Below are positions 1-61,240 of a stretch of 61,240 nucleotides of DNA, in pieces (the stretch's first letter is position 1; each line of letters opens with the position of its first letter). Source of the DNA: Chloroflexota bacterium. GTDB taxonomy: Bacteria; Chloroflexota; Limnocylindria; Limnocylindrales; CSP1-4. The translations under genes were made by a program, and so were the position numbers. The notes under the pieces are model-generated. The model worked only from the letters and a program-made list of their open reading frames with translations. It searched no databases and was not told the origin of the DNA. The DNA lies in contig JADGQK010000006.1 in NCBI GenBank assembly GCA_017881915.1, forward strand, positions 1-61,240, written 5' to 3'.

Positions 1-37
1 GCATCTCGCCAGCCTGGCATTAAGAGGAGAGCACGCC

Positions 38-229
38 ATGCAGGTTCCACGTCGTCAATTTCTGCAGCTGTCAGCCGGCGCTGCCGCGCTCGCCGTGTCG
101 CGCTTCGCTTGGGCGCAAGCCTATCCATCGCGACCGGTGCACCTGATCGTGCCATTTCCGCCTGGCGGCGGCGCGGAGATCAGTGCTCGCCTGATCGGTC
201 GATGGCTATCTGAGCGACTGGGCCAGCCA
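38..229 (+). pseudogene. N-terminal fragment of a tripartite tricarboxylate transporter substrate-binding protein (TctC/Bug family), truncated by a junction
   Basis: [64 protein letters not shown] is a typical Tat/Sec leader plus Bug N-terminus. Similarity stops at ~225-229. SD aagaggag upstream. Confidence 0.7.
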
Positions 230-674
230 GGCAGTACGCCTGGTCCGGCTGGACGACGAAGGCGGCGGGATCGACCGGGCCGACGAGGGCGGCGGATTCT
301 CGATCATCTCGAGTGGCTCCCTGATGGCACTGGCCGGCGCCGCGGGGCTGGATCAGCCGCTCGATCCACGGCGGTTCCGAATGTCAGCCGTCGTGAGCGG
401 GATCGAGCCGTACGCCGAAGATGCCTGGCTCGGGCGGCGGGTCCAGCTCGGCGAGGTGGTCGTCGAGGTCCGCGGCAACGTCGGGCGGTGCGCCGTCACG
501 ACCCACGACCCGACCACGGGGCGGCGCAGCCTGGATACGCTGAAGCTCCTGGCCGAGACCCGTGGGGGCCTCGAGTCGACGGAAGCCTTGCCGTTCGGCG
601 TGTTTGCCGATGTCCTCGTCCCGGGCACGATCCGCCTGGGCGATGAGGTGACCGTCCAGGACGACGGATCCTAG
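210..674 (+). CDS. MOSC domain-containing protein, 5' truncated
   Basis: Frame 0 reads [20 protein letters not shown]...[28 protein letters not shown]...[27 protein letters not shown], a MOSC-type sequence. No start found before the junction. Stop TAG 672-674. Confidence 0.7.
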
Positions 675-2119
675 TGCGGGTGGCCGTGCTCGGCGGGGAC
701 GGCCGGCTGCTCGACTGACCGGCCGTTTGAACCTCGCTCGAGGGGGAGGCCGTGCGCGCTCCAGGCATCCATGCCGCCGGCGACCCAGCTCACCCGGCCG
801 AAACCGGCCGCGTCGAGGATCGAGGCGGCGACGCTGGCCCGGTAGCCGGCGGCGCAGATCGTGGCAATCGAGCGGTCGCGAGGCAGATCCTCGAGACGCC
901 CCAGCAGGTCGCCCGCGCCAACGTGCCAGGCGCCCGCCACATGGCCCGATTCGTACTCGCTGGCCTGGCGCACGTCGACGACGAGGGGTGCCTCCACGCC
1001 ACCGCGCTCGACCGCCTGGGCCAGCTCGTTGACCGTCAGCCGGCCGTTCGATTCGGTCGGCAGGCCGGCGCCGACCCAGGCGCCCAGGCCGCCCTCGAGG
1101 TAGCCCACGACCGACTCCTGGCCGATCCGCAGCGACTGCCGGATCGCGTCATCCCAGTCCCCGATCTCGGCCAGCACGAAGACGACCGGCCGATCGAGGT
1201 CCACCACCCAGCCGAGCCACGTGCCGAACGATGAGCCGGCCGGGATCGACAACGAGCCGGGGATGTGAGCCTGGGCAAACGCCCCGGGCTCACGCAGGTC
1301 CACGACCACGGCGCCCTGGCCTGCCCGGCCGCGCAGCTCGCCGAGCGAGACCGGCGTCGATGCCGGAATCCCACCCAGGATGCGCGGGCCGGCCTGGTTG
1401 ATCGTGCGCATCCGGGCGAAGTAGCGGGGTACGGCCGGCTGGCCGGCCAGGAGCAGCCGGGCGAACGTGTCGACATCGGCCGGCCGAAGGAGCGGGTTGT
1501 AGCGGCGCTCGAAGCCGATCGTCGAGCTCGGCGTCGAACCGATCCCGGTCGAGCACAGCGAGCCGGCGCCATGGGTCGGGAAGATGCCCACGAAGTCCTC
1601 GTTGGGCAGGATCGCGTCGTGGAGCGAGTGGAACATCGCCTCGGCATACGGGCGAGCGTTCGCCGCGCCGAGCAGGTCCGTCCGGCCGACCGCGCCGACG
1701 AGGAGCGAGCCGCCGGTGAACATCAGCACCGGCTCCTCGGCCCGGCTCGTGTCGGCGACCGTGTAGGCGACGTGCTCGGGGGTGTGCCCGGGCGTGTCGA
1801 GGACCCGGAATCTGAGCCCGCCCACCGAGCTGAAGTCGCCGTCGCGAACGGGGTGGTGCGCGTAGGCAAGCTCCGCTCCGGCCCCGATGACCACCTCCGC
1901 GCCCGTGGCGGCGGCCAGTTCCCGGGCACCCGAGACGTAATCGTTGTGGAGGTGCGTCTCGATCGCATGGCTGATCCGCAGGCCGCGCTCGCGGGCAGCA
2001 TCGACGTAGATGTCGACGTCGCGGCGCGCGTCGATCACGGCGGCCAGCCCGGCCTCCTCGTCGCCGATCAGGGTCGAGAGGTGGCCAAGCCCTTCGATCT
2101 GGAACTGCCGAATGAACAT
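671..2119 (-). CDS. MBL-fold hydrolase with two C-terminal rhodanese domains (persulfide dioxygenase-like)
   Basis: THLHNDYVSGA metal motif; second rhodanese loop CAAGYRAS. ATG at 2119 lies 7 nt from a -10-like TACGGT. Confidence 0.85.
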   Translation of the reverse strand: MFIRQFQIEGLGHLSTLIGDEEAGLAAVIDARRDVDIYVDAARERGLRISHAIETHLHNDYVSGARELAAATGAEVVIGAGAELAYAHHPVRDGDFSSVGGLRFRVLDTPGHTPEHVAYTVADTSRAEEPVLMFTGGSLLVGAVGRTDLLGAANARPYAEAMFHSLHDAILPNEDFVGIFPTHGAGSLCSTGIGSTPSSTIGFERRYNPLLRPADVDTFARLLLAGQPAVPRYFARMRTINQAGPRILGGIPASTPVSLGELRGRAGQGAVVVDLREPGAFAQAHIPGSLSIPAGSSFGTWLGWVVDLDRPVVFVLAEIGDWDDAIRQSLRIGQESVVGYLEGGLGAWVGAGLPTESNGRLTVNELAQAVERGGVEAPLVVDVRQASEYESGHVAGAWHVGAGDLLGRLEDLPRDRSIATICAAGYRASVAASILDAAGFGRVSWVAGGMDAWSAHGLPLERGSNGRSVEQPAVPAEHGHPH

Positions 2120-2192
2120 CTTCCGCACCGTAGCACGAGGAGGACCTCCGGCAGGGGGTGAATACCCGCGGGTGGCCGCCAGGCCCAGCGAG

Positions 2193-2942
2193 CTACATCA
2201 TCACCAGGCCGCCGTCGACGGCCAGCACCTGGCCGGTGATGTAGGCCGCCTCGTCCGACGCGAGGAAGGCCACGGCATTGGCAACCTCGTCGGCCGTGCC
2301 GAAGCGGCCGAGCGGCGTCGCGGCGGTGATCTGGGCGAGCAGCGCCTCAGGCAAATCCTGGGTCAGCTCGGTCAGGACGAAGCCCGGCGCCACCGCATTA
2401 GCCGTGATCCCGCGGCTGGCCAGCTCGCGCGCCGTGGCCTTGGTCAGGCCGATCAACCCCGCCTTGGCCGCCGAGTAGTTCGCCTGGCCGGTCTGGCCGG
2501 CCTGGCCGGAGACGCTCGTGATGTTGATGATCCGGCCACGCCTGGCCTTGAGCATCGACCGGGTGACCGCCTTCGTCGCGTAGAACGCCCCGAACAGGTT
2601 CGTCTCGAGGACCTCGCGCCACGCGTCGACGCTCATCCGCATGATCAGGTCGTCCCTGGTGATCCCGGCGTTGTTGACCAGGATGTCGACCTTGCCGTAT
2701 GCCTCGAGCGCGGCCTTGACCAGGCTCTCGGCCGCCGCCGGATCGGCGACGTCGCCCTGGTGGGCGATCGCCCGGCGACCGATGGCCTCGACCGCGGCCA
2801 CCGTGTCGGCCGCCGCCAGGGCGTTGCCGCGGAAGCTGAAGGCGATATCGGCACCCTGCCCGGCGAGCCGGAGGACGATCGCCCGCCCGATCCCGCGTGA
2901 GCCCCCGGTGACCACGGCGCAGCGGCCGGACAGATCGATCAT
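2193..2942 (-). CDS. fabG: 3-oxoacyl-ACP reductase FabG
   Basis: SDR family: TGGSRGIG, NNAG, YSAAKAG. Start MIDLSGRCAVVTGG at 2942; the longer ORF is an upstream extension. Confidence 0.93.
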   Translation of the reverse strand: MIDLSGRCAVVTGGSRGIGRAIVLRLAGQGADIAFSFRGNALAAADTVAAVEAIGRRAIAHQGDVADPAAAESLVKAALEAYGKVDILVNNAGITRDDLIMRMSVDAWREVLETNLFGAFYATKAVTRSMLKARRGRIINITSVSGQAGQTGQANYSAAKAGLIGLTKATARELASRGITANAVAPGFVLTELTQDLPEALLAQITAATPLGRFGTADEVANAVAFLASDEAAYITGQVLAVDGGLVMM

Positions 2943-2976
2943 GGCTGATCTCCTCGAGGAGCTGCCGGGTCGCCGC

Positions 2977-4176
2977 TCAGCGCGGCGTCGGGTGGGCCGC
3001 CGGTTCGGGTTCGCCGGGGACGACGTCGGACAGGTCGAGCGGGACGGGACCGGGTCGGGCAAGGATCTCGGCAAGGGCGTCAGGGATCGGGTCGACCGAG
3101 TCCCAATCGACCGGCGGGCGGACCCGGATCGAGTCCGGCGACACGGCTTCGCCGAGGGTGCCGCGGGCAGGATCTGCGGTCCACTCGATCGCCACCGCGC
3201 CGGAGGTGAAGCCCGCCCCGAAGGCAACGATGACGATCCGCCCGCCCTTCCTGATCCGGCCGCTGTTGGCCGCCTCGGCCAGGGCAATCGGGATCGAGGC
3301 GGCAGAGGTGTTGCCGTAGCGGTCAACGTTCACGAACATCCGGTCCATCGACAGGTCGAGGCCCCTGGCCACCGCCTCGATGATCCGCACGTTGGCCTGG
3401 TGGGGAATGATCAGGTCGATGTCGGCCAGTTGCAGGCCGGCGTGGTCGATCGCGGCCAGCGCCGTGCTGACCAGGGTCCGCGTCGCGAAACGGTATGTTT
3501 CGCGACCCTCCATCCGGATGTAGTGCTCGCCCCGGGCGATCGTTTCGGCCGACGGCGGGCTCTTCGAACCGCCTGACGGCAGCCAGATCATGTAGGCGCC
3601 CTGGGGTTCGGTGGTCAACTCGATTCCGAGGCCGCCGCCGGGCTCGTTGGACGCCGACAGGACCACCGCCCCGGCGCCGTCGCCGAACAGGATGCAGGTG
3701 TTGCGGTCCGTGTAGTCGAGGAAGCGCGTGAGCAGCTCCGCGCCGATCACGAGGACGTGACGGGCCATCCCGCTCGTGATGTAGGCCTGCGCCGTCGCAT
3801 AGCCGTAGACGAAGCCCGAGCAGGCGGCCGCGATGTCCATCGCCACGGCGCGGGTGTTGCCGATCGCCTCCTTGACGAGCGCGGCGGTGGCCGGCATCCA
3901 GTAGTCGGGTGTGAGCGTGGCGAGCAGGATCAGGTCGATCTCATCCGCGCCGATCCCGGCCACCGCGATGGCCCGTTTCGCGGCCACGGCCGCCATCGAG
4001 GCCGTGGTCTCGTGGGCCGCGGCGACCCGCCGCTCACGAATACCCGTCCGGCTCACGATCCACTCGTCGGACGTGTCGACCATCCGCTCGAGATCGGCGT
4101 TGGTCAGGACGCCGGCCGGGGCATACCGGCCCCAGCCGGTCAGGTGGGCGAAGCGGGGGCGCGAGTCCACGGTCAC
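2977..4176 (-). CDS. fabH: beta-ketoacyl-ACP synthase III with ~65 aa C-terminal extension
   Basis: DTSDEWIVSRTGIRERR, AACSGFVYG, PHQANVRI, YGNTSAASIP. Confidence 0.92.
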   Translation of the reverse strand: MTVDSRPRFAHLTGWGRYAPAGVLTNADLERMVDTSDEWIVSRTGIRERRVAAAHETTASMAAVAAKRAIAVAGIGADEIDLILLATLTPDYWMPATAALVKEAIGNTRAVAMDIAAACSGFVYGYATAQAYITSGMARHVLVIGAELLTRFLDYTDRNTCILFGDGAGAVVLSASNEPGGGLGIELTTEPQGAYMIWLPSGGSKSPPSAETIARGEHYIRMEGRETYRFATRTLVSTALAAIDHAGLQLADIDLIIPHQANVRIIEAVARGLDLSMDRMFVNVDRYGNTSAASIPIALAEAANSGRIRKGGRIVIVAFGAGFTSGAVAIEWTADPARGTLGEAVSPDSIRVRPPVDWDSVDPIPDALAEILARPGPVPLDLSDVVPGEPEPAAHPTPR

Positions 4177-4730
4177 AGGGGCTCCACCTCGACGAGTGGC
4201 TGGCGAGCCTTGACCAGCTGGCCGCTCTCCGCGACCACCTTGACGACCCGTCCGGCCAGGTCCGACTTGATCTCATTGAACAGCTTCATCGCCTCGATCA
4301 GGCCGATCACCTGCCCGATCGCAACCTCGCCCCCGGCCTGGACGTAGGCTGCCGAGCCGGGAGCGGGCGAGGCATAGAAGATCCCGGTGAGCGGCGCCTT
4401 GACCGACGGGCGGGCGACGTTGGCACCTGTTCCAGCCGAGCCCCTGGCTCCGTCGGCCACGGGAGGCGCCACCTCGGCCGAGCCGGGATCGCCGGCCGAG
4501 GCGGAGAGCCGCAACGCGGCCGGCTTGCGCAGGACCAGGCCGGTCCCGCCAGCCTCCACTTCGAGCTCGGTCAGCTCGCTTCGTTCGAGCAGCGCAGCGA
4601 GCCGATCGACCAGGCCCAACAGCGATCGATCGGCGCCGGCCAGCTCGGTGGCCGCCGGTGTCGCCGACCCGGCTGGGGTCGCTGCGGGTCCGGCAGCGAC
4701 TGCCGTGTCCGGGGCGCGGTCGTCGGTCAT
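4173..4730 (-). CDS. accB: biotin carboxyl carrier protein of acetyl-CoA carboxylase
   Basis: C-terminal biotinyl domain with canonical IEAMKLFNEI motif. Confidence 0.92.
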   Translation of the reverse strand: MTDDRAPDTAVAAGPAATPAGSATPAATELAGADRSLLGLVDRLAALLERSELTELEVEAGGTGLVLRKPAALRLSASAGDPGSAEVAPPVADGARGSAGTGANVARPSVKAPLTGIFYASPAPGSAAYVQAGGEVAIGQVIGLIEAMKLFNEIKSDLAGRVVKVVAESGQLVKARQPLVEVEPL

Positions 4731-5986
4731 CCCGCGTACCGGGTGAAGATCAGGGCCGTGTTCTGGCCACCGAATCCGAACGAGTTGCTGAGGGCCGTCC
4801 TGATCTCACGATGGCCCGCCACGAGGGGCGTCAGGTCGAGCCCTTCGGCCAGTGGGTCGGGGTCGGTCAGGTTGACCGTCGGTGGCACGATCCCGGTCCG
4901 GATCGACTGGATCGTGACCACGGCCTCGATCGCTCCGGCGGCGCCCAGGGTGTGGCCGAGCATCGACTTGTTGGCGGTCACCGCCACCTCCGGCGCCCGG
5001 TCGCCGAAGATCGTCCGGATGGCCATCAGCTCGGCCTTGTCGCCCTCCGGCGTCGAGGTTGCGTGGGCATTGAGGTGATCGATCGCGGCCGCCGTGAGGC
5101 CCGCCTTCTCGAGCGCTCGGCGAGCGGCGCGGACGGCGCCGCTGCCACCGGCGGCCGGCAGGGTCATGTGGGAGGCGTCTGCGGTCGCGCCGTAGCCGAC
5201 CAGCTCGGCCAGTGGTTCGGCACCACGAGCCTGGGCGTGCTCGAGCTCTTCGAGGACGAGGATCCCGCAGCCCTCGCCGATCACGAAGCCATCACGCCCG
5301 GCGTCGAACGGGCGCGAGGCCCCGGCCGGGTCGTCATTCCGGGTGGACAGGGCGCGCATCGCGCAGAAGCCGGCGACGAGCGCCTCCTGGACCCCGGCCT
5401 CGGCACCGCCGGCGACCATCACGTCAGCGTCACCACGCCGGATGATCTCCCACGACTCACCGATCGCGTGACCGCCGGTGGCGCAGGCCGACACGATCGC
5501 GAAGTTCGGCCCAAGGGCTCCGAACGTGATCGACAGCTGACCGGCTCCGACGTTCGGGATCGCCATCGGCACGAAGAATGGGCTGACCCGGTCGGGACCG
5601 CGGGTGGCGTTGATCGTGATCTGTTCGCACAGCGTGTTCACGCCGCCGAGCCCGGTCCCAAGGATGATCCCGGTCGCCTCAGCGAGGCTGCCTTCGAGGC
5701 GGCCCGGCAGCCCGGCCGAATCGAGAGCCTCGCGGGCCGCGACCAGGCCGAACTGGGTGTAGCGGTCCGCGCGGCGGATCTCCTTGCGGTCAAGGACATG
5801 GCTGGGGTCGAAGTCCAGCACCGAGGCGGCGATCTTCGAATCGGTCCGCTCAGGGTCGAACGAATCGATCCGGCGGACGCCTGAGCGGCCGGCCACGAGA
5901 CCGGTCCAGGTGGCCTCGACGCCGATCCCCACGGCCGACACGACGCCCATCCCGGTGACGACGACGCGGCGCTCGGACCGGCTCAC
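4727..5986 (-). CDS. fabF: beta-ketoacyl-ACP synthase II
   Basis: VVVTGMGVVSAVG, SACATGGHAIG, NAHATSTPEGD, KSMLGHTLGAAGAIE, NSFGFGGQN. Confidence 0.95.
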   Translation of the reverse strand: MSRSERRVVVTGMGVVSAVGIGVEATWTGLVAGRSGVRRIDSFDPERTDSKIAASVLDFDPSHVLDRKEIRRADRYTQFGLVAAREALDSAGLPGRLEGSLAEATGIILGTGLGGVNTLCEQITINATRGPDRVSPFFVPMAIPNVGAGQLSITFGALGPNFAIVSACATGGHAIGESWEIIRRGDADVMVAGGAEAGVQEALVAGFCAMRALSTRNDDPAGASRPFDAGRDGFVIGEGCGILVLEELEHAQARGAEPLAELVGYGATADASHMTLPAAGGSGAVRAARRALEKAGLTAAAIDHLNAHATSTPEGDKAELMAIRTIFGDRAPEVAVTANKSMLGHTLGAAGAIEAVVTIQSIRTGIVPPTVNLTDPDPLAEGLDLTPLVAGHREIRTALSNSFGFGGQNTALIFTRYAG

Positions 5987-6726
5987 CGGACGAGCTTCCC
6001 GGTGCGCACCGTGGCCGCCCGATAGACGTCACCGGGCAGGCCTCGAACCGACAGCGCGTTGCTCACTGCCAGGGCGTCGAACTCGGCCCGTCGGATCTCG
6101 CCGCCGACCTGCCCGGCATCGACATCGACCAGGGCCCATGACGCCGTCGGCTCGCCGTCGAAGACGTAGCCGGCGCTGCCGGCATTGACGATCAGCTTCC
6201 AGCCCAGGTCGCGGACCTCGGGCAGGTGGGTATGGCCGCAGCAGATGACCCGGGCATCGGTCCGCGCTGCCCGCTCGATCGTCACGTTCGGGTCGAGGGC
6301 ACCGTCGAAGCCCTCGGTCTGCGAGCCGGGCGAGGCGTGGGTCGCCAGGAGGAGCATCTCCCCGACCCGCAGCCGGCGTTCGGACGGCAGGCGGCGGAGC
6401 CAATCGATCCGCTCCTGGCCAAGCTCGTCATGGGCCCACTCGGCCGCGGATCGGATCGACTCGGGAACGCCATCCATCAGCGACGGGAAGGCCGCCGCGT
6501 AGTCGAAGTCGGCCACGGCGATGTCGGTATTGCCGGCCACGACGAGCGCGCCCTCGGATTCGAGCTCGCGGATCGCGTCAACGACACCGACCGGGTCGGG
6601 GCCGTTGAGGACGAGGTCGCCGCAGATCATCACGCCGTCGGGCTGTTCCTTCTTCAGCGCAGCCCGGACCGCCTCGAGCGCGAGAAGGTTGCCGTGGACG
6701 TCGCTGAGGACCGCGATCCGGGCCAT
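5983..6726 (-). CDS. metallophosphoesterase (YfcE/DevT-like)
   Basis: LSDVHGNLLALEAV, CGDLVLNGPDP, CGHTHLPEV. Confidence 0.88.
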   Translation of the reverse strand: MARIAVLSDVHGNLLALEAVRAALKKEQPDGVMICGDLVLNGPDPVGVVDAIRELESEGALVVAGNTDIAVADFDYAAAFPSLMDGVPESIRSAAEWAHDELGQERIDWLRRLPSERRLRVGEMLLLATHASPGSQTEGFDGALDPNVTIERAARTDARVICCGHTHLPEVRDLGWKLIVNAGSAGYVFDGEPTASWALVDVDAGQVGGEIRRAEFDALAVSNALSVRGLPGDVYRAATVRTGKLVR

Positions 6727-7205
6727 CAGCGCAGCACCGAGGCATCCGGGATGATGAAGCTGAGCGTGGCCTGGCAGGCGACCTCACCGTCCACGGTGGC
6801 CGTCCCCAGGCCGCGGCCGAAGCGTCGTCCGAGCTTGTCCATCGTGACCTCGAGTCGGAGGATGTCGCCCGGGCTGACGACGCGCTTGAAGCGGCAGTCG
6901 TCGATCCCGCCGAACAGGCCGATCCGGTCACCGAACCCGGGTTGCTTGGCCACGAAGACGGCCATCGTCTGGGCCAGCGCCTCCACCTGAAGCACGCCGG
7001 GCATCACCGGCAGCCCGGGAAAGTGGCCCTGGAAGAACCACTCCGTGGCCGTCACCGCCTTGATTCCGACGATCCGGCGGGCCGCCTCGTCGTACTCGAC
7101 GATCCGGTCGACAAGCAGGAACGGCCAACGATGCGGAATCAGTCCCTCGATCTCACGGATCGTATGGACGATGGCAGGCGAGGTTTCGGTCACGGGCGGC
7201 TCCAT
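6726..7205 (-). CDS. fabZ: 3-hydroxyacyl-ACP dehydratase
   Basis: IPHRWPFLLVDRIVE...FFQGHFPGLPVMPGVLQVEALAQT. Confidence 0.93.
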   Translation of the reverse strand: MEPPVTETSPAIVHTIREIEGLIPHRWPFLLVDRIVEYDEAARRIVGIKAVTATEWFFQGHFPGLPVMPGVLQVEALAQTMAVFVAKQPGFGDRIGLFGGIDDCRFKRVVSPGDILRLEVTMDKLGRRFGRGLGTATVDGEVACQATLSFIIPDASVLR

Positions 7206-7279
7206 GGGACTGGCTTGGGGAAGTGTGCCGGGCACGCGTCGCCTCGTGCGGGGGATTCAGTGCAGGTCTGCAACGCGGC

Positions 7280-8647
7280 TCATCGTGCAGCTGCAGCCAG
7301 GAAGGCGGCCGAACCGACCCGGTCCACGAAGTTCGTGGTCATCTGCCCGGCCAGGAAGATCTCATTGCGGAGGAGGGCCTGGTGGATCGCGATATTCGTG
7401 ACGACGCCGTCGACCACCAGCTCGTCGAGGGCAACCAACGAACGGGCAATCGCAGTCGGACGGTCCGGTCCCCACACGATCACCTTGCCCAGGAGCGAGT
7501 CGTAGAACGATGGCACTTCGTAGCCGGTGAACAGATGGCTGTCAACCCGGACGCCCGGGCCGCCGGGGGCCACATAGCGCTCGACAACGCCAGTGCTCGG
7601 CCGGAAGTCGTGCCGGCTGTCCTCGGCATTGATCCGGAATTCCAGGGCATGGCCGCGCACGCTCACGTCAGCCTGGCTGAAGCCGAGGGGCTCCCCCGCT
7701 GCGATCCGGATCTGGGTCACGACGAGGTCGATCCCGGTCAGCATCTCGGTCACCGGGTGCTCGACCTGGATGCGGCAGTTGATCTCGATGAAATAGGCGT
7801 TGCCGACGGGATCGACGAGAAACTCGAGGGTACCCACGTTCTCGTAGCCGGCCGCGACGACGGCCTTGAGGGCCCGCTCTGCGAGCTCCTTCCGGGCGGC
7901 GTCGCCGAGAGCCGGCGTGGGGGCCTCCTCGAGAAACTTCTGGTGACGACGCTGGACGGAGCAGTCGCGCTCGCCCAGATGGACCCCGTGGCCGAACCGG
8001 TCGACCGCCACCTGGACCTCTACGTGGCGGTTGTCGTCGAGCCATTTCTCCAGGTACAGCGAGTCGTCGCCAAACGCCGCGCGGGCTTCCGAGCGGCAGA
8101 TCTTGAGGGCGGCCTCGAGCTCGCGCGGCGTGCGCACCATGCGCATGCCCTTGCCACCACCACCGGCCGACGGCTTGATCAGGACCGGATAACCGATCCG
8201 TTGCGCCTCTTCCAGCCCATGGAGGTCGTCGCGGAGCATCCCGTTCGAACCGGGGATCGTGGCCAGGCCGTGGGCGCCGAGCAGCCGGCGGGTCGCCTCC
8301 TTGCTGGCGAAGCGCTCGAGGACCTGGGGCGGTGGTCCAATGAACGTGAGGCGATGGGCGCGGACCACCTCGGCAAACCCTTCGTCCTCGGACAGGAAGC
8401 CGTAGCCGGGATGGATCGCGTCGCAGCCGGAGACGATCGCGGCGCTGATCACCGCCGGCGCCAGCAGATAGCTCCGCTTGGCATCGGCCGGGCCGATGCA
8501 AATCGCCTCGTCCGCCTGCTGCACCGCGAGGCTCTCGCGGTCGGCTTCGCTGTAGGCCACGACCGCCTCCACGCCAAGGGTCCGGCAGGCGCGCAGGATC
8601 CGGACGGCGATCTCGCCCCGGTTGGCGATCAGGATCTTCGAGAACAT
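7280..8647 (-). CDS. accC: acetyl-CoA carboxylase biotin carboxylase subunit
   Basis: FSKILIANRGEIAVRILRACR, KPSAGGGGKGMR, CSVQRRHQKFLEEAP, INCRIQVEHPVTE. Confidence 0.95.
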   Translation of the reverse strand: MFSKILIANRGEIAVRILRACRTLGVEAVVAYSEADRESLAVQQADEAICIGPADAKRSYLLAPAVISAAIVSGCDAIHPGYGFLSEDEGFAEVVRAHRLTFIGPPPQVLERFASKEATRRLLGAHGLATIPGSNGMLRDDLHGLEEAQRIGYPVLIKPSAGGGGKGMRMVRTPRELEAALKICRSEARAAFGDDSLYLEKWLDDNRHVEVQVAVDRFGHGVHLGERDCSVQRRHQKFLEEAPTPALGDAARKELAERALKAVVAAGYENVGTLEFLVDPVGNAYFIEINCRIQVEHPVTEMLTGIDLVVTQIRIAAGEPLGFSQADVSVRGHALEFRINAEDSRHDFRPSTGVVERYVAPGGPGVRVDSHLFTGYEVPSFYDSLLGKVIVWGPDRPTAIARSLVALDELVVDGVVTNIAIHQALLRNEIFLAGQMTTNFVDRVGSAAFLAAAAR

Positions 8648-9183
8648 CAGGCGTCCCGCCCGGTTCGCTCGACCGGTGTCGAGATCAGCTCGATCCAGAC
8701 GAGCTGCTGGCCGTACTCGACCGCGTCGCCGCTCTCGACGAGCCCGGCGCCGACGATCCCGTTCACCGGCGCAACGACCTCCTGGGTGATGCCCAGCACA
8801 TCGACGCTGCCGATCCGGTCACCGGTTCGCACCCGCGACCCCGAGCTGATTTCGGGCCGCGGATGGAAGATCCCGACGGCCGGCGAGGTGGCTGCCAGGC
8901 GGTATGGACCGTGGGCCACATCGGCACCTGCCGAATGAGCGTGGTCGCCATGGCCGGCCTGGCCGGGTGCGGGTTTCGCGCCGCGCCCGGAGGGAGCCCT
9001 GGGGCCCGCCGTCGAAGCATCGGCCGACCGGCGGAGGCGAACCTTCCAGTCGCCCTCGCGTACCTCCAGCTCGGCCAGCCCGGTCGCGCCGAGCTTGGCA
9101 ATCAGCGCAGGCAGGAGCTCGTCGGCAAGCCCCTCGATCTGGGCGTGGTCGGTGAGGCGGGCGACCTCATCGCGGTTGGGCAC
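8647..9183 (-). CDS. BCCP-like (biotin/lipoyl-domain) protein lacking the biotinylatable lysine
   Basis: C-terminus VRTGDRIGSVDVLGITQEVVAPVNGIVGAGLVESGDAVEYGQQLVWIE aligns without gaps to BCCP biotinyl domains, but the EAMKM position reads DVLGI. Confidence 0.8.
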   Translation of the reverse strand: MPNRDEVARLTDHAQIEGLADELLPALIAKLGATGLAELEVREGDWKVRLRRSADASTAGPRAPSGRGAKPAPGQAGHGDHAHSAGADVAHGPYRLAATSPAVGIFHPRPEISSGSRVRTGDRIGSVDVLGITQEVVAPVNGIVGAGLVESGDAVEYGQQLVWIELISTPVERTGRDA

Positions 9184-9186
9184 GGA

Positions 9187-10218
9187 TCAGACCTCCTCGC
9201 GAGCCGGCGGCTCGTCGTATGATCGCGCTGGATTGGGACCCGTCCCGGTGGCCGCTCGGGTCGCGCCTCCGAGCAGGTTTCGAAGGCGATCGGTGAAGCC
9301 CGGCCGTTCGGGGATCGCGGCTGGCTCGACGTCGATGGTGGTGAACGCGCCCAGGGCACGATAGCGCCGATAGCGCGCCTCGACCAGCTCATCGAGCGGC
9401 CGGCGCTCAAGCGCGTCAAGGTGGCGCAGGACCGCGGCCTTGACCATGGCCGCCGTCGCCGGATGATCCGTGTGGGCGCCGTTGTGCGGTTCCGGAATCA
9501 CCTCGTCCACGACACCCAGCTGGAGCTGGTCCGCCGCCGTCATGCGCATCGCCAGGGCGGCCGCGGGCGCCTGGTCGGGCGTCCGCCACAGGATCGAGGC
9601 ACAGCCCTCCGGGCTGATCACCGAGTAGACCGCATTCTCCAGGGCGAGCACGACATCGCCGACGGCGATCGCCAAGGCGCCACCCGAGCCACCTTCGCCG
9701 GTGATCACGGTCACGATCGGGGTGCGCAGCCGGGTCATCAGCGCAATCGAGCGGGCAATCGCCTCGGCGATGCCGCGCTCCTCCGAATCGGCCCCGGGAT
9801 GGGCGCCGGGCACGTCGACGAACGTCACGATCGGCAATCCCAGCCGCTCGCCCAGCTCCATCACCCGCATGGCCTTGCGATAGCCCTCGGGGTGGGGCAT
9901 CCCGAAGTTGCGCCGAATGTTCTCGTCCGTCTCGGCGCCCTTCTGCTGGCCGACGACCACGACCCGTCGGCCGTCGATCCGGGCCAGTCCGGCGACGATC
10001 GCCGGGTCATCGCCGAAGAAGCGGTCGCCGTGCAGCTCGACGAAGTCGGCGGCGATCAGGGCCAGCAACTCCAGCGTGCGCGGGCGGTGGAGATTGCGAG
10101 CGAGCTGGACCCGCGCCCAGACGGCGGCCGTCGGGTCGGCTGGGGACTCCGGCTCGCGCGGAAGATCGGTCGCCGAACTCCCCCTGCGTCCGGTCCGGCC
10201 GATCAGGCGGTCAACCAC
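9187..10218 (-). CDS. accA: acetyl-CoA carboxylase carboxyltransferase subunit alpha
   Basis: RNLHRPRTLELL, LHGDRFFGDDPAIVAGLA, GAHPGADSEERGIAEAIA, GEGGSGGALAI. Confidence 0.94.
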   Translation of the reverse strand: MVDRLIGRTGRRGSSATDLPREPESPADPTAAVWARVQLARNLHRPRTLELLALIAADFVELHGDRFFGDDPAIVAGLARIDGRRVVVVGQQKGAETDENIRRNFGMPHPEGYRKAMRVMELGERLGLPIVTFVDVPGAHPGADSEERGIAEAIARSIALMTRLRTPIVTVITGEGGSGGALAIAVGDVVLALENAVYSVISPEGCASILWRTPDQAPAAALAMRMTAADQLQLGVVDEVIPEPHNGAHTDHPATAAMVKAAVLRHLDALERRPLDELVEARYRRYRALGAFTTIDVEPAAIPERPGFTDRLRNLLGGATRAATGTGPNPARSYDEPPAREEV

Positions 10219-11152
10219 GGTCCGCCTCGCCTGACTCGGGGATCACCCGTTCGGCCAGGGCGCTCAGGAACGACAGCGGCCGGAACGCCGGGATGTTGCC
10301 ATTGTCCGCGGACGCATCGGGCACCTCGGGAGCCATCAGGGCGACCAGCCGGATCAGCTCGTCGCGCAGGTCGGAGCGATGGACGACCCGGTCGACGAAG
10401 CCGTGGTTGAACAGGAACTCGGAGCGCTGGAAGCCCTCGGGCAGCTCGCCCTGGATCGTGCCGGCACTGACCCGTGCCCCGGCGAAGCCGATCAGCGCAT
10501 TCGGCTCGGCCAGGTTGACGTCGCCGAGCGCGGCAAATGAGGCGAAGACGCCGCCCGTCGTGGGGTCGCTCATCACCGAGATCAGGGGCACGCCGGCGAG
10601 GCGCAGCCGTTCGGTCGCGGCGACCGTCTTGACCAGCTGCATGAGCGAAAGCGTGCCTTCCTGCATCCGGGCTCCACCAGAGGCCGACACGATGACGAGT
10701 GGGACGCGCCGATCAAGTGCCGCTTCGGCCGAGCGGGCGACCTTCTCGCCGACGACGCTGCCCATCGAGCCGCCCATGAACGAGAAGTCCATGACGCAGA
10801 TGACGACCTGCCGGCCACCGATCGAGCCGAGGCCCCAAACCGCCGCGTCGCGCAATCCGGTCGTCGCCTGGGCGGCCGCGACCCGATCGGGATACGCCTT
10901 GAGGTCGACGAAGCCGAGCGGATCGAGCGACTGGAGGCCCGGGTCCTGCTCCACGAAGCTGTCCGGGTCGAGCAGCAGGTTGAGCCGGACCGGGGCAGAC
11001 AACCGGAAGTGGTGGCCGCAATTCGAGCACACCCGGAGGGCCTTCTCGAGCTGCTTGTTGAAGAGCATCTCCTGGCACGCCGGGCACTGGGTCCACAGGT
11101 CGGATGGGTAGGTGTCTCGACGTTGGCGAAACGAAGGGAGCTTGATCGGCAT
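10211..11152 (-). CDS. accD: acetyl-CoA carboxylase carboxyltransferase subunit beta
   Basis: Zn finger CPACQEMLF...CSNCGHHFRLSA; SASGGARMQEG; PTTGGVFASFA. Confidence 0.94.
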   Translation of the reverse strand: MPIKLPSFRQRRDTYPSDLWTQCPACQEMLFNKQLEKALRVCSNCGHHFRLSAPVRLNLLLDPDSFVEQDPGLQSLDPLGFVDLKAYPDRVAAAQATTGLRDAAVWGLGSIGGRQVVICVMDFSFMGGSMGSVVGEKVARSAEAALDRRVPLVIVSASGGARMQEGTLSLMQLVKTVAATERLRLAGVPLISVMSDPTTGGVFASFAALGDVNLAEPNALIGFAGARVSAGTIQGELPEGFQRSEFLFNHGFVDRVVHRSDLRDELIRLVALMAPEVPDASADNGNIPAFRPLSFLSALAERVIPESGEADRG

Positions 11153-11685
11153 CAGGCAAGACCACCCTGGTGGCCGGCCCGTCCATGGGCGGCCCGGATC
11201 GCCCGGACCATGGGATGGACCGGCCGGCTCAGGCGCCAGGCGACGAGCGCCGCACCGGCCAGTGAGATCGCGGCTGAGGTCAGGGCCCCGCCGATCAGCA
11301 GTGGCCGGGCGCGGATCCCGAAGGGATCGTCGTCGTCGATGAGGCGGACGGGATCGAGCAGATCGACCGGGTCGAACGCACCAGTGCGAGTCGCGACCGG
11401 CGGTTGGGGAATCCTCAACCCAGCCCCGGCAGCGGCCGGCAGCCGCAGGGCATCGCCGGCATCGGCCAGTCGGCGGGCGAGACGCTCCTCGAAGCGGAAC
11501 GACGGGTGGACCCGAACGAGATGGGACGATAGCCGCTCCGCGGTCGCGCGAAGCTCGGCGTCGAGTCGCGGATCGTGCAGCACGGCCACGGCGCCCCGTT
11601 CGCGGGCAACGAGGATCGATTCGAGATAGCGATCGACCCGGAGTGCCTCGACCTCGGGCTCGCCGCGATCGGCCTCGAGGGTCAC
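11152..11685 (-). CDS. hypothetical protein with one C-terminal TM segment, coupled to the ECF sigma factor
   Basis: TM-like RPLLIGGALTSAAISLAGAALVAW; 4-nt overlap with the sigma gene and overlap with the accD start. No HxxxCxxC zinc motif. Confidence 0.65.
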   Translation of the reverse strand: MTLEADRGEPEVEALRVDRYLESILVARERGAVAVLHDPRLDAELRATAERLSSHLVRVHPSFRFEERLARRLADAGDALRLPAAAGAGLRIPQPPVATRTGAFDPVDLLDPVRLIDDDDPFGIRARPLLIGGALTSAAISLAGAALVAWRLSRPVHPMVRAIRAAHGRAGHQGGLA

Positions 11686-12302
11686 CAGCGTCGGCCGCCG
11701 AGGTCCCGGGCGACAGCGCGCAAGCCGCGGTGGATCAGGACCCGCACGGCGCCCTCCGAGCGGCCCAGGACGCCGGCGATCTCGGCCGTGGACATCTCCT
11801 CGACGAAGCGCAGGACGAGGGCCCGCCGTCGCTCGGGCGGCAGCCTCCCGACGGCGGCCCAGGCCGCGCCGGCCTCCTGGCGGCGGCTGACGTCGCCCTC
11901 CAGGTCGAGCGGATCGGCCACGATCGCAGCGTAGTCGAGCGGTGCGACAGGGTGGCGCCGCCGGCCGCGCTGGATATTGGCCACGACGTTGCGGGCGATC
12001 CGGAAGAGCCAGACCCGGAACGTCGAGGCGCCTTCGCCATCGACCGGCCGGGCCCGCTCCTCGAAGCGCGACAGGGCGCCGAGGGCGAGCAGGAACGTCC
12101 GCTCAGCGGCATCCTCGGCGTCGTGATGGCTGCCGAGCTCGTAGTAGGCGTAGCTGTACACCTGGGCCAGGTACTTCCGATAGAGGGCGTCGAACGCCGC
12201 CGGGTCGCGCAGGGCGGCCTCGACGAGGGCTCGATCGCGATCGAGATGGACGAGGCGGTGTTCCTCCTCCGCCTTCACTCTCCTGAACACCGGACGGGCC
12301 AC
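11682..12302 (-). CDS. ECF-type RNA polymerase sigma factor
   Basis: FDALYRKYLAQVYSYAYYELGSHHDAEDAAERTFLLAL (region 2) and LPPERRRALVLRFVEEMSTAEIAGVLGRSEGAVRVLIHRGLRAV (region 4). Confidence 0.9.
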   Translation of the reverse strand: MARPVFRRVKAEEEHRLVHLDRDRALVEAALRDPAAFDALYRKYLAQVYSYAYYELGSHHDAEDAAERTFLLALGALSRFEERARPVDGEGASTFRVWLFRIARNVVANIQRGRRRHPVAPLDYAAIVADPLDLEGDVSRRQEAGAAWAAVGRLPPERRRALVLRFVEEMSTAEIAGVLGRSEGAVRVLIHRGLRAVARDLGGRRW

Positions 12303-12306
12303 TGCG

Positions 12307-13239
12307 TTACACCCCGGCCGCGGGCACGTGCGGGCTCGCCGCCAGCCTGACGTGGCGGATCTCGCCGGTCAGGATCGTCCGTTCGCCGCCAGGCGCGGCA
12401 CGATCCTCGATCACGAGGCCGCCCGATCCTGCATCGACCCCGAGGGCGCGCGTGTCAAGCGACGTGCCGTCGGGCAGCTCGACCCGGATCGGCCGGCCGC
12501 TGGTGAGCTGGCGGCCGACCCAGTCGGCGATGTCGAAGTGGCCGCCGCGCAGGGCGATCGTACGTGCCTCAACCCGGTCGATGAACGCGGCGAACAGCGC
12601 CGGGAGGTCGATCGGCCGGCCGTTCGAGGCTACCTGCAGGCTGGTCATCGAGCCGGCCAGCTCGGCCGGGAAGTCGACTGCCGCCCAGTCGCCGTTCAGG
12701 CCGAGGCCGATGATCACCCGCGGGTCCGCCGTTCCAAGCCCGATCGTCTCGCCCAGGACACCGCCCAGCTTACGCACGTCCGACGGCTCGTCGAGGAGCC
12801 GGCCGGCGGCGGCGCCCGTGGCGTTGGCCAGGCGGACGCCGGTCGGGCCGGTCGTTTCGATCACGAGGTCGTTCGGCCACTTCAGCCGGATCGCCCGATC
12901 CGGCAGGCCGGCGACCTCCTCCGCGGCGTCGGCCATCGCCAGCGAGACGATCGCGGCCAGGCGCCAGGCCTTGTCGGGCTCGAGCCAGGTCGGCCGAAAC
13001 CCGATCGAGCAGAGCAACCCTGCGCCGCGCGGCGCCAGCCAGGTCCGCCCGTTGCGGCCGCGGCCGGCGGTCTGCTCATCCGCGACGGCCAGGCAGACCT
13101 CGGGCGTGCCCTCGGCCAGCCAGGCTCGGACGACGTCATTCGTCGAAGCTACGCTCGGGAAGCGCTGCTGGCGGCTGGTGAACGGAACGTCCCCGGCCGG
13201 CCTGGCAGCCGTCGTCGGCTGCGTCTCGACGTTGCTCAA
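12307..13239 (-). CDS. birA: biotin--[acetyl-CoA-carboxylase] ligase
   Basis: [39 protein letters not shown]; no obvious HTH domain. Confidence 0.92.
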
Positions 13240-14582
13240 GCCGCGCCGGACGTCGGCGCGCCGCCGGCCGGCTGGGCGGCGGCATCCGCCTCGATCACTT
13301 CCGGTCGCTCCAGGGCGAAGGCGGCGTGAAGCGCCCGGACGGCGGTCTCGACCTGGTCCTCGGCGATGATGCAGGTGATGCGCACCTCGCTCGTCGAGAT
13401 CATCTCGATGTTGACCTGGGCGTCGGCCAGCGCCCCGAACATCCGGGCGGCGTAGCCGGGCGCGTTGTGGATGCCGGCGCCGACGATCGACACCTTGGCC
13501 ACGGCCGAGTCGGCAGTCATCTCGCGGAAGCCCACCTCGCGGATGATTGGCTCCAGGATCCGCTTTGCCCGGGCCAGCTCGAACGAGGCGATCGTGAAGC
13601 TCATGTCGGTCGAGCCGCCGTGGCCGACGTTCTGGACGATCATGTCGACGTTGATTCCGGCGTCGGCCAGCGGCGCGAAGATCTGGTGGGCGACACCGGG
13701 CCGGTCCGGAACGGCGACCAGGGTGATCTTGGCCACGTTCCGGTCGTGGGCCAGGCCGCGAACCTTGTTGCGCTGCTCCACGAACGGATCCTCCTTGATC
13801 AGGGTCCCCGGGGCATCCTCGAACGAGCTGAGGACCTCGATGACGACCTCATTGACCCAACCCAGCTCCACGGCTCGAACCTGCATCACCTGGGCGCCCT
13901 GGTGAGCGAGCTCGAGCATTTCCTCGTAGCCGATCAGGGGCAGCTGCCGGGCATCGGGCACGATCCGGGGGTCGGCGGTGTAGATCCCGCGGACATCGGT
14001 GAACACCTGGCAGCGGTTCGCCCCGAGCCGCGCCGCCAGGGCGACGGCGGTCGTATCCGAGCCGCCCCGGCCGAGCGTCGTCGTCTCGGCTCGCTCGGGG
14101 TCGGTCTGGCTGACGCCCTGGAAGCCCGCTACGATCACCACCCGCCCATTAGCCAGCTCCTGGTGGACCCGGCGGGGGTCGACGTTGGCGATCCGGGCGC
14201 GACCATGGCGGCCATCGGTGGTGATCCCGGCCTGGGCCCCGGTCAGGCTGATCGCGGGGACGCCGAGTGCCTGGAGCGCCATCGAGACGAGGGTCGCGCT
14301 CTGGTGCTCGCCGGTCGCCAGGAGCATGTCGAGCTCGCGCGAATCGGGCTCATCGGTAATTGCGGCGGCGAGCGCCAGCAACTCATCGGTGGTGTCGCCC
14401 ATCGCCGAGACGACCACGACGAGGTCGGACCCGGCCGCTCGCTCGCGGGCGATCCGCCGGGCGACGCGCCGAATCCGGTCAGCGTCGCCGACCGACGACC
14501 CGCCGAACTTCTGGACGACGAGAGGGCGTGCAGCAGCCGGGGCGGACGGCTCGGACGTGGGCTCGGAGCTGGGTGCGAACAT
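13236..14582 (-). CDS. lysC: aspartate kinase
   Basis: [20 protein letters not shown]; two C-terminal ACT-like regions. Start 14582 supported by TGCTAGAAT 7 nt upstream. Confidence 0.93.
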
Positions 14583-14667
14583 CCGGCCGATTCTAGCAGC
14601 GAGATCGGGAGCGTCCCCGACGACGCGCCGCGCTACCCTTCGGAAGCCCAGACATGGAGGCCCGTTC

Positions 14668-15432
14668 ATGTGTTTCGATCTCGACAGCCAGCCGCCGATC
14701 GCGCCGATCGCCGGGGGCGCGCTCGACCACGCGGACCTGACCCTGCGAGCCGCCGACGGCAACGAGTTCGCCGCGTTTCGGACGCGAGCCAGCCAGCCGA
14801 CCGGGGCCGGCGTGGTGATCCTGCCCGACGTGCGCGGCCTCTATGCGTTCTACGAGGAGCTCGCCTTGCGCTTCGCCGAGGCGGGCATCGACGCCCTGGC
14901 GATCGACTACTTCGGGCGGACCGCCGGGGTCGCGAAGCGTAATGCGGACTTCAGCTATATGGAGCACGTCCAGCAGACCAAGCTGCCCGAGCTGCGGGCC
15001 GACGTGACCGCCGCGGCCGAAGAGCTGCGCAGCGATGGCCGGGTCAAGGCGACGTTCACGATCGGCTTCTGCTTCGGCGGACGGCTGTCGTACAGCAGCG
15101 CGACCTTCGGGCTCGACCTGGCCGGATCGATCGCCTTCTACGGCATGCCCGTCGGCGACCGGCCCGGCTACCCGGCCCCGGCGACCGTCGCCCCGGCAAT
15201 GGCCAACCCGATCCTGGGGCTGTTTGGCGCTGCCGACCAGGCGATCTCACCGGAGGCGATCGCCGAGTTCGAAGCGGCCCTCCACGCTGCCGGCGTCCAG
15301 CACGACCTGGTCTCCTACCCCGGCGCCCCGCACAGTTTCTTCGACCGCAAGGCCGCCGACTTCGCCGACGCGGCCGCCGATTCGTGGACCCGCAGCCTGG
15401 CCTTCATCGCGGCCCATACCCCACCTGGCTGA
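14668..15432 (+). CDS. dienelactone hydrolase family protein
   Basis: [47 protein letters not shown] ggagg upstream. Confidence 0.88.
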
Positions 15433-15448
15433 GCAGGCTGACACCTCC

Positions 15449-16405
15449 ATGACCGTGGCTGGCGCGGGCGGCGGCTGGTCGTCGCGGCCGTACGAGACAC
15501 CGGCCGATCTGCGCCTGATGCAGGCGCTGTGCTCGACCTGCTGGCGCGCGGATTGGCCCGCCCCGCTCGCCCATCCGGGCGACCTCGACTGGTGGTCGCG
15601 CGACGCGGGCGACGGTGGGCTGGCCCTCTCGGAGCGAATCCAGCTGTGGTTCGCGGGCGAGGCCGACGCCTCGGACCTGATCGCCTGGGCCTGGTTCAAC
15701 CTGCCCAGTGACCTCGACCTGATGATTCGGCCCGACCGGCGCGGCCCGGAGCTGGTCCGCTCGATCGTCGAATGGGCGACGGCCCGGGCCGCCTCGGTCG
15801 TCAACGACGGCCTGCCCGTCGAGGCGGTCCAGGCCTTTGCGCCCGATTCGCAGCCGGCGGTGGTGGCCGGCCTGCGCGAGCTCCAGTTCGAGCCGGTCGA
15901 GGGCCGCACCCTGGCCCACTTCACCCGCCGATTCGACGGCTGGCAGCTTCCGGAGATCAGCCTGCCGGCCGGGTTCACACTTCGGACGCTGGCCTCGGCC
16001 GCCGACGTCGAGGCCCGGGTCACCTGCGGTCGAGCCGCCTTTCCAGCGTCGCGGATGACCGTCGAGAAGTACGAGGCCGCGCGCCGGACGACGCTCTATC
16101 GGCCGGCCCTCGACTGGTTGCTGATCGCCCCGGACGGCGGGGTGGCGGCCTTCGCGCTGGGCTGGCTCGACCCGGTCACCCTGGCGGTCGAGCTCGAGCC
16201 GGTCGGCGTCCATCCGGACTTCCAGCGACAGGGCTTCGGGCGAGCTGTCTGTCTCGCCGCGATCCGCGCCGCCCGCTCGATGGGCGCGAGCCAGGGCCTG
16301 ATCTGCGCCGAGGGCAACAATCCCGCTGCGCTGGGGCTGTACGCCAGCCTCGGCTACGAGATCGCGACCTGGACCCGGCCCTATCGGCGGCCACTGCGCG
16401 CCTGA
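15449..16405 (+). CDS. GNAT family N-acetyltransferase
   Basis: VHPDFQRQGFGRAVCLAAIRAARSMGASQGLICAEGNNPAALGLYASLGYE. Confidence 0.85.
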   Translation: MTVAGAGGGWSSRPYETPADLRLMQALCSTCWRADWPAPLAHPGDLDWWSRDAGDGGLALSERIQLWFAGEADASDLIAWAWFNLPSDLDLMIRPDRRGPELVRSIVEWATARAASVVNDGLPVEAVQAFAPDSQPAVVAGLRELQFEPVEGRTLAHFTRRFDGWQLPEISLPAGFTLRTLASAADVEARVTCGRAAFPASRMTVEKYEAARRTTLYRPALDWLLIAPDGGVAAFALGWLDPVTLAVELEPVGVHPDFQRQGFGRAVCLAAIRAARSMGASQGLICAEGNNPAALGLYASLGYEIATWTRPYRRPLRA

Positions 16406-16424
16406 CCCACGCGGGCCGGCGGGC

Positions 16425-16616
16425 TCAGTGCCGGATCAAGCTGACGAAGACCAGCGCCAACACCACGAAGGCGACGATCGCTACGATCGGGAAACCGTCC
16501 GGCATGGCCCGGCTGGTGTTGTCGATGATCGAGCGGATCGTGCCCGAGATCGAGTGCACGGCGCCCCCGACGACGCTGCCAATCCCGTTGCCGAGGGACT
16601 GGAGCAGGCCGCCCAT
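16425..16616 (-). CDS. small (63 aa) single-TM protein
   Basis: TM segment GFPIVAIVAFVVLALVFVSLI; start overlaps the thrB stop. Confidence 0.6.
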   Translation of the reverse strand: MGGLLQSLGNGIGSVVGGAVHSISGTIRSIIDNTSRAMPDGFPIVAIVAFVVLALVFVSLIRH

Positions 16617-17578
16617 CAGGCGTTCGCGACGACCCGCGCGCCGGCGTTCCGGGGCGCGGCGATCGCCACCCGGCCTGGAACGTCGAGGTCGGCCGCCACA
16701 GCGCTGAAAGCGCCCTCGATCCGGCTCAGCGTCGCGAGGCCGTCGGAGAAGGCGATCACCGACGAGCCGGCCCCGGACAGGCAGGCGCCGACGGCGCCGG
16801 CGTCGCGGGCGGCCTGGATCAGCGCCGGGAACTGGGGATAGGCGGCGGCCCGGTACGGCTCGTGGAGCCGGTCGTGGGTCAGGGCGTCGAGGTGCTCGTA
16901 CGTGCCCGACGCGATCCCGGCCACGCCGATCGCGACCCGGCCCAGGTTCGCGATGGCGTCCTCCAGTGGCACCGTCTCCGGCAGGACCTCGCGCATCGTG
17001 GCCGTCGACAGGCGCAGCTCGGGGATGAACAGGACCACCTTCAGGTCACGTGGGACGTCGAACCGGATCGCGGTCGGTGGACTGGCCGAACAGTCGACGA
17101 CCACGAAACCGCCGTGCAGGGCGGCCGCGGCGTTGTCTGGATGACCCTCGATGCCGGTCGCCAGCCGGAGCAGGTCGCCCGGACTGAGCGGCCCGCCGAG
17201 CAACGCGTTGCCGGCCAGCAGGCCGCCGATCGTCGCGGCCGCCGACGAGCCGAGGCCGCGGCTGAGCGGGATCCGGTTGTGCATCGAGATCCGCCAGCCG
17301 ATCCGGTCGGGCAGCTCGCCGCGGACCGCGACGAGGGCGGCCTCGAGACCCTGGACAAAGCGGTTCTGCTTGTCGTCGGCCAGCTCGTTGGCGCCCTCGC
17401 CGTCGATCTCGAGCTCAATCGCACCGGGGCTCCAGCCGCGGACCTCGAGGTCGATCCGGTCGACCAGGTCGAGGGCCAGGGCGACGCAGTCAAAGCCCGC
17501 CCCGAGGTTGGCGGACGACGCCGGAACCTCGACCGTGACCCGCCGCCCATCGAGCTCCGCCAGCCAGTTCGTCACCAT
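16616..17578 (-). CDS. thrB: homoserine kinase
   Basis: VTVEVPASSANLGAGFDCVALAL; IPLSRGLGSSAAATIGGLL. Confidence 0.92.
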   Translation of the reverse strand: MVTNWLAELDGRRVTVEVPASSANLGAGFDCVALALDLVDRIDLEVRGWSPGAIELEIDGEGANELADDKQNRFVQGLEAALVAVRGELPDRIGWRISMHNRIPLSRGLGSSAAATIGGLLAGNALLGGPLSPGDLLRLATGIEGHPDNAAAALHGGFVVVDCSASPPTAIRFDVPRDLKVVLFIPELRLSTATMREVLPETVPLEDAIANLGRVAIGVAGIASGTYEHLDALTHDRLHEPYRAAAYPQFPALIQAARDAGAVGACLSGAGSSVIAFSDGLATLSRIEGAFSAVAADLDVPGRVAIAAPRNAGARVVANA

Positions 17579-17582
17579 CGCC

Positions 17583-18668
17583 TCACCATCCCAGGATCGC
17601 AGTCACGGCCGCGGCAGTCGGCTCCGCGACAAGCAGTTCGCCCACGCTCGCCGCAGCGGTCGTTGGGTCCTTCAGGCCGGAACCGGTCAGGACGCAGACA
17701 GTTGTCGCGTCGCGCTCCAGCCGGCCCTCGTTTGACAATCGGCGAATGCCGGCCAGGCTCGCCGCCGAGGAAGGCTCGCAGAAGATGCCCTCGAGCCGGG
17801 CGAGGTCCCGCCAGGCCGCCAGGATCTCGTCGTCGCTGACCGCCTCGATCAGGCCATCCGATTCGTCGCGCGCGGCGGTCGCCTTCGTCCAGCTCGCCGG
17901 GTCACCGATCCGGATCGCGCTGGCGATCGTCTCGGGCGCCTCGACCCGGTGACCCAGGACAATCGGGGCGGCACCCGCGGCCTGGAAACCGAACATCCGG
18001 GGGAGTCCGGCACTCAACCCGGCCGCCTGATAGTCCCGGAACCCGGCCCAGTAGGCGCTGATGTTGCCGGCATTGCCGACCGGGATCGCCAGGATCTCGG
18101 GCGCTCGACCGAGATCGTCGCAGACCTCGAAGGCGGCGGTCTTCTGGCCCTCGAGCCGGAACGGATTGACCGAGTTCACGAGGGTGATCGGGTGGCTGGC
18201 CGATTCGGCCAGCTCGCGGACGACCCGCAGGGCCAGGTCGAAGTTGCCCTCGACCGCGACCACCCGGGCGCCGGTCACCTGGGCCTGGAGGAGCTTGCCG
18301 GCGGCGATCTGGCCGCGCGGCAGGACGACGACCACCTCGAGGCCGGCTGCCGCGCCGTAGGCCGCGGCCGACGCCGAGGTGTTGCCGGTCGAGGCGCAGA
18401 TCAGCGCCCGGGCGCCTGCTTCGAGCGCCTTGCTGACGGCCACGACCATGCCCCGGTCCTTGAAGCTGCCGGTCGGGTTCTGGCCTTCGACCTTGGCGTA
18501 CAGGTTGGCAAGACCGAGGTCCTGGCCGATCCGGCCGAGGCGCACGAGCGGGGTGAAGCCTTCGCCCAGGGTGAGCACCGGCGTCGAATCGGTCAGCGGC
18601 AGGAATTCGCGATAGCGTTCGGTGAGGCGGGGACGGCCGCGACCCAGTTGGGCTGCCGGCATGTTCAC
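17583..18668 (-). CDS. thrC: threonine synthase
   Basis: GFTPLVRLGRIG, NPTGSFKDRGM, ASTGNTSASAAAYGAAAG. Confidence 0.92.
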   Translation of the reverse strand: MNMPAAQLGRGRPRLTERYREFLPLTDSTPVLTLGEGFTPLVRLGRIGQDLGLANLYAKVEGQNPTGSFKDRGMVVAVSKALEAGARALICASTGNTSASAAAYGAAAGLEVVVVLPRGQIAAGKLLQAQVTGARVVAVEGNFDLALRVVRELAESASHPITLVNSVNPFRLEGQKTAAFEVCDDLGRAPEILAIPVGNAGNISAYWAGFRDYQAAGLSAGLPRMFGFQAAGAAPIVLGHRVEAPETIASAIRIGDPASWTKATAARDESDGLIEAVSDDEILAAWRDLARLEGIFCEPSSAASLAGIRRLSNEGRLERDATTVCVLTGSGLKDPTTAAASVGELLVAEPTAAAVTAILGW

Positions 18669-19939
18669 GCGGCGTCCTCGATCGGGTAGAGCGTCGCCTG
18701 GACGCCCAGCGCGACCAGCCCGGAGCGCAGGTCGTCGAGCGACTGGGCCACCGTGACGAAGCCGTCGGCCGCCGCGGCTTCGAGGTCGAGCTGGTCGCGG
18801 ATCAGCTGGTCCGGCAGGACCGACTGGAAGAACCAGCGTCGTGCCTGCCCGTCATCGGGGAGGCTCGCGTCGGAGGGCTGCTCGGCCGCCGGCGGCAGGC
18901 CCGCCCAGGTGCTGCGGCCGCCGCGGGCGATCGCGATCAGGTCGCCCAGGATCGCGCTGCCGGTCGGGCCGCCACCGGCCCCCGGCCCATTCAGCTCGAG
19001 CCGGCCGAATGGTTCGGCGTCGACCTCGATCCGGTTGACCACGCCACCCGTCCGGCCGAAGCCCGAATCAGCTGGCACGGCGACGGGCTGGACGGACCCC
19101 TCGATCCCCTCAGCCCCGATCCCCTGGGCGCGCCGCCCGTCGACGATCAACTTGAGGCGCAGGCCGTGGACCGCGGCGGCGGCGACCTCCTCCGCGGTCA
19201 CCCCGGTGATTCCCGGCAGTCCCAGCCCGTTGGTCGTCGCCGGACGGCGTTCGATCGAGGCCGGCCGGAGCCACTGTCCGAACGCCAGGCGGACGAGGAT
19301 GACCAGCTTGTTGAGGGCATCGTCGCCCTCGACATCACCGGCCGGGTCCGCCTCCGCGTAGCCCGCCCGTTGAGCGTCGAGGAGGGCGGCGTCGTAGGCC
19401 CGCTTGCGGTCGGTCATCGCGCTCAGGATGTAGTTCGTCGTGCCGTTGACGATGCCCCGGACACGCTCCACCCGGTTCGAGGCGAGGTCCGCCGCGATCA
19501 CGTCGAGGATCGGGATCCCGGCCGCGACCGCGGCCTCGAAACGGAGCGCTGTTCCAGTCGAGCGAGCCAGCGCCTCGAGCGCCGGGCCATGGTGGGCGAT
19601 CACGTGCTTGTTCGCCGTCACGACCGGCTTGCCGGCTGCGAGCGCGGCCGCGATCAGTGTTCGGGCCGGCTCGTCCCCGCCGATCAGCTCCACGATCAGG
19701 TCAACCTCGGGCGAGGCGACGAGGTGGGCCGGAGCGTCGGTCAGGAGCGCCTCGGGGATCCCGGCGGCGGCGGCTTTCGCCGTGTCGCGGACGGCCACGC
19801 CGGCGAGGACCAGGCGCGCGCCGTCGAATGGCGCGAGCCGCTCGGGGGCCTCGAGGAGCGCCCGCGCGACGGCGCCGCCGACGGTGCCGGCGCCGAGCAG
19901 GCCGACACGCAGGGGCGAACGGGGCGATGGGCCGGGCAT
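18665..19939 (-). CDS. hom: homoserine dehydrogenase
   Basis: VGLLGAGTVGGAVARAL, VTANKHVIAHHG, GIVNGTTNYILSAM. Start 19939 preceded by TACCAT-N6. Confidence 0.93.
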   Translation of the reverse strand: MPGPSPRSPLRVGLLGAGTVGGAVARALLEAPERLAPFDGARLVLAGVAVRDTAKAAAAGIPEALLTDAPAHLVASPEVDLIVELIGGDEPARTLIAAALAAGKPVVTANKHVIAHHGPALEALARSTGTALRFEAAVAAGIPILDVIAADLASNRVERVRGIVNGTTNYILSAMTDRKRAYDAALLDAQRAGYAEADPAGDVEGDDALNKLVILVRLAFGQWLRPASIERRPATTNGLGLPGITGVTAEEVAAAAVHGLRLKLIVDGRRAQGIGAEGIEGSVQPVAVPADSGFGRTGGVVNRIEVDAEPFGRLELNGPGAGGGPTGSAILGDLIAIARGGRSTWAGLPPAAEQPSDASLPDDGQARRWFFQSVLPDQLIRDQLDLEAAAADGFVTVAQSLDDLRSGLVALGVQATLYPIEDAA

Positions 19940-20039
19940 GGCCAAATGGTAGCCGACGCCCAAGCCCGGCCGTTGGGCCGGCGGCCCGGGTGTCACCTCG
20001 GCGGCACCGCGGGTCGAGCGGCCGTTACACTCGGTGGCA

Positions 20040-21059
20040 ATGGCCCTTGAGCTTGCTCCAGCCCCCGCCGTGGCGCCCATGGCCACCGGCCGGCCCCGGA
20101 TCTTCAGCGGAATCCAGCCCTCCGGGATCGTCCACCTCGGCAACGACCTCGGCGCGGTGCGCAACTACGTCCGGCTGCAGTTCGACTACGAGGCGATCTA
20201 CTGCATCGTCGACTACCACGCCCTGACCACGACGCACGACGGTGCCCTCCTGCGCGAGCGGACACGCGAGATGGCCGCCTCACTGCTGGCGCTGGGCGTG
20301 GATCCGGAGCGCTGCACGCTCTTCGTCCAGAGCGATCGGCCCGAGCACACCGAGCTGGCCTGGCTCCTGGCGACGGTCACCCCGGTGAGCTGGCTCGAGC
20401 GGACGCCGAGCTACAAGGAGAAGAAGCTCAACCAGCCCGACGACGTGAACCACGGCCTGCTCACGTATCCCGTCCTGCAGGCCGCCGACATCATCATCTA
20501 CAAGGCGTCGGTGGTGCCCGTCGGGCGCGACCAGGCCGCCCACCTGGAGCTGAGCCGGGAGATCGTCCGGGCGTTCAACGCCCGCTACGGCGAGACGTTT
20601 CCGGAGCCGCAGGCCGTGTTCACCGATGCGCCCGTCGTGCTTGGCACCGACGGCGTCAAGAAGATGAGCAAGTCGATCGGCAACACGATCGACATCTTCG
20701 CCCCGCCCGACGTCATCCGGAAGCAGGTGATGTCGATGGTCACCGACACGAAGCGCATCCTGCGCACCGACCCGGGCCGGCCGTCGATCTGCAACGTGTG
20801 CCAGCTCCACCGCCATTTCGGCCCCGATTACGAGGCGATCTGGGAGGGCGAGCGCACGGCCCGAACCGGCTGCGTCGACACGAAGCGGCTGTTGGCCGAG
20901 CGGATCATCGCCCACTACGCGCCGGCCCGCGAGCGCTATCTCGAGCTGATCGCCCGACCCGCCGAGGTCGACGAGATCCTGACCGCCGGTGCCGCCCGGC
21001 TCAAGCCGCTGGCCGAGGCAACCCTGGCCGAGGTCCATGCGAAGATGGGGCTCCGCTGA
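20040..21059 (+). CDS. trpS: tryptophanyl-tRNA synthetase
   Basis: RIFSGIQPSGIVHLGNDLGAVRN and KKMSKSIGNTIDIF (KMSKS). Confidence 0.94.
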   Translation: MALELAPAPAVAPMATGRPRIFSGIQPSGIVHLGNDLGAVRNYVRLQFDYEAIYCIVDYHALTTTHDGALLRERTREMAASLLALGVDPERCTLFVQSDRPEHTELAWLLATVTPVSWLERTPSYKEKKLNQPDDVNHGLLTYPVLQAADIIIYKASVVPVGRDQAAHLELSREIVRAFNARYGETFPEPQAVFTDAPVVLGTDGVKKMSKSIGNTIDIFAPPDVIRKQVMSMVTDTKRILRTDPGRPSICNVCQLHRHFGPDYEAIWEGERTARTGCVDTKRLLAERIIAHYAPARERYLELIARPAEVDEILTAGAARLKPLAEATLAEVHAKMGLR

Positions 21060-21069
21060 GGGTCAGGCC

Positions 21070-22356
21070 ATGACCGAATCGGATCAGCAGCAACGGCACG
21101 AGTCGCCGGGTGACGGCCGACCGGGCGCCCTCGGAGACACCACCGCGGAGATCAGCCGGATCCTGGGCCGGGACCCGCGCTGGTTCGCGGCGCTCCTGGT
21201 CAGCGTCACGGTGATCGCCGTGATCTTCGCGATCGAGGTCGTCGGCTCCGCGATCTTCGCCTTCGGCGACATCGTCCTGATCTTCTTCATGGCCTGGTTG
21301 ATCGCATTCATCGTCAGCCCGTTCGCCTCGGCCCTCAAGCGGATCGTCCGGCCGCTGCCCCAGACCGCCGCGGTCCTGATCGTGTACCTGGTGGCGATCG
21401 GCGGACTGCTCCTCGCGATCTTCGTGGTCACCGCCAACCTGGCCAGCTCGATCGGCCAGTTCGTCCAGTCGATCCCCCAGATCGAGCAGAACCTCGGCCA
21501 GTACCTGGCTCCCTGGCAGGAACGCCTGAATGGTCTGGGCCTGTCGGTGGATCTCGTGGCCCTGGTCCACGCGGTGCTGGGCAATCTGCAGACCGGCGCG
21601 ATCGACGTGGTCGGACCGATCCAGCAGGTCGCGGTCGCCAGCATCAGCGTGATCGGCACGGTCCTGATCATCTCGATCATGTCGATCTACATCGCGATCG
21701 ACCGCAAGCGGATCCTGGCCTTCCTGTTCCGGCTCACACCGAGCGCCTACCGGACCGAGGCCGAGCTGCTGCGGGTCAGCGTCAACCGCTCGTTCGGCGG
21801 CTTCCTGCGCGGCCAGGTGATCATGGGTGCGGTCTACGGCGTGATCACGGTGGCCGTCTCGGTCGTGTTCGGACTCAAGCTGGTCCCGATCACGGCGACC
21901 GCCGCCGGGGCCCTCATGGCCATCCCGTTCTTCGGCCCGTTCGTGGCCTGGCTGCCGCCCGTCCTCGATGCCCTGATCTTCACCCCCGACCTGCTCCTGC
22001 CGGTCGCGATCCTGATCGGAATCGGCTGGTTCGTCGTGATGAACGTCCTGCAGCCCCGGCTGATGGCCGGCGCGGTCGGCCTCCACCCGATCGTGGTCCT
22101 GGGTTCGGTCCTGGTGGGCGGCAAGATCGCCGGGGTCGCCGGGGCGATCTTCGGGATCCCGATCGCGGCGATCGTGACGGCCTTCTTCTGGCACTACCTC
22201 GAGGAACAGACCGGCGAGACGGTCGCCCAGCGGGCCGCAAGGCGGGTCGAGCGCCGGGAGGGCCGGCCGGTCCGGATCCCCACCGAACCGCGACCCGGGA
22301 TCGACCCGGAGGTCGAGGACGAGGGGATCAGCGCCGGCGTTTCTTCCAGTCGCTGA
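21070..22356 (+). CDS. AI-2E family transporter (PerM/TqsA-like)
   Basis: Multiple TM segments; LHPIVVLGSVLVGGKIAGVAGAIFGIPIAAIV. Confidence 0.87.
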   Translation: MTESDQQQRHESPGDGRPGALGDTTAEISRILGRDPRWFAALLVSVTVIAVIFAIEVVGSAIFAFGDIVLIFFMAWLIAFIVSPFASALKRIVRPLPQTAAVLIVYLVAIGGLLLAIFVVTANLASSIGQFVQSIPQIEQNLGQYLAPWQERLNGLGLSVDLVALVHAVLGNLQTGAIDVVGPIQQVAVASISVIGTVLIISIMSIYIAIDRKRILAFLFRLTPSAYRTEAELLRVSVNRSFGGFLRGQVIMGAVYGVITVAVSVVFGLKLVPITATAAGALMAIPFFGPFVAWLPPVLDALIFTPDLLLPVAILIGIGWFVVMNVLQPRLMAGAVGLHPIVVLGSVLVGGKIAGVAGAIFGIPIAAIVTAFFWHYLEEQTGETVAQRAARRVERREGRPVRIPTEPRPGIDPEVEDEGISAGVSSSR

Positions 22357-24013
22357 GGATCTCGCGCGCGGCGTTCTGGCCGGGGATCCCGGTGATCCCA
22401 CCACCAGGATGGGCGCCCGATCCGGCGAGGTACAGGCCGTCGACCGGCAGCCGATAGCGGGCGCTGCCGAGGAGCGGCCGCCACATGAAGAAGCTGTCGA
22501 GGCTGGGCTCGGCGTGGTATGGGTGGCCACCGGTCAGGCCGTAGTCGTTCTCGAGGTCGAGCGGACTGAGCACTTGCCGGCCTACGACCAGCCTGGTGAT
22601 CCCCGGGGCGTACGCCTCGAGCGTCCTCAGGGCGAGATCGCCGAGCTCATCGCGACGGGCTGCCCAGCTGCCCTCCCGGAGGGTGTACGGCGCGTACTGG
22701 AGGTGGATGCTCATGACCTGGCGAGCGGCCCGCCGCGCGCCCGCCGGCGGGTCATCGACGAGCGTCGGATCGATGAGTGACGGGATCGTCGCCTCGAGGT
22801 AGGGCGCCGGGCTCAGCTCGCCGTACTTCGATGCATCGAAGGCCCGCTCAACGTAGTCGATGCCCGGGGCGATGACGATCCGGCCGCGCAACAGGCGCTC
22901 GGCCTCGGGACCCTTGCCGGCCGCCGTGAAGACGGGCAGCCCGGCGAGGGCGAGGTTGACCTTGGCCACCGTGCCCGGGGTCCGGATGTTGACGGCTCGC
23001 CAGCGCAAGCCCGGCCCAAGGGTGACCGGATCAACCAGCCCGGTCAGGACCTGCTTCGGGTCGATCCCCGCGACCACGATCCGGGCCGGGATCTCCTCGC
23101 CTGACGCGAGCACGACGCCGCTCGCCCGTCCGTCGTTGGTCGTGATGTGGACGACCTGGGCGCCGGTCCGGATCCGGCCGCCGGCGGCCTGTACGGCCGC
23201 CGCGAGCGCCGCCGACAGGGCGCCCGGGCCACCCCTGGCGTAGACCGTCTGGCCGGCTGCTCCCCCGTCATTGCCGGCCGAATCGGCCAGGAAGACCGCG
23301 GTCGTGCCGGCCGACCAGGGGCCCATGGCCGTGTTCTGGATGCCCCGCGCCGCGAGGACCCCGCGCAGGCCGTCGGTCTCGAATGACTCCGCCACGAAGT
23401 CGGCGACCGCCATCGGCAGGACCCGCAGAACCGAACGCGCGTCGTGCTTGCCGAGGCCCCGGAATGCCCGGGTGAGCTTCAGCCCGGTCAGCGCGTCGCC
23501 GAACGATGGCGCATGGATGTCCGGCGGGGCGGCGCCGCCCAGCTCGGCCAGGAAGCGTCCGATCGAGCGGACGAGCCGATCGAAGCCGGCGTAGGTCGCG
23601 GCGTCGTGGCCGGAGCGCACCCGCAGCCCGTCGGCGGTCCGTTCCACGTCGTCGTACAGCGTGATCGCCGACCCATCCGGGCTCGGCGCAAAGACGCGCA
23701 CATCGGGTGCGACGAAGGTCAGCCCGTGGGCGCGCAGGCCAAGCTCGCGGACGACCGACGGCTTGAACCGGCCGACGGTGTGGGCGACGGCGGGCACCCG
23801 CGCGCCAGACTTGACCTCGTCCGTCGCCGCGATCCCGCCGACCTGCTCGCGCCGCTCCACGACGAGGGTCGCCAGGCCGGCCCTGGCCAGGTAAGCGGCG
23901 GCCACCAGGCCGTTGTGCCCGGCACCAATCACGATCGCGTCCCAGCTCTGGCCGCTGGGGACCACGCCCTGCACCTCTGGCGCGGGCGCCGTCGTTCGCT
24001 CGGCGATCACCAT
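22328..24013 (-). CDS. NAD(P)/FAD-dependent oxidoreductase, phytoene desaturase/PYROXD2-like
   Basis: DAIVIGAGHNGLVAAAYLARAGLATLVVERREQVGG; C-terminal GSGAHPGGGITGIPGQNAAREIL. Confidence 0.87.
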   Translation of the reverse strand: MVIAERTTAPAPEVQGVVPSGQSWDAIVIGAGHNGLVAAAYLARAGLATLVVERREQVGGIAATDEVKSGARVPAVAHTVGRFKPSVVRELGLRAHGLTFVAPDVRVFAPSPDGSAITLYDDVERTADGLRVRSGHDAATYAGFDRLVRSIGRFLAELGGAAPPDIHAPSFGDALTGLKLTRAFRGLGKHDARSVLRVLPMAVADFVAESFETDGLRGVLAARGIQNTAMGPWSAGTTAVFLADSAGNDGGAAGQTVYARGGPGALSAALAAAVQAAGGRIRTGAQVVHITTNDGRASGVVLASGEEIPARIVVAGIDPKQVLTGLVDPVTLGPGLRWRAVNIRTPGTVAKVNLALAGLPVFTAAGKGPEAERLLRGRIVIAPGIDYVERAFDASKYGELSPAPYLEATIPSLIDPTLVDDPPAGARRAARQVMSIHLQYAPYTLREGSWAARRDELGDLALRTLEAYAPGITRLVVGRQVLSPLDLENDYGLTGGHPYHAEPSLDSFFMWRPLLGSARYRLPVDGLYLAGSGAHPGGGITGIPGQNAAREILSDWKKRRR

Positions 24014-24015
24014 TG

Positions 24016-25611
24016 TCAGGCCACCTTCCGACCGGCGGCGCGGAGAACTTCCATCGCCGCGATCCGGCCATTTGCGCCCATGATCCCGCCGCCGGGATGC
24101 GTCGCCGAGCCGCACAGCCAAAGGTCCCGGATCGGGGTCCTGAAGCGGGCGTAGCCGGGCACCGGCCGGTTGAAGAAGAGCTGCTCCAGGCTGAGCTCAC
24201 CCTGGAAGATGTTGCCCTCGGTCAGCCCGAAGCGGCGCTCCATGTCGAGCGGGGTGAGGACCTGGCGGTGGAGGATGATTTCCCGGATGTTCGGGGCGAC
24301 CTCGGCGATCCGATCGATCACCGCGTCGCCGAAGGCTTCCCGATTGTCGTCCCAGCTGCCCAGGCTCGGGTCCAGGCGGTAGGGGGCGTACTGGACGAAG
24401 CAGCTGATCACGTGCTTGCCGGGCGGCGCCATCGACGGGTCGACCAGGGTGGGGATGATCATGTCGATATACGGGCGCCGGCTCCAGTGGCCGTATTTCG
24501 CGTCGTCGTAGGCCCGCTCCATGTCCTCGATCGAGGCGCTGTAGCTGATCGCGCCGCGGAGGTGCTCGCCCTCGCCCGGCAGGCAGGTGAAGTTGGGCAG
24601 CCGATCCACGGCCAGGTTGACCTTGCCCGATGAGCCCCGGAACTTGAACCGGCGAACCTCGTCCTCGAACTCGGGCTCGAGGGTGCCGGGCTCGATCAGG
24701 CCGAGGTAGGTCAGGCGCGAATCGACCGACGAAAGGACGTGCCGGGCGTAGATCTCCTCGCCCGACTCGAGGGCCACACCGACCGCCCGGCCGGCACGGG
24801 TCATGATCCTGGCCACCGGCGCCTCGAGCCGGATCTCGGCACCCTGGGCCTGGGCCGCGCTGCCGATCGCATTCGAGACGCCGCCGGTCCCACCGCGCGG
24901 GATCCCCCAGGCACGGAAGGCGCCATCGATCTCGCCCATGTAGTGATGGAGCAGGACGTAGGCGGTGCCCGGCGACTTCACGCCCTGGTAGGTCCCGATG
25001 ATGCCCGAAGCCGACATCGTGGCCTTCAGCGGATCGGTCTCGAACCACTGGGCCAGGAAGTCAGCCGCACTCATCGTCATCAGCTGGACGAACACAGCCT
25101 GCTGCTTCTCGGGCAGGCGCTGGAACGATCGGGCGAGGCCGGCTAGGGGTCCGAACTGGCGCGGGTCAAGGCCGGTCGGATCAGGCGGCACGATCGACAG
25201 GATCGGCTTGATGAAGCGGGCCATCTCGACCATGAGCTGGCCGTACTCCTCGTATGCCTCGGCGTCCAGCTTCGACCAGCGGCGCAGTTCGCGAATCGTC
25301 CGGCCGTGGTCGTTGACCCGCCACAGGTAGTCACCCTGGAGCGGCGTGAACGTGCCGTCGAGGGGCAGGATGTCCAAACCGTGGGCCGGCAGATTCAGCT
25401 CGCGGATGATCTCGGGACGGAGCAGGCTGACGACGTAGGACGCCACCGAGAAGCGGAACCCCGGGAAGATCTCCTCGGTAACGGCCGCCCCGCCCAGCAG
25501 CTCGCGCTTCTCGAGGACCAGCGTGCTCATCCCCGCCCGCGCCAGGTAGGCGGCGCTGACCAGGCCGTTGTGGCCCCCGCCGATGATCACCGCGTCGTAC
25601 GTTCGGGCCAC
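24016..25611 (-). CDS. NAD(P)/FAD-dependent oxidoreductase, PYROXD2-like (tandem paralogue)
   Basis: DAVIIGGGHNGLVSAAYLARAGMSTLVLEKRELLGG; GSATHPGGGIMGANGRIAAMEVL. Confidence 0.88.
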   Translation of the reverse strand: MARTYDAVIIGGGHNGLVSAAYLARAGMSTLVLEKRELLGGAAVTEEIFPGFRFSVASYVVSLLRPEIIRELNLPAHGLDILPLDGTFTPLQGDYLWRVNDHGRTIRELRRWSKLDAEAYEEYGQLMVEMARFIKPILSIVPPDPTGLDPRQFGPLAGLARSFQRLPEKQQAVFVQLMTMSAADFLAQWFETDPLKATMSASGIIGTYQGVKSPGTAYVLLHHYMGEIDGAFRAWGIPRGGTGGVSNAIGSAAQAQGAEIRLEAPVARIMTRAGRAVGVALESGEEIYARHVLSSVDSRLTYLGLIEPGTLEPEFEDEVRRFKFRGSSGKVNLAVDRLPNFTCLPGEGEHLRGAISYSASIEDMERAYDDAKYGHWSRRPYIDMIIPTLVDPSMAPPGKHVISCFVQYAPYRLDPSLGSWDDNREAFGDAVIDRIAEVAPNIREIILHRQVLTPLDMERRFGLTEGNIFQGELSLEQLFFNRPVPGYARFRTPIRDLWLCGSATHPGGGIMGANGRIAAMEVLRAAGRKVA

Positions 25612-25654
25612 GGGTCCTCCGGTTTGCGCTGCGTCGCTGTTCGAGGCGCCAGCC

Positions 25655-25688
25655 GATCATGCAGGCTGCATATCTTTCATGCATGATC
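25655..25688. promoter_or_regulatory. Palindromic element in a divergent intergenic region (putative operator)
   Basis: GATCATGCA...TGCATGATC perfect 9-bp inverted repeat, with nested ATGCA-GGC-TGCAT. Confidence 0.5.
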
Positions 25689-25753
25689 GTACCGCATACT
25701 GGACGGACAACGGGCGCGCTGGAGGCGTCGGCCGGTCGATCGGAGGAAGCACC

Positions 25754-26947
25754 GTGAGCGTCGGCACCGCGTTCCATTCCCGGACCGAGCCGCACAACCG
25801 GAAGATGCAGTGGCGCGAGTGGTCGGGCTATTTCGCGGCCAGCGTCTATGCCGATTTTCACGACATCGAGTACAACGCGATCCGCGAGCAGGCCGCCCTG
25901 ATCGATGTCTCGCCGCTCTACAAGTACGAGATCCGGGGGCGCGACGCGGAGCGGCTCGTGGACCGGGTGATCACCCGCGACGCGACGAAGCTCAAGGTGG
26001 GACAGGTCTACTACACGCCGTGGTGCGACGAGGCCGGCAAGGTCGTCGACGACGGCACGATCCATCGCCTGGGCAGCGCGTCCTTCCGTTGGACCGCGGC
26101 CGACCCGCAATACCGCTGGCTGAAGATGAACGCGTCCGGGCTCGAGGTCGAGGTCGAGGACATCAGCGAGTCGACGGCCGCCCTGGCCCTCCAGGGTCCG
26201 CTCAGCCGGGCCGTCCTGGAGGCCGCCACCGGCGAGAGCTTTATCGACCTGCGCTATTTCCGCCGGCGGGCCGCGACCGTCGCCGGGATCGCGATCGACG
26301 TCAGCCGAACCGGCTACACGGGCGACCTCGGCTACGAGCTATGGGTGGCGGCCGACAAGGCGGTTGAGCTGTGGGACGCGATCGTCGCCGCCGGCAAGCC
26401 GTACGGGATCCGGCCGGCCGGCATGATCGCCCTCGACGTGGTCCGGCTGGAGGCTGGCCTGATCCTCCTCGAGGTCGACTACACCAGCGCCAGGCACGCG
26501 ATGAACAGCGAGCAGGCCTACTCGCCGGGCGAGATCGGGCTGGGCAAGCTGGTCGATTTCGACAAGGGCGACTTCGTGGGCCGGCGGGCGCTGCTCGACG
26601 AGCGCCGCGCTGGCGGGCCTCGCCGCCGGTTGGTTGGGCTCGAGATCAGCTGGCCCGACATCGACGCGATGTACAACGCCCGGGGTCTCCCGCCGAGCGC
26701 ACCGGCGGTGGTCGATCGTTCAGCCATCCCCCTGTTCGACACGGGCGGCCGGCAGGTCGGCCGGATCACCAGCCACGGCTGGAGCCCGATCCTGAAGAAG
26801 CCGATCGCTCTTGCCTCCGTGCCCGCTTTCTTCGAACGGCCCGGCACGCGTCTCCAGGCCGAATGGACGGTCGAGGCGCGCCGGGGCCGCGTCGGTGCAA
26901 CCGTCGTCGAGACGCCATTCCTGGACCTGCAGCGCAAGCGCGCCTGA
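25754..26947 (+). CDS. GcvT-family aminomethyltransferase/folate-dependent demethylase-like protein
   Basis: GAAxxDVSPLYKYEIRGRDAERLVDRVITRD-type N-terminus, SRTGYTGDLGYELW, VGRRALLDER. GTG start after ggaggaagcacc SD. Confidence 0.85.
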   Translation: MSVGTAFHSRTEPHNRKMQWREWSGYFAASVYADFHDIEYNAIREQAALIDVSPLYKYEIRGRDAERLVDRVITRDATKLKVGQVYYTPWCDEAGKVVDDGTIHRLGSASFRWTAADPQYRWLKMNASGLEVEVEDISESTAALALQGPLSRAVLEAATGESFIDLRYFRRRAATVAGIAIDVSRTGYTGDLGYELWVAADKAVELWDAIVAAGKPYGIRPAGMIALDVVRLEAGLILLEVDYTSARHAMNSEQAYSPGEIGLGKLVDFDKGDFVGRRALLDERRAGGPRRRLVGLEISWPDIDAMYNARGLPPSAPAVVDRSAIPLFDTGGRQVGRITSHGWSPILKKPIALASVPAFFERPGTRLQAEWTVEARRGRVGATVVETPFLDLQRKRA

Positions 26948-26981
26948 AGCGGGCCCGGCCCGAGCCACGCCCGCGCTCAGG
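26943..26981. terminator. Bidirectional hairpin spanning two convergent stop codons
   Basis: CCTGA-A-GCGGGC...GCCCGC-GC-TCAGG stem; no U-tract. Confidence 0.35.
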
Positions 26982-28104
26982 TCGTCGCGAAGCGTTCGAG
27001 GCCGGCCATGGCTTTGGGTAGATCGACTCGGCCGAAGCCCAGGCGGACGTGGTTGCCGGGCTGGCCGAAAGTTGAGCCGGGCAGCAGCAGGACGCCTTCG
27101 GCCTCGACCAGCTCGGCCGCAAATCGGTCGGCGTCCCAGCCCGCGAAACGGCCGGCCAGGGTCAGTGCCGGGTAGCCCACCGAGCCGGCCCGCGGCCGAA
27201 CCCAGGTCATGACATCCGGATGCTCGGCCATGAACCGATCCAGGTAGGCCAGGTTGGTCGAGATGATCCGGTGCGAGCGTCGCAGGACCGCGCCGCGGGC
27301 GCGCAGGCCGATCAGGCTCAGGATCTCCGCGGGAGCAGACGGGCAGATCGTGGTGTAGTCCTTGAAGGCAGCGCAACGGTCGAGCAGGGCGCGGTCGTGG
27401 CTTGCCAGCCAGCCGATCCGGAGGCCCGCCATCGCGAAGGATTTCGACATCACCCCAAGGCTGATTCCCATGGGGAGCGCGTCGGCCCCGGCCGTCAGTC
27501 GATCCGCGTCGGCGTACTCGAGGAAGCGGTAGACCTCGTCCGCGAACAGGTGGATGCCCGCTTCGGTGCATAGCTCGATCAGCGCGCGCCACTCCGCCTG
27601 GCCGGGCAGCATCCCGGTTGGGTTGTGCGGCGCGTTGACCACGATCAAGCGGGTCCCGGCGCGCACCGCCGCCCGGATCCGGTCGACGTCGAGGGCCCAG
27701 CCATCCCCCTCGCGGAGCTCGTGCAGGGTGACTTCGGCTCCCGCCGCGCGGGCGACCTCGGACAGGCTCTGGTAACCCGGCCAGGTCACGATCGCGTGAT
27801 CGCCGGGCTCAACGACGACGTTCAGGAGGCAGAAGATCGCCTCCTCTGCGCCGGAGAAGACGAGCACCTCGTCCGGGCTGACCGTGTCGTAGAGCGCGGC
27901 GATCTCCGCCCGCAGGAGGGGATGCCCGCTCGACTCGGTGTAGCCCAGCCGCAGGCCTTGCCACAATCCGCGGGACTCGTCGTCGGCGAGCTCCAGGAGC
28001 TCAGCCATCGGGTAACCCTCGAGGTCGGACGCACACAGGAGGTGTCGAACGGCAAACTCCCACCTGGCGAAGTAGCGCTCGAGCTCGAAGTCCGCGATCT
28101 TCAT
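26977..28104 (-). CDS. PLP-dependent aminotransferase class I/II
   Basis: VVNAPHNPTGMLPGQAEW, LFADEVYRFLEY, SLGVMSKSFAMAGLRIGWL. Confidence 0.88.
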   Translation of the reverse strand: MKIADFELERYFARWEFAVRHLLCASDLEGYPMAELLELADDESRGLWQGLRLGYTESSGHPLLRAEIAALYDTVSPDEVLVFSGAEEAIFCLLNVVVEPGDHAIVTWPGYQSLSEVARAAGAEVTLHELREGDGWALDVDRIRAAVRAGTRLIVVNAPHNPTGMLPGQAEWRALIELCTEAGIHLFADEVYRFLEYADADRLTAGADALPMGISLGVMSKSFAMAGLRIGWLASHDRALLDRCAAFKDYTTICPSAPAEILSLIGLRARGAVLRRSHRIISTNLAYLDRFMAEHPDVMTWVRPRAGSVGYPALTLAGRFAGWDADRFAAELVEAEGVLLLPGSTFGQPGNHVRLGFGRVDLPKAMAGLERFATT

Positions 28105-28119
28105 CCGGCTGAGACCCGG

Positions 28120-28830
28120 CTAGGTGATCGCGTGGAGGGTCGCCGTCAGGGCGAGGAATGTGGCCTGGTCCAGGCCGTTGCTCGTCGCCAGCCAGCTTGG
28201 CTTCTCGCCCTTGGCCACGACCAGGGCAAAACCACTCGTTGTCTGGACGAGGCTCCCGCTCAGATCGCCATATGGACCAGTGCCGGCCGGCGAGCCGCTC
28301 GGGACACAGCCGGAATCGTCGGCGCAGAACGAGCCTTCGTCGAGCTCGAACGTCGCACTGTCGGCCCTCCGCCGGAAGCTGATCGTGATGTGCCCGCCAC
28401 TGGCCAGGCGGTACGTGCCCGAGACGAGCGACCAGCCGGCAGGCAGGACGGCACAGTAGACGGGGAAGTTCACCGCCCCGGCGAACGACTCGTAGAAGTC
28501 CGGCGTGTCCTTGGCGCCCGAGCAGACGGACGCCGAGCTCGGGGCAGTCGGTGTGGGCCCGGTCGAGCCGGAAGGCGTCGGCTCAGCGCTCGGCTCCGTC
28601 GAATCGGTCGGGCTCGGTCCGCTCGAATCGGATGGGCTGGGCGGGACGGACGCAGAAGAAGTTGGTCCGACGCTTGGCCCCAGGCTCGGGCTCAGACTTG
28701 GGCCCAGGCTGGCCGGGCTCGCGTCCGACGGCGCGGCCGAGGAGGTGCCCAGGCCACAACCGGCCAGCACGAGCACCGCGGCGGCAAGGAACAGGGAGAG
28801 TCGAACGGTCCCGGCCGTCCGCGGGCGCAT
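28120..28830 (-). CDS. hypothetical lipoprotein with S/T/P-rich linker
   Basis: Lipobox LVLAGCGLG after TM-like leader; low-complexity linker then a ~100 aa domain. Confidence 0.7.
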   Translation of the reverse strand: MRPRTAGTVRLSLFLAAAVLVLAGCGLGTSSAAPSDASPASLGPSLSPSLGPSVGPTSSASVPPSPSDSSGPSPTDSTEPSAEPTPSGSTGPTPTAPSSASVCSGAKDTPDFYESFAGAVNFPVYCAVLPAGWSLVSGTYRLASGGHITISFRRRADSATFELDEGSFCADDSGCVPSGSPAGTGPYGDLSGSLVQTTSGFALVVAKGEKPSWLATSNGLDQATFLALTATLHAIT

Positions 28831-28904
28831 GGGCGTCACCGGCCAAGCGTAGCCGCAGCCGGTGACAGCGGTCAACGCTCCACTCCCGTGCCCCGCTCCT
28901 GTGC

Positions 28905-29669
28905 TCAGACCGCGGCGAGCGGCACCGAACGGCGGACGAAGGCCGGATCGACGCCGTAGACAAGCTGGATCCGCTCATCGGCCAGAACGTCGTCGGGCGG
29001 TCCGTCGGCCACGACCGCACCTTTGTCGATGAGGATCAGGCGCGGGAAGAAGTGGCCGGCGAGGCCAAGATCGTGGAGCACGGCCACAACCGTTGTTCCG
29101 TCACGCTCGTTCAGGTCGACCAGGAGGGCCATCGTCTCGACCTGGTGCCGGAGGTCCAAATGGACCGTTGGCTCGTCGAGGACCGTGACCGGCGCCGCCT
29201 GGGCGAGGGCCATCGCGATGAGCACGAGCTGCCGCTCGCCGAGGGACAGCTCGCGAACGTCACGACCGGCCAGCGCGCCGATGCCGACCCGCTCGATCGC
29301 AGCCGACACCGCCGCCCGGTCGGCCGCCCGCTGGCCCCGGAACGGGTCCTCGTGCGGCAACCGCCCCAGCCCGACGACTTCCTCGACGCGAGCCGCGAAC
29401 GGGAGAGCCGGCGCCTGGGGCACGACGGACAGCCGCCGCGCGATCGCCTGGCGATCGAGGCGCGCCAGCGCATCACCACCAAGGCGAACCGTGCCCACCC
29501 GCGGCCGGAGGGTGCCGTTCATCGCCCGCAGCAGGCTCGACTTGCCGGCCCCGTTCGGGCCGATGATCGCGACTCGTTCGCCGGGGTCGATCCGGAGGTT
29601 GATGTCCACCAGGACATCACGCGCCCGGTAAGCCGCCCAGACCCCTTCGAACTCGATCATCGCGGTCAC
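28905..29669 (-). CDS. btuD: cobalamin/iron-siderophore ABC transporter ATP-binding protein
   Basis: GPNGAGKSSLLRAMNG Walker A, LSLGERQLVLIAMAL signature, VTVLDEPTVHLD. B12 assignment from riboswitch context. Confidence 0.82.
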   Translation of the reverse strand: MTAMIEFEGVWAAYRARDVLVDINLRIDPGERVAIIGPNGAGKSSLLRAMNGTLRPRVGTVRLGGDALARLDRQAIARRLSVVPQAPALPFAARVEEVVGLGRLPHEDPFRGQRAADRAAVSAAIERVGIGALAGRDVRELSLGERQLVLIAMALAQAAPVTVLDEPTVHLDLRHQVETMALLVDLNERDGTTVVAVLHDLGLAGHFFPRLILIDKGAVVADGPPDDVLADERIQLVYGVDPAFVRRSVPLAAV

Positions 29670-30748
29670 AGCTCGTACGCCGATCGGGTCTGGCGCAGCA
29701 GGATCAGGAAGAACGGGGCCCCGATCACGGCCGTCACGACTCCCACCGGGATCTCGCCGAGCATCCGCGCCACGAGATCCGCGGCGACCATCAGGCTGGC
29801 GCCCAGCACGGCGCTCAGCGGCAGAACTCGGCGCGCATTCGGCCCGACCACGAGGCGGACGAGGTGGGGCACGACGAGGCCGACGAAGCCGACGAGGCCG
29901 GCGACCGACACGGCGGCTGCGGTCACGAGGGAGCCCAGGCCGAGCAGGATCACTCGTTCGCGGCGGACGTCAACGCCGAGGTTGGAGGCGGTCTCCTCGC
30001 CGAGCAGGAACCCGTTGAGGGCCCCGGCCCGGAGCATGATCAGCAGGCTGCCACCGAGGATCAGGGGCGCGGTGCCGGCGAGCTGTAGCCAGGAGCTCCC
30101 GTCGAAGCCGCCCAGCAGGAAGAAGAAGATCTGGCGGAGGTTCGAGCCGGACACGTACATCGTCAGGGCCAGGCCGGCCGCGAGGAGCGAGCCGACGGCA
30201 TAGCCCGTCAGGAGCAGACCGGTCAGCGGGGCCAGCGAACTCGTCCGGCTGAGCCGGTAGACGACGCCCACCGCGAGGAGGGCCCCGGCGAACGCAAACA
30301 CCTGGACGATCCCGAACTCGAAGAGGGCAATCCTGATCGGGATGAGGATCCCGATCGCGGCCCCGAGGGCAGCCCCTGACGCCGTCCCGAGCACGTACGG
30401 GTCGGCGAGGGGGTTCCGGAGCAGGCCCTGGAACGTAGCGCCGGCAACCGACAGGCCGACCCCCACGACCATCGCCGAGAGCACCCGCGGCAGGCGCAGC
30501 TCGAAGACGATCGTCTCGGTGGCCACCGACCAGTGGCTCCCGAGGTCGAGGCCCAACAGCCGGTGGGCCAGGATCGCCAGCGTGTCTCCGGGAGCGATCG
30601 CGACCGTTCCGAAGCCAACCCCGAGGACGAGCGTGACCACGAGCGCAGCAAGGCCTACGCCGAACAGCAGTCCCGGCCGGGACCGGGCGCGATCCAGCCG
30701 ACCCGCAGTCGCGAGTCGGATCCGTCCGGCCTCGGCCCGGGTTGCCAT
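29666..30748 (-). CDS. btuC: FecCD/BtuC-family ABC transporter permease
   Basis: Multi-TM; RLPRVLSAMVVGVGLSVAGATFQGLLRNPLADPYVLGTASGAALGA. Confidence 0.85.
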   Translation of the reverse strand: MATRAEAGRIRLATAGRLDRARSRPGLLFGVGLAALVVTLVLGVGFGTVAIAPGDTLAILAHRLLGLDLGSHWSVATETIVFELRLPRVLSAMVVGVGLSVAGATFQGLLRNPLADPYVLGTASGAALGAAIGILIPIRIALFEFGIVQVFAFAGALLAVGVVYRLSRTSSLAPLTGLLLTGYAVGSLLAAGLALTMYVSGSNLRQIFFFLLGGFDGSSWLQLAGTAPLILGGSLLIMLRAGALNGFLLGEETASNLGVDVRRERVILLGLGSLVTAAAVSVAGLVGFVGLVVPHLVRLVVGPNARRVLPLSAVLGASLMVAADLVARMLGEIPVGVVTAVIGAPFFLILLRQTRSAYEL

Positions 30749-30753
30749 GCGGA

Positions 30754-31881
30754 TTACGGCGTCGCCGACCCGGACGGAAGGGCTGGCGGTGCTGCCGAGG
30801 GCGCCTGGGAAGCACCCGCTGGAGCGAGTGATGGCAGCACGAGATCGGGATGGATGGCCAGTGCCAGGAGGCGCAGACCATCCACGAGGCGCGGCCCGGG
30901 CCGGCTCACGATGAGGTCATCGATCGGCTCGATCGCGCCGTCCCTGACCGCCGTCATCGCGTTCCAGCCGGGTCGAGCGGCAACGATCGCCGCGGTCGTG
31001 CCATAGGCCGAGTCACCCAGCACGATCACCTGGGGGTCGGCCGCGACGAGCTTCTCGAGCGGAATGCTGAAGAGCGCCGGATCACCGGTGGTGATCGGGT
31101 CGCCACCGGCGTCGTCGATCTCCTGGGCCAGGAATGAATCGGGCGCCGGGCCATAGATGTCCTTCGTCGCGTCGAGCTCGTAGAACGTACGCGGGTGGGG
31201 CAGGCCGCTGGTCGCAGCCCTCACCGCGTCGATCCCAGCCTGCATCGAAGCCGTGAGCCGGCGGGCGTTCGCGCTGGCACCCACGGCATCCCCGATCAGG
31301 TTGATATCCGCCAGGACGCCGCCGATGTCCGGCGCGTAGACGACCAGGACGGGCACACCCAGGCTGCGCAGCTGGGTCACGGCCGCGGGCTTGTTGAAGC
31401 CGTTGCCGCCGGCGATCACGAGGTCCGCCCGCAGGCCGACGATCTTCTCGACGTCAACCGAGGAATACGTCGCGACGTGTGGCAGGCTCTTCACCTGGGC
31501 CGGGTAGTCGTCGAAGTCGCCGTCCGCGGCAACCCGATCGCCGGCCCCGATGGCATACAGGGTCTCCGTGGCGGCGGGAGTCAGCGAAACGATCCGGCGC
31601 GGCTCTGACTTGAGGGTGACCTGGTTGTGCTCGTCGTCGGTCAGCGCCAGGGGGAAGCTGGGGCCGGCGCTTGAGCTGACGACCGGGCTGGAGTTCGGCG
31701 CGACGCCGGCGGACGTCGATCCGCTCGGAGCCGCTGTGGCGGCCGGGTTCGCGGTCGGGCCAGGGCTGAACCCGGACGAGGCGCCGGTGCAGGCGCCGAC
31801 GACCAGTATCGTTGCGACGGCCAGCGCCCCGATCCGGGCGAGTGTCCGGCGACGAAGAACACGAGGCCCCTCGCCACGCAT
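30754..31881 (-). CDS. btuF: BtuF-like ABC transporter substrate-binding lipoprotein
   Basis: Lipobox TILVVGACTG; RRIVSLTPAATETLYAIGAGDRVAADGDFDDYP. Confidence 0.83.
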   Translation of the reverse strand: MRGEGPRVLRRRTLARIGALAVATILVVGACTGASSGFSPGPTANPAATAAPSGSTSAGVAPNSSPVVSSSAGPSFPLALTDDEHNQVTLKSEPRRIVSLTPAATETLYAIGAGDRVAADGDFDDYPAQVKSLPHVATYSSVDVEKIVGLRADLVIAGGNGFNKPAAVTQLRSLGVPVLVVYAPDIGGVLADINLIGDAVGASANARRLTASMQAGIDAVRAATSGLPHPRTFYELDATKDIYGPAPDSFLAQEIDDAGGDPITTGDPALFSIPLEKLVAADPQVIVLGDSAYGTTAAIVAARPGWNAMTAVRDGAIEPIDDLIVSRPGPRLVDGLRLLALAIHPDLVLPSLAPAGASQAPSAAPPALPSGSATP

Positions 31882-31939
31882 GGGAGGGGCAACGGACGGG
31901 TTCACTGGATGCCTACCCTTTCTCTCGAAGGTTCGAGCA

Positions 31940-32085
31940 CGAACCGAAGGGTCGGCGACCGGACTCGCGCGGTCGCTCCTGGGGAGGAGCGCCGCGACCA
32001 CCGTAGCGGGACTGTGCCGGGATCTCACCGGCTTCGCGACCCAGCGGTCTGGCGATGATGTTGGTTCCCTGAGCCTAGCAGACGA
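31940..32085 (-). ncRNA. Cobalamin riboswitch (AdoCbl-type core)
   Basis: On the minus strand GCGAAGCCGGTGAGATCCCGGCACAGTCCCGCTACGGT followed by GAGTCCGGTCGCCGACCC, matching the B12 core; located upstream of btuFCD. Ends approximate. Confidence 0.85.
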
Positions 32086-32242
32086 CCCGCCGAATCGCAG
32101 GTGAGTCGCAGCTAAGCGTGGCCTGTGATCCTGCGAGTCCGCTTGGACCCAGAAGAGCCGCCCTTCGCTCAACGCCGCCGGCAGCGCCGCCGTCCAGCTT
32201 CGCCGTGCAACTCCGCCCTGGACTCCGCCGGAGGAGGTCCCG

Positions 32243-33007
32243 ATGGATTTTGGCGTTCGTTGGCGACGGGCGGTCGCCCTGCCCCTGCTTGCGATCGTGG
32301 TGGTGCTCGGACCGGGGGCGAGCCCAACGCGGGCCGCCTACCAGGCCAGCGCCGACTCGAACGTTTCGGCCTTTCGCAGCCCATGTGTCGGCTTCCAGGA
32401 CAGCCACCCCGCCCAGATGCTGGCGCTCGCCGTCAGCGGCCTCCGTTCACTCGGCTACGCGGTGGCGGGCTACTCCGGGGCGGCTTTCACCCGAAGCGCC
32501 GTGCTCAGCCGGACGGTCAGCGACTTCGGCTTCTACGTCCATTCCCATGGCGACAACTACTGGTACGCGCCGGACCAGCGACGCTACAACGGCTTCCGGG
32601 AAGACTCGGGCGACTGCAGCCAGGCGGTGATCTTCTCGCCCCAGATCGCCGCCGCCCGGGCCGGCCGCTTCACGAACCTCGTGGTCGTCTCCACGTGCCA
32701 CAATGCCGATCCCTCCACCACCCTCCCGGCCGCCTTCGGAATCAATCGAACCAAGGTCCAGGCCGGAGCCAGCCATTTCTTCCTGGGCTACCTCGGGATC
32801 GCCTACGACAACGACGAGCAGGCATTCGAGACCGCCTTCTGGTCGGCTCTCGAGCACGGCCGGAGTGTCGGCGCAGCGTTCGACCTCGGCCTGCTCCAGA
32901 ACTTCAGCCACTCGCTCGATGCCGACTGGTGGGGCACGTATGGCTGGTCCGGGCGAGCGGGGGCGGCAACGTTCTGTCCGCGCTGCAACGTGGCGGGCGG
33001 GCGATGA
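32243..33007 (+). CDS. secreted caspase/CHAT-like (clan CD-like) putative protease
   Basis: Signal peptide; DFGFYVHSHGDN (His-Gly block), NLVVVSTCHNAD (hydrophobic strand then Cys), AGASHFFLGYLG, FETAFWSALEHGRSVGAAF. SD ggaggagg upstream. Confidence 0.6.
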   Translation: MDFGVRWRRAVALPLLAIVVVLGPGASPTRAAYQASADSNVSAFRSPCVGFQDSHPAQMLALAVSGLRSLGYAVAGYSGAAFTRSAVLSRTVSDFGFYVHSHGDNYWYAPDQRRYNGFREDSGDCSQAVIFSPQIAAARAGRFTNLVVVSTCHNADPSTTLPAAFGINRTKVQAGASHFFLGYLGIAYDNDEQAFETAFWSALEHGRSVGAAFDLGLLQNFSHSLDADWWGTYGWSGRAGAATFCPRCNVAGGR

Positions 33008-33900
33008 ACCGCTCCGGCGATTCGCGACGTCGCGTCGCGCTGCTCTCCCTTGTCGCCCTGGGAGGTGGCTTGATGACCGTGGGGTTCAGCCGGTCGACGC
33101 CAGGTCTGGCAAGCACGGAGGTCCAGGGTCGCCTCGCTGCTTCCCACGTGGCGGCGACGGTCGTCGCCCTGTCTGCCGAGGTCGAGACCCATCTTGGGAT
33201 CCCGGCACCGGCCAGCCGATCGGTCGAACGAACGACGGACGCCCTCACGGGCCTCGTCCTGGACGAGGTCACAGATCTCGATGCCGGTGGCACGCCCACC
33301 GCGATCTCGCGCTTCGACCCGGGAGGCCAGCTCGTCTCATCGGTTCGACTTGGGTTCGTCGCATCGGCCGGCCCGTCGGTCTCGGCAGGAAGCGCGGCCA
33401 GGATCGCGAGCGGGATGCTGGCCGGCCTGCACATGGCGGCGCCCGGGAATGCGGCGGTCACGCCCCGGGCCGCCGGCGGGTGGCTGGTCCGCTGGGTGCG
33501 CCTCGTCGGGGCGATTCCCGTGCCGGGCGATGGCGTGGCGGTGCAGCTCGCGGGCGACGGATCGTTCCACGGAATCGTCCGGACCCAGCACGCGTTGGCG
33601 AAGATGCCTGCGGTGCTCATCGACCCGGCCCGGGTCCGGGTCCTGACCGGGGCACGACTCGACCGGTGGTTCACGGCCGACGTACGTGCAGATGCCTCGG
33701 TCTCCGCGCCGGCCCTCGCCTGGATCGCCCCGAACGAGACGTTCGGGGACGCGATCCCGGCTGGCGCAGGGGGCACGATCCGGCTGGCCTGGATCGTGCG
33801 GGTCACGACAAGCGGAGCCCTGGCCGAACGGCTGGCCGGCCTCGAGCTGGCGTTCGACGCCGGCGACGGAGCACCCCTCGGTGGGGACATCCTGGAGTGA
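33004..33900 (+). CDS. exported protein, PepSY/FTP propeptide-like (tentative)
   Basis: N-terminal signal; GWLVRWVRLVGAIPVPGDGVAVQLAGDGSFHGIV and AWIVRVTTSGALAERLAGLELAFDAGDGAPLGGD. ATGA overlap with the previous gene. Confidence 0.55.
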   Translation: MNRSGDSRRRVALLSLVALGGGLMTVGFSRSTPGLASTEVQGRLAASHVAATVVALSAEVETHLGIPAPASRSVERTTDALTGLVLDEVTDLDAGGTPTAISRFDPGGQLVSSVRLGFVASAGPSVSAGSAARIASGMLAGLHMAAPGNAAVTPRAAGGWLVRWVRLVGAIPVPGDGVAVQLAGDGSFHGIVRTQHALAKMPAVLIDPARVRVLTGARLDRWFTADVRADASVSAPALAWIAPNETFGDAIPAGAGGTIRLAWIVRVTTSGALAERLAGLELAFDAGDGAPLGGDILE

Positions 33901-34874
33901 TCCGACCCAGCCTGCTCCTCGCGAGTCTCGCCCTCGTCGGCTGCACGGTTGTGCCGACCGTGCCGTCGCCGGGCGGGACCACCGCCCCCGAGCGCGCCGA
34001 TCGGATCGTCGCGCTCGTCGGTAACGTCGGGGCAATGAGCCTGGTGACCCCCGGCCCGGGCGGTAGCCTGCGGCCCCTGGACGAGGCGGGGCTGCCGCCT
34101 GATGCAGCCTGGTTGTCGAGCAGCGGCGGGCTGCTTCTGGCCACGACCCTGGCCGGCCGGATCGTGTTGGGTGCGACCGGCCCGGGCATCGGCAGTGCCG
34201 GCTCCCGCGGCGGGATCGCCTGGAGCGGCGCCCTGGGCGACCTTGGCGGCAACCATCCGGAACGGGCCTTCGGGTCGCTCGAGCCGGCGGCCGTGCCGGC
34301 GGCCGGCGGCAGGCCCACTACCCGCCGCGTCGCATTCGTCGAAGGCGATCCCGGCTCGGGTGCCGCCGCCCGGCTGATCGTCGAGACCCTGGCCGGGACC
34401 GAGGTCCGACCCATCGACCTGCCCCGAGCGGCCGAAAGCGCGCCCGCCTGGCTACCGGATGGCCGGATCGTGATCGTGGTCCGGGACCAGGCCGACCGGC
34501 CGATGGCGTTGCTGGCCGACCCGGCGAGTGGACGGCTGGCCTCAACCGGCCCGGGGACGCTCCGCTCGGTCGCGATCGGCGGTGCGGCCGTGGCCACGAT
34601 CGGAGCCGACGGGATCGTCCGGATCGGCCCGATCACGACCTGGCTCGGTGGTCAGCCGGGCGAACCCGTCACGGGCATCGGCGCAGACGAGCCGATCCTC
34701 CAGGCACAGCCCTCGGCTGAAGGCGACGAGCTCGCCCTGGTCGTCGCCGACCAGGCCGGGGATGCTGCGTCCATCCGGATCCTCGCGGGGACCGGCGGCT
34801 GGCACGAAACCGCCCGGTTCGGGCTCCCGCCTGGGGCGAACCGGGCGGTCGTGGGCTGGCTCGTGGGGCCCTGA
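33897..34874 (+). CDS. lipoprotein with beta-propeller (TolB/WD40-like) repeats, tentative
   Basis: GTG start in GTGA overlap; lipobox LASLALVGCT; repeated blades such as SAPAWLPDGRIVIVVRDQADRPMALLADPASGRL. Confidence 0.6.
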   Translation: MIRPSLLLASLALVGCTVVPTVPSPGGTTAPERADRIVALVGNVGAMSLVTPGPGGSLRPLDEAGLPPDAAWLSSSGGLLLATTLAGRIVLGATGPGIGSAGSRGGIAWSGALGDLGGNHPERAFGSLEPAAVPAAGGRPTTRRVAFVEGDPGSGAAARLIVETLAGTEVRPIDLPRAAESAPAWLPDGRIVIVVRDQADRPMALLADPASGRLASTGPGTLRSVAIGGAAVATIGADGIVRIGPITTWLGGQPGEPVTGIGADEPILQAQPSAEGDELALVVADQAGDAASIRILAGTGGWHETARFGLPPGANRAVVGWLVGP

Positions 34875-34891
34875 CGCGCCCGAGGGGCGCG
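34875..34891 (+). terminator. terminator-like hairpin after the exported module
   Basis: CGCGCCC-GAG-GGGCGCG perfect 7-bp stem directly after the stop; no U-tract. Confidence 0.4.
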
Positions 34892-34900
34892 CCGCGCGGT

Positions 34901-35176
34901 TCAGGCGCTGACGGCCTGGCGCTCCCCGATCAGAACGGCCTCGGGTTCCTCGGGCACCATCGCGCCCAGGATCTTGTGAATCGTGAGCAGATGGACGCAG
35001 CTGCCCCAGCTCTCGAAATAGTGGCAGGTGCAGCGCCACACTCCGGCAGTCAGGCTCACCCGATGGGTGTCGTTGTCGCCACGGAACGTCAGCGAGAGCT
35101 CGTCGATCGAGACCCGATCGTGCTCGCGAGCGTAGCGATTTGCCTTTTCGACCTTGCCGATGAGCGAGCTGTGCAT
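34901..35176 (-). CDS. small SWIM-type zinc-finger protein
   Basis: WRCTCHYFESWGSCVHLLTIHKIL = CxCx(n)CxH. Confidence 0.7.
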   Translation of the reverse strand: MHSSLIGKVEKANRYAREHDRVSIDELSLTFRGDNDTHRVSLTAGVWRCTCHYFESWGSCVHLLTIHKILGAMVPEEPEAVLIGERQAVSA

Positions 35177-35283
35177 GCTCCTGGACCTCCATCGCCCTGA
35201 CCTGGGCGCTGTCGAGGCCGCCGTCCGATCCTGCACGATCGACCGGTGATGGCGGTCGCTGGAGCGACCATACACCCGCCGGT

Positions 35284-35688
35284 CTAGGGGGCGCTGGTCC
35301 CTTCGCGGCCGAAGTCATCCTCGAGTCGGATCACGTCGTCGAGCTCCGGCGTGGACACCTCGACAAGCTCGGTCCGATCGATCGCCTCGAACCGGTGGAC
35401 GCGTCCGACGGGCACCCGCCGGTGGTCGCCCGGGCCCAGCTCGATCTGTGCGATCGTGCCGTCAGCAGCCTCCAGGTGGAGGCGCATCCGGCCCGAGATC
35501 ACCAGGATCGACTCGTCCTTGTGGAGGTGCTTCTGGAGCGATAGCCGGCGGCCGGCCTCGATCACGATCAGCTTCCCGACGTAGCGATCGGTGTGCGTCC
35601 AGATCAGCTCATGACCCCAGGGCTTATCGACACGCCGGCTGGCGTCGGACCCGGATTCGTGCGCCGGCCCGCCCGGCTCAGGCAGCAC
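35284..35688 (-). CDS. cupin protein, phosphomannose isomerase type II C-terminal-like
   Basis: RVDKPWGHELIWTHTDRYVGKLIVIEAGRRLSLQKHLHKDESILVISGRMRLHLE; GTG start overlaps the stop of the upstream mutase. Confidence 0.8.
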   Translation of the reverse strand: MLPEPGGPAHESGSDASRRVDKPWGHELIWTHTDRYVGKLIVIEAGRRLSLQKHLHKDESILVISGRMRLHLEAADGTIAQIELGPGDHRRVPVGRVHRFEAIDRTELVEVSTPELDDVIRLEDDFGREGTSAP

Positions 35689-37159
35689 GGACGAGTGCCT
35701 CGCCGGCCTGGACCATCGCGTCACGCGCCTGGGGCGAGACCGCCTCGGTATAGACCCGGACCAGCGGCTCGGTGCCGCTGAACCTGATGAGCAGCCACGA
35801 TCCGTCCGGGGTGAAGAACTTGAAGCCGTCGTTCGTCGTGAGCGCGTCGGTTCGGCTGACCGGCTCCCCGGCCAGCGACTGCGGAGCATTCGCCTTGAGC
35901 TCCACCATGAGCCGATCCTTGAGCGCGGGGTACAGGTTCTGATCCACGTGGACGTCGATCCGGCGGTAGAAGGACGGACCGGCCAGCTCGTGGAAGGCGG
36001 CGATTGCCTTCGAGACAGGCCAGCGCCCGGCGGCCTTCTCGCGCAGGAACAGGTCGAGCAGGAGCAGGTTGGCATAGACCCCGTCGCGCTCCGGCAGGTG
36101 CATCCCGAAGCCGTAGCCGCCGGACTCCTCGGCGCCCATCATCGCGCCGGTCTCGATCATCTTCGGGCCGATGTACTTGAACCCGACCGACGTCTCGTAG
36201 ACCGGGATGTTGTAGTGCTTCCCGAGGCGCAGGGCCATTGACGTGTTGTTGACGCTCTCGACGATCGGGTCGCGCAACCCGAGATGCTCGGCGAGGTAGT
36301 ACATCAGCAGGCCGGTCACTTCGAGTTGGTGGATGAACGTACCCCGCTCATCGGCTGCCCCGGCCCGGTCGGCATCCCCATCGAGGAGCAGGCCCAGGTC
36401 GTAGCCGCCCGCGGCGAGGATCCCGAGCGCCTCATCCACATTCGGCCGGATCGGCTCCGGATTGATCCCGCCGAAAAATGGGTTCCGCTCGGTGTGGATC
36501 TCGTGCACCCGGATCTTTCCGCCGGACAGCAGGCGCGGCAGCCAGCCGGCTCCGGCACCGTACATCGGATCGACCAGGACGCTCACGTCGGCGGCCTTGA
36601 GGGCGTCGATGTCGACGGTCCGACGGACGTACTGCTCGTAGCCCGGATACGGGTCGTACCAGTCGACGAGCCCGGCTGCCTCGGCATCGGCGAATGGGCG
36701 CCGTGGGATCGCCGTTCCGCCGTTCGTCGCGATCGTCGCCTCGAGGACCGCCAGGATCTCGGGTCCCGCCGCGGAGCCGGTCGGGGCTTTGACCTTGAAG
36801 CCGTTGTCCGTCCAGGGGTTGTGGCTGGCGGTGATCACGATGCCGGCGGCGCTGCCCCGCTCGACGACTTCGTACGAGGACATCTGGGTGGGCACCGCGT
36901 GGCGGGCAAAGGCGACCGGGATGTCCTGGGCCAACAGAACCTCGGCCGCGGCCGCGGCAAAATCCTCGGAGGCGAACCGCCGGTCATAGGCGATCACCAC
37001 GCCCTTGGCCTGTTGGCCGCGGCTCACGACGTAGTGGGCCACCCCATCGGCGCAGCGTCGGACGTTCTCGAAGGTGAAGTCATCGGCGACCCGGGATCGC
37101 CAGCCATCGGTGCCGAAGACGATCTTCGATGGCTGGGGAACCTGGCTGATCGTGGTCAC
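35678..37159 (-). CDS. phosphoglucomutase/phosphomannomutase family protein
   Basis: IVFGTDGWRSRVADDF, VITASHNPWTDNGFKVK, LLLDGDADRAGAADE, RFSGTEPLVRVYTEA. Confidence 0.9.
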   Translation of the reverse strand: MTTISQVPQPSKIVFGTDGWRSRVADDFTFENVRRCADGVAHYVVSRGQQAKGVVIAYDRRFASEDFAAAAAEVLLAQDIPVAFARHAVPTQMSSYEVVERGSAAGIVITASHNPWTDNGFKVKAPTGSAAGPEILAVLEATIATNGGTAIPRRPFADAEAAGLVDWYDPYPGYEQYVRRTVDIDALKAADVSVLVDPMYGAGAGWLPRLLSGGKIRVHEIHTERNPFFGGINPEPIRPNVDEALGILAAGGYDLGLLLDGDADRAGAADERGTFIHQLEVTGLLMYYLAEHLGLRDPIVESVNNTSMALRLGKHYNIPVYETSVGFKYIGPKMIETGAMMGAEESGGYGFGMHLPERDGVYANLLLLDLFLREKAAGRWPVSKAIAAFHELAGPSFYRRIDVHVDQNLYPALKDRLMVELKANAPQSLAGEPVSRTDALTTNDGFKFFTPDGSWLLIRFSGTEPLVRVYTEAVSPQARDAMVQAGEALVRAA

Positions 37160-38235
37160 GAATGGCCCTCCGGCGTTGAGCAACGATCGAGGAGCGTGTC
37201 GATCCGCGGTTGGAACGTCCGTGCGCCGTGGAGTACAGCAACGGGTCCCGTGGTCGCGACCATCGTAGCGTCAGCGCCGGGCGACGCGGTCAGCCGTCCG
37301 ACGTTCGAACGCCACACCACGAGGTCGTCGGAGGTTGCCTCGAATTCCTTGCCGGTCGGGTCGATCGTCGCTTCGATTCGCGGCATTCCCAGCTCGCTGA
37401 GCAACGAGGTCCAGCTCCCGAGATCGTTCCAGCCGACATCGATGGGGAGGACGACGACGTCGCCGGCCAGCGATGCCGGCTCCAGCACGGCATAGTCGAT
37501 CGAGGTGGCCCGGACACGGTCATAGGCGTCACTCAGGTCGCCGGTCAGGCCTTTGGTCACCGTGGCCAGGATGTCCGGCGCATCGCGCTCGAAGGCGGCT
37601 CGGATCGTGGACCGCTGCCAGACGAAGATCCCGGCATTCCAGCTTGCGAGGCGGTCCTCGAACATCGATTCGGCCATCACGAGGTCAGGCTTCTCGGTGA
37701 ACCGCTCGACTCCATAGACCCTGCGCGGTCCTGGAGCCTGTGCATCGACCGTTTCGGCCGGCCCGGTTGGCAGGATGTAGCCGTATACCGTGGCGGGATA
37801 CGTCGGCTTGATGCCGAGCGTCACGATCGGTCGGGCCACCCCCGGGACGCCAGCCGCAGCGGCCCCGGCCGTGCGCAGGGCGGCCCGAAACTCGTCGCCG
37901 CGCTCGACGGTCTGGTCGGCCGGCAGGACGAGCATCACCTCGTCGTCAGGTCGGTCGATCGCCACGGTCGCCAGGGCGATCGCCGCCGCGGTATTTCGCC
38001 CCTGGGGCTCGGACAGGACATTCGCCAACGGCAGCTGGGCGGCGACGAGATCCGCATAGCGGCGGTCCGTGACGACGAAGATCGAGGCCGGTTCGACCAG
38101 TCCGACCAGGCGCTCAGCACCGAGCTGGAGGAGCGTGCGCTCGCCGAGCAGCGGCAGGAACGGCTTGGGGCGCTCCGGCGACGACAGCGGCCAGAGCCGG
38201 GTACCGCCGCCGCCGGCCAGGATGACGGCGTACAC
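37156..38235 (-). CDS. manC: mannose-1-phosphate guanylyltransferase
   Basis: YAVILAGGGGTRLWPLSSPERPKPFLPLLG; ENxxWNAGIFVWQ-type motif; GTG start with TAGAAT-N6. Confidence 0.9.
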   Translation of the reverse strand: MYAVILAGGGGTRLWPLSSPERPKPFLPLLGERTLLQLGAERLVGLVEPASIFVVTDRRYADLVAAQLPLANVLSEPQGRNTAAAIALATVAIDRPDDEVMLVLPADQTVERGDEFRAALRTAGAAAAGVPGVARPIVTLGIKPTYPATVYGYILPTGPAETVDAQAPGPRRVYGVERFTEKPDLVMAESMFEDRLASWNAGIFVWQRSTIRAAFERDAPDILATVTKGLTGDLSDAYDRVRATSIDYAVLEPASLAGDVVVLPIDVGWNDLGSWTSLLSELGMPRIEATIDPTGKEFEATSDDLVVWRSNVGRLTASPGADATMVATTGPVAVLHGARTFQPRIDTLLDRCSTPEGHS

Positions 38236-38288
38236 GGCCCGATTCTACAGCCCGCGGGTGGTCCGCCTCGGGGGTTGGCAGACCCCGC

Positions 38289-39518
38289 TCAGATCGCCTC
38301 TGCGACCGGCTCGGGCAGGGCGACCCCGGCGCCGTCGGCGAGGATGGCTGCCCGGTCGGTGCGTTCCCAGGGCAGGTCCAGGTCCGGCCGGCCGAAGTGG
38401 CCATAGGCGGCGGTCTGGCGGTAGATCGGGCGGCGCAGGTCGAGGGCCTCGATGATCGCGGCGGGTCGCAGGTCGAAATGCTCGGCGATCAGTTGCTGGA
38501 TCCGCTCGTCCGGGATCTTGCCGGTGCCGAACGACTCGACGGAGACGCTCAGCGGGTGGGCAATCCCGATCCCGTAGGCGAGCTCGATCTCGAAGCGATC
38601 TGCGAGGCCGGCGGCGACGACGTTCTTGGCCACCCAGCGGGCGGCATACGCGGCCGACCGGTCGACCTTCGTCGGGTCCTTGCCGCTGAACGCGCCTCCA
38701 CCATGGCGGGCCATCCCGCCGTACGTGTCGACGATGATCTTGCGCCCGGTCACGCCGGCGTCGCCCATCGGGCCGCCGGTCACGAACCGGCCGGTCGGAT
38801 TGATGTGCATGACCGGGTCGACGTCGCGCAGATGGCGGGGCAACATCGGCAGGATCACGGCCTCGGCGATGTCGTCGCCAATCTGCTCGACCGTCACGTC
38901 CGGATCGTGCTGGGTGCTGACCACGACCGTCTTCACCCGGCGCGGGATCCCGTGCTCGTACTCGAGGGTGACCTGGGTCTTGCCGTCCGGCCGGAGGTAG
39001 GGCAGCTGGCCGCTCTTGCGCAGCTCGGCCAGGCGCCGGGCCATCCGATGGGCGAGGGCGATCGGGAGGGGCATCAGCTCGGGCGTCTCGCGGCAGGCGA
39101 AGCCAAACATCATGCCCTGGTCACCCGCGCCGAGCTCGTGGCCGGATGCGCCCGTCGCGCGGTTCTCGAGAGCGGTATCGACGCCCATCGCAATGTCCCG
39201 CGACTGTTCCTTGATGCTGACGAGCACGCCGCAGGTCTGATAATCGAAGCCGTACTCGGCCCGGGTGTAGCCGATGTCGCAGACAGTATCCCGGACGATC
39301 GACTGAAAGTCGGCGTAGGTAGTCGTCGTGATCTCGCCGAGCACCACGACCAGGCCCGTGGTCGTCGCCGTCTCGCAGGCAACCCGTGCATCCGGATCCT
39401 CGCGGATGATCGCGTCGAGGATCGCGTCACTGATCTGGTCGCACATCTTGTCGGGATGCCCTTCGGTCACCGACTCGGACGTGAACAGGTACTCGGCCGC
39501 GTCGAGGATCGTGGTCAT
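38289..39518 (-). CDS. metK: S-adenosylmethionine synthase
   Basis: [57 protein letters not shown]. Confidence 0.96.
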
Positions 39519-39602
39519 GGAGCTCCTTTTGTGCTCGGGCAGGGTAGCACAGGCCTCGTCATCGGCCGTTCGGCAGGTCCCGCGGACCGGCTCCCGGGGG
39601 GT

Positions 39603-41827
39603 TCACTCGGCCTCGAGGACGAACAGCTGGGCCCAGTAGTCGCCGTGCGTGGCGACTTCGTGGCGATCGACGTCGAGGAACAGGCCGATCTCGGTCAACT
39701 CGTCACCACCCCGGACGAGCGCGTTGTCGCGCTCGATCGTGTCGGCCCGGGCCGGCCAGGTCGTCACCCGGTAGCGGAGGGCCGCGTCAAGCTCCCGCAG
39801 GCGGAGCCGGTTCACGCCCGGATTCGGCCGGGTGAGGGTCCGGTAGAAGCCGACGATCGCCTGGCGACGATCGTCCGAGACGGTCATCCAGGCCGTCTCG
39901 TTGCCGTCGCCCTCGAACGGGCTGCGCAGCCGGACGAAGCGTCCCCGTTGGAGCAGCTCACGATGGTCCTTGTAGAAGGCGACCTGGTCCGCAACCTCGG
40001 CGCATTCGGCAGGCGACAGGCTCGTGGCGTCGAGCTCGTAGCCGAAGACCCCGAAGAAGGCGACCGCGGCACGCATCCCGATCGGGGTCAGCCGGCCCGT
40101 CTGGTGGTTGGGCACGGCCGAGACATGGGCGCCCATCGAGGACAAGGGGTAGATCAGCGAGGCGCCCCACTGGATCCGCAGCCGCTCGATCGCGTCGGTG
40201 TCGTCGCTCGTCCAGGCCTGTGGGGCATACGCCAGGAGGCCGGGGTCGAACCGACCGCCGCCGCCCGCACAGGATTCGAACAGAATCTCGGGAAAGGCGG
40301 TCGTGAGCCGGGCGTACAGGTCGTACACACCCAGGATGTAGCGGTGGAAGAACTCGCCCTGGCGATCCGCCGGCAACCCCAGGCTGCCCGGCTCGGTGAT
40401 GTTCCGGTTCATGTCCCATTTGATGTACGAGATCGGCGCACTCGCCAGCAGCTCGGACAGAACTGCGAAGAGGTGGTCGACGATCTCCGGCCGGGACAGG
40501 TCGAGGACGAACTGGTCGCGGCTCTCCGTCCGCGACCGGCCCGGAATCCCGATCGCCCAGTCGGGGTGGGCGGCGAACAGCTGGCTCCGCTGGCTGACCA
40601 TCTCGGGCTCGATCCACAGACCAAAGCGAAGACCCAGGGCCTCGATCCGGCGGGCAAGGCCGTCGATCCCGTTGGGCAGCTTGCGCCGATCCACGAACCA
40701 GTCGCCGAGCGAGCTCGTGTCGTCGTCGCGGGCGCCGAACCAGCCGTCGTCGAGTACGAACAGCTCGATCCCCAGGTCGCGGGCGACCGTCGCGATGTCG
40801 ACCAGCTTCGTCTCGTCGAAGGCGAAGTAGGTTCCTTCCCAGTTGTTGATCAGGACCGGCCGGGCACGGTCGCGCCAGGTGCCCCGGGCCAGGCGCTCGC
40901 GGTACAGCCGGTGGTAGGCAAGGCTCAGGCCATCCAGGCCCGCCTCCGAGAAGGCGAGGACCGCCTCCGGTGTGGCGAAGTCGGCGCCCGGCTCCAGGAT
41001 CCAGGCAAAGCCCTCGGGGTTGATCCCCAGGCGGACCCGGGTCGTGCCGAATGGACCGACCTCGGCCTCGGCCAGGAAGTTGCCCGAGTAGACGAGACTG
41101 AACCCGTAGGCCTCGCCGGCGGTCTCGGTCGTCGAGGCGCGCCGCAGGATCAGCGACGGATCGTGCTCGTGCCCCGATGCTCCCCGAAGGCTGGCGGTGG
41201 ACTGGCGGCCAGGAGCCAGCCGGCGGTTGGTGATGTGCCGCTCGCGCGCCCACGCACCGCTCAACTGGACGAGCGTCCAGTCGTCATCGGGCAGGTCGAG
41301 CGAGGTGCTCATCGCGGTCGTGATCCGCAGGCGCGACGTACCGCCATTGCGGATCCGGACTCGACGGGAGACGATCGGGTGGTCGCGGAAGATCGTGTAC
41401 GAGAGGGTGACCCGGGCCTTGCTCGGGCCGTCGGCCAGCTCGATCTCGAGGCTCGTCGCCTCGTCGTCGGCCTCGACGTAGGTGGATGGCAAGCCCGGAA
41501 TCCCCGCTTTGCCCGGGAAGATCCGGTGGCTGACGTAATCGAGCCGGAGCATGCTCGAGCCGTCGGCCTGCTCGATCGTCAGGGCCGGCATCCGGTAGTC
41601 GCCGCCGCCGGCGGTCGGGTATTCAAGCGCGATCGGGTCGTCGAGCCGATTCGAGAAGCCCGCGAATCCGGCCCGTCCAAGGTGTCGATACGAACGTCCG
41701 CGGGCAAGTGGAGCGCCGAAGTGGAGTTGCCCGATCGAGCCGTTCTCGAGGACCCGAACGACGTAACTGACCTGCTTGTTGTGGAGGTGGAGCTGACCCG
41801 AGGACGCATTCCATTCGATGCCCATCA

Positions 41828-41828
<1 letters not shown>
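39603..41828 (-). CDS. alpha-galactosidase, GH36
   Basis: FVLDDGWFGARDDDTSSLGDW, YIKWDMNRNITEPGS, ESCAGGGGRFD. Confidence 0.92.
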
Positions 41829-45052
<3,224 letters not shown>

Positions 45053-45078
45053 TTACGGTCGGATTCGGCGTGATTTGG

Positions 45079-45110
45079 GTGGAGAATCGGTCCGCTTCGC
45101 CGATCTCCAC
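45079..45110. promoter_or_regulatory. Long inverted repeat in the lacZ/methyltransferase divergent region
   Basis: GTGGAG-A-ATCGG ... CCGAT-CTCCAC, 11 paired bp with one bulge. Confidence 0.5.
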
Positions 45111-45299
45111 GCACGATCTGGGCCGGCCTGCGCCTCCCAGGTCCCGAATCGAGGCTCAACCCGACCATACCGCCGCTGGGGACGGAATATGGCAAGATCC
45201 AGCGCGTCCGCCCGCCCGCCGAACTCGGGACGAATGTCGCTACCAGACGCGCTAGCCTGCGGCCGCGATCTCGAGCCTCCGACCGGTTACCCTCGCTGC

Positions 45300-46184
45300 G
45301 TGGAAGCCGACGATCCCGATGTGCGACCAGCGACCCCCGCCGAGGCGACGGACGTGCGCGCGATGCACGCCGCGACGGGCGTCGCCTGGGATGAGGCGGC
45401 GGAGCGCTACGAAGGCTGGCTCGACGAGGCGATCGAGCTGATCCGTGGCGGCGGGAGCAACCTCTTCCCAGAGGAGGTCGAGCTGCTCGGCGACCTCCAC
45501 GGGCAGTGCCGGCGCGCGATCCACCTCCAATGCGCCGGCGGCCGGGACACGCTGTCGCTCTGGCGACTCGGTGCCGACGAGGTGGTTGGCGTGGACCTGA
45601 GCCCACGGATGATCGACCTCGCCCGGCGTCTCACGGCGGCAACCGGCGCCCCGGCCAGTTGGTTCGTGTCAGACGTGCTCGACACGCCGCACGAGCTGGA
45701 CGGCACCGCGAACCTCGTGTACACCGGCCGCGGCTCATTGCTCTGGCTCCAGGATCTGGATGCGTGGGCAGCAGTCGTGGCGCGGCTGCTCGTGCCGGGC
45801 GGCCGGCTCGTCCTGTTCGAAGGTCATCCGTTCGAGTGGCTCGTCGATGGCGACGAAGACGGTCGCTGGGCCCTGACCGACTACGACTACTTCGCCCGCC
45901 CCGAGGCCTCGCGCGGCTGGTCACCCGGATTCATCGACCACCTCTCGATCCCCGATGGCCAGCAGCACTGGAAGTTCTCACGCGCCTGGACCCTCGGCGA
46001 GGTCGTCACGGCCGTCGCGGGAGCCGGCCTCCGGATCGAGCGCCTCGTCGAATCGCCTCGTGACTGGTGGAGCGGCCACAGCGACATTGCCCCCGGAGAG
46101 CGGGGGCGCCTGCCCCTTTCGTTCGGACTGATCGCAACAATTACATCGAGGCCCGCTTCTCCCACAGGTCGTGGGCAAGCATGA
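45300..46184 (+). CDS. class I SAM-dependent methyltransferase
   Basis: AIHLQCAGGRDTLSLWRLGADEVVGVDLSPRMIDLARRLTAATG; GTG start 6 nt after TACCCT. Confidence 0.87.
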   Translation: MEADDPDVRPATPAEATDVRAMHAATGVAWDEAAERYEGWLDEAIELIRGGGSNLFPEEVELLGDLHGQCRRAIHLQCAGGRDTLSLWRLGADEVVGVDLSPRMIDLARRLTAATGAPASWFVSDVLDTPHELDGTANLVYTGRGSLLWLQDLDAWAAVVARLLVPGGRLVLFEGHPFEWLVDGDEDGRWALTDYDYFARPEASRGWSPGFIDHLSIPDGQQHWKFSRAWTLGEVVTAVAGAGLRIERLVESPRDWWSGHSDIAPGERGRLPLSFGLIATITSRPASPTGRGQA

Positions 46185-46617
46185 GCACCACGGGGCTACG
46201 TCCGTCGCGGGCCCAGATGCGTGCCCGAGCTCCGACCACTGGACGTCGTCAATGCCGTGCGTCAGTTCGCTAGGCTCAGCCCGCCAGACGCCGGGCTCGA
46301 TCGGGGTTCGGGGGCCGAGAGCCGACCTAGCCTCGACAGATTCCGCGTGCATGGTCGCTCTGAGCACAGGGGCCTAGCTCTGGGTGCAGTTCGCACCCGA
46401 CGGCGCGGGTCGCTCGGGCAAGAATCCGCCACGCCACGCCCAGACGGTCAACGACTCCCCTCTGCCGAGCCCCTTCGCGCCGCAATTTGAGGCGCTCAGG
46501 CTTGGCGTTGTGCTCACAGCGACCATGCACCAAGAATCGGCCGGGCCAAGGAGCGTGGGTCGATCCAGAGGCCCCGGCCCAAGCGACGTGGGACGAGCCG
46601 CGCCGCGCCGCCGAACG

Positions 46618-47898
46618 TCAGGTGCCGTGCTCCCAGGACGCCATGTAGGCCACCTGCTCGGGCGTCATGGGGTCGAGGGTGATCCCGAGCGCCGCAAGCT
46701 TGAGCCGGGCGACCTCGGCGTCGATCTCCTCGGGCACGACGTAGACACCCGGCTTGAGCTCGGCATGGTGTTTCGCCGCGTACTCGGCCGACAGGGCCTG
46801 ATTGGCAAAGCTCATGTCCATGACCGCCGCCGGGTGACCCTCGGCCGCGCCCAGGTTGACCAGCCGGCCCTCGGCGATCAGGTTGACCCGCTTGCCGCCC
46901 AGGTCGAACTCCTGGACGTTGTGGCGGACTTCGCGGACGTGGCCCTCGGCCATTTCACGCAACGCGTCCAGGTCCAGCTCAGCATCGAAATGGCCCGAGT
47001 TGGCCATGATCGCGCCCTCGCGCATCGCCGCGAAGTGCTCGCGCCGGAAGACGTTGACGTTGCCGGTGGCAGTGATGAACAGCTGGCCCCAGGGCGCAGC
47101 CTGCGCCACGGTCATCACCTGGAAGCCGTCCATCAGTGCCTCGAGCGCCCGGATCGGATCGACCTCGATCACCGCGACGTGGGCGCCGTGGCCGGACATC
47201 CGGGCCGCGATTCCCTTGCCCACCCAGCCGTAGCCGGCAACGACGACCTGCCGCCCGGCGATCAGGATGTTCGTCGCCCGGAGGATCCCGTCGAGCGTGG
47301 ACTGGCCCGTGCCATAGCGGTTGTCGAAGAGGTGCTTCGTCTGGGCCTCGTTGACGGCCACGACCGGGAACAGCAGCTTGTTCTTGGCGGCCATCGCCTT
47401 GAGCCGGATCACCCCGGTCGTCGTCTCTTCGGTCCCGGCCTTGACCTCGGCGAGCTGAGCGGGCCGATGCTCATGGAGAAGGTTGACCAGGTCGCAGCCG
47501 TCGTCCATCGTGAGCTCGGGATGGGTGTCGGCAACCGCGTTGAGGTGGCCGTAATACGTGGCGTCGTCCTCGCCGTGGCGCGCGTAGCAGCTGATCCCGT
47601 AGGCGGCGACGAGGGCCGCGGCGACGTCGTCCTGGGTCGAGAGCGGGTTCGAGGCTGCCAGGGTGACCTGCGCACCGCCGGCCTTGAGCGCCCGCATGAG
47701 ATTCGCCGTCTCGGTCGTGACGTGGAGGCAGGCGCCGATGCGCAGGCCCTCGAGTGGACGCTCACGCTCGAAGCGTTCGCTGATCAGGCGCAGGACGGGC
47801 ATCTCGCGGGCCGCCCACTCGATCCGGCGGACGCCCTCATCGGCCAGGCCGAGGTCGGCGACATCGTGATCCGGCAGGTCAGTGGTGGGGGTGGTCAT
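46618..47898 (-). CDS. ahcY: adenosylhomocysteinase
   Basis: [74 protein letters not shown]. Confidence 0.95.
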
Positions 47899-48766
47899 CA
47901 GGGTCGGTCTCCTTGCGGGCTGAGAGGAAACGCCGGAGCGGGCCGGGCAGGCCGGGCCATGGCGCCCCGACCCGGTGGACGAGTCGCTCCTCGAACCGGA
48001 CGTGCTCCTGGTAGCCGAGCCGGCGATAGGCCTGCAACGCGGGCGGGTTGTCGGCCCGGACGTTGAGCACGACCTGGTCGCAGAAGCGGAGCAGCTCGGC
48101 GGTGACCGCCCCGGTGGTTGCCGTAGCGTAACCCCGGCCGCGGTACTCCACCTGGGTCAGGACGTTGCCCACGACGGCCAACCTGGCCGTCGGGCTGACG
48201 ACGTGGGTCCCGGCAGCGGCCACCAGACGACCGTTGACCCGGACGCCGAAGTAGACGCCGTCGGCGATCGAGCTCGAGCCGAGCCACGATGCAAACCCAA
48301 GCTGGTACAGCCGGTTCAGCTCGCCGACCTCGATCGGCAGCAGCCGGCGGGTATCCGCGGGGTAGGGCCGGAACGTGGAGCGATCGACCCACATCCGGAC
48401 CATCTGCGGCCCGGGATCCAGGCGATAGCTCGTCCCGACGGCCGGCAAGGCTGCCGGGAGGGCCGCTACGTAGGCGGCGCGCGGCTTGACCAGGTCGCGC
48501 AGGGCAGCCTCGATTCCGTCGTTCCGGCCCATCACGAAGAGCGGCTGTGGCGACAGGCCGGCGTACTCGAGGGCAACCGCCACCAGGTCTGTCCCGACGA
48601 AGGCGCCACCCCAGCGGGTCCGGCTGAACTCGCGATCGTCGAGATCGCAGATGGCATAGGCCGCGAAGAGGCGGTCCTGCTCGAGGAACTGGCGCAGGAG
48701 CACCCGGTCGGTCGTGGTCCGGGTAACGAGCCCGGCCTCGCGCCGCGACACGACGATGCTGGCCAT
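47879..48766 (-). CDS. GNAT family N-acetyltransferase
   Basis: [56 protein letters not shown]. Confidence 0.85.
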
Positions 48767-50301
48767 CAGCCGGCGACCTCCGCCGCGGCAGGTGGGCCGA
48801 CCGCATCCCCGGGCAATGGGCCGGGCGCGTCCGCGGCGGGTGCGCCGTCGCGGTCCGCGTACTGGGCGAGGTGGGCGGCCGCCTCGTGCTCGGACTTCGC
48901 GGCGACCGCCGTCGCCAGGGCAGGTCCGAAGGGCGCCCGAAGCACCCCCTCCTCGGTCACGATCGCGCTGATCAGCTCCGCCGGCGTCATGTCGAAGGCG
49001 GGGTTCCAGGCCTTGCCGAAGCGCGGCGCGATCCGGGTCTGACCAACGTGGAAGAGCTCGTCTTCGGAGCGCAGCTCGATCGGGATCGCGGAGCCGTCGG
49101 CCGTCGCCACGTCGACCGAGCTGAGCGGCGCGCAGACGTAGAAAGGCACGCCATGGCGAGCGGCCAGGACCGCCAACGGATAGGTCCCGATCTTGTTCGC
49201 GGTATCGCCGTTGGCGGCGATCCGGTCGGCGCCCACGAGGACGGCATCCACCCGGCCGGAAGCGAGCAGCGAGCCGGCCGCGCCATCGGCGATCAGGGTG
49301 TAGGGCACGCCGGCCTGGACCAGCTCCCAGGCCGTGAGCCGGGCGCCCTGGAGATACGGCCGAGTCTCGTCGACGAAGATCTCCAGCCGGCGGTTGGCCG
49401 ACCAGGCCGCCTGAACGACGCCCAGGGCGGTCCCGAACTGGCCACAGGCGAGCGGCCCCGTGTTGCAGTGGGTCAGCAGCCGGAGCTCCCGGTCGGGCGT
49501 CGCCGGCAGGATCGCCAGGCCGTACTCGGCCAGCGCGGCGTGATCCCGGGTTGCCTCGGCGCAGATCGCGTCGGCCTCGGCCCGAAGGACGTTGGCGACG
49601 ACCTCGCCGTCATCGCCCAGGTCCCCCAGCCGCTCGACCCGGGCGAGCATTCGATCGACCGCCCAGGCGATGTTGACGGCGGTCGGCCGGCTCTGGCGGA
49701 GAGCCGTTGCCGCGCCCCGGAGCAGGGCCCGTCGCTCCGATGGGGGCTGGCTGCGCGACTGCTCGGCCGTCAGGGCCAGGCCGTAGGCAGCCGCCTGGCC
49801 CAGTGCCGGCGCACCGCGAACCACCATCTCCCTGATCGCGACGGCGACCTGGCCGCCGTCGCTGCAGGGGTACTCGAGCAGCTGGCCAGGCAGCTTGCGC
49901 TGGTCGATGAACAGGATTCGATCCGCCTCCATCCGGAACGCCGTCCGGAACCCGCGCGACTCCCCGGGGGCCGGGTTGGCCAGGGCCGGTGCGGTCACGA
50001 CCGCGCCGTCAGCCAGGGCGGCTGTCGCCGTGATCATCGGATTGACCGGCGCGACGGGCTGGTTGAGGCCCAGCGCCGCTTCCGGGTTGAGCAGGACTCC
50101 CGCGGCATCCGAGGCCGCTCGTTGGAGCGCCCCGGCCGCGCCGGCGGCCGTCGCCGCCGTGTGGATCACCTCGACCGCAAACTGGCGGAAGAAACGGCGC
50201 CGGCCCAGGTCCACCTCGGCGCCTGGGTCCGGGGCGGCGGCAGAGGGACTGGCCGGGAGGCCTTCCCGGTCGGACGAATCGCCGTTGGTTGGGTCGCTCA
50301 C
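48766..50301 (-). CDS. mtnA: S-methyl-5-thioribose-1-phosphate isomerase with Tat-like N-terminal extension
   Basis: REMVVRGAPALGQAAAYGLAL, THCNTGPLACGQFGTALGVV, VGADRIAANGDTANKIGTYPLAVLA; N-terminal RRRFFRQFAVEVIHTAATAAGAAGAL. Confidence 0.88.
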   Translation of the reverse strand: MSDPTNGDSSDREGLPASPSAAAPDPGAEVDLGRRRFFRQFAVEVIHTAATAAGAAGALQRAASDAAGVLLNPEAALGLNQPVAPVNPMITATAALADGAVVTAPALANPAPGESRGFRTAFRMEADRILFIDQRKLPGQLLEYPCSDGGQVAVAIREMVVRGAPALGQAAAYGLALTAEQSRSQPPSERRALLRGAATALRQSRPTAVNIAWAVDRMLARVERLGDLGDDGEVVANVLRAEADAICAEATRDHAALAEYGLAILPATPDRELRLLTHCNTGPLACGQFGTALGVVQAAWSANRRLEIFVDETRPYLQGARLTAWELVQAGVPYTLIADGAAGSLLASGRVDAVLVGADRIAANGDTANKIGTYPLAVLAARHGVPFYVCAPLSSVDVATADGSAIPIELRSEDELFHVGQTRIAPRFGKAWNPAFDMTPAELISAIVTEEGVLRAPFGPALATAVAAKSEHEAAAHLAQYADRDGAPAADAPGPLPGDAVGPPAAAEVAG

Positions 50302-50311
50302 CGTGTGCGGC

Positions 50312-50833
50312 TCAGTAGCGGACGACGCTCTCGACCCGGATGCCCTGGAGCCGCTCGCGTCCCTTGAGGAACTCGAGCTCGACGAGGAAGCCCAGGCCGA
50401 CCACCTCGCCCTGCAACCGCTCGACCAGGTCGATCGTGCCGCGGACCGTCCCGCCGGTGGCCAGGAGGTCGTCGACGATGAGGACCCGCTGGCCCGGTTG
50501 AATCGCGTCGCGGTGGATCTCGAGCGTGTTCGAGCCGTACTCCAGGGCGTATTCAACGGTGATCGTCTCGGCCGGCAGCTTGCCCAGCTTGCGCACGGGC
50601 ACGAGTCCGGCCTTGAGCAGGTAGGCCATCGGGGCGCTGAAGATGAAACCACGCGATTCCATGCCCACGACCAGGTCGACCTTGTCCCCGCGCCACGGCT
50701 CGAGCATCAGGTCGATCGACTCCAGGTAGGCAGCCGGGTCCTTCAGCAGCGTGGTGATGTCGTAGAACAGGATGCCTGGCTTCGGGAAATCGGGAATCTC
50801 GCGAATCCTGGCGCGGAGTTCCTCGGCGGACAT
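50312..50833 (-). CDS. apt: adenine phosphoribosyltransferase
   Basis: IREIPDFPKPGILFYDITTLLKDP; VLIVDDLLATGGTV. Confidence 0.94.
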   Translation of the reverse strand: MSAEELRARIREIPDFPKPGILFYDITTLLKDPAAYLESIDLMLEPWRGDKVDLVVGMESRGFIFSAPMAYLLKAGLVPVRKLGKLPAETITVEYALEYGSNTLEIHRDAIQPGQRVLIVDDLLATGGTVRGTIDLVERLQGEVVGLGFLVELEFLKGRERLQGIRVESVVRY

Positions 50834-50898
50834 TCGGCTTGGGGCCTCCGGTGAGGTGGCTGGCTCAATCGCAGGAGTGCACCTGCGGAGGTTGCAGT

Positions 50899-52326
50899 CT
50901 ACCGCGCCTCCAGCGCCGCGCGAGCCCGGGTTAGCGGGCCGCCCAGCCGGCCTGACAGGCCGAAGCCGACGAGACCAACCAGCGCCCCGACCGCGAAGGC
51001 GGCGAGCAACCCGCCCCAGGCTGGTTCGCCGACCCGGGCGGCGATCGCGATCAGGGCGCCGGCCACCCCGGTCCCCAGGGCAGTGCCCAGGACATCGCTG
51101 AGCTGGAGTGCCGCAGTTGCCGCTCCCTGGCCATCGAGCGGGGCCTCGGCGAGGACGATCAGCGAGAGCGGCGCGTAGCTCAGGCCCATGCCCAGGCCGG
51201 CGATCGCCCAGGCGAGCATGGCCACCACCACGGGCACGCCGGGCGACAGGACCAGGGCCAGGATGGCGATGCCGAGCAATACCAACGCGAAGCCCCAGGC
51301 GACAAACCGGCGCACCCCAAGGCGATCGACGTGGCGGGCCTGGATCCAGGCGCCGACCGTCCAGGTCAGGGTCGCCACCGTCAGCGCGAGCCCGGCCGCG
51401 CTGGCGTCCATGCCACGCCAGCTGATCAGGGCCAGCGGCACGTAGGCGTCAACGCTGAAGAAGGCGAAGGTCAACAGTCCGCGAACGAGGATGGCGGCAG
51501 GCAGGCCGGGTTGGGCCACGAGCGTCCCGGCCGGGGTCAGCCGCTGGAATGCCGGGAGGCCGATCGCGATCCCCAGCCCGATCAGGGCGAGACCTGGGAA
51601 GAGGGTCGCACTCGTCAGGCCCACGACCAGCAGGCCGGCGCCACCGGTCAACAACAACGCCCAGGTCAGGCGCCCGCGGAAGAGCCCCGCGGCCGGACGG
51701 ATCCCCTCCGCCTCGGGCACGACCGGCTCAGACGCTACCCGGGCGATTGCCGGAATCGTCAGGAGCCCGGCGATCACGACGAGAGGCAGTAGCCCGAGGA
51801 AGACGAGCCGCCAGCTGGCGTGCTCGGCAATCAGGCCACTGATCGCCGGGCCGATGATCCCGGGCACGACCCAGGCCGTCGACAGGACGGCAAACATCCG
51901 GGGCCGAAGGGCCGGCGGCAGTGCCCGGGCGATCGCGACGTAGGCCACCGGCGCGATCCCGCCGGCCCCGAAGCCCTGCAGCAGTCGAGCGCCGACCAGG
52001 ACCGCCATCGACGGGGCGAGCCCGCCGATCAGCAGGCCGGCGGCAAACAGGCCGAGGCCGATCGTCAACGGGCGGACCAGGCCGCCCCGGTCGATCAGCC
52101 CGCCCAGGATGACGATCCCGACGAGGTCGCCCAGGAAGAACGAGCTGAAGACCCAGCCGTACAGCTCGATCCCGCCCAGCTCCCGGGCGACGATCGGCAT
52201 CGCCGTCGCGACCGCCAGCGATTCGAACGCCACGAGCGTGATCGTGAGGACGAGGCCGACCGAGATGGCCCGCCGTCCGGCCGAGAACAGGCCGCCTGCC
52301 TCGACCGGCCAGGCCGCCTCAGGCAT
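50899..52326 (-). CDS. MFS transporter
   Basis: About 12-14 TM segments; VFSSFFLGDLVGIVILGGLIDRGGLVRP. Confidence 0.86.
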   Translation of the reverse strand: MPEAAWPVEAGGLFSAGRRAISVGLVLTITLVAFESLAVATAMPIVARELGGIELYGWVFSSFFLGDLVGIVILGGLIDRGGLVRPLTIGLGLFAAGLLIGGLAPSMAVLVGARLLQGFGAGGIAPVAYVAIARALPPALRPRMFAVLSTAWVVPGIIGPAISGLIAEHASWRLVFLGLLPLVVIAGLLTIPAIARVASEPVVPEAEGIRPAAGLFRGRLTWALLLTGGAGLLVVGLTSATLFPGLALIGLGIAIGLPAFQRLTPAGTLVAQPGLPAAILVRGLLTFAFFSVDAYVPLALISWRGMDASAAGLALTVATLTWTVGAWIQARHVDRLGVRRFVAWGFALVLLGIAILALVLSPGVPVVVAMLAWAIAGLGMGLSYAPLSLIVLAEAPLDGQGAATAALQLSDVLGTALGTGVAGALIAIAARVGEPAWGGLLAAFAVGALVGLVGFGLSGRLGGPLTRARAALEAR

Positions 52327-55300
52327 CGTCGCCGGCGGGGTTCACCTCGGACAGGCGGGCGACGACGGCCTGGGTCAGTCCCCAGCCCAGCCGCGGATCA
52401 CGAGGCAGGCGGATCCGGACCTGGTTGCTGGCGAACGTCACATCGCCCGGACGCACCCCAGGCAGGCCCAGGCCGGCCGCCCGCTGCCCGCCCCCGGCCG
52501 GTCCGAGCAGGCGCATCGCCGTCGCCCGGCTCAGGGCGCCGAACCGGACGACAAGCTGGCCGTCCTCGCGCGAGATCGAGGCGATCCCCGCCGCCTCGGC
52601 CGCGAGGCGCAACTCGGCCACCTCCACCAGGCGCACGACCGGCAGGGGCAGCGGACCGAATCGATCGGCCGCCTCGCGCCGGAAGGCGCTCAGGTCGTCG
52701 GCATTGCGGGCCCGGGCGAGGCGCCGGTAGAGCTCCAGCTTCTGGGCTACGTCGGGCACGTATTCGTCAGGGAGATGGGCCTCGATCGGCAGGTCGAGGA
52801 CTGCCTGGGTCGGCGGCAGGTTCGGCTCGCGCTCCTCACGCCGGGCCTTGACCTCCTCGACGGCATCGGCCAGCAGCCGGCTGTACAGGTCGAAGCCCAC
52901 CGCGGCCATGTGGCCGGACTGCTCGCCGCCGAGGATGTTGCCGGCACCCCGGATCTCGAGGTCGGACAGCGCGATCTGGAAGCCGGCCCCCAGCTCGGAC
53001 GCATTGAAGATCGCCTGGAGCCGCTTGCGCGCCTCGTCCGACAGGCGCTCACGGCGGCGATAGAGGAGGTAGGCGAACGCCCGTCGGCTGGACCGTCCCA
53101 CCCGGCCCCGGAGCTGGTAGAGCTGGGCCAGCCCGAGCGTGTCGGCCCGGTCGATGATGATGGTGTTCGCGTTCGGGATGTCGAGCCCCGACTCGATGAT
53201 CGTGGTGCACACGAGGACGTCAGCCGCTCCGCCGGCGAAGGTGATCATCACCTGCTCCAGGCTGCCTTCGGGCATCTGGCCGTGGCCGACCACGATCCGA
53301 GCGTCGGGCAGCATCCCGCGCAGTTGCTGGGCCTGGGCCTCAATCGTCTCGACCCGGTTGTGGACGTAGAAGACCTGGCCACCCCGGTCGAGCTCACGCT
53401 CGATCGCGTCCCGGACGAGCCCGGCGGTGGCCTCGGCGACGCGCGTCTGGATCGGCAGGCGATCCTCCGGCGGCGTCTCGATCACGCTCAGGTCGCGCAC
53501 CCCGGCCAGGGCCAGGTTGAGCGTCCGCGGGATCGGCGTGGCCGACAGGGTCAGGACGTCAACCTCGCGCCGGAGCCGTTTCAGGCGTTCCTTGGCCGCG
53601 ACGCCAAAGCGCTGCTCCTCGTCGACGACGACCAGCCCCAGGTCGCGGAAATGAACATCCCTGGAGAGCAGTCGATGGGTGCCGATCACCAGGTCGACCG
53701 AACCGCTGGCCAGGCCGGCGATCGTCGCCGCCTGCTCTCGGGCCGGGACGAACCGGCTGAGCAGCCGTACGGTCAGCGGGAACGCGGCGAATCGCTGCGA
53801 GAACGTGGTGTCGTGCTGGGCGGCGAGCACGGTCGTCGGCACGAGGACGGCCACCTGGCGGCCGCCCTGGATCGCCTTGAACGCAGCCCGGATCGCCACC
53901 TCCGTCTTGCCGTAGCCAACATCGCCAACGACCAGGCGATCCATCGGCCGGCGCGACTCCATGTCGGCCTTCGTCTCCGCGACCGCCCGGAGCTGGTCGA
54001 CCGTCTCCTCGTACGGGAAGCTCGCTTCCATCTCGCCCTGCCAGGGCGTATCGAGCGCAAAGGAGTGGCCCTCAGCACCGGCGCGGGTCGCGTAGAGCTC
54101 GAGGAGCTCCTCGGCCAGGTCGTCGACGGCCTTCTTGACCCGCTGCTTCGTGCGCAGCCAGTCGGTGCCCCCGAGCCGGCTGAGGGCCGGGTGTTCGCCA
54201 CCGGAGTAGCGGCTCACCCGGGCAATCTGCTCGACCGGCACGTAGATCCGGTCGCCACCGGCGAAGCTCAGCTCGAGGTAGTCGCGTTCCTCGCCCGAAG
54301 CACCGCGCCGGAGCATCTGCTCGTAGCGGGCGATGCCGTGGTCGATGTGGACGACGAGGTCGCCTGCCGCGAGCCGCTCCAGGATGTCCCGCGGAACGAC
54401 CCGCCGGAGGGCCTTCGGACGGCGGACGCGAACCGAGCCAAAGAGCTCGCGATCGGTGATCACGAGCAGGCCGTCCGGGCCGCCACTGAAGCCACCGTTC
54501 AGGCTGCGCTCGATCAGGGTGATCGTACCGGGCGGCGGGGCGACAAGCAGCTTGTTCGTGACCCCAACCGGCCGGCCGGCCTCCGAGAGCAGCTCGGCCA
54601 GGCGGGGTGCCTGATCCGAGGCCAGGATGATCCGGACACCCTCCGCGCTCCATCCCTCGAGCGACTCGGCCAACCGGCCGGTCCGGGCGGCCGGCACGAC
54701 CGGCTCGCGCCAGCCGAAGAGATCACCCGACGACAGGCCCCGGGCGGCCATCGACGTGCCGGCGGCCTCGCTCGCCTCGGACTCCCAGGTGAGCTCCAGG
54801 GTCCGCGACCGGACCAGCCGGCTCTTCCAGTCGCGCGGCCCCAGGTACGTGACCGGCCAGTCCTTCGGCAGCTCGCCCGCGGCCACGAGCTCGGTCCGGC
54901 GCTCGTCCGCCTGGCGCCACAGGAATTGAGCCGCCTCGGCCAGGTCGCCCGGCTCGTCGAGGATGACCAGGGTCTCTGGGGCGATGTGGTCCAACCCGGT
55001 GGCCGGGCAGATGATGCCGGCCCAGATCTCGGCAGCATCCCCCGCATGGAGCGCCCGTCCTCCCTCGGAACGCGCGGTTGCCGCATGCGCCCCTTCGCTG
55101 CGCGTCCCCTCGAACCGGGCGAGGTCGACCACAAGGCGCTCGGGCAAACGCGCCACCGCCTTGCCCAACCCGGTCCGGATCAACTCTGCGCCGCCGGCCG
55201 GGATGAGGAATTCGGTGGCCGGCAGGAGCTCGATCGAGCCGATCCGCTCGGTCGTACGCTGGTCGGTCGGGTCAAAGCTGCGCAGCGAATCGACCTCGTC

Positions 55301-56161
55301 GCCGAACAGCTCGATCCGGACGGGCAGGGCCGAGCCGGGCGGGAAGACATCGACGATCCCACCCCGCCGGGCGAACTCGCCCCGACCGGCCACTTCGATG
55401 ACCGGCTGGTAGCCGAGACCGAGCAGCTCGAGCAGGAATCGGTCGAGCACGAGCCGATCGCCGGGCACGAGGCGGCGCGGCTGTGCGGGCAGATCGGCCG
55501 CGGTCAGGGTGTGCTGGAGGAGTGCCTGGACGCTGGCGACCAGGACCCGGGCAGTGCCGCTGCGCCAGGCCGCCAGCGCCGCGACCCGGGCGGCGGTCTC
55601 ATCGGGGACGAGCTCACTCCGCTCGTAGGCCAGGGCGGTCCGCGGCTCGAGCACCACGACCAACCCGGGGTCACCCAGCCAGGCCCCGAGCTCCTCCGCC
55701 AGGCGGTCGCCGATCTCGGAATCGCGGGCGATCCACAGGAGGCGCTCGCCGGTCGCCACCAGGGCCGCCCCGAGGAAACTCTTCGCCCCGTGCGGGATCG
55801 TCGTCAGGCCCGCGTGGCGCCCGCTCGAAGGGAGGGCCCCAGTCGCCAGCCCGATGCGCTCCCGAAGGGCGCCGAACGAGCCCGTGGCCACGAGGAGTGG
55901 CGGCAGGGCCGAGAGGTCGGGCACACGGCGCGCTGCTCGGGACACTGCCGCCTGCACGGTGGCCCTGGCCGCGGCCGACCTGACGACTTCGGCTGCCTCA
56001 AGGCGGCGAGCGTCGTCCACCTCGGCATCGACCGCTGCAACGTCGAAGTCGACGGCCGTCGATTCGGTCTTCGCCTTGCGCTCGGCGTACTCGCTCGAGA
56101 TCCGCTCGACGAGCCGGCGCTCGGCACCGCGTTTGCCCCGGAACGGCGGACGCTCGTTCAT
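52319..56161 (-). CDS. mfd: transcription-repair coupling factor
   Basis: LVVGDVGYGKTEVAIRAAFKAI, GTHRLLSRDV, VDEEQRFGV, LTLSATPIPRTL, QLRGRVGRSSRRAFAYLLY. Confidence 0.95.
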   Translation of the reverse strand: MNERPPFRGKRGAERRLVERISSEYAERKAKTESTAVDFDVAAVDAEVDDARRLEAAEVVRSAAARATVQAAVSRAARRVPDLSALPPLLVATGSFGALRERIGLATGALPSSGRHAGLTTIPHGAKSFLGAALVATGERLLWIARDSEIGDRLAEELGAWLGDPGLVVVLEPRTALAYERSELVPDETAARVAALAAWRSGTARVLVASVQALLQHTLTAADLPAQPRRLVPGDRLVLDRFLLELLGLGYQPVIEVAGRGEFARRGGIVDVFPPGSALPVRIELFGDEVDSLRSFDPTDQRTTERIGSIELLPATEFLIPAGGAELIRTGLGKAVARLPERLVVDLARFEGTRSEGAHAATARSEGGRALHAGDAAEIWAGIICPATGLDHIAPETLVILDEPGDLAEAAQFLWRQADERRTELVAAGELPKDWPVTYLGPRDWKSRLVRSRTLELTWESEASEAAGTSMAARGLSSGDLFGWREPVVPAARTGRLAESLEGWSAEGVRIILASDQAPRLAELLSEAGRPVGVTNKLLVAPPPGTITLIERSLNGGFSGGPDGLLVITDRELFGSVRVRRPKALRRVVPRDILERLAAGDLVVHIDHGIARYEQMLRRGASGEERDYLELSFAGGDRIYVPVEQIARVSRYSGGEHPALSRLGGTDWLRTKQRVKKAVDDLAEELLELYATRAGAEGHSFALDTPWQGEMEASFPYEETVDQLRAVAETKADMESRRPMDRLVVGDVGYGKTEVAIRAAFKAIQGGRQVAVLVPTTVLAAQHDTTFSQRFAAFPLTVRLLSRFVPAREQAATIAGLASGSVDLVIGTHRLLSRDVHFRDLGLVVVDEEQRFGVAAKERLKRLRREVDVLTLSATPIPRTLNLALAGVRDLSVIETPPEDRLPIQTRVAEATAGLVRDAIERELDRGGQVFYVHNRVETIEAQAQQLRGMLPDARIVVGHGQMPEGSLEQVMITFAGGAADVLVCTTIIESGLDIPNANTIIIDRADTLGLAQLYQLRGRVGRSSRRAFAYLLYRRRERLSDEARKRLQAIFNASELGAGFQIALSDLEIRGAGNILGGEQSGHMAAVGFDLYSRLLADAVEEVKARREEREPNLPPTQAVLDLPIEAHLPDEYVPDVAQKLELYRRLARARNADDLSAFRREAADRFGPLPLPVVRLVEVAELRLAAEAAGIASISREDGQLVVRFGALSRATAMRLLGPAGGGQRAAGLGLPGVRPGDVTFASNQVRIRLPRDPRLGWGLTQAVVARLSEVNPAGDDA

Positions 56162-56844
56162 TCCTCGGTGTCGGCCGGGCGGGGCTTGCGCCAGCCGGTC
56201 TTCGTCCGGCGCACGCCATCGCTGCCCGGCGGTCCGTCGACCTCGCCCGGCGCGGCCAGTCGCTCGGCATCGGCCGGGCGGAGCAGGAAGCTGTTGAAGC
56301 GGTTGGCGGCCTTCGAGGTGCCATCTCGGGCCCAGGCCTCGACGGCGTCCGCGGCTGCCTCGAGGAACTCATCGAGGCGTCCCTGCTCATCGGCGCTGAA
56401 CGCGGAGAGAACGTGGTCGAGCGCGCCGTGATCGGGATCGCCGATCCCCACCCGAAGCCGGCTGAAGCCCTCGTTCGAGAGCTCGTCGATGATCGAGCCC
56501 AGACCGTTGTGGCCACCCGCGCCCCCACCCTCGCGGAAGCGCAGCTTGCCGAACGGCAGCGCGAAATCGTCGGCCACGACGAGCAGGTCGACCAGCGGCG
56601 CGTGCTCGCGAGCAAGGACCTTGCGGACGGCCAGGCCCGAGTCGTTCATGAACGTCAGGGGCTTGACCAGGATGAGATCGAGGCCCCGGAAGCGACCCTG
56701 GACGACCGAGCTCGCATCGCGCGTCCGGCCGCGCCCTGACCAGCCGGCCCGATCGGCAATCCGATCGAGCACCATCCAGCCGGCGTTATGGCGGGTCTTC
56801 GCGTACTGGCTGCCTGGGTTCCCCAGGCCAACGACGATCTTCAC
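56158..56844 (-). CDS. pth: peptidyl-tRNA hydrolase
   Basis: IVVGLGNPGSQYAKTRHNAGWMVLD; KPLTFMNDSG; GGAGGHNGLGSI. Confidence 0.93.
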   Translation of the reverse strand: MKIVVGLGNPGSQYAKTRHNAGWMVLDRIADRAGWSGRGRTRDASSVVQGRFRGLDLILVKPLTFMNDSGLAVRKVLAREHAPLVDLLVVADDFALPFGKLRFREGGGAGGHNGLGSIIDELSNEGFSRLRVGIGDPDHGALDHVLSAFSADEQGRLDEFLEAAADAVEAWARDGTSKAANRFNSFLLRPADAERLAAPGEVDGPPGSDGVRRTKTGWRKPRPADTEE

Positions 56845-56998
56845 CGATGCTCCGTGGCATGCCGAAGGGGCCCAAACCGTCCTCGGCGGGCCACGCCCCG
56901 ATGGTATCAGCGTCGTGCGACCCGGGCCTGACCCGGCCCGCGTCCCTGGCCCAAGGTTCGGCCGCCGCGCCAGGCTGTCGGGCGGCCTGGTGGCGGCC

Positions 56999-57106
56999 TG
57001 GTCCGAGCCCTGGTCCGAGGCCTGGTCCGAGGCCTGGTCCGAGGCCTGGTCCGAGGCCTGGTCCGAGCCCTGGTCCGAGCCCTGGTCCGAGCCCTGGTCC
57101 GAGCCC
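56999..57106. repeat. 12-bp minisatellite, 9 uninterrupted copies of tggtccgag[g/c]cc
   Basis: Order of variants: gccc, ggcc x4, gccc x4. Confidence 0.97.
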
Positions 57107-57121
57107 TTGCCGTCGCTATAT

Positions 57122-57288
57122 ACATCCCAGGTTTAGTGGACGCGCCTGCGTGCCGGAATCGGTGCTCGCGGAGCTCCCCGGTGACCCTCGGGCCACCGGT
57201 CCATGCACGAAACCCGGTCAGCGGACCAGCCCAGACCTGCCCGGACCGGCAATCGACGCCGGAAACGTGCTCGCTAGACCTGGGATGT
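57122..57288. repeat. 15-bp inverted repeat pair flanking ~137 bp
   Basis: ACATCCCAGGTTTAG (57122-57136) and CTAGACCTGGGATGT (57274-57288), one mismatch. Confidence 0.7.
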
Positions 57289-57656
57289 CTGCGGCGGACG
57301 TCGGCGCAGATCGGACCTGGTCTTCTCATCCGCACGGCGACCCACCTCGTCGGCGTCGAGATCGAGGGCCCGAGCCAGCCCTTCCTGCTCGTCAGCTCTG
57401 CGGAGCGCGATCGCGGCCAGGACAGCCTCGACCGGGCTGGCACTCCACCTTGCGTTGAGGACATCAACGTGACGATTCATGTGGCTCGGCGTGCATCGAC
57501 GACTGCCTTGACCCCGCTGGCGTCCTGGTCGGCTTCACCCTTGACAGGCCGATGGGGCGGGCGCACGTTTGCCTCATGGGAGTACAGCCTCCTGGGATAG
57601 CCGCCGATGCGGCGCGCAAGGCTCTCCCTGCGAACCAGGTGGCCAGGATCGGCTCG

Positions 57657-58514
57657 ATGTTCTTGCCCAGGTTCCGTGTCCGCCGGGCCGCGGCGCGATT
57701 CCTTGCGGCCCTGTTCGTGGTGCTCGGCCTGGCGGGCTGTTCAGCGACGCCCGGTGCGACCGTCCCGGCTGCGACGACGCCCGGCGTGACGGCCCCACTT
57801 GCGACGACTCCGGTTGCGACGTGGCCGGTGTCGCCCGAACCGCTCCCAGAGGCCACGTCGGGCAGCGCGGATGCGAGTCTCACCTGTGGCGGGCGGACGT
57901 TTCCCGCATCCGGGCTGGAGGCTCCGACGGGCGCGGAGAAGGCGTCCGGCCCGGAGTTCGACGCCTTGCGGGCAACTCTGGCGAAGCTCGCCAGCGAGTT
58001 TCCCGGCGCCTCGGGCTGGTCGTGGCGATTGGCCGGTCGCGATGCGAGTGGCGCGATCTTTCTGGCCCAGACCAACGCGCTCGAGCCTCCCGTCTGGGTC
58101 TCGGTCGAAGTGACTACCGGTGCGAACGGCTGGCAGCCGGGGAGCATGGGCCAGTGCAACCTGCGGGTCGTCCTCTCAGCGGAATACGGACCGGCGAGCT
58201 GGGCGCTCGACCCAGCATTCCCGGCTCCGACAGCCGACACGACCGAGCTCCACCTCCTGGTCTGGGAGGTGGCATGCTCGAGCGGGTCGCCAGCGACCGG
58301 GCGGATGTCGGCGCCAGTCATCGAATCCACCTCCTCAACATTGACCATTACCATCGGGGTCCGACCACTCCCGGCTGCCCCCGGGACCGCATTCACCTGC
58401 CCAATGCCAAAGGGGACGCCGGCAAGCCTGCGCCTGTCAGAGCCGCTCGGGAATCGGACGCTGCTCGATGGCGGAACCGTGCCGCCAGCCCCGCCGTCGC
58501 CAGCGTTCGGCTGA
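57657..58514 (+). CDS. hypothetical lipoprotein
   Basis: RFLAALFVVLGLAGCSATPGA lipobox; A/T/P-rich linker; ~200 aa domain of unknown family. Confidence 0.65.
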   Translation: MFLPRFRVRRAAARFLAALFVVLGLAGCSATPGATVPAATTPGVTAPLATTPVATWPVSPEPLPEATSGSADASLTCGGRTFPASGLEAPTGAEKASGPEFDALRATLAKLASEFPGASGWSWRLAGRDASGAIFLAQTNALEPPVWVSVEVTTGANGWQPGSMGQCNLRVVLSAEYGPASWALDPAFPAPTADTTELHLLVWEVACSSGSPATGRMSAPVIESTSSTLTITIGVRPLPAAPGTAFTCPMPKGTPASLRLSEPLGNRTLLDGGTVPPAPPSPAFG

Positions 58515-58631
58515 CTCCTGTCGCCTTCGGGTGGCCAGCCGAAGCGGGCACGTCGCGCCCCGTTGGCCGGGAGTTGGAAATGTCACTCGACGACGATCGC
58601 GGCTTCGCCCGATGCCGAGCTCATCCCATCC

Positions 58632-59482
58632 TTACGAGGGCCGGTTGAGCACGTCCTTGTCCGCGGTCACGGGATCGGCCGGCGATGCCGGCCACGCCTC
58701 TAGCCGGCTGTCCGCGAGCAGATCGTTGATCAGTTCCGTCGAGCCGCCGACAAAGGTCGAGTCGAGGTCGATCTCGCTCGCCACGAACCAGCTCCGATCA
58801 GCGGGCCAGATGAGGTTGGGTGATTCCCGGTGGAGGGTGGCAGCCGATGGCGCTGGTGGTCGATGGCTCACCTTCTCGGTCTTTTTCGGCCACACGAAGG
58901 CCCGCGCACGCTCGCGAAACCCGATGGACCTTCTGTCGAGGGCCCTCATTCGAAGGGAACCGTCCGAGAGATCCTCCCGCCACCCGAGATCCGAGATCGC
59001 GACCAGCGGTCCCTCGAACAACAGGTACGTCCTGTTCGGCAGCCCGAGCTTCGCCGCCAGCCGCATTTCAACGGCCATCCAGTCGATCCAGCCGTAGCCC
59101 TCCCACAGGCCGAAATGGCATCGGTCGGGCATCGTCGTGTGTCGGGCAAGGACATCGGACAGGGCCTCAAGCGTGGCGGGCGGTAGTGCTCCGTCATGCG
59201 GAGGCGCGGTGAAAGGCCTCGGCACGGAGGGACGCCCTCGTTCGCGCGCCATCGGCTCGAACTCGGCCATGGCATGCGCCGATCCGCCGGACCAGGCGGC
59301 AACCGTGGCCCACCGAACCGGCGCCCCATCGGCCGCCCAGGCCGGATGCAGGATCCGCGCATAGGCCTCGAAGACCGGCGGGACGAGCGCTCGAACGCCA
59401 CTACCGAAAGGGCCGATCGTCTCCTCAATCCAGGACGCAGCCGAGTCGTCGTTGGCAGGGCGGAGCATTCCGTCCGTTCTCA
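58632..59482 (-). CDS. hypothetical protein, probably conserved
   Basis: Coherent ORF with Trp-rich segments ending ...SPNLIWPADRSWFVASEIDLDSTFVGGSTELINDLLADSRLEAWPA; start uncertain. Confidence 0.65.
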
Positions 59483-59691
59483 TCTCGGCATTCTGACCGG
59501 CCTCCGGGGTTCCATCACGCAGCACGCCAGGGCCTCCCGGCGGGTCCCGGCGTCCGCGCTCGTGAGCACTGACAAGGTTCACGGAATGGGCATTACACCT
59601 GGGGTACTCAGCCCTTGACGGCCGGGAGGGTTCGGCGCAGCGTTGGACTCGGATCGCCGTCGGTCTCGACGGTGGACTTCAGAGGAGCGAG

Positions 59692-59907
59692 ATGCCCGAA
59701 CCCAAGCCCAAGCAGGCGGTCCGCAACGCCGGGGCGTTCCTCAATCCCGACTCGTACTCGATGATCCCCGTGCCGATGAGCACGCTCAGCGACGAATACC
59801 ACGATGCGCCCACAGAGCCTGAGGACTCCGAGCGAGTCCCGGAGCCGGAGCCGCCGAGCCGCATCCGTCGCGTCGTCGATCGGCTGGTGCGTCGCCCGAA
59901 CCCGTAA
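59692..59907 (+). CDS. hypothetical small (71 aa) protein
   Basis: gaggagcgag SD before ATG; acidic/Pro-rich centre, Arg-rich C-terminus. Confidence 0.45.
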   Translation: MPEPKPKQAVRNAGAFLNPDSYSMIPVPMSTLSDEYHDAPTEPEDSERVPEPEPPSRIRRVVDRLVRRPNP

Positions 59908-59979
59908 CCGGCGGTCAGGTACAACGGCCTCGGGCGTACCTCCGCGTGTGATACAGCCAGGTACGCGGAACGGCGGACC

Positions 59980-60471
59980 CTACGGCATCGACCAGCGTGC
60001 AGGCGGAATCTCGAAGGCCACAACCGTGGCGGCGGTCACTGGGCCGCCCCTCTGGGTGCCGATTTCCACTGCGGCGACCTTGTCCGTGCCCACGAACCTC
60101 ACATAGGCACCCTGGAGAGGTCCTGCGACGGCCGGGCAGCTGTACACCCCCGACGGGAACGGGCCGCCACAGTTGAAGCTGAACGGGCCGATCGTGACAG
60201 CCTTCACCGGGTAGCCGAGGCTCATTACCGCGTTGAGGACGGCGTTCTCAGAGGAGGTCGAACAATAGGCGGGGGGCGGGGAGGAAGCTCCAAGTCCGCT
60301 CGTGATCGGTAGGCACACGAAGACGATGCTCGCCATCGGAGACGGGCTCGGCGTCGTGGAGAGCGTGGGCACACTCGTCGGCGAAGGCAAACCGGTCGGC
60401 GTCGAGGACGGCAGCGGCATCGCGCATCCCGCGAGCAGGACACAGAGCAGGGCGGCGGCGAACGTCCTCAT
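59980..60471 (-). CDS. hypothetical lipoprotein
   Basis: MRTFAAALLCVLLAGCAMPLPSS lipobox; S/T/P linker. Confidence 0.6.
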   Translation of the reverse strand: MRTFAAALLCVLLAGCAMPLPSSTPTGLPSPTSVPTLSTTPSPSPMASIVFVCLPITSGLGASSPPPAYCSTSSENAVLNAVMSLGYPVKAVTIGPFSFNCGGPFPSGVYSCPAVAGPLQGAYVRFVGTDKVAAVEIGTQRGGPVTAATVVAFEIPPARWSMP

Positions 60472-60614
60472 CGTCACGCAGACGGTGCACGGGCCCCGCT
60501 GGTTGCGCCAGGGCAACTCGTCGACTGCCTGCGCCAGCCAAGGTGTGGTATGGCGACCTTCGCTGAACGACTCGGATCGCCCGCTGCCTGGACTTGGTTG
60601 ACGCCGGGACGGGC

Positions 60615-61229
60615 TTACGGCGCGGACGACCCCCCGCCCCGGTCCTCCAGTTCCCACGCGTGATCCATGACGTGCTGGGCGGTCCGGCGCACGAGGAACT
60701 GGATCGGCCAGGTCCGCGCGGGCTTGCCTTCGGCGTTGTAGGCGCGGATCGCAGCGAGGTACGCCTGCCGGTGGGCCGTGAGGCCGTCCGGGGTGAGGAC
60801 GATCTCGCGCGGGGTCCGGACCTCGACCTTGCGCGAGAACTGATCGGCCTCGCTGGCGTACACGTGGCGGATGATCTGGTCGCGACTGCGCCCGGCGCTC
60901 CGCAGGCCAGCGCGGAGCTCGGCCGAGACGCGGCTCGCGATGTCGTCGAACTCGGCCCAGCAGGCGCATAGGAGGTCGAGCCGCCGTTCCAGGTCGGCCG
61001 GAGACAGCACCTCGCCCTCGATCTGCGACGGCACGTGCGCGATGCCCCAGAAGTCGGTCGAGCTCGACCCGGGGACGCGTTCGACGACCATCATGTCGCG
61101 CGCCCGTGCGAAGGCGTCCTCCGTGCCGGCCCGCTCGGCGACGCCCGCGTACCTCGGGTGGTACGTCGATAGCTTGTCGAGTGCCTCGTCCTCCGACGTC
61201 CCCCAGCGATCGAGGCCGGGCCAGTCCAT
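60615..61229 (-). CDS. hypothetical protein (DinB-like, tentative); start may lie beyond the window edge
   Basis: MDWPGLDRWGTSEDEALDKLSTYHPRYAGV ... IQFLVRRTAQHVMDHAWELEDR. Confidence 0.55.
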   Translation of the reverse strand: MDWPGLDRWGTSEDEALDKLSTYHPRYAGVAERAGTEDAFARARDMMVVERVPGSSSTDFWGIAHVPSQIEGEVLSPADLERRLDLLCACWAEFDDIASRVSAELRAGLRSAGRSRDQIIRHVYASEADQFSRKVEVRTPREIVLTPDGLTAHRQAYLAAIRAYNAEGKPARTWPIQFLVRRTAQHVMDHAWELEDRGGGSSAP

Positions 61230-61240
61230 TGCACCCGCAA

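Follow-up and report, generated by a model that had tools for sequence, protein, structure and literature searches.

Gene layout and surroundings of the module

The window, by which we mean the whole stretch of 61,240 nucleotides that was analysed, is one contig from a draft genome of 2.92 Mb that belongs to the Chloroflexota order Limnocylindrales. It contains a module of three plus-strand genes at 32243-33007 (gene 1), 33004-33900 (gene 2), and 33897-34874 (gene 3), and adjoining genes overlap. Gene 1 starts with ATG and encodes 254 aa, predicted to form an exported protein with a caspase/CHAT fold. Gene 2 also starts with ATG, overlaps gene 1 by ATGA, and encodes a 298 aa protein that appears to be PepSY/FTP-propeptide-like. 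Gene 3 starts with GTG, overlaps gene 2 by GTGA, and encodes a putative lipoprotein of 325 aa. The three overlapping genes had been described in an earlier sequence-only reading, and this layout was borne out by the ORF coordinates; every peptide motif quoted there was also found in the sequence. A strong Shine-Dalgarno sequence, CCGGAGGAGGT, was read just before gene 1 (region 32229-32239, plus strand), and CCGGAGGAGG precedes gene 1 in 9 of the 10 relatives listed. The dN/dS values against two congeners were 0.16-0.22 for gene 1, 0.42-0.47 for gene 2, and 0.43-0.45 for gene 3. These values indicate that the three genes are real and not chance ORFs.

The products of all three genes are predicted to be exported, judging from their N-terminal sequences and the conservation of these. 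The N-terminal hydropathy peaks (KD15) were 2.55 for gene 1, 2.01 for gene 2, and 2.33 for gene 3, each higher than in the remaining protein, in agreement with the export-type N-termini that had been proposed for them. In gene 1, the putative signal covers residues 1-32 (32243-32338, plus strand) and consists of RWRR, a hydrophobic core, and TRAA; ARAAYQ-type ends of the signal were found in the relatives.

A cobalamin riboswitch (RF00174) neighbours the module on the minus strand at 31933-32105. It had been described as a B12 riboswitch divergent from the module and is indeed present, although its score of 31.7 bits (E = 3.7e-5) is marginal, the cut-off being 31.5. It serves a divergent btuF-like gene, which matched Peripla_BP_2 with an E-value of 2.3e-26. 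Behind the riboswitch, the minus-strand region 28905-31881 encodes the btuF-like binding protein, a permease, and an ATPase, an arrangement common to most Limnocylindrales loci. A cobalamin link of the module was rejected, because the riboswitch points away from it and the module of genus g3 sits in another neighbourhood. At the other end, the strong hairpin that had been taken to close the module (34875-34891) did not hold up as a terminator: the stem exists, its energy is like that of shuffled sequence (z = -0.54), it lacks a T-run, and terminator prediction called none there. The search for a sigma-70 promoter found none, a result that is uninformative in this GC-rich lineage. The minus-strand gene at 34901-35275 has a small product that shows a SWIM-like CxC...CxH pattern (CTCHYFESWGSCVH) and no Pfam match; the gene is syntenic 3' of the module in many loci of family f1.

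Predicted fold and conserved residues of gene 1

The AlphaFold2 model of gene 1, built with 32 homologues, had a pLDDT of 88 and a pTM of 0.83. Foldseek comparison with the PDB gave 37 matches at E <= 0.001, with CHAT and caspase structures at the top. The best match was the SAVED-CHAT protease 8tl0 (E = 5.7e-6, probability 1.00), and further matches included procaspase-8, other caspases, MALT1, and DdvA. The TM-scores of 0.4-0.5 were moderate; such values are expected when the fold relationship is distant, and clan CD membership is therefore assigned at the level of the fold only. The predicted model thus supports a caspase/CHAT-like fold for gene 1 and agrees with the fold suspected earlier.

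Searching Pfam and NCBIfam with the three window proteins returned nothing significant. The window gene 1 had no match to CHAT (PF12770) at the curated cut-off or to Peptidase_C14. Sequence searches of the PDB gave no match, whether a single sequence or a profile was used. Within the gene 1 family, sub-threshold Pfam matches were obtained to Peptidase_C25 in 4 of 32 members (best E = 0.005) and to CHAT in 2 of 32 (best 0.0081). When the gene 1 profile was compared by hhalign with a set of 28 CHAT domains from genomes of the phylum, the score was 29.5, against a null maximum of 20.2 from 60 block-shuffled controls. The alignment placed STCH (Cys152) on SACE of CHAT, followed by the FETAFWSALEHG...AAF and WWG segments, which is the same register that had previously been drawn by eye; His102 falls outside this local alignment. 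C25 membership was rejected, as the profile comparison remained within its null and the window protein had no C25 match.

The clan CD layout, in which one strand is followed by His and another by Cys, has been described previously (PMC4357240), and gene 1 follows it. In the model, a strand at residues 94-100 precedes Ser101-His102-Gly103 (codons 101-103, 32543-32551, plus strand), and a second strand at 146-150 precedes Thr-Cys, where Cys152 (codon 32696-32698, plus strand) aligned with the catalytic Cys of CHAT. Among 50 unique homologue sequences, His102 and Gly103 (49/49) and Cys152 (47/47) were invariant where covered, as expected from the succession of hydrophobic strand and HG, then hydrophobic strand and Cys, noticed before. 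Cys48 (47/47) and Cys125 (48/48) were also invariant where covered, and the neighbours of the predicted dyad, His100 and His153, vary. Loci L034-L069 were found by the pattern YVHSHGD, which is conserved in them by construction; conservation was therefore recounted including loci from a whole-protein search.

The C-terminus of gene 1 (about 32981-33004; tails of L035-L047) varies among groups. In most homologues of family f1, the last residues are C-x-x-C followed by a single hydrophobic residue, for example CPSCV, CTSCL, or CSRCL. This tail is lengthened by a few residues in the genus of the window, and a GG.RYV tail is found instead in family f2. Gene 1 is present twice in some genomes (L016, L033, L089, L090), namely G038 (C72 and C66), G010 (C81 and C22), and G035 (C93 and C21). 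Both copies in G038 are accompanied by a separate gene 2, and the second copies of G010 and G035 are situated at contig ends.

Clan CD members include self-processors (C80) and legumain-type ligases or transamidases. Gene 1 could thus have the caspase fold without being a hydrolytic protease. It might, for example, be a transpeptidase or ligase, an enzyme that strictly processes itself, or a thiol enzyme other than a protease, and gene 2 might be its substrate-binding subunit. The minimal domain, for which no substrate is evident, and the CxxC-hydrophobic tail of most f1 homologues would fit such an enzyme. On the other hand, the dyad and the overall layout match those of CHAT/caspase-type proteases. 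We consider a non-hydrolytic enzyme quite unlikely and prefer to read gene 1 as a cysteine peptidase.

The PepSY/FTP-like gene 2 and the lipoprotein gene 3

The AlphaFold2 model of gene 2 (pLDDT 85.6) showed repeated units of a helix and four strands after a poorly ordered N-terminus. Its best Foldseek match was the C-terminal PepSY domain of YpeB (5boi, E = 9.2e-8), and the next were the vibriolysin MCP-02 propeptide (3nqz, E = 4.3e-4) and an Aspergillus metalloproteinase (4k90, E = 1.8e-3). The PepSY/FTP-like character formerly read from sequence patterns is borne out by these matches at the level of the predicted fold. The window gene 2 had no PepSY or FTP match in Pfam; in the family, sub-threshold matches were seen to FTP (PF07504) in 5 of 31 members (best 0.0062) and to PepSY (PF03413) in 1 of 31 (0.008). 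When blocks of gene 2 were compared by profile for an internal repeat, no significant similarity was found, and the domain count is therefore taken from the model only.

Genus g3 also contains stand-alone PepSY-like lipoproteins that are related to gene 2 and lack gene 1 (L152:744-3900 region, L153:3731-4813, L154:3432-4313, L155:3593-4468, and L156:3338-4219). Several of them are near histidine ammonia-lyase and urocanase-like genes. No protease was recognised beside these copies, the neighbours being histidine ammonia-lyase, MFS, and others. Because no recognisable protease adjoins, they do not point to another partner, and their occurrence away from any gene 1 speaks against a strict pairing of such proteins with a caspase-fold enzyme.

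Propeptides of M4 proteases also assist folding. Inhibition or stabilisation of the partner has been proposed for PepSY domains that form part of M4/M36 peptidases or are encoded next to SleB (PMC2954215, PMC6660665, PMC13393411). In YpeB, the PepSY part stabilises SleB, and the stronger inhibition in vitro comes from the N-terminal part; stable SleB in spores requires YpeB, including its PepSY region (PMC6660665). Since the PepSY part of YpeB stabilises SleB, inhibition by gene 2 is not the sole reading, and gene 2 might mainly be a folding chaperone or stabiliser of gene 1. However, the structural relatives of gene 2 include propeptides described as inhibitors (PMC2954215). A mainly foldase-like role is considered unlikely; the reading that we retain is a partner in trans that would keep gene 1 folded, inactive, or both.

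Gene 3 is a fast-evolving gene that usually stands third in the module. Its product was proposed to be a lipoprotein with blade-like repeats. The first part is supported by the lipobox LVGC, the Cys of which is nearly invariant in profile A5 and invariant in A6, and by the presence of Lgt and LspA genes in the genome. The second part is weakly indicated: the scores were 0.025 for TolB and 0.17 for PD40, and WD40 matched 2 of 10 relatives (best 0.036), so gene 3 may at most tentatively be called a beta-propeller. BLAST with gene 3 returned close relatives only. Profiles A5 (the side of the window) and A6 (genus g3) matched each other with an E-value of 1.6e-15 (Prob 98.5), indicating that gene 3 is one family. 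In nearly all f1 loci, the slot after gene 2 is occupied by a lipoprotein of 320-385 aa. Gene 3 is missing from the loci of genus g8 and of family f2, whose genomes measure about 1 Mb, and in both groups gene 2 has a lipobox. Every complete locus has a lipobox on gene 2 or gene 3, except L041, which has neither. This complementary pattern, in about 30 non-independent loci, suggests that a membrane anchor may be part of the design.

Pairing of the genes, proposed mechanism, and known systems

The distribution of the module was analysed in 126 Limnocylindrales genomes. Gene 1 was found in 52 and gene 2 in 53, with both in 51 and either in 54 (Fisher P = 1e-31, uncorrected for kinship). The exceptions were G040, where the gene 1 match begins at base 3 of a short contig, G049, where the gene 2 match is near a contig end, and G469, which has a partial stand-alone match. 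In every locus with enough contig flank, genes 1 and 2 adjoin, and this agrees with a conserved gene order. Because the two genes form one operon in related genomes, their co-occurrence does not represent many independent events. Most loci have btuFCD on one side of the module and phosphomannomutase (pmm) and metK on the other; in genus g3, it lies between MFS/glycosyltransferase genes and threonyl-tRNA synthetase/IF-3. The presence in two unrelated neighbourhoods indicates that the unit moved or was rearranged as one. No homologue of the module was found in 400 genomes of the phylum outside Limnocylindrales, and a motif scan of 84,980 species gave none outside this order. Relatives of gene 1 were also not found in viral contigs, phages, or plasmids, and canonical CHAT and C25 proteins were not detected in the sampled Limnocylindria genomes. 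The PADLOC defence models gave only chance-level matches (1 of 32 members each), and thus no support for a defence role.

The three genes could also encode envelope proteins that are transcribed together but share no biochemical function; their pairing would then be an inherited operon structure. All occurrences are within one order, and the correlation between the trees of genes 1 and 2 (Spearman 0.76) is what vertical inheritance alone would give. However, genes 1 and 2 stay together in both neighbourhoods (btuFCD/pmm/metK and MFS/GT/ThrRS), and they are gained or lost together. We regard mere inheritance of the operon as very improbable.

On balance, we favour, with somewhat better than even confidence, an exported clan-CD-like cysteine peptidase that a PepSY partner in trans keeps folded or inactive and a lipoprotein holds at the membrane. 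Gene 1 would be exported by the Sec route and, once outside the cytoplasm, would adopt the fold of a minimal CHAT/caspase-type (clan-CD-like) domain, with His102 and Cys152 as the predicted catalytic dyad and probably with a Cys48-Cys125 disulfide as a brace. Gene 2 would be exported too, and its tandem cystatin-like PepSY/FTP domains would serve as a detached propeptide of gene 1. It may help gene 1 to fold, keep the active site of gene 1 blocked up to its own displacement or degradation, or do both, by analogy with the proposal for YpeB and SleB. Gene 3, or lipidated gene 2, would anchor the complex on the outside of the membrane and thereby keep its activity local. The predicted folds, the conserved dyad, the gene pairing, and the lipobox pattern come from computation; we infer that the proteins form such a complex, and that some trigger would set gene 1 free to cleave a substrate. 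A propeptide that became a separate co-translated protein with a surface anchor is the most economical reading of the module.

The best-known bacterial caspase-fold members act in cytoplasmic defence, and clostripain and the gingipains are secreted caspase-fold peptidases. The established PepSY/FTP link is to M4/M36 metalloproteases and SleB; such domains occur in many exported proteins of bacteria, for most of which no partner is known. In one survey, 46 prokaryotic metacaspases had a helix at the N-terminus, possibly a signal peptide (PMC3501461). Given clostripain, the gingipains, and the possible signal peptides of many metacaspases, secretion by itself is no novelty, and the sequence-only reading overstated how exceptional a secreted caspase-fold protease is in bacteria. 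No paper joining caspase-like or CHAT proteins with PepSY was found in the open-licence literature, and the gene 1 family and its pairing with a PepSY protein in trans appear to be undescribed. The module points to a mode of control of an extracytoplasmic caspase-type enzyme that has not been reported before. The chances seem evenly balanced that it represents a new extracytoplasmic CHAT/caspase-fold peptidase family, with a detached FTP/PepSY propeptide in trans and a lipoprotein anchor, and the first PepSY/FTP regulator of a clan CD enzyme. If true, one regulator fold would serve unrelated secreted enzymes, the caspase fold would gain an extracytoplasmic branch, and the two proteins would offer a system for a direct test of the proposed broad inhibitor role of PepSY.

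CHAT-domain proteases (PF12770) include SAVED-CHAT/CalpL-like, TPR-CHAT Csx29, and separase-related members. They provide the best Foldseek match of gene 1, and their Cys and C-terminal segments (F..fW..l..G...g.Af, WWG) line up in register with those of gene 1; unlike them, gene 1 is a stand-alone protein of 254 aa with a putative export signal, without a TPR or SAVED sensor and without a curated CHAT score. Prokaryotic metacaspases/orthocaspases (C14) share the caspase fold, and some have N-terminal TM- or signal-like helices (PMC3501461), whereas gene 1 has no Peptidase_C14 match and no PepSY partner of metacaspases was described in the papers found. Gingipains (C25) and clostripain (C11) are extracellular and have the His-Gly/Cys dyad that is predicted in gene 1, and C25 is the most frequent sub-threshold Pfam match in its family; their regulatory regions, however, are in cis, and the C25 profile comparison of gene 1 was within its null. 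In the YpeB-SleB pair of Bacillus spores, a secreted lytic enzyme likewise depends on a separate PepSY protein that is encoded together with it, but SleB is a lytic transglycosylase rather than a caspase-fold peptidase, and the module here is not spore-related. The FTP/PepSY propeptides of M4/M36 metalloproteases (vibriolysin, fungalysin) resemble gene 2 in predicted fold; theirs are fused to the metalloprotease, whereas gene 2 is separate and lies beside a putative caspase-fold protein.
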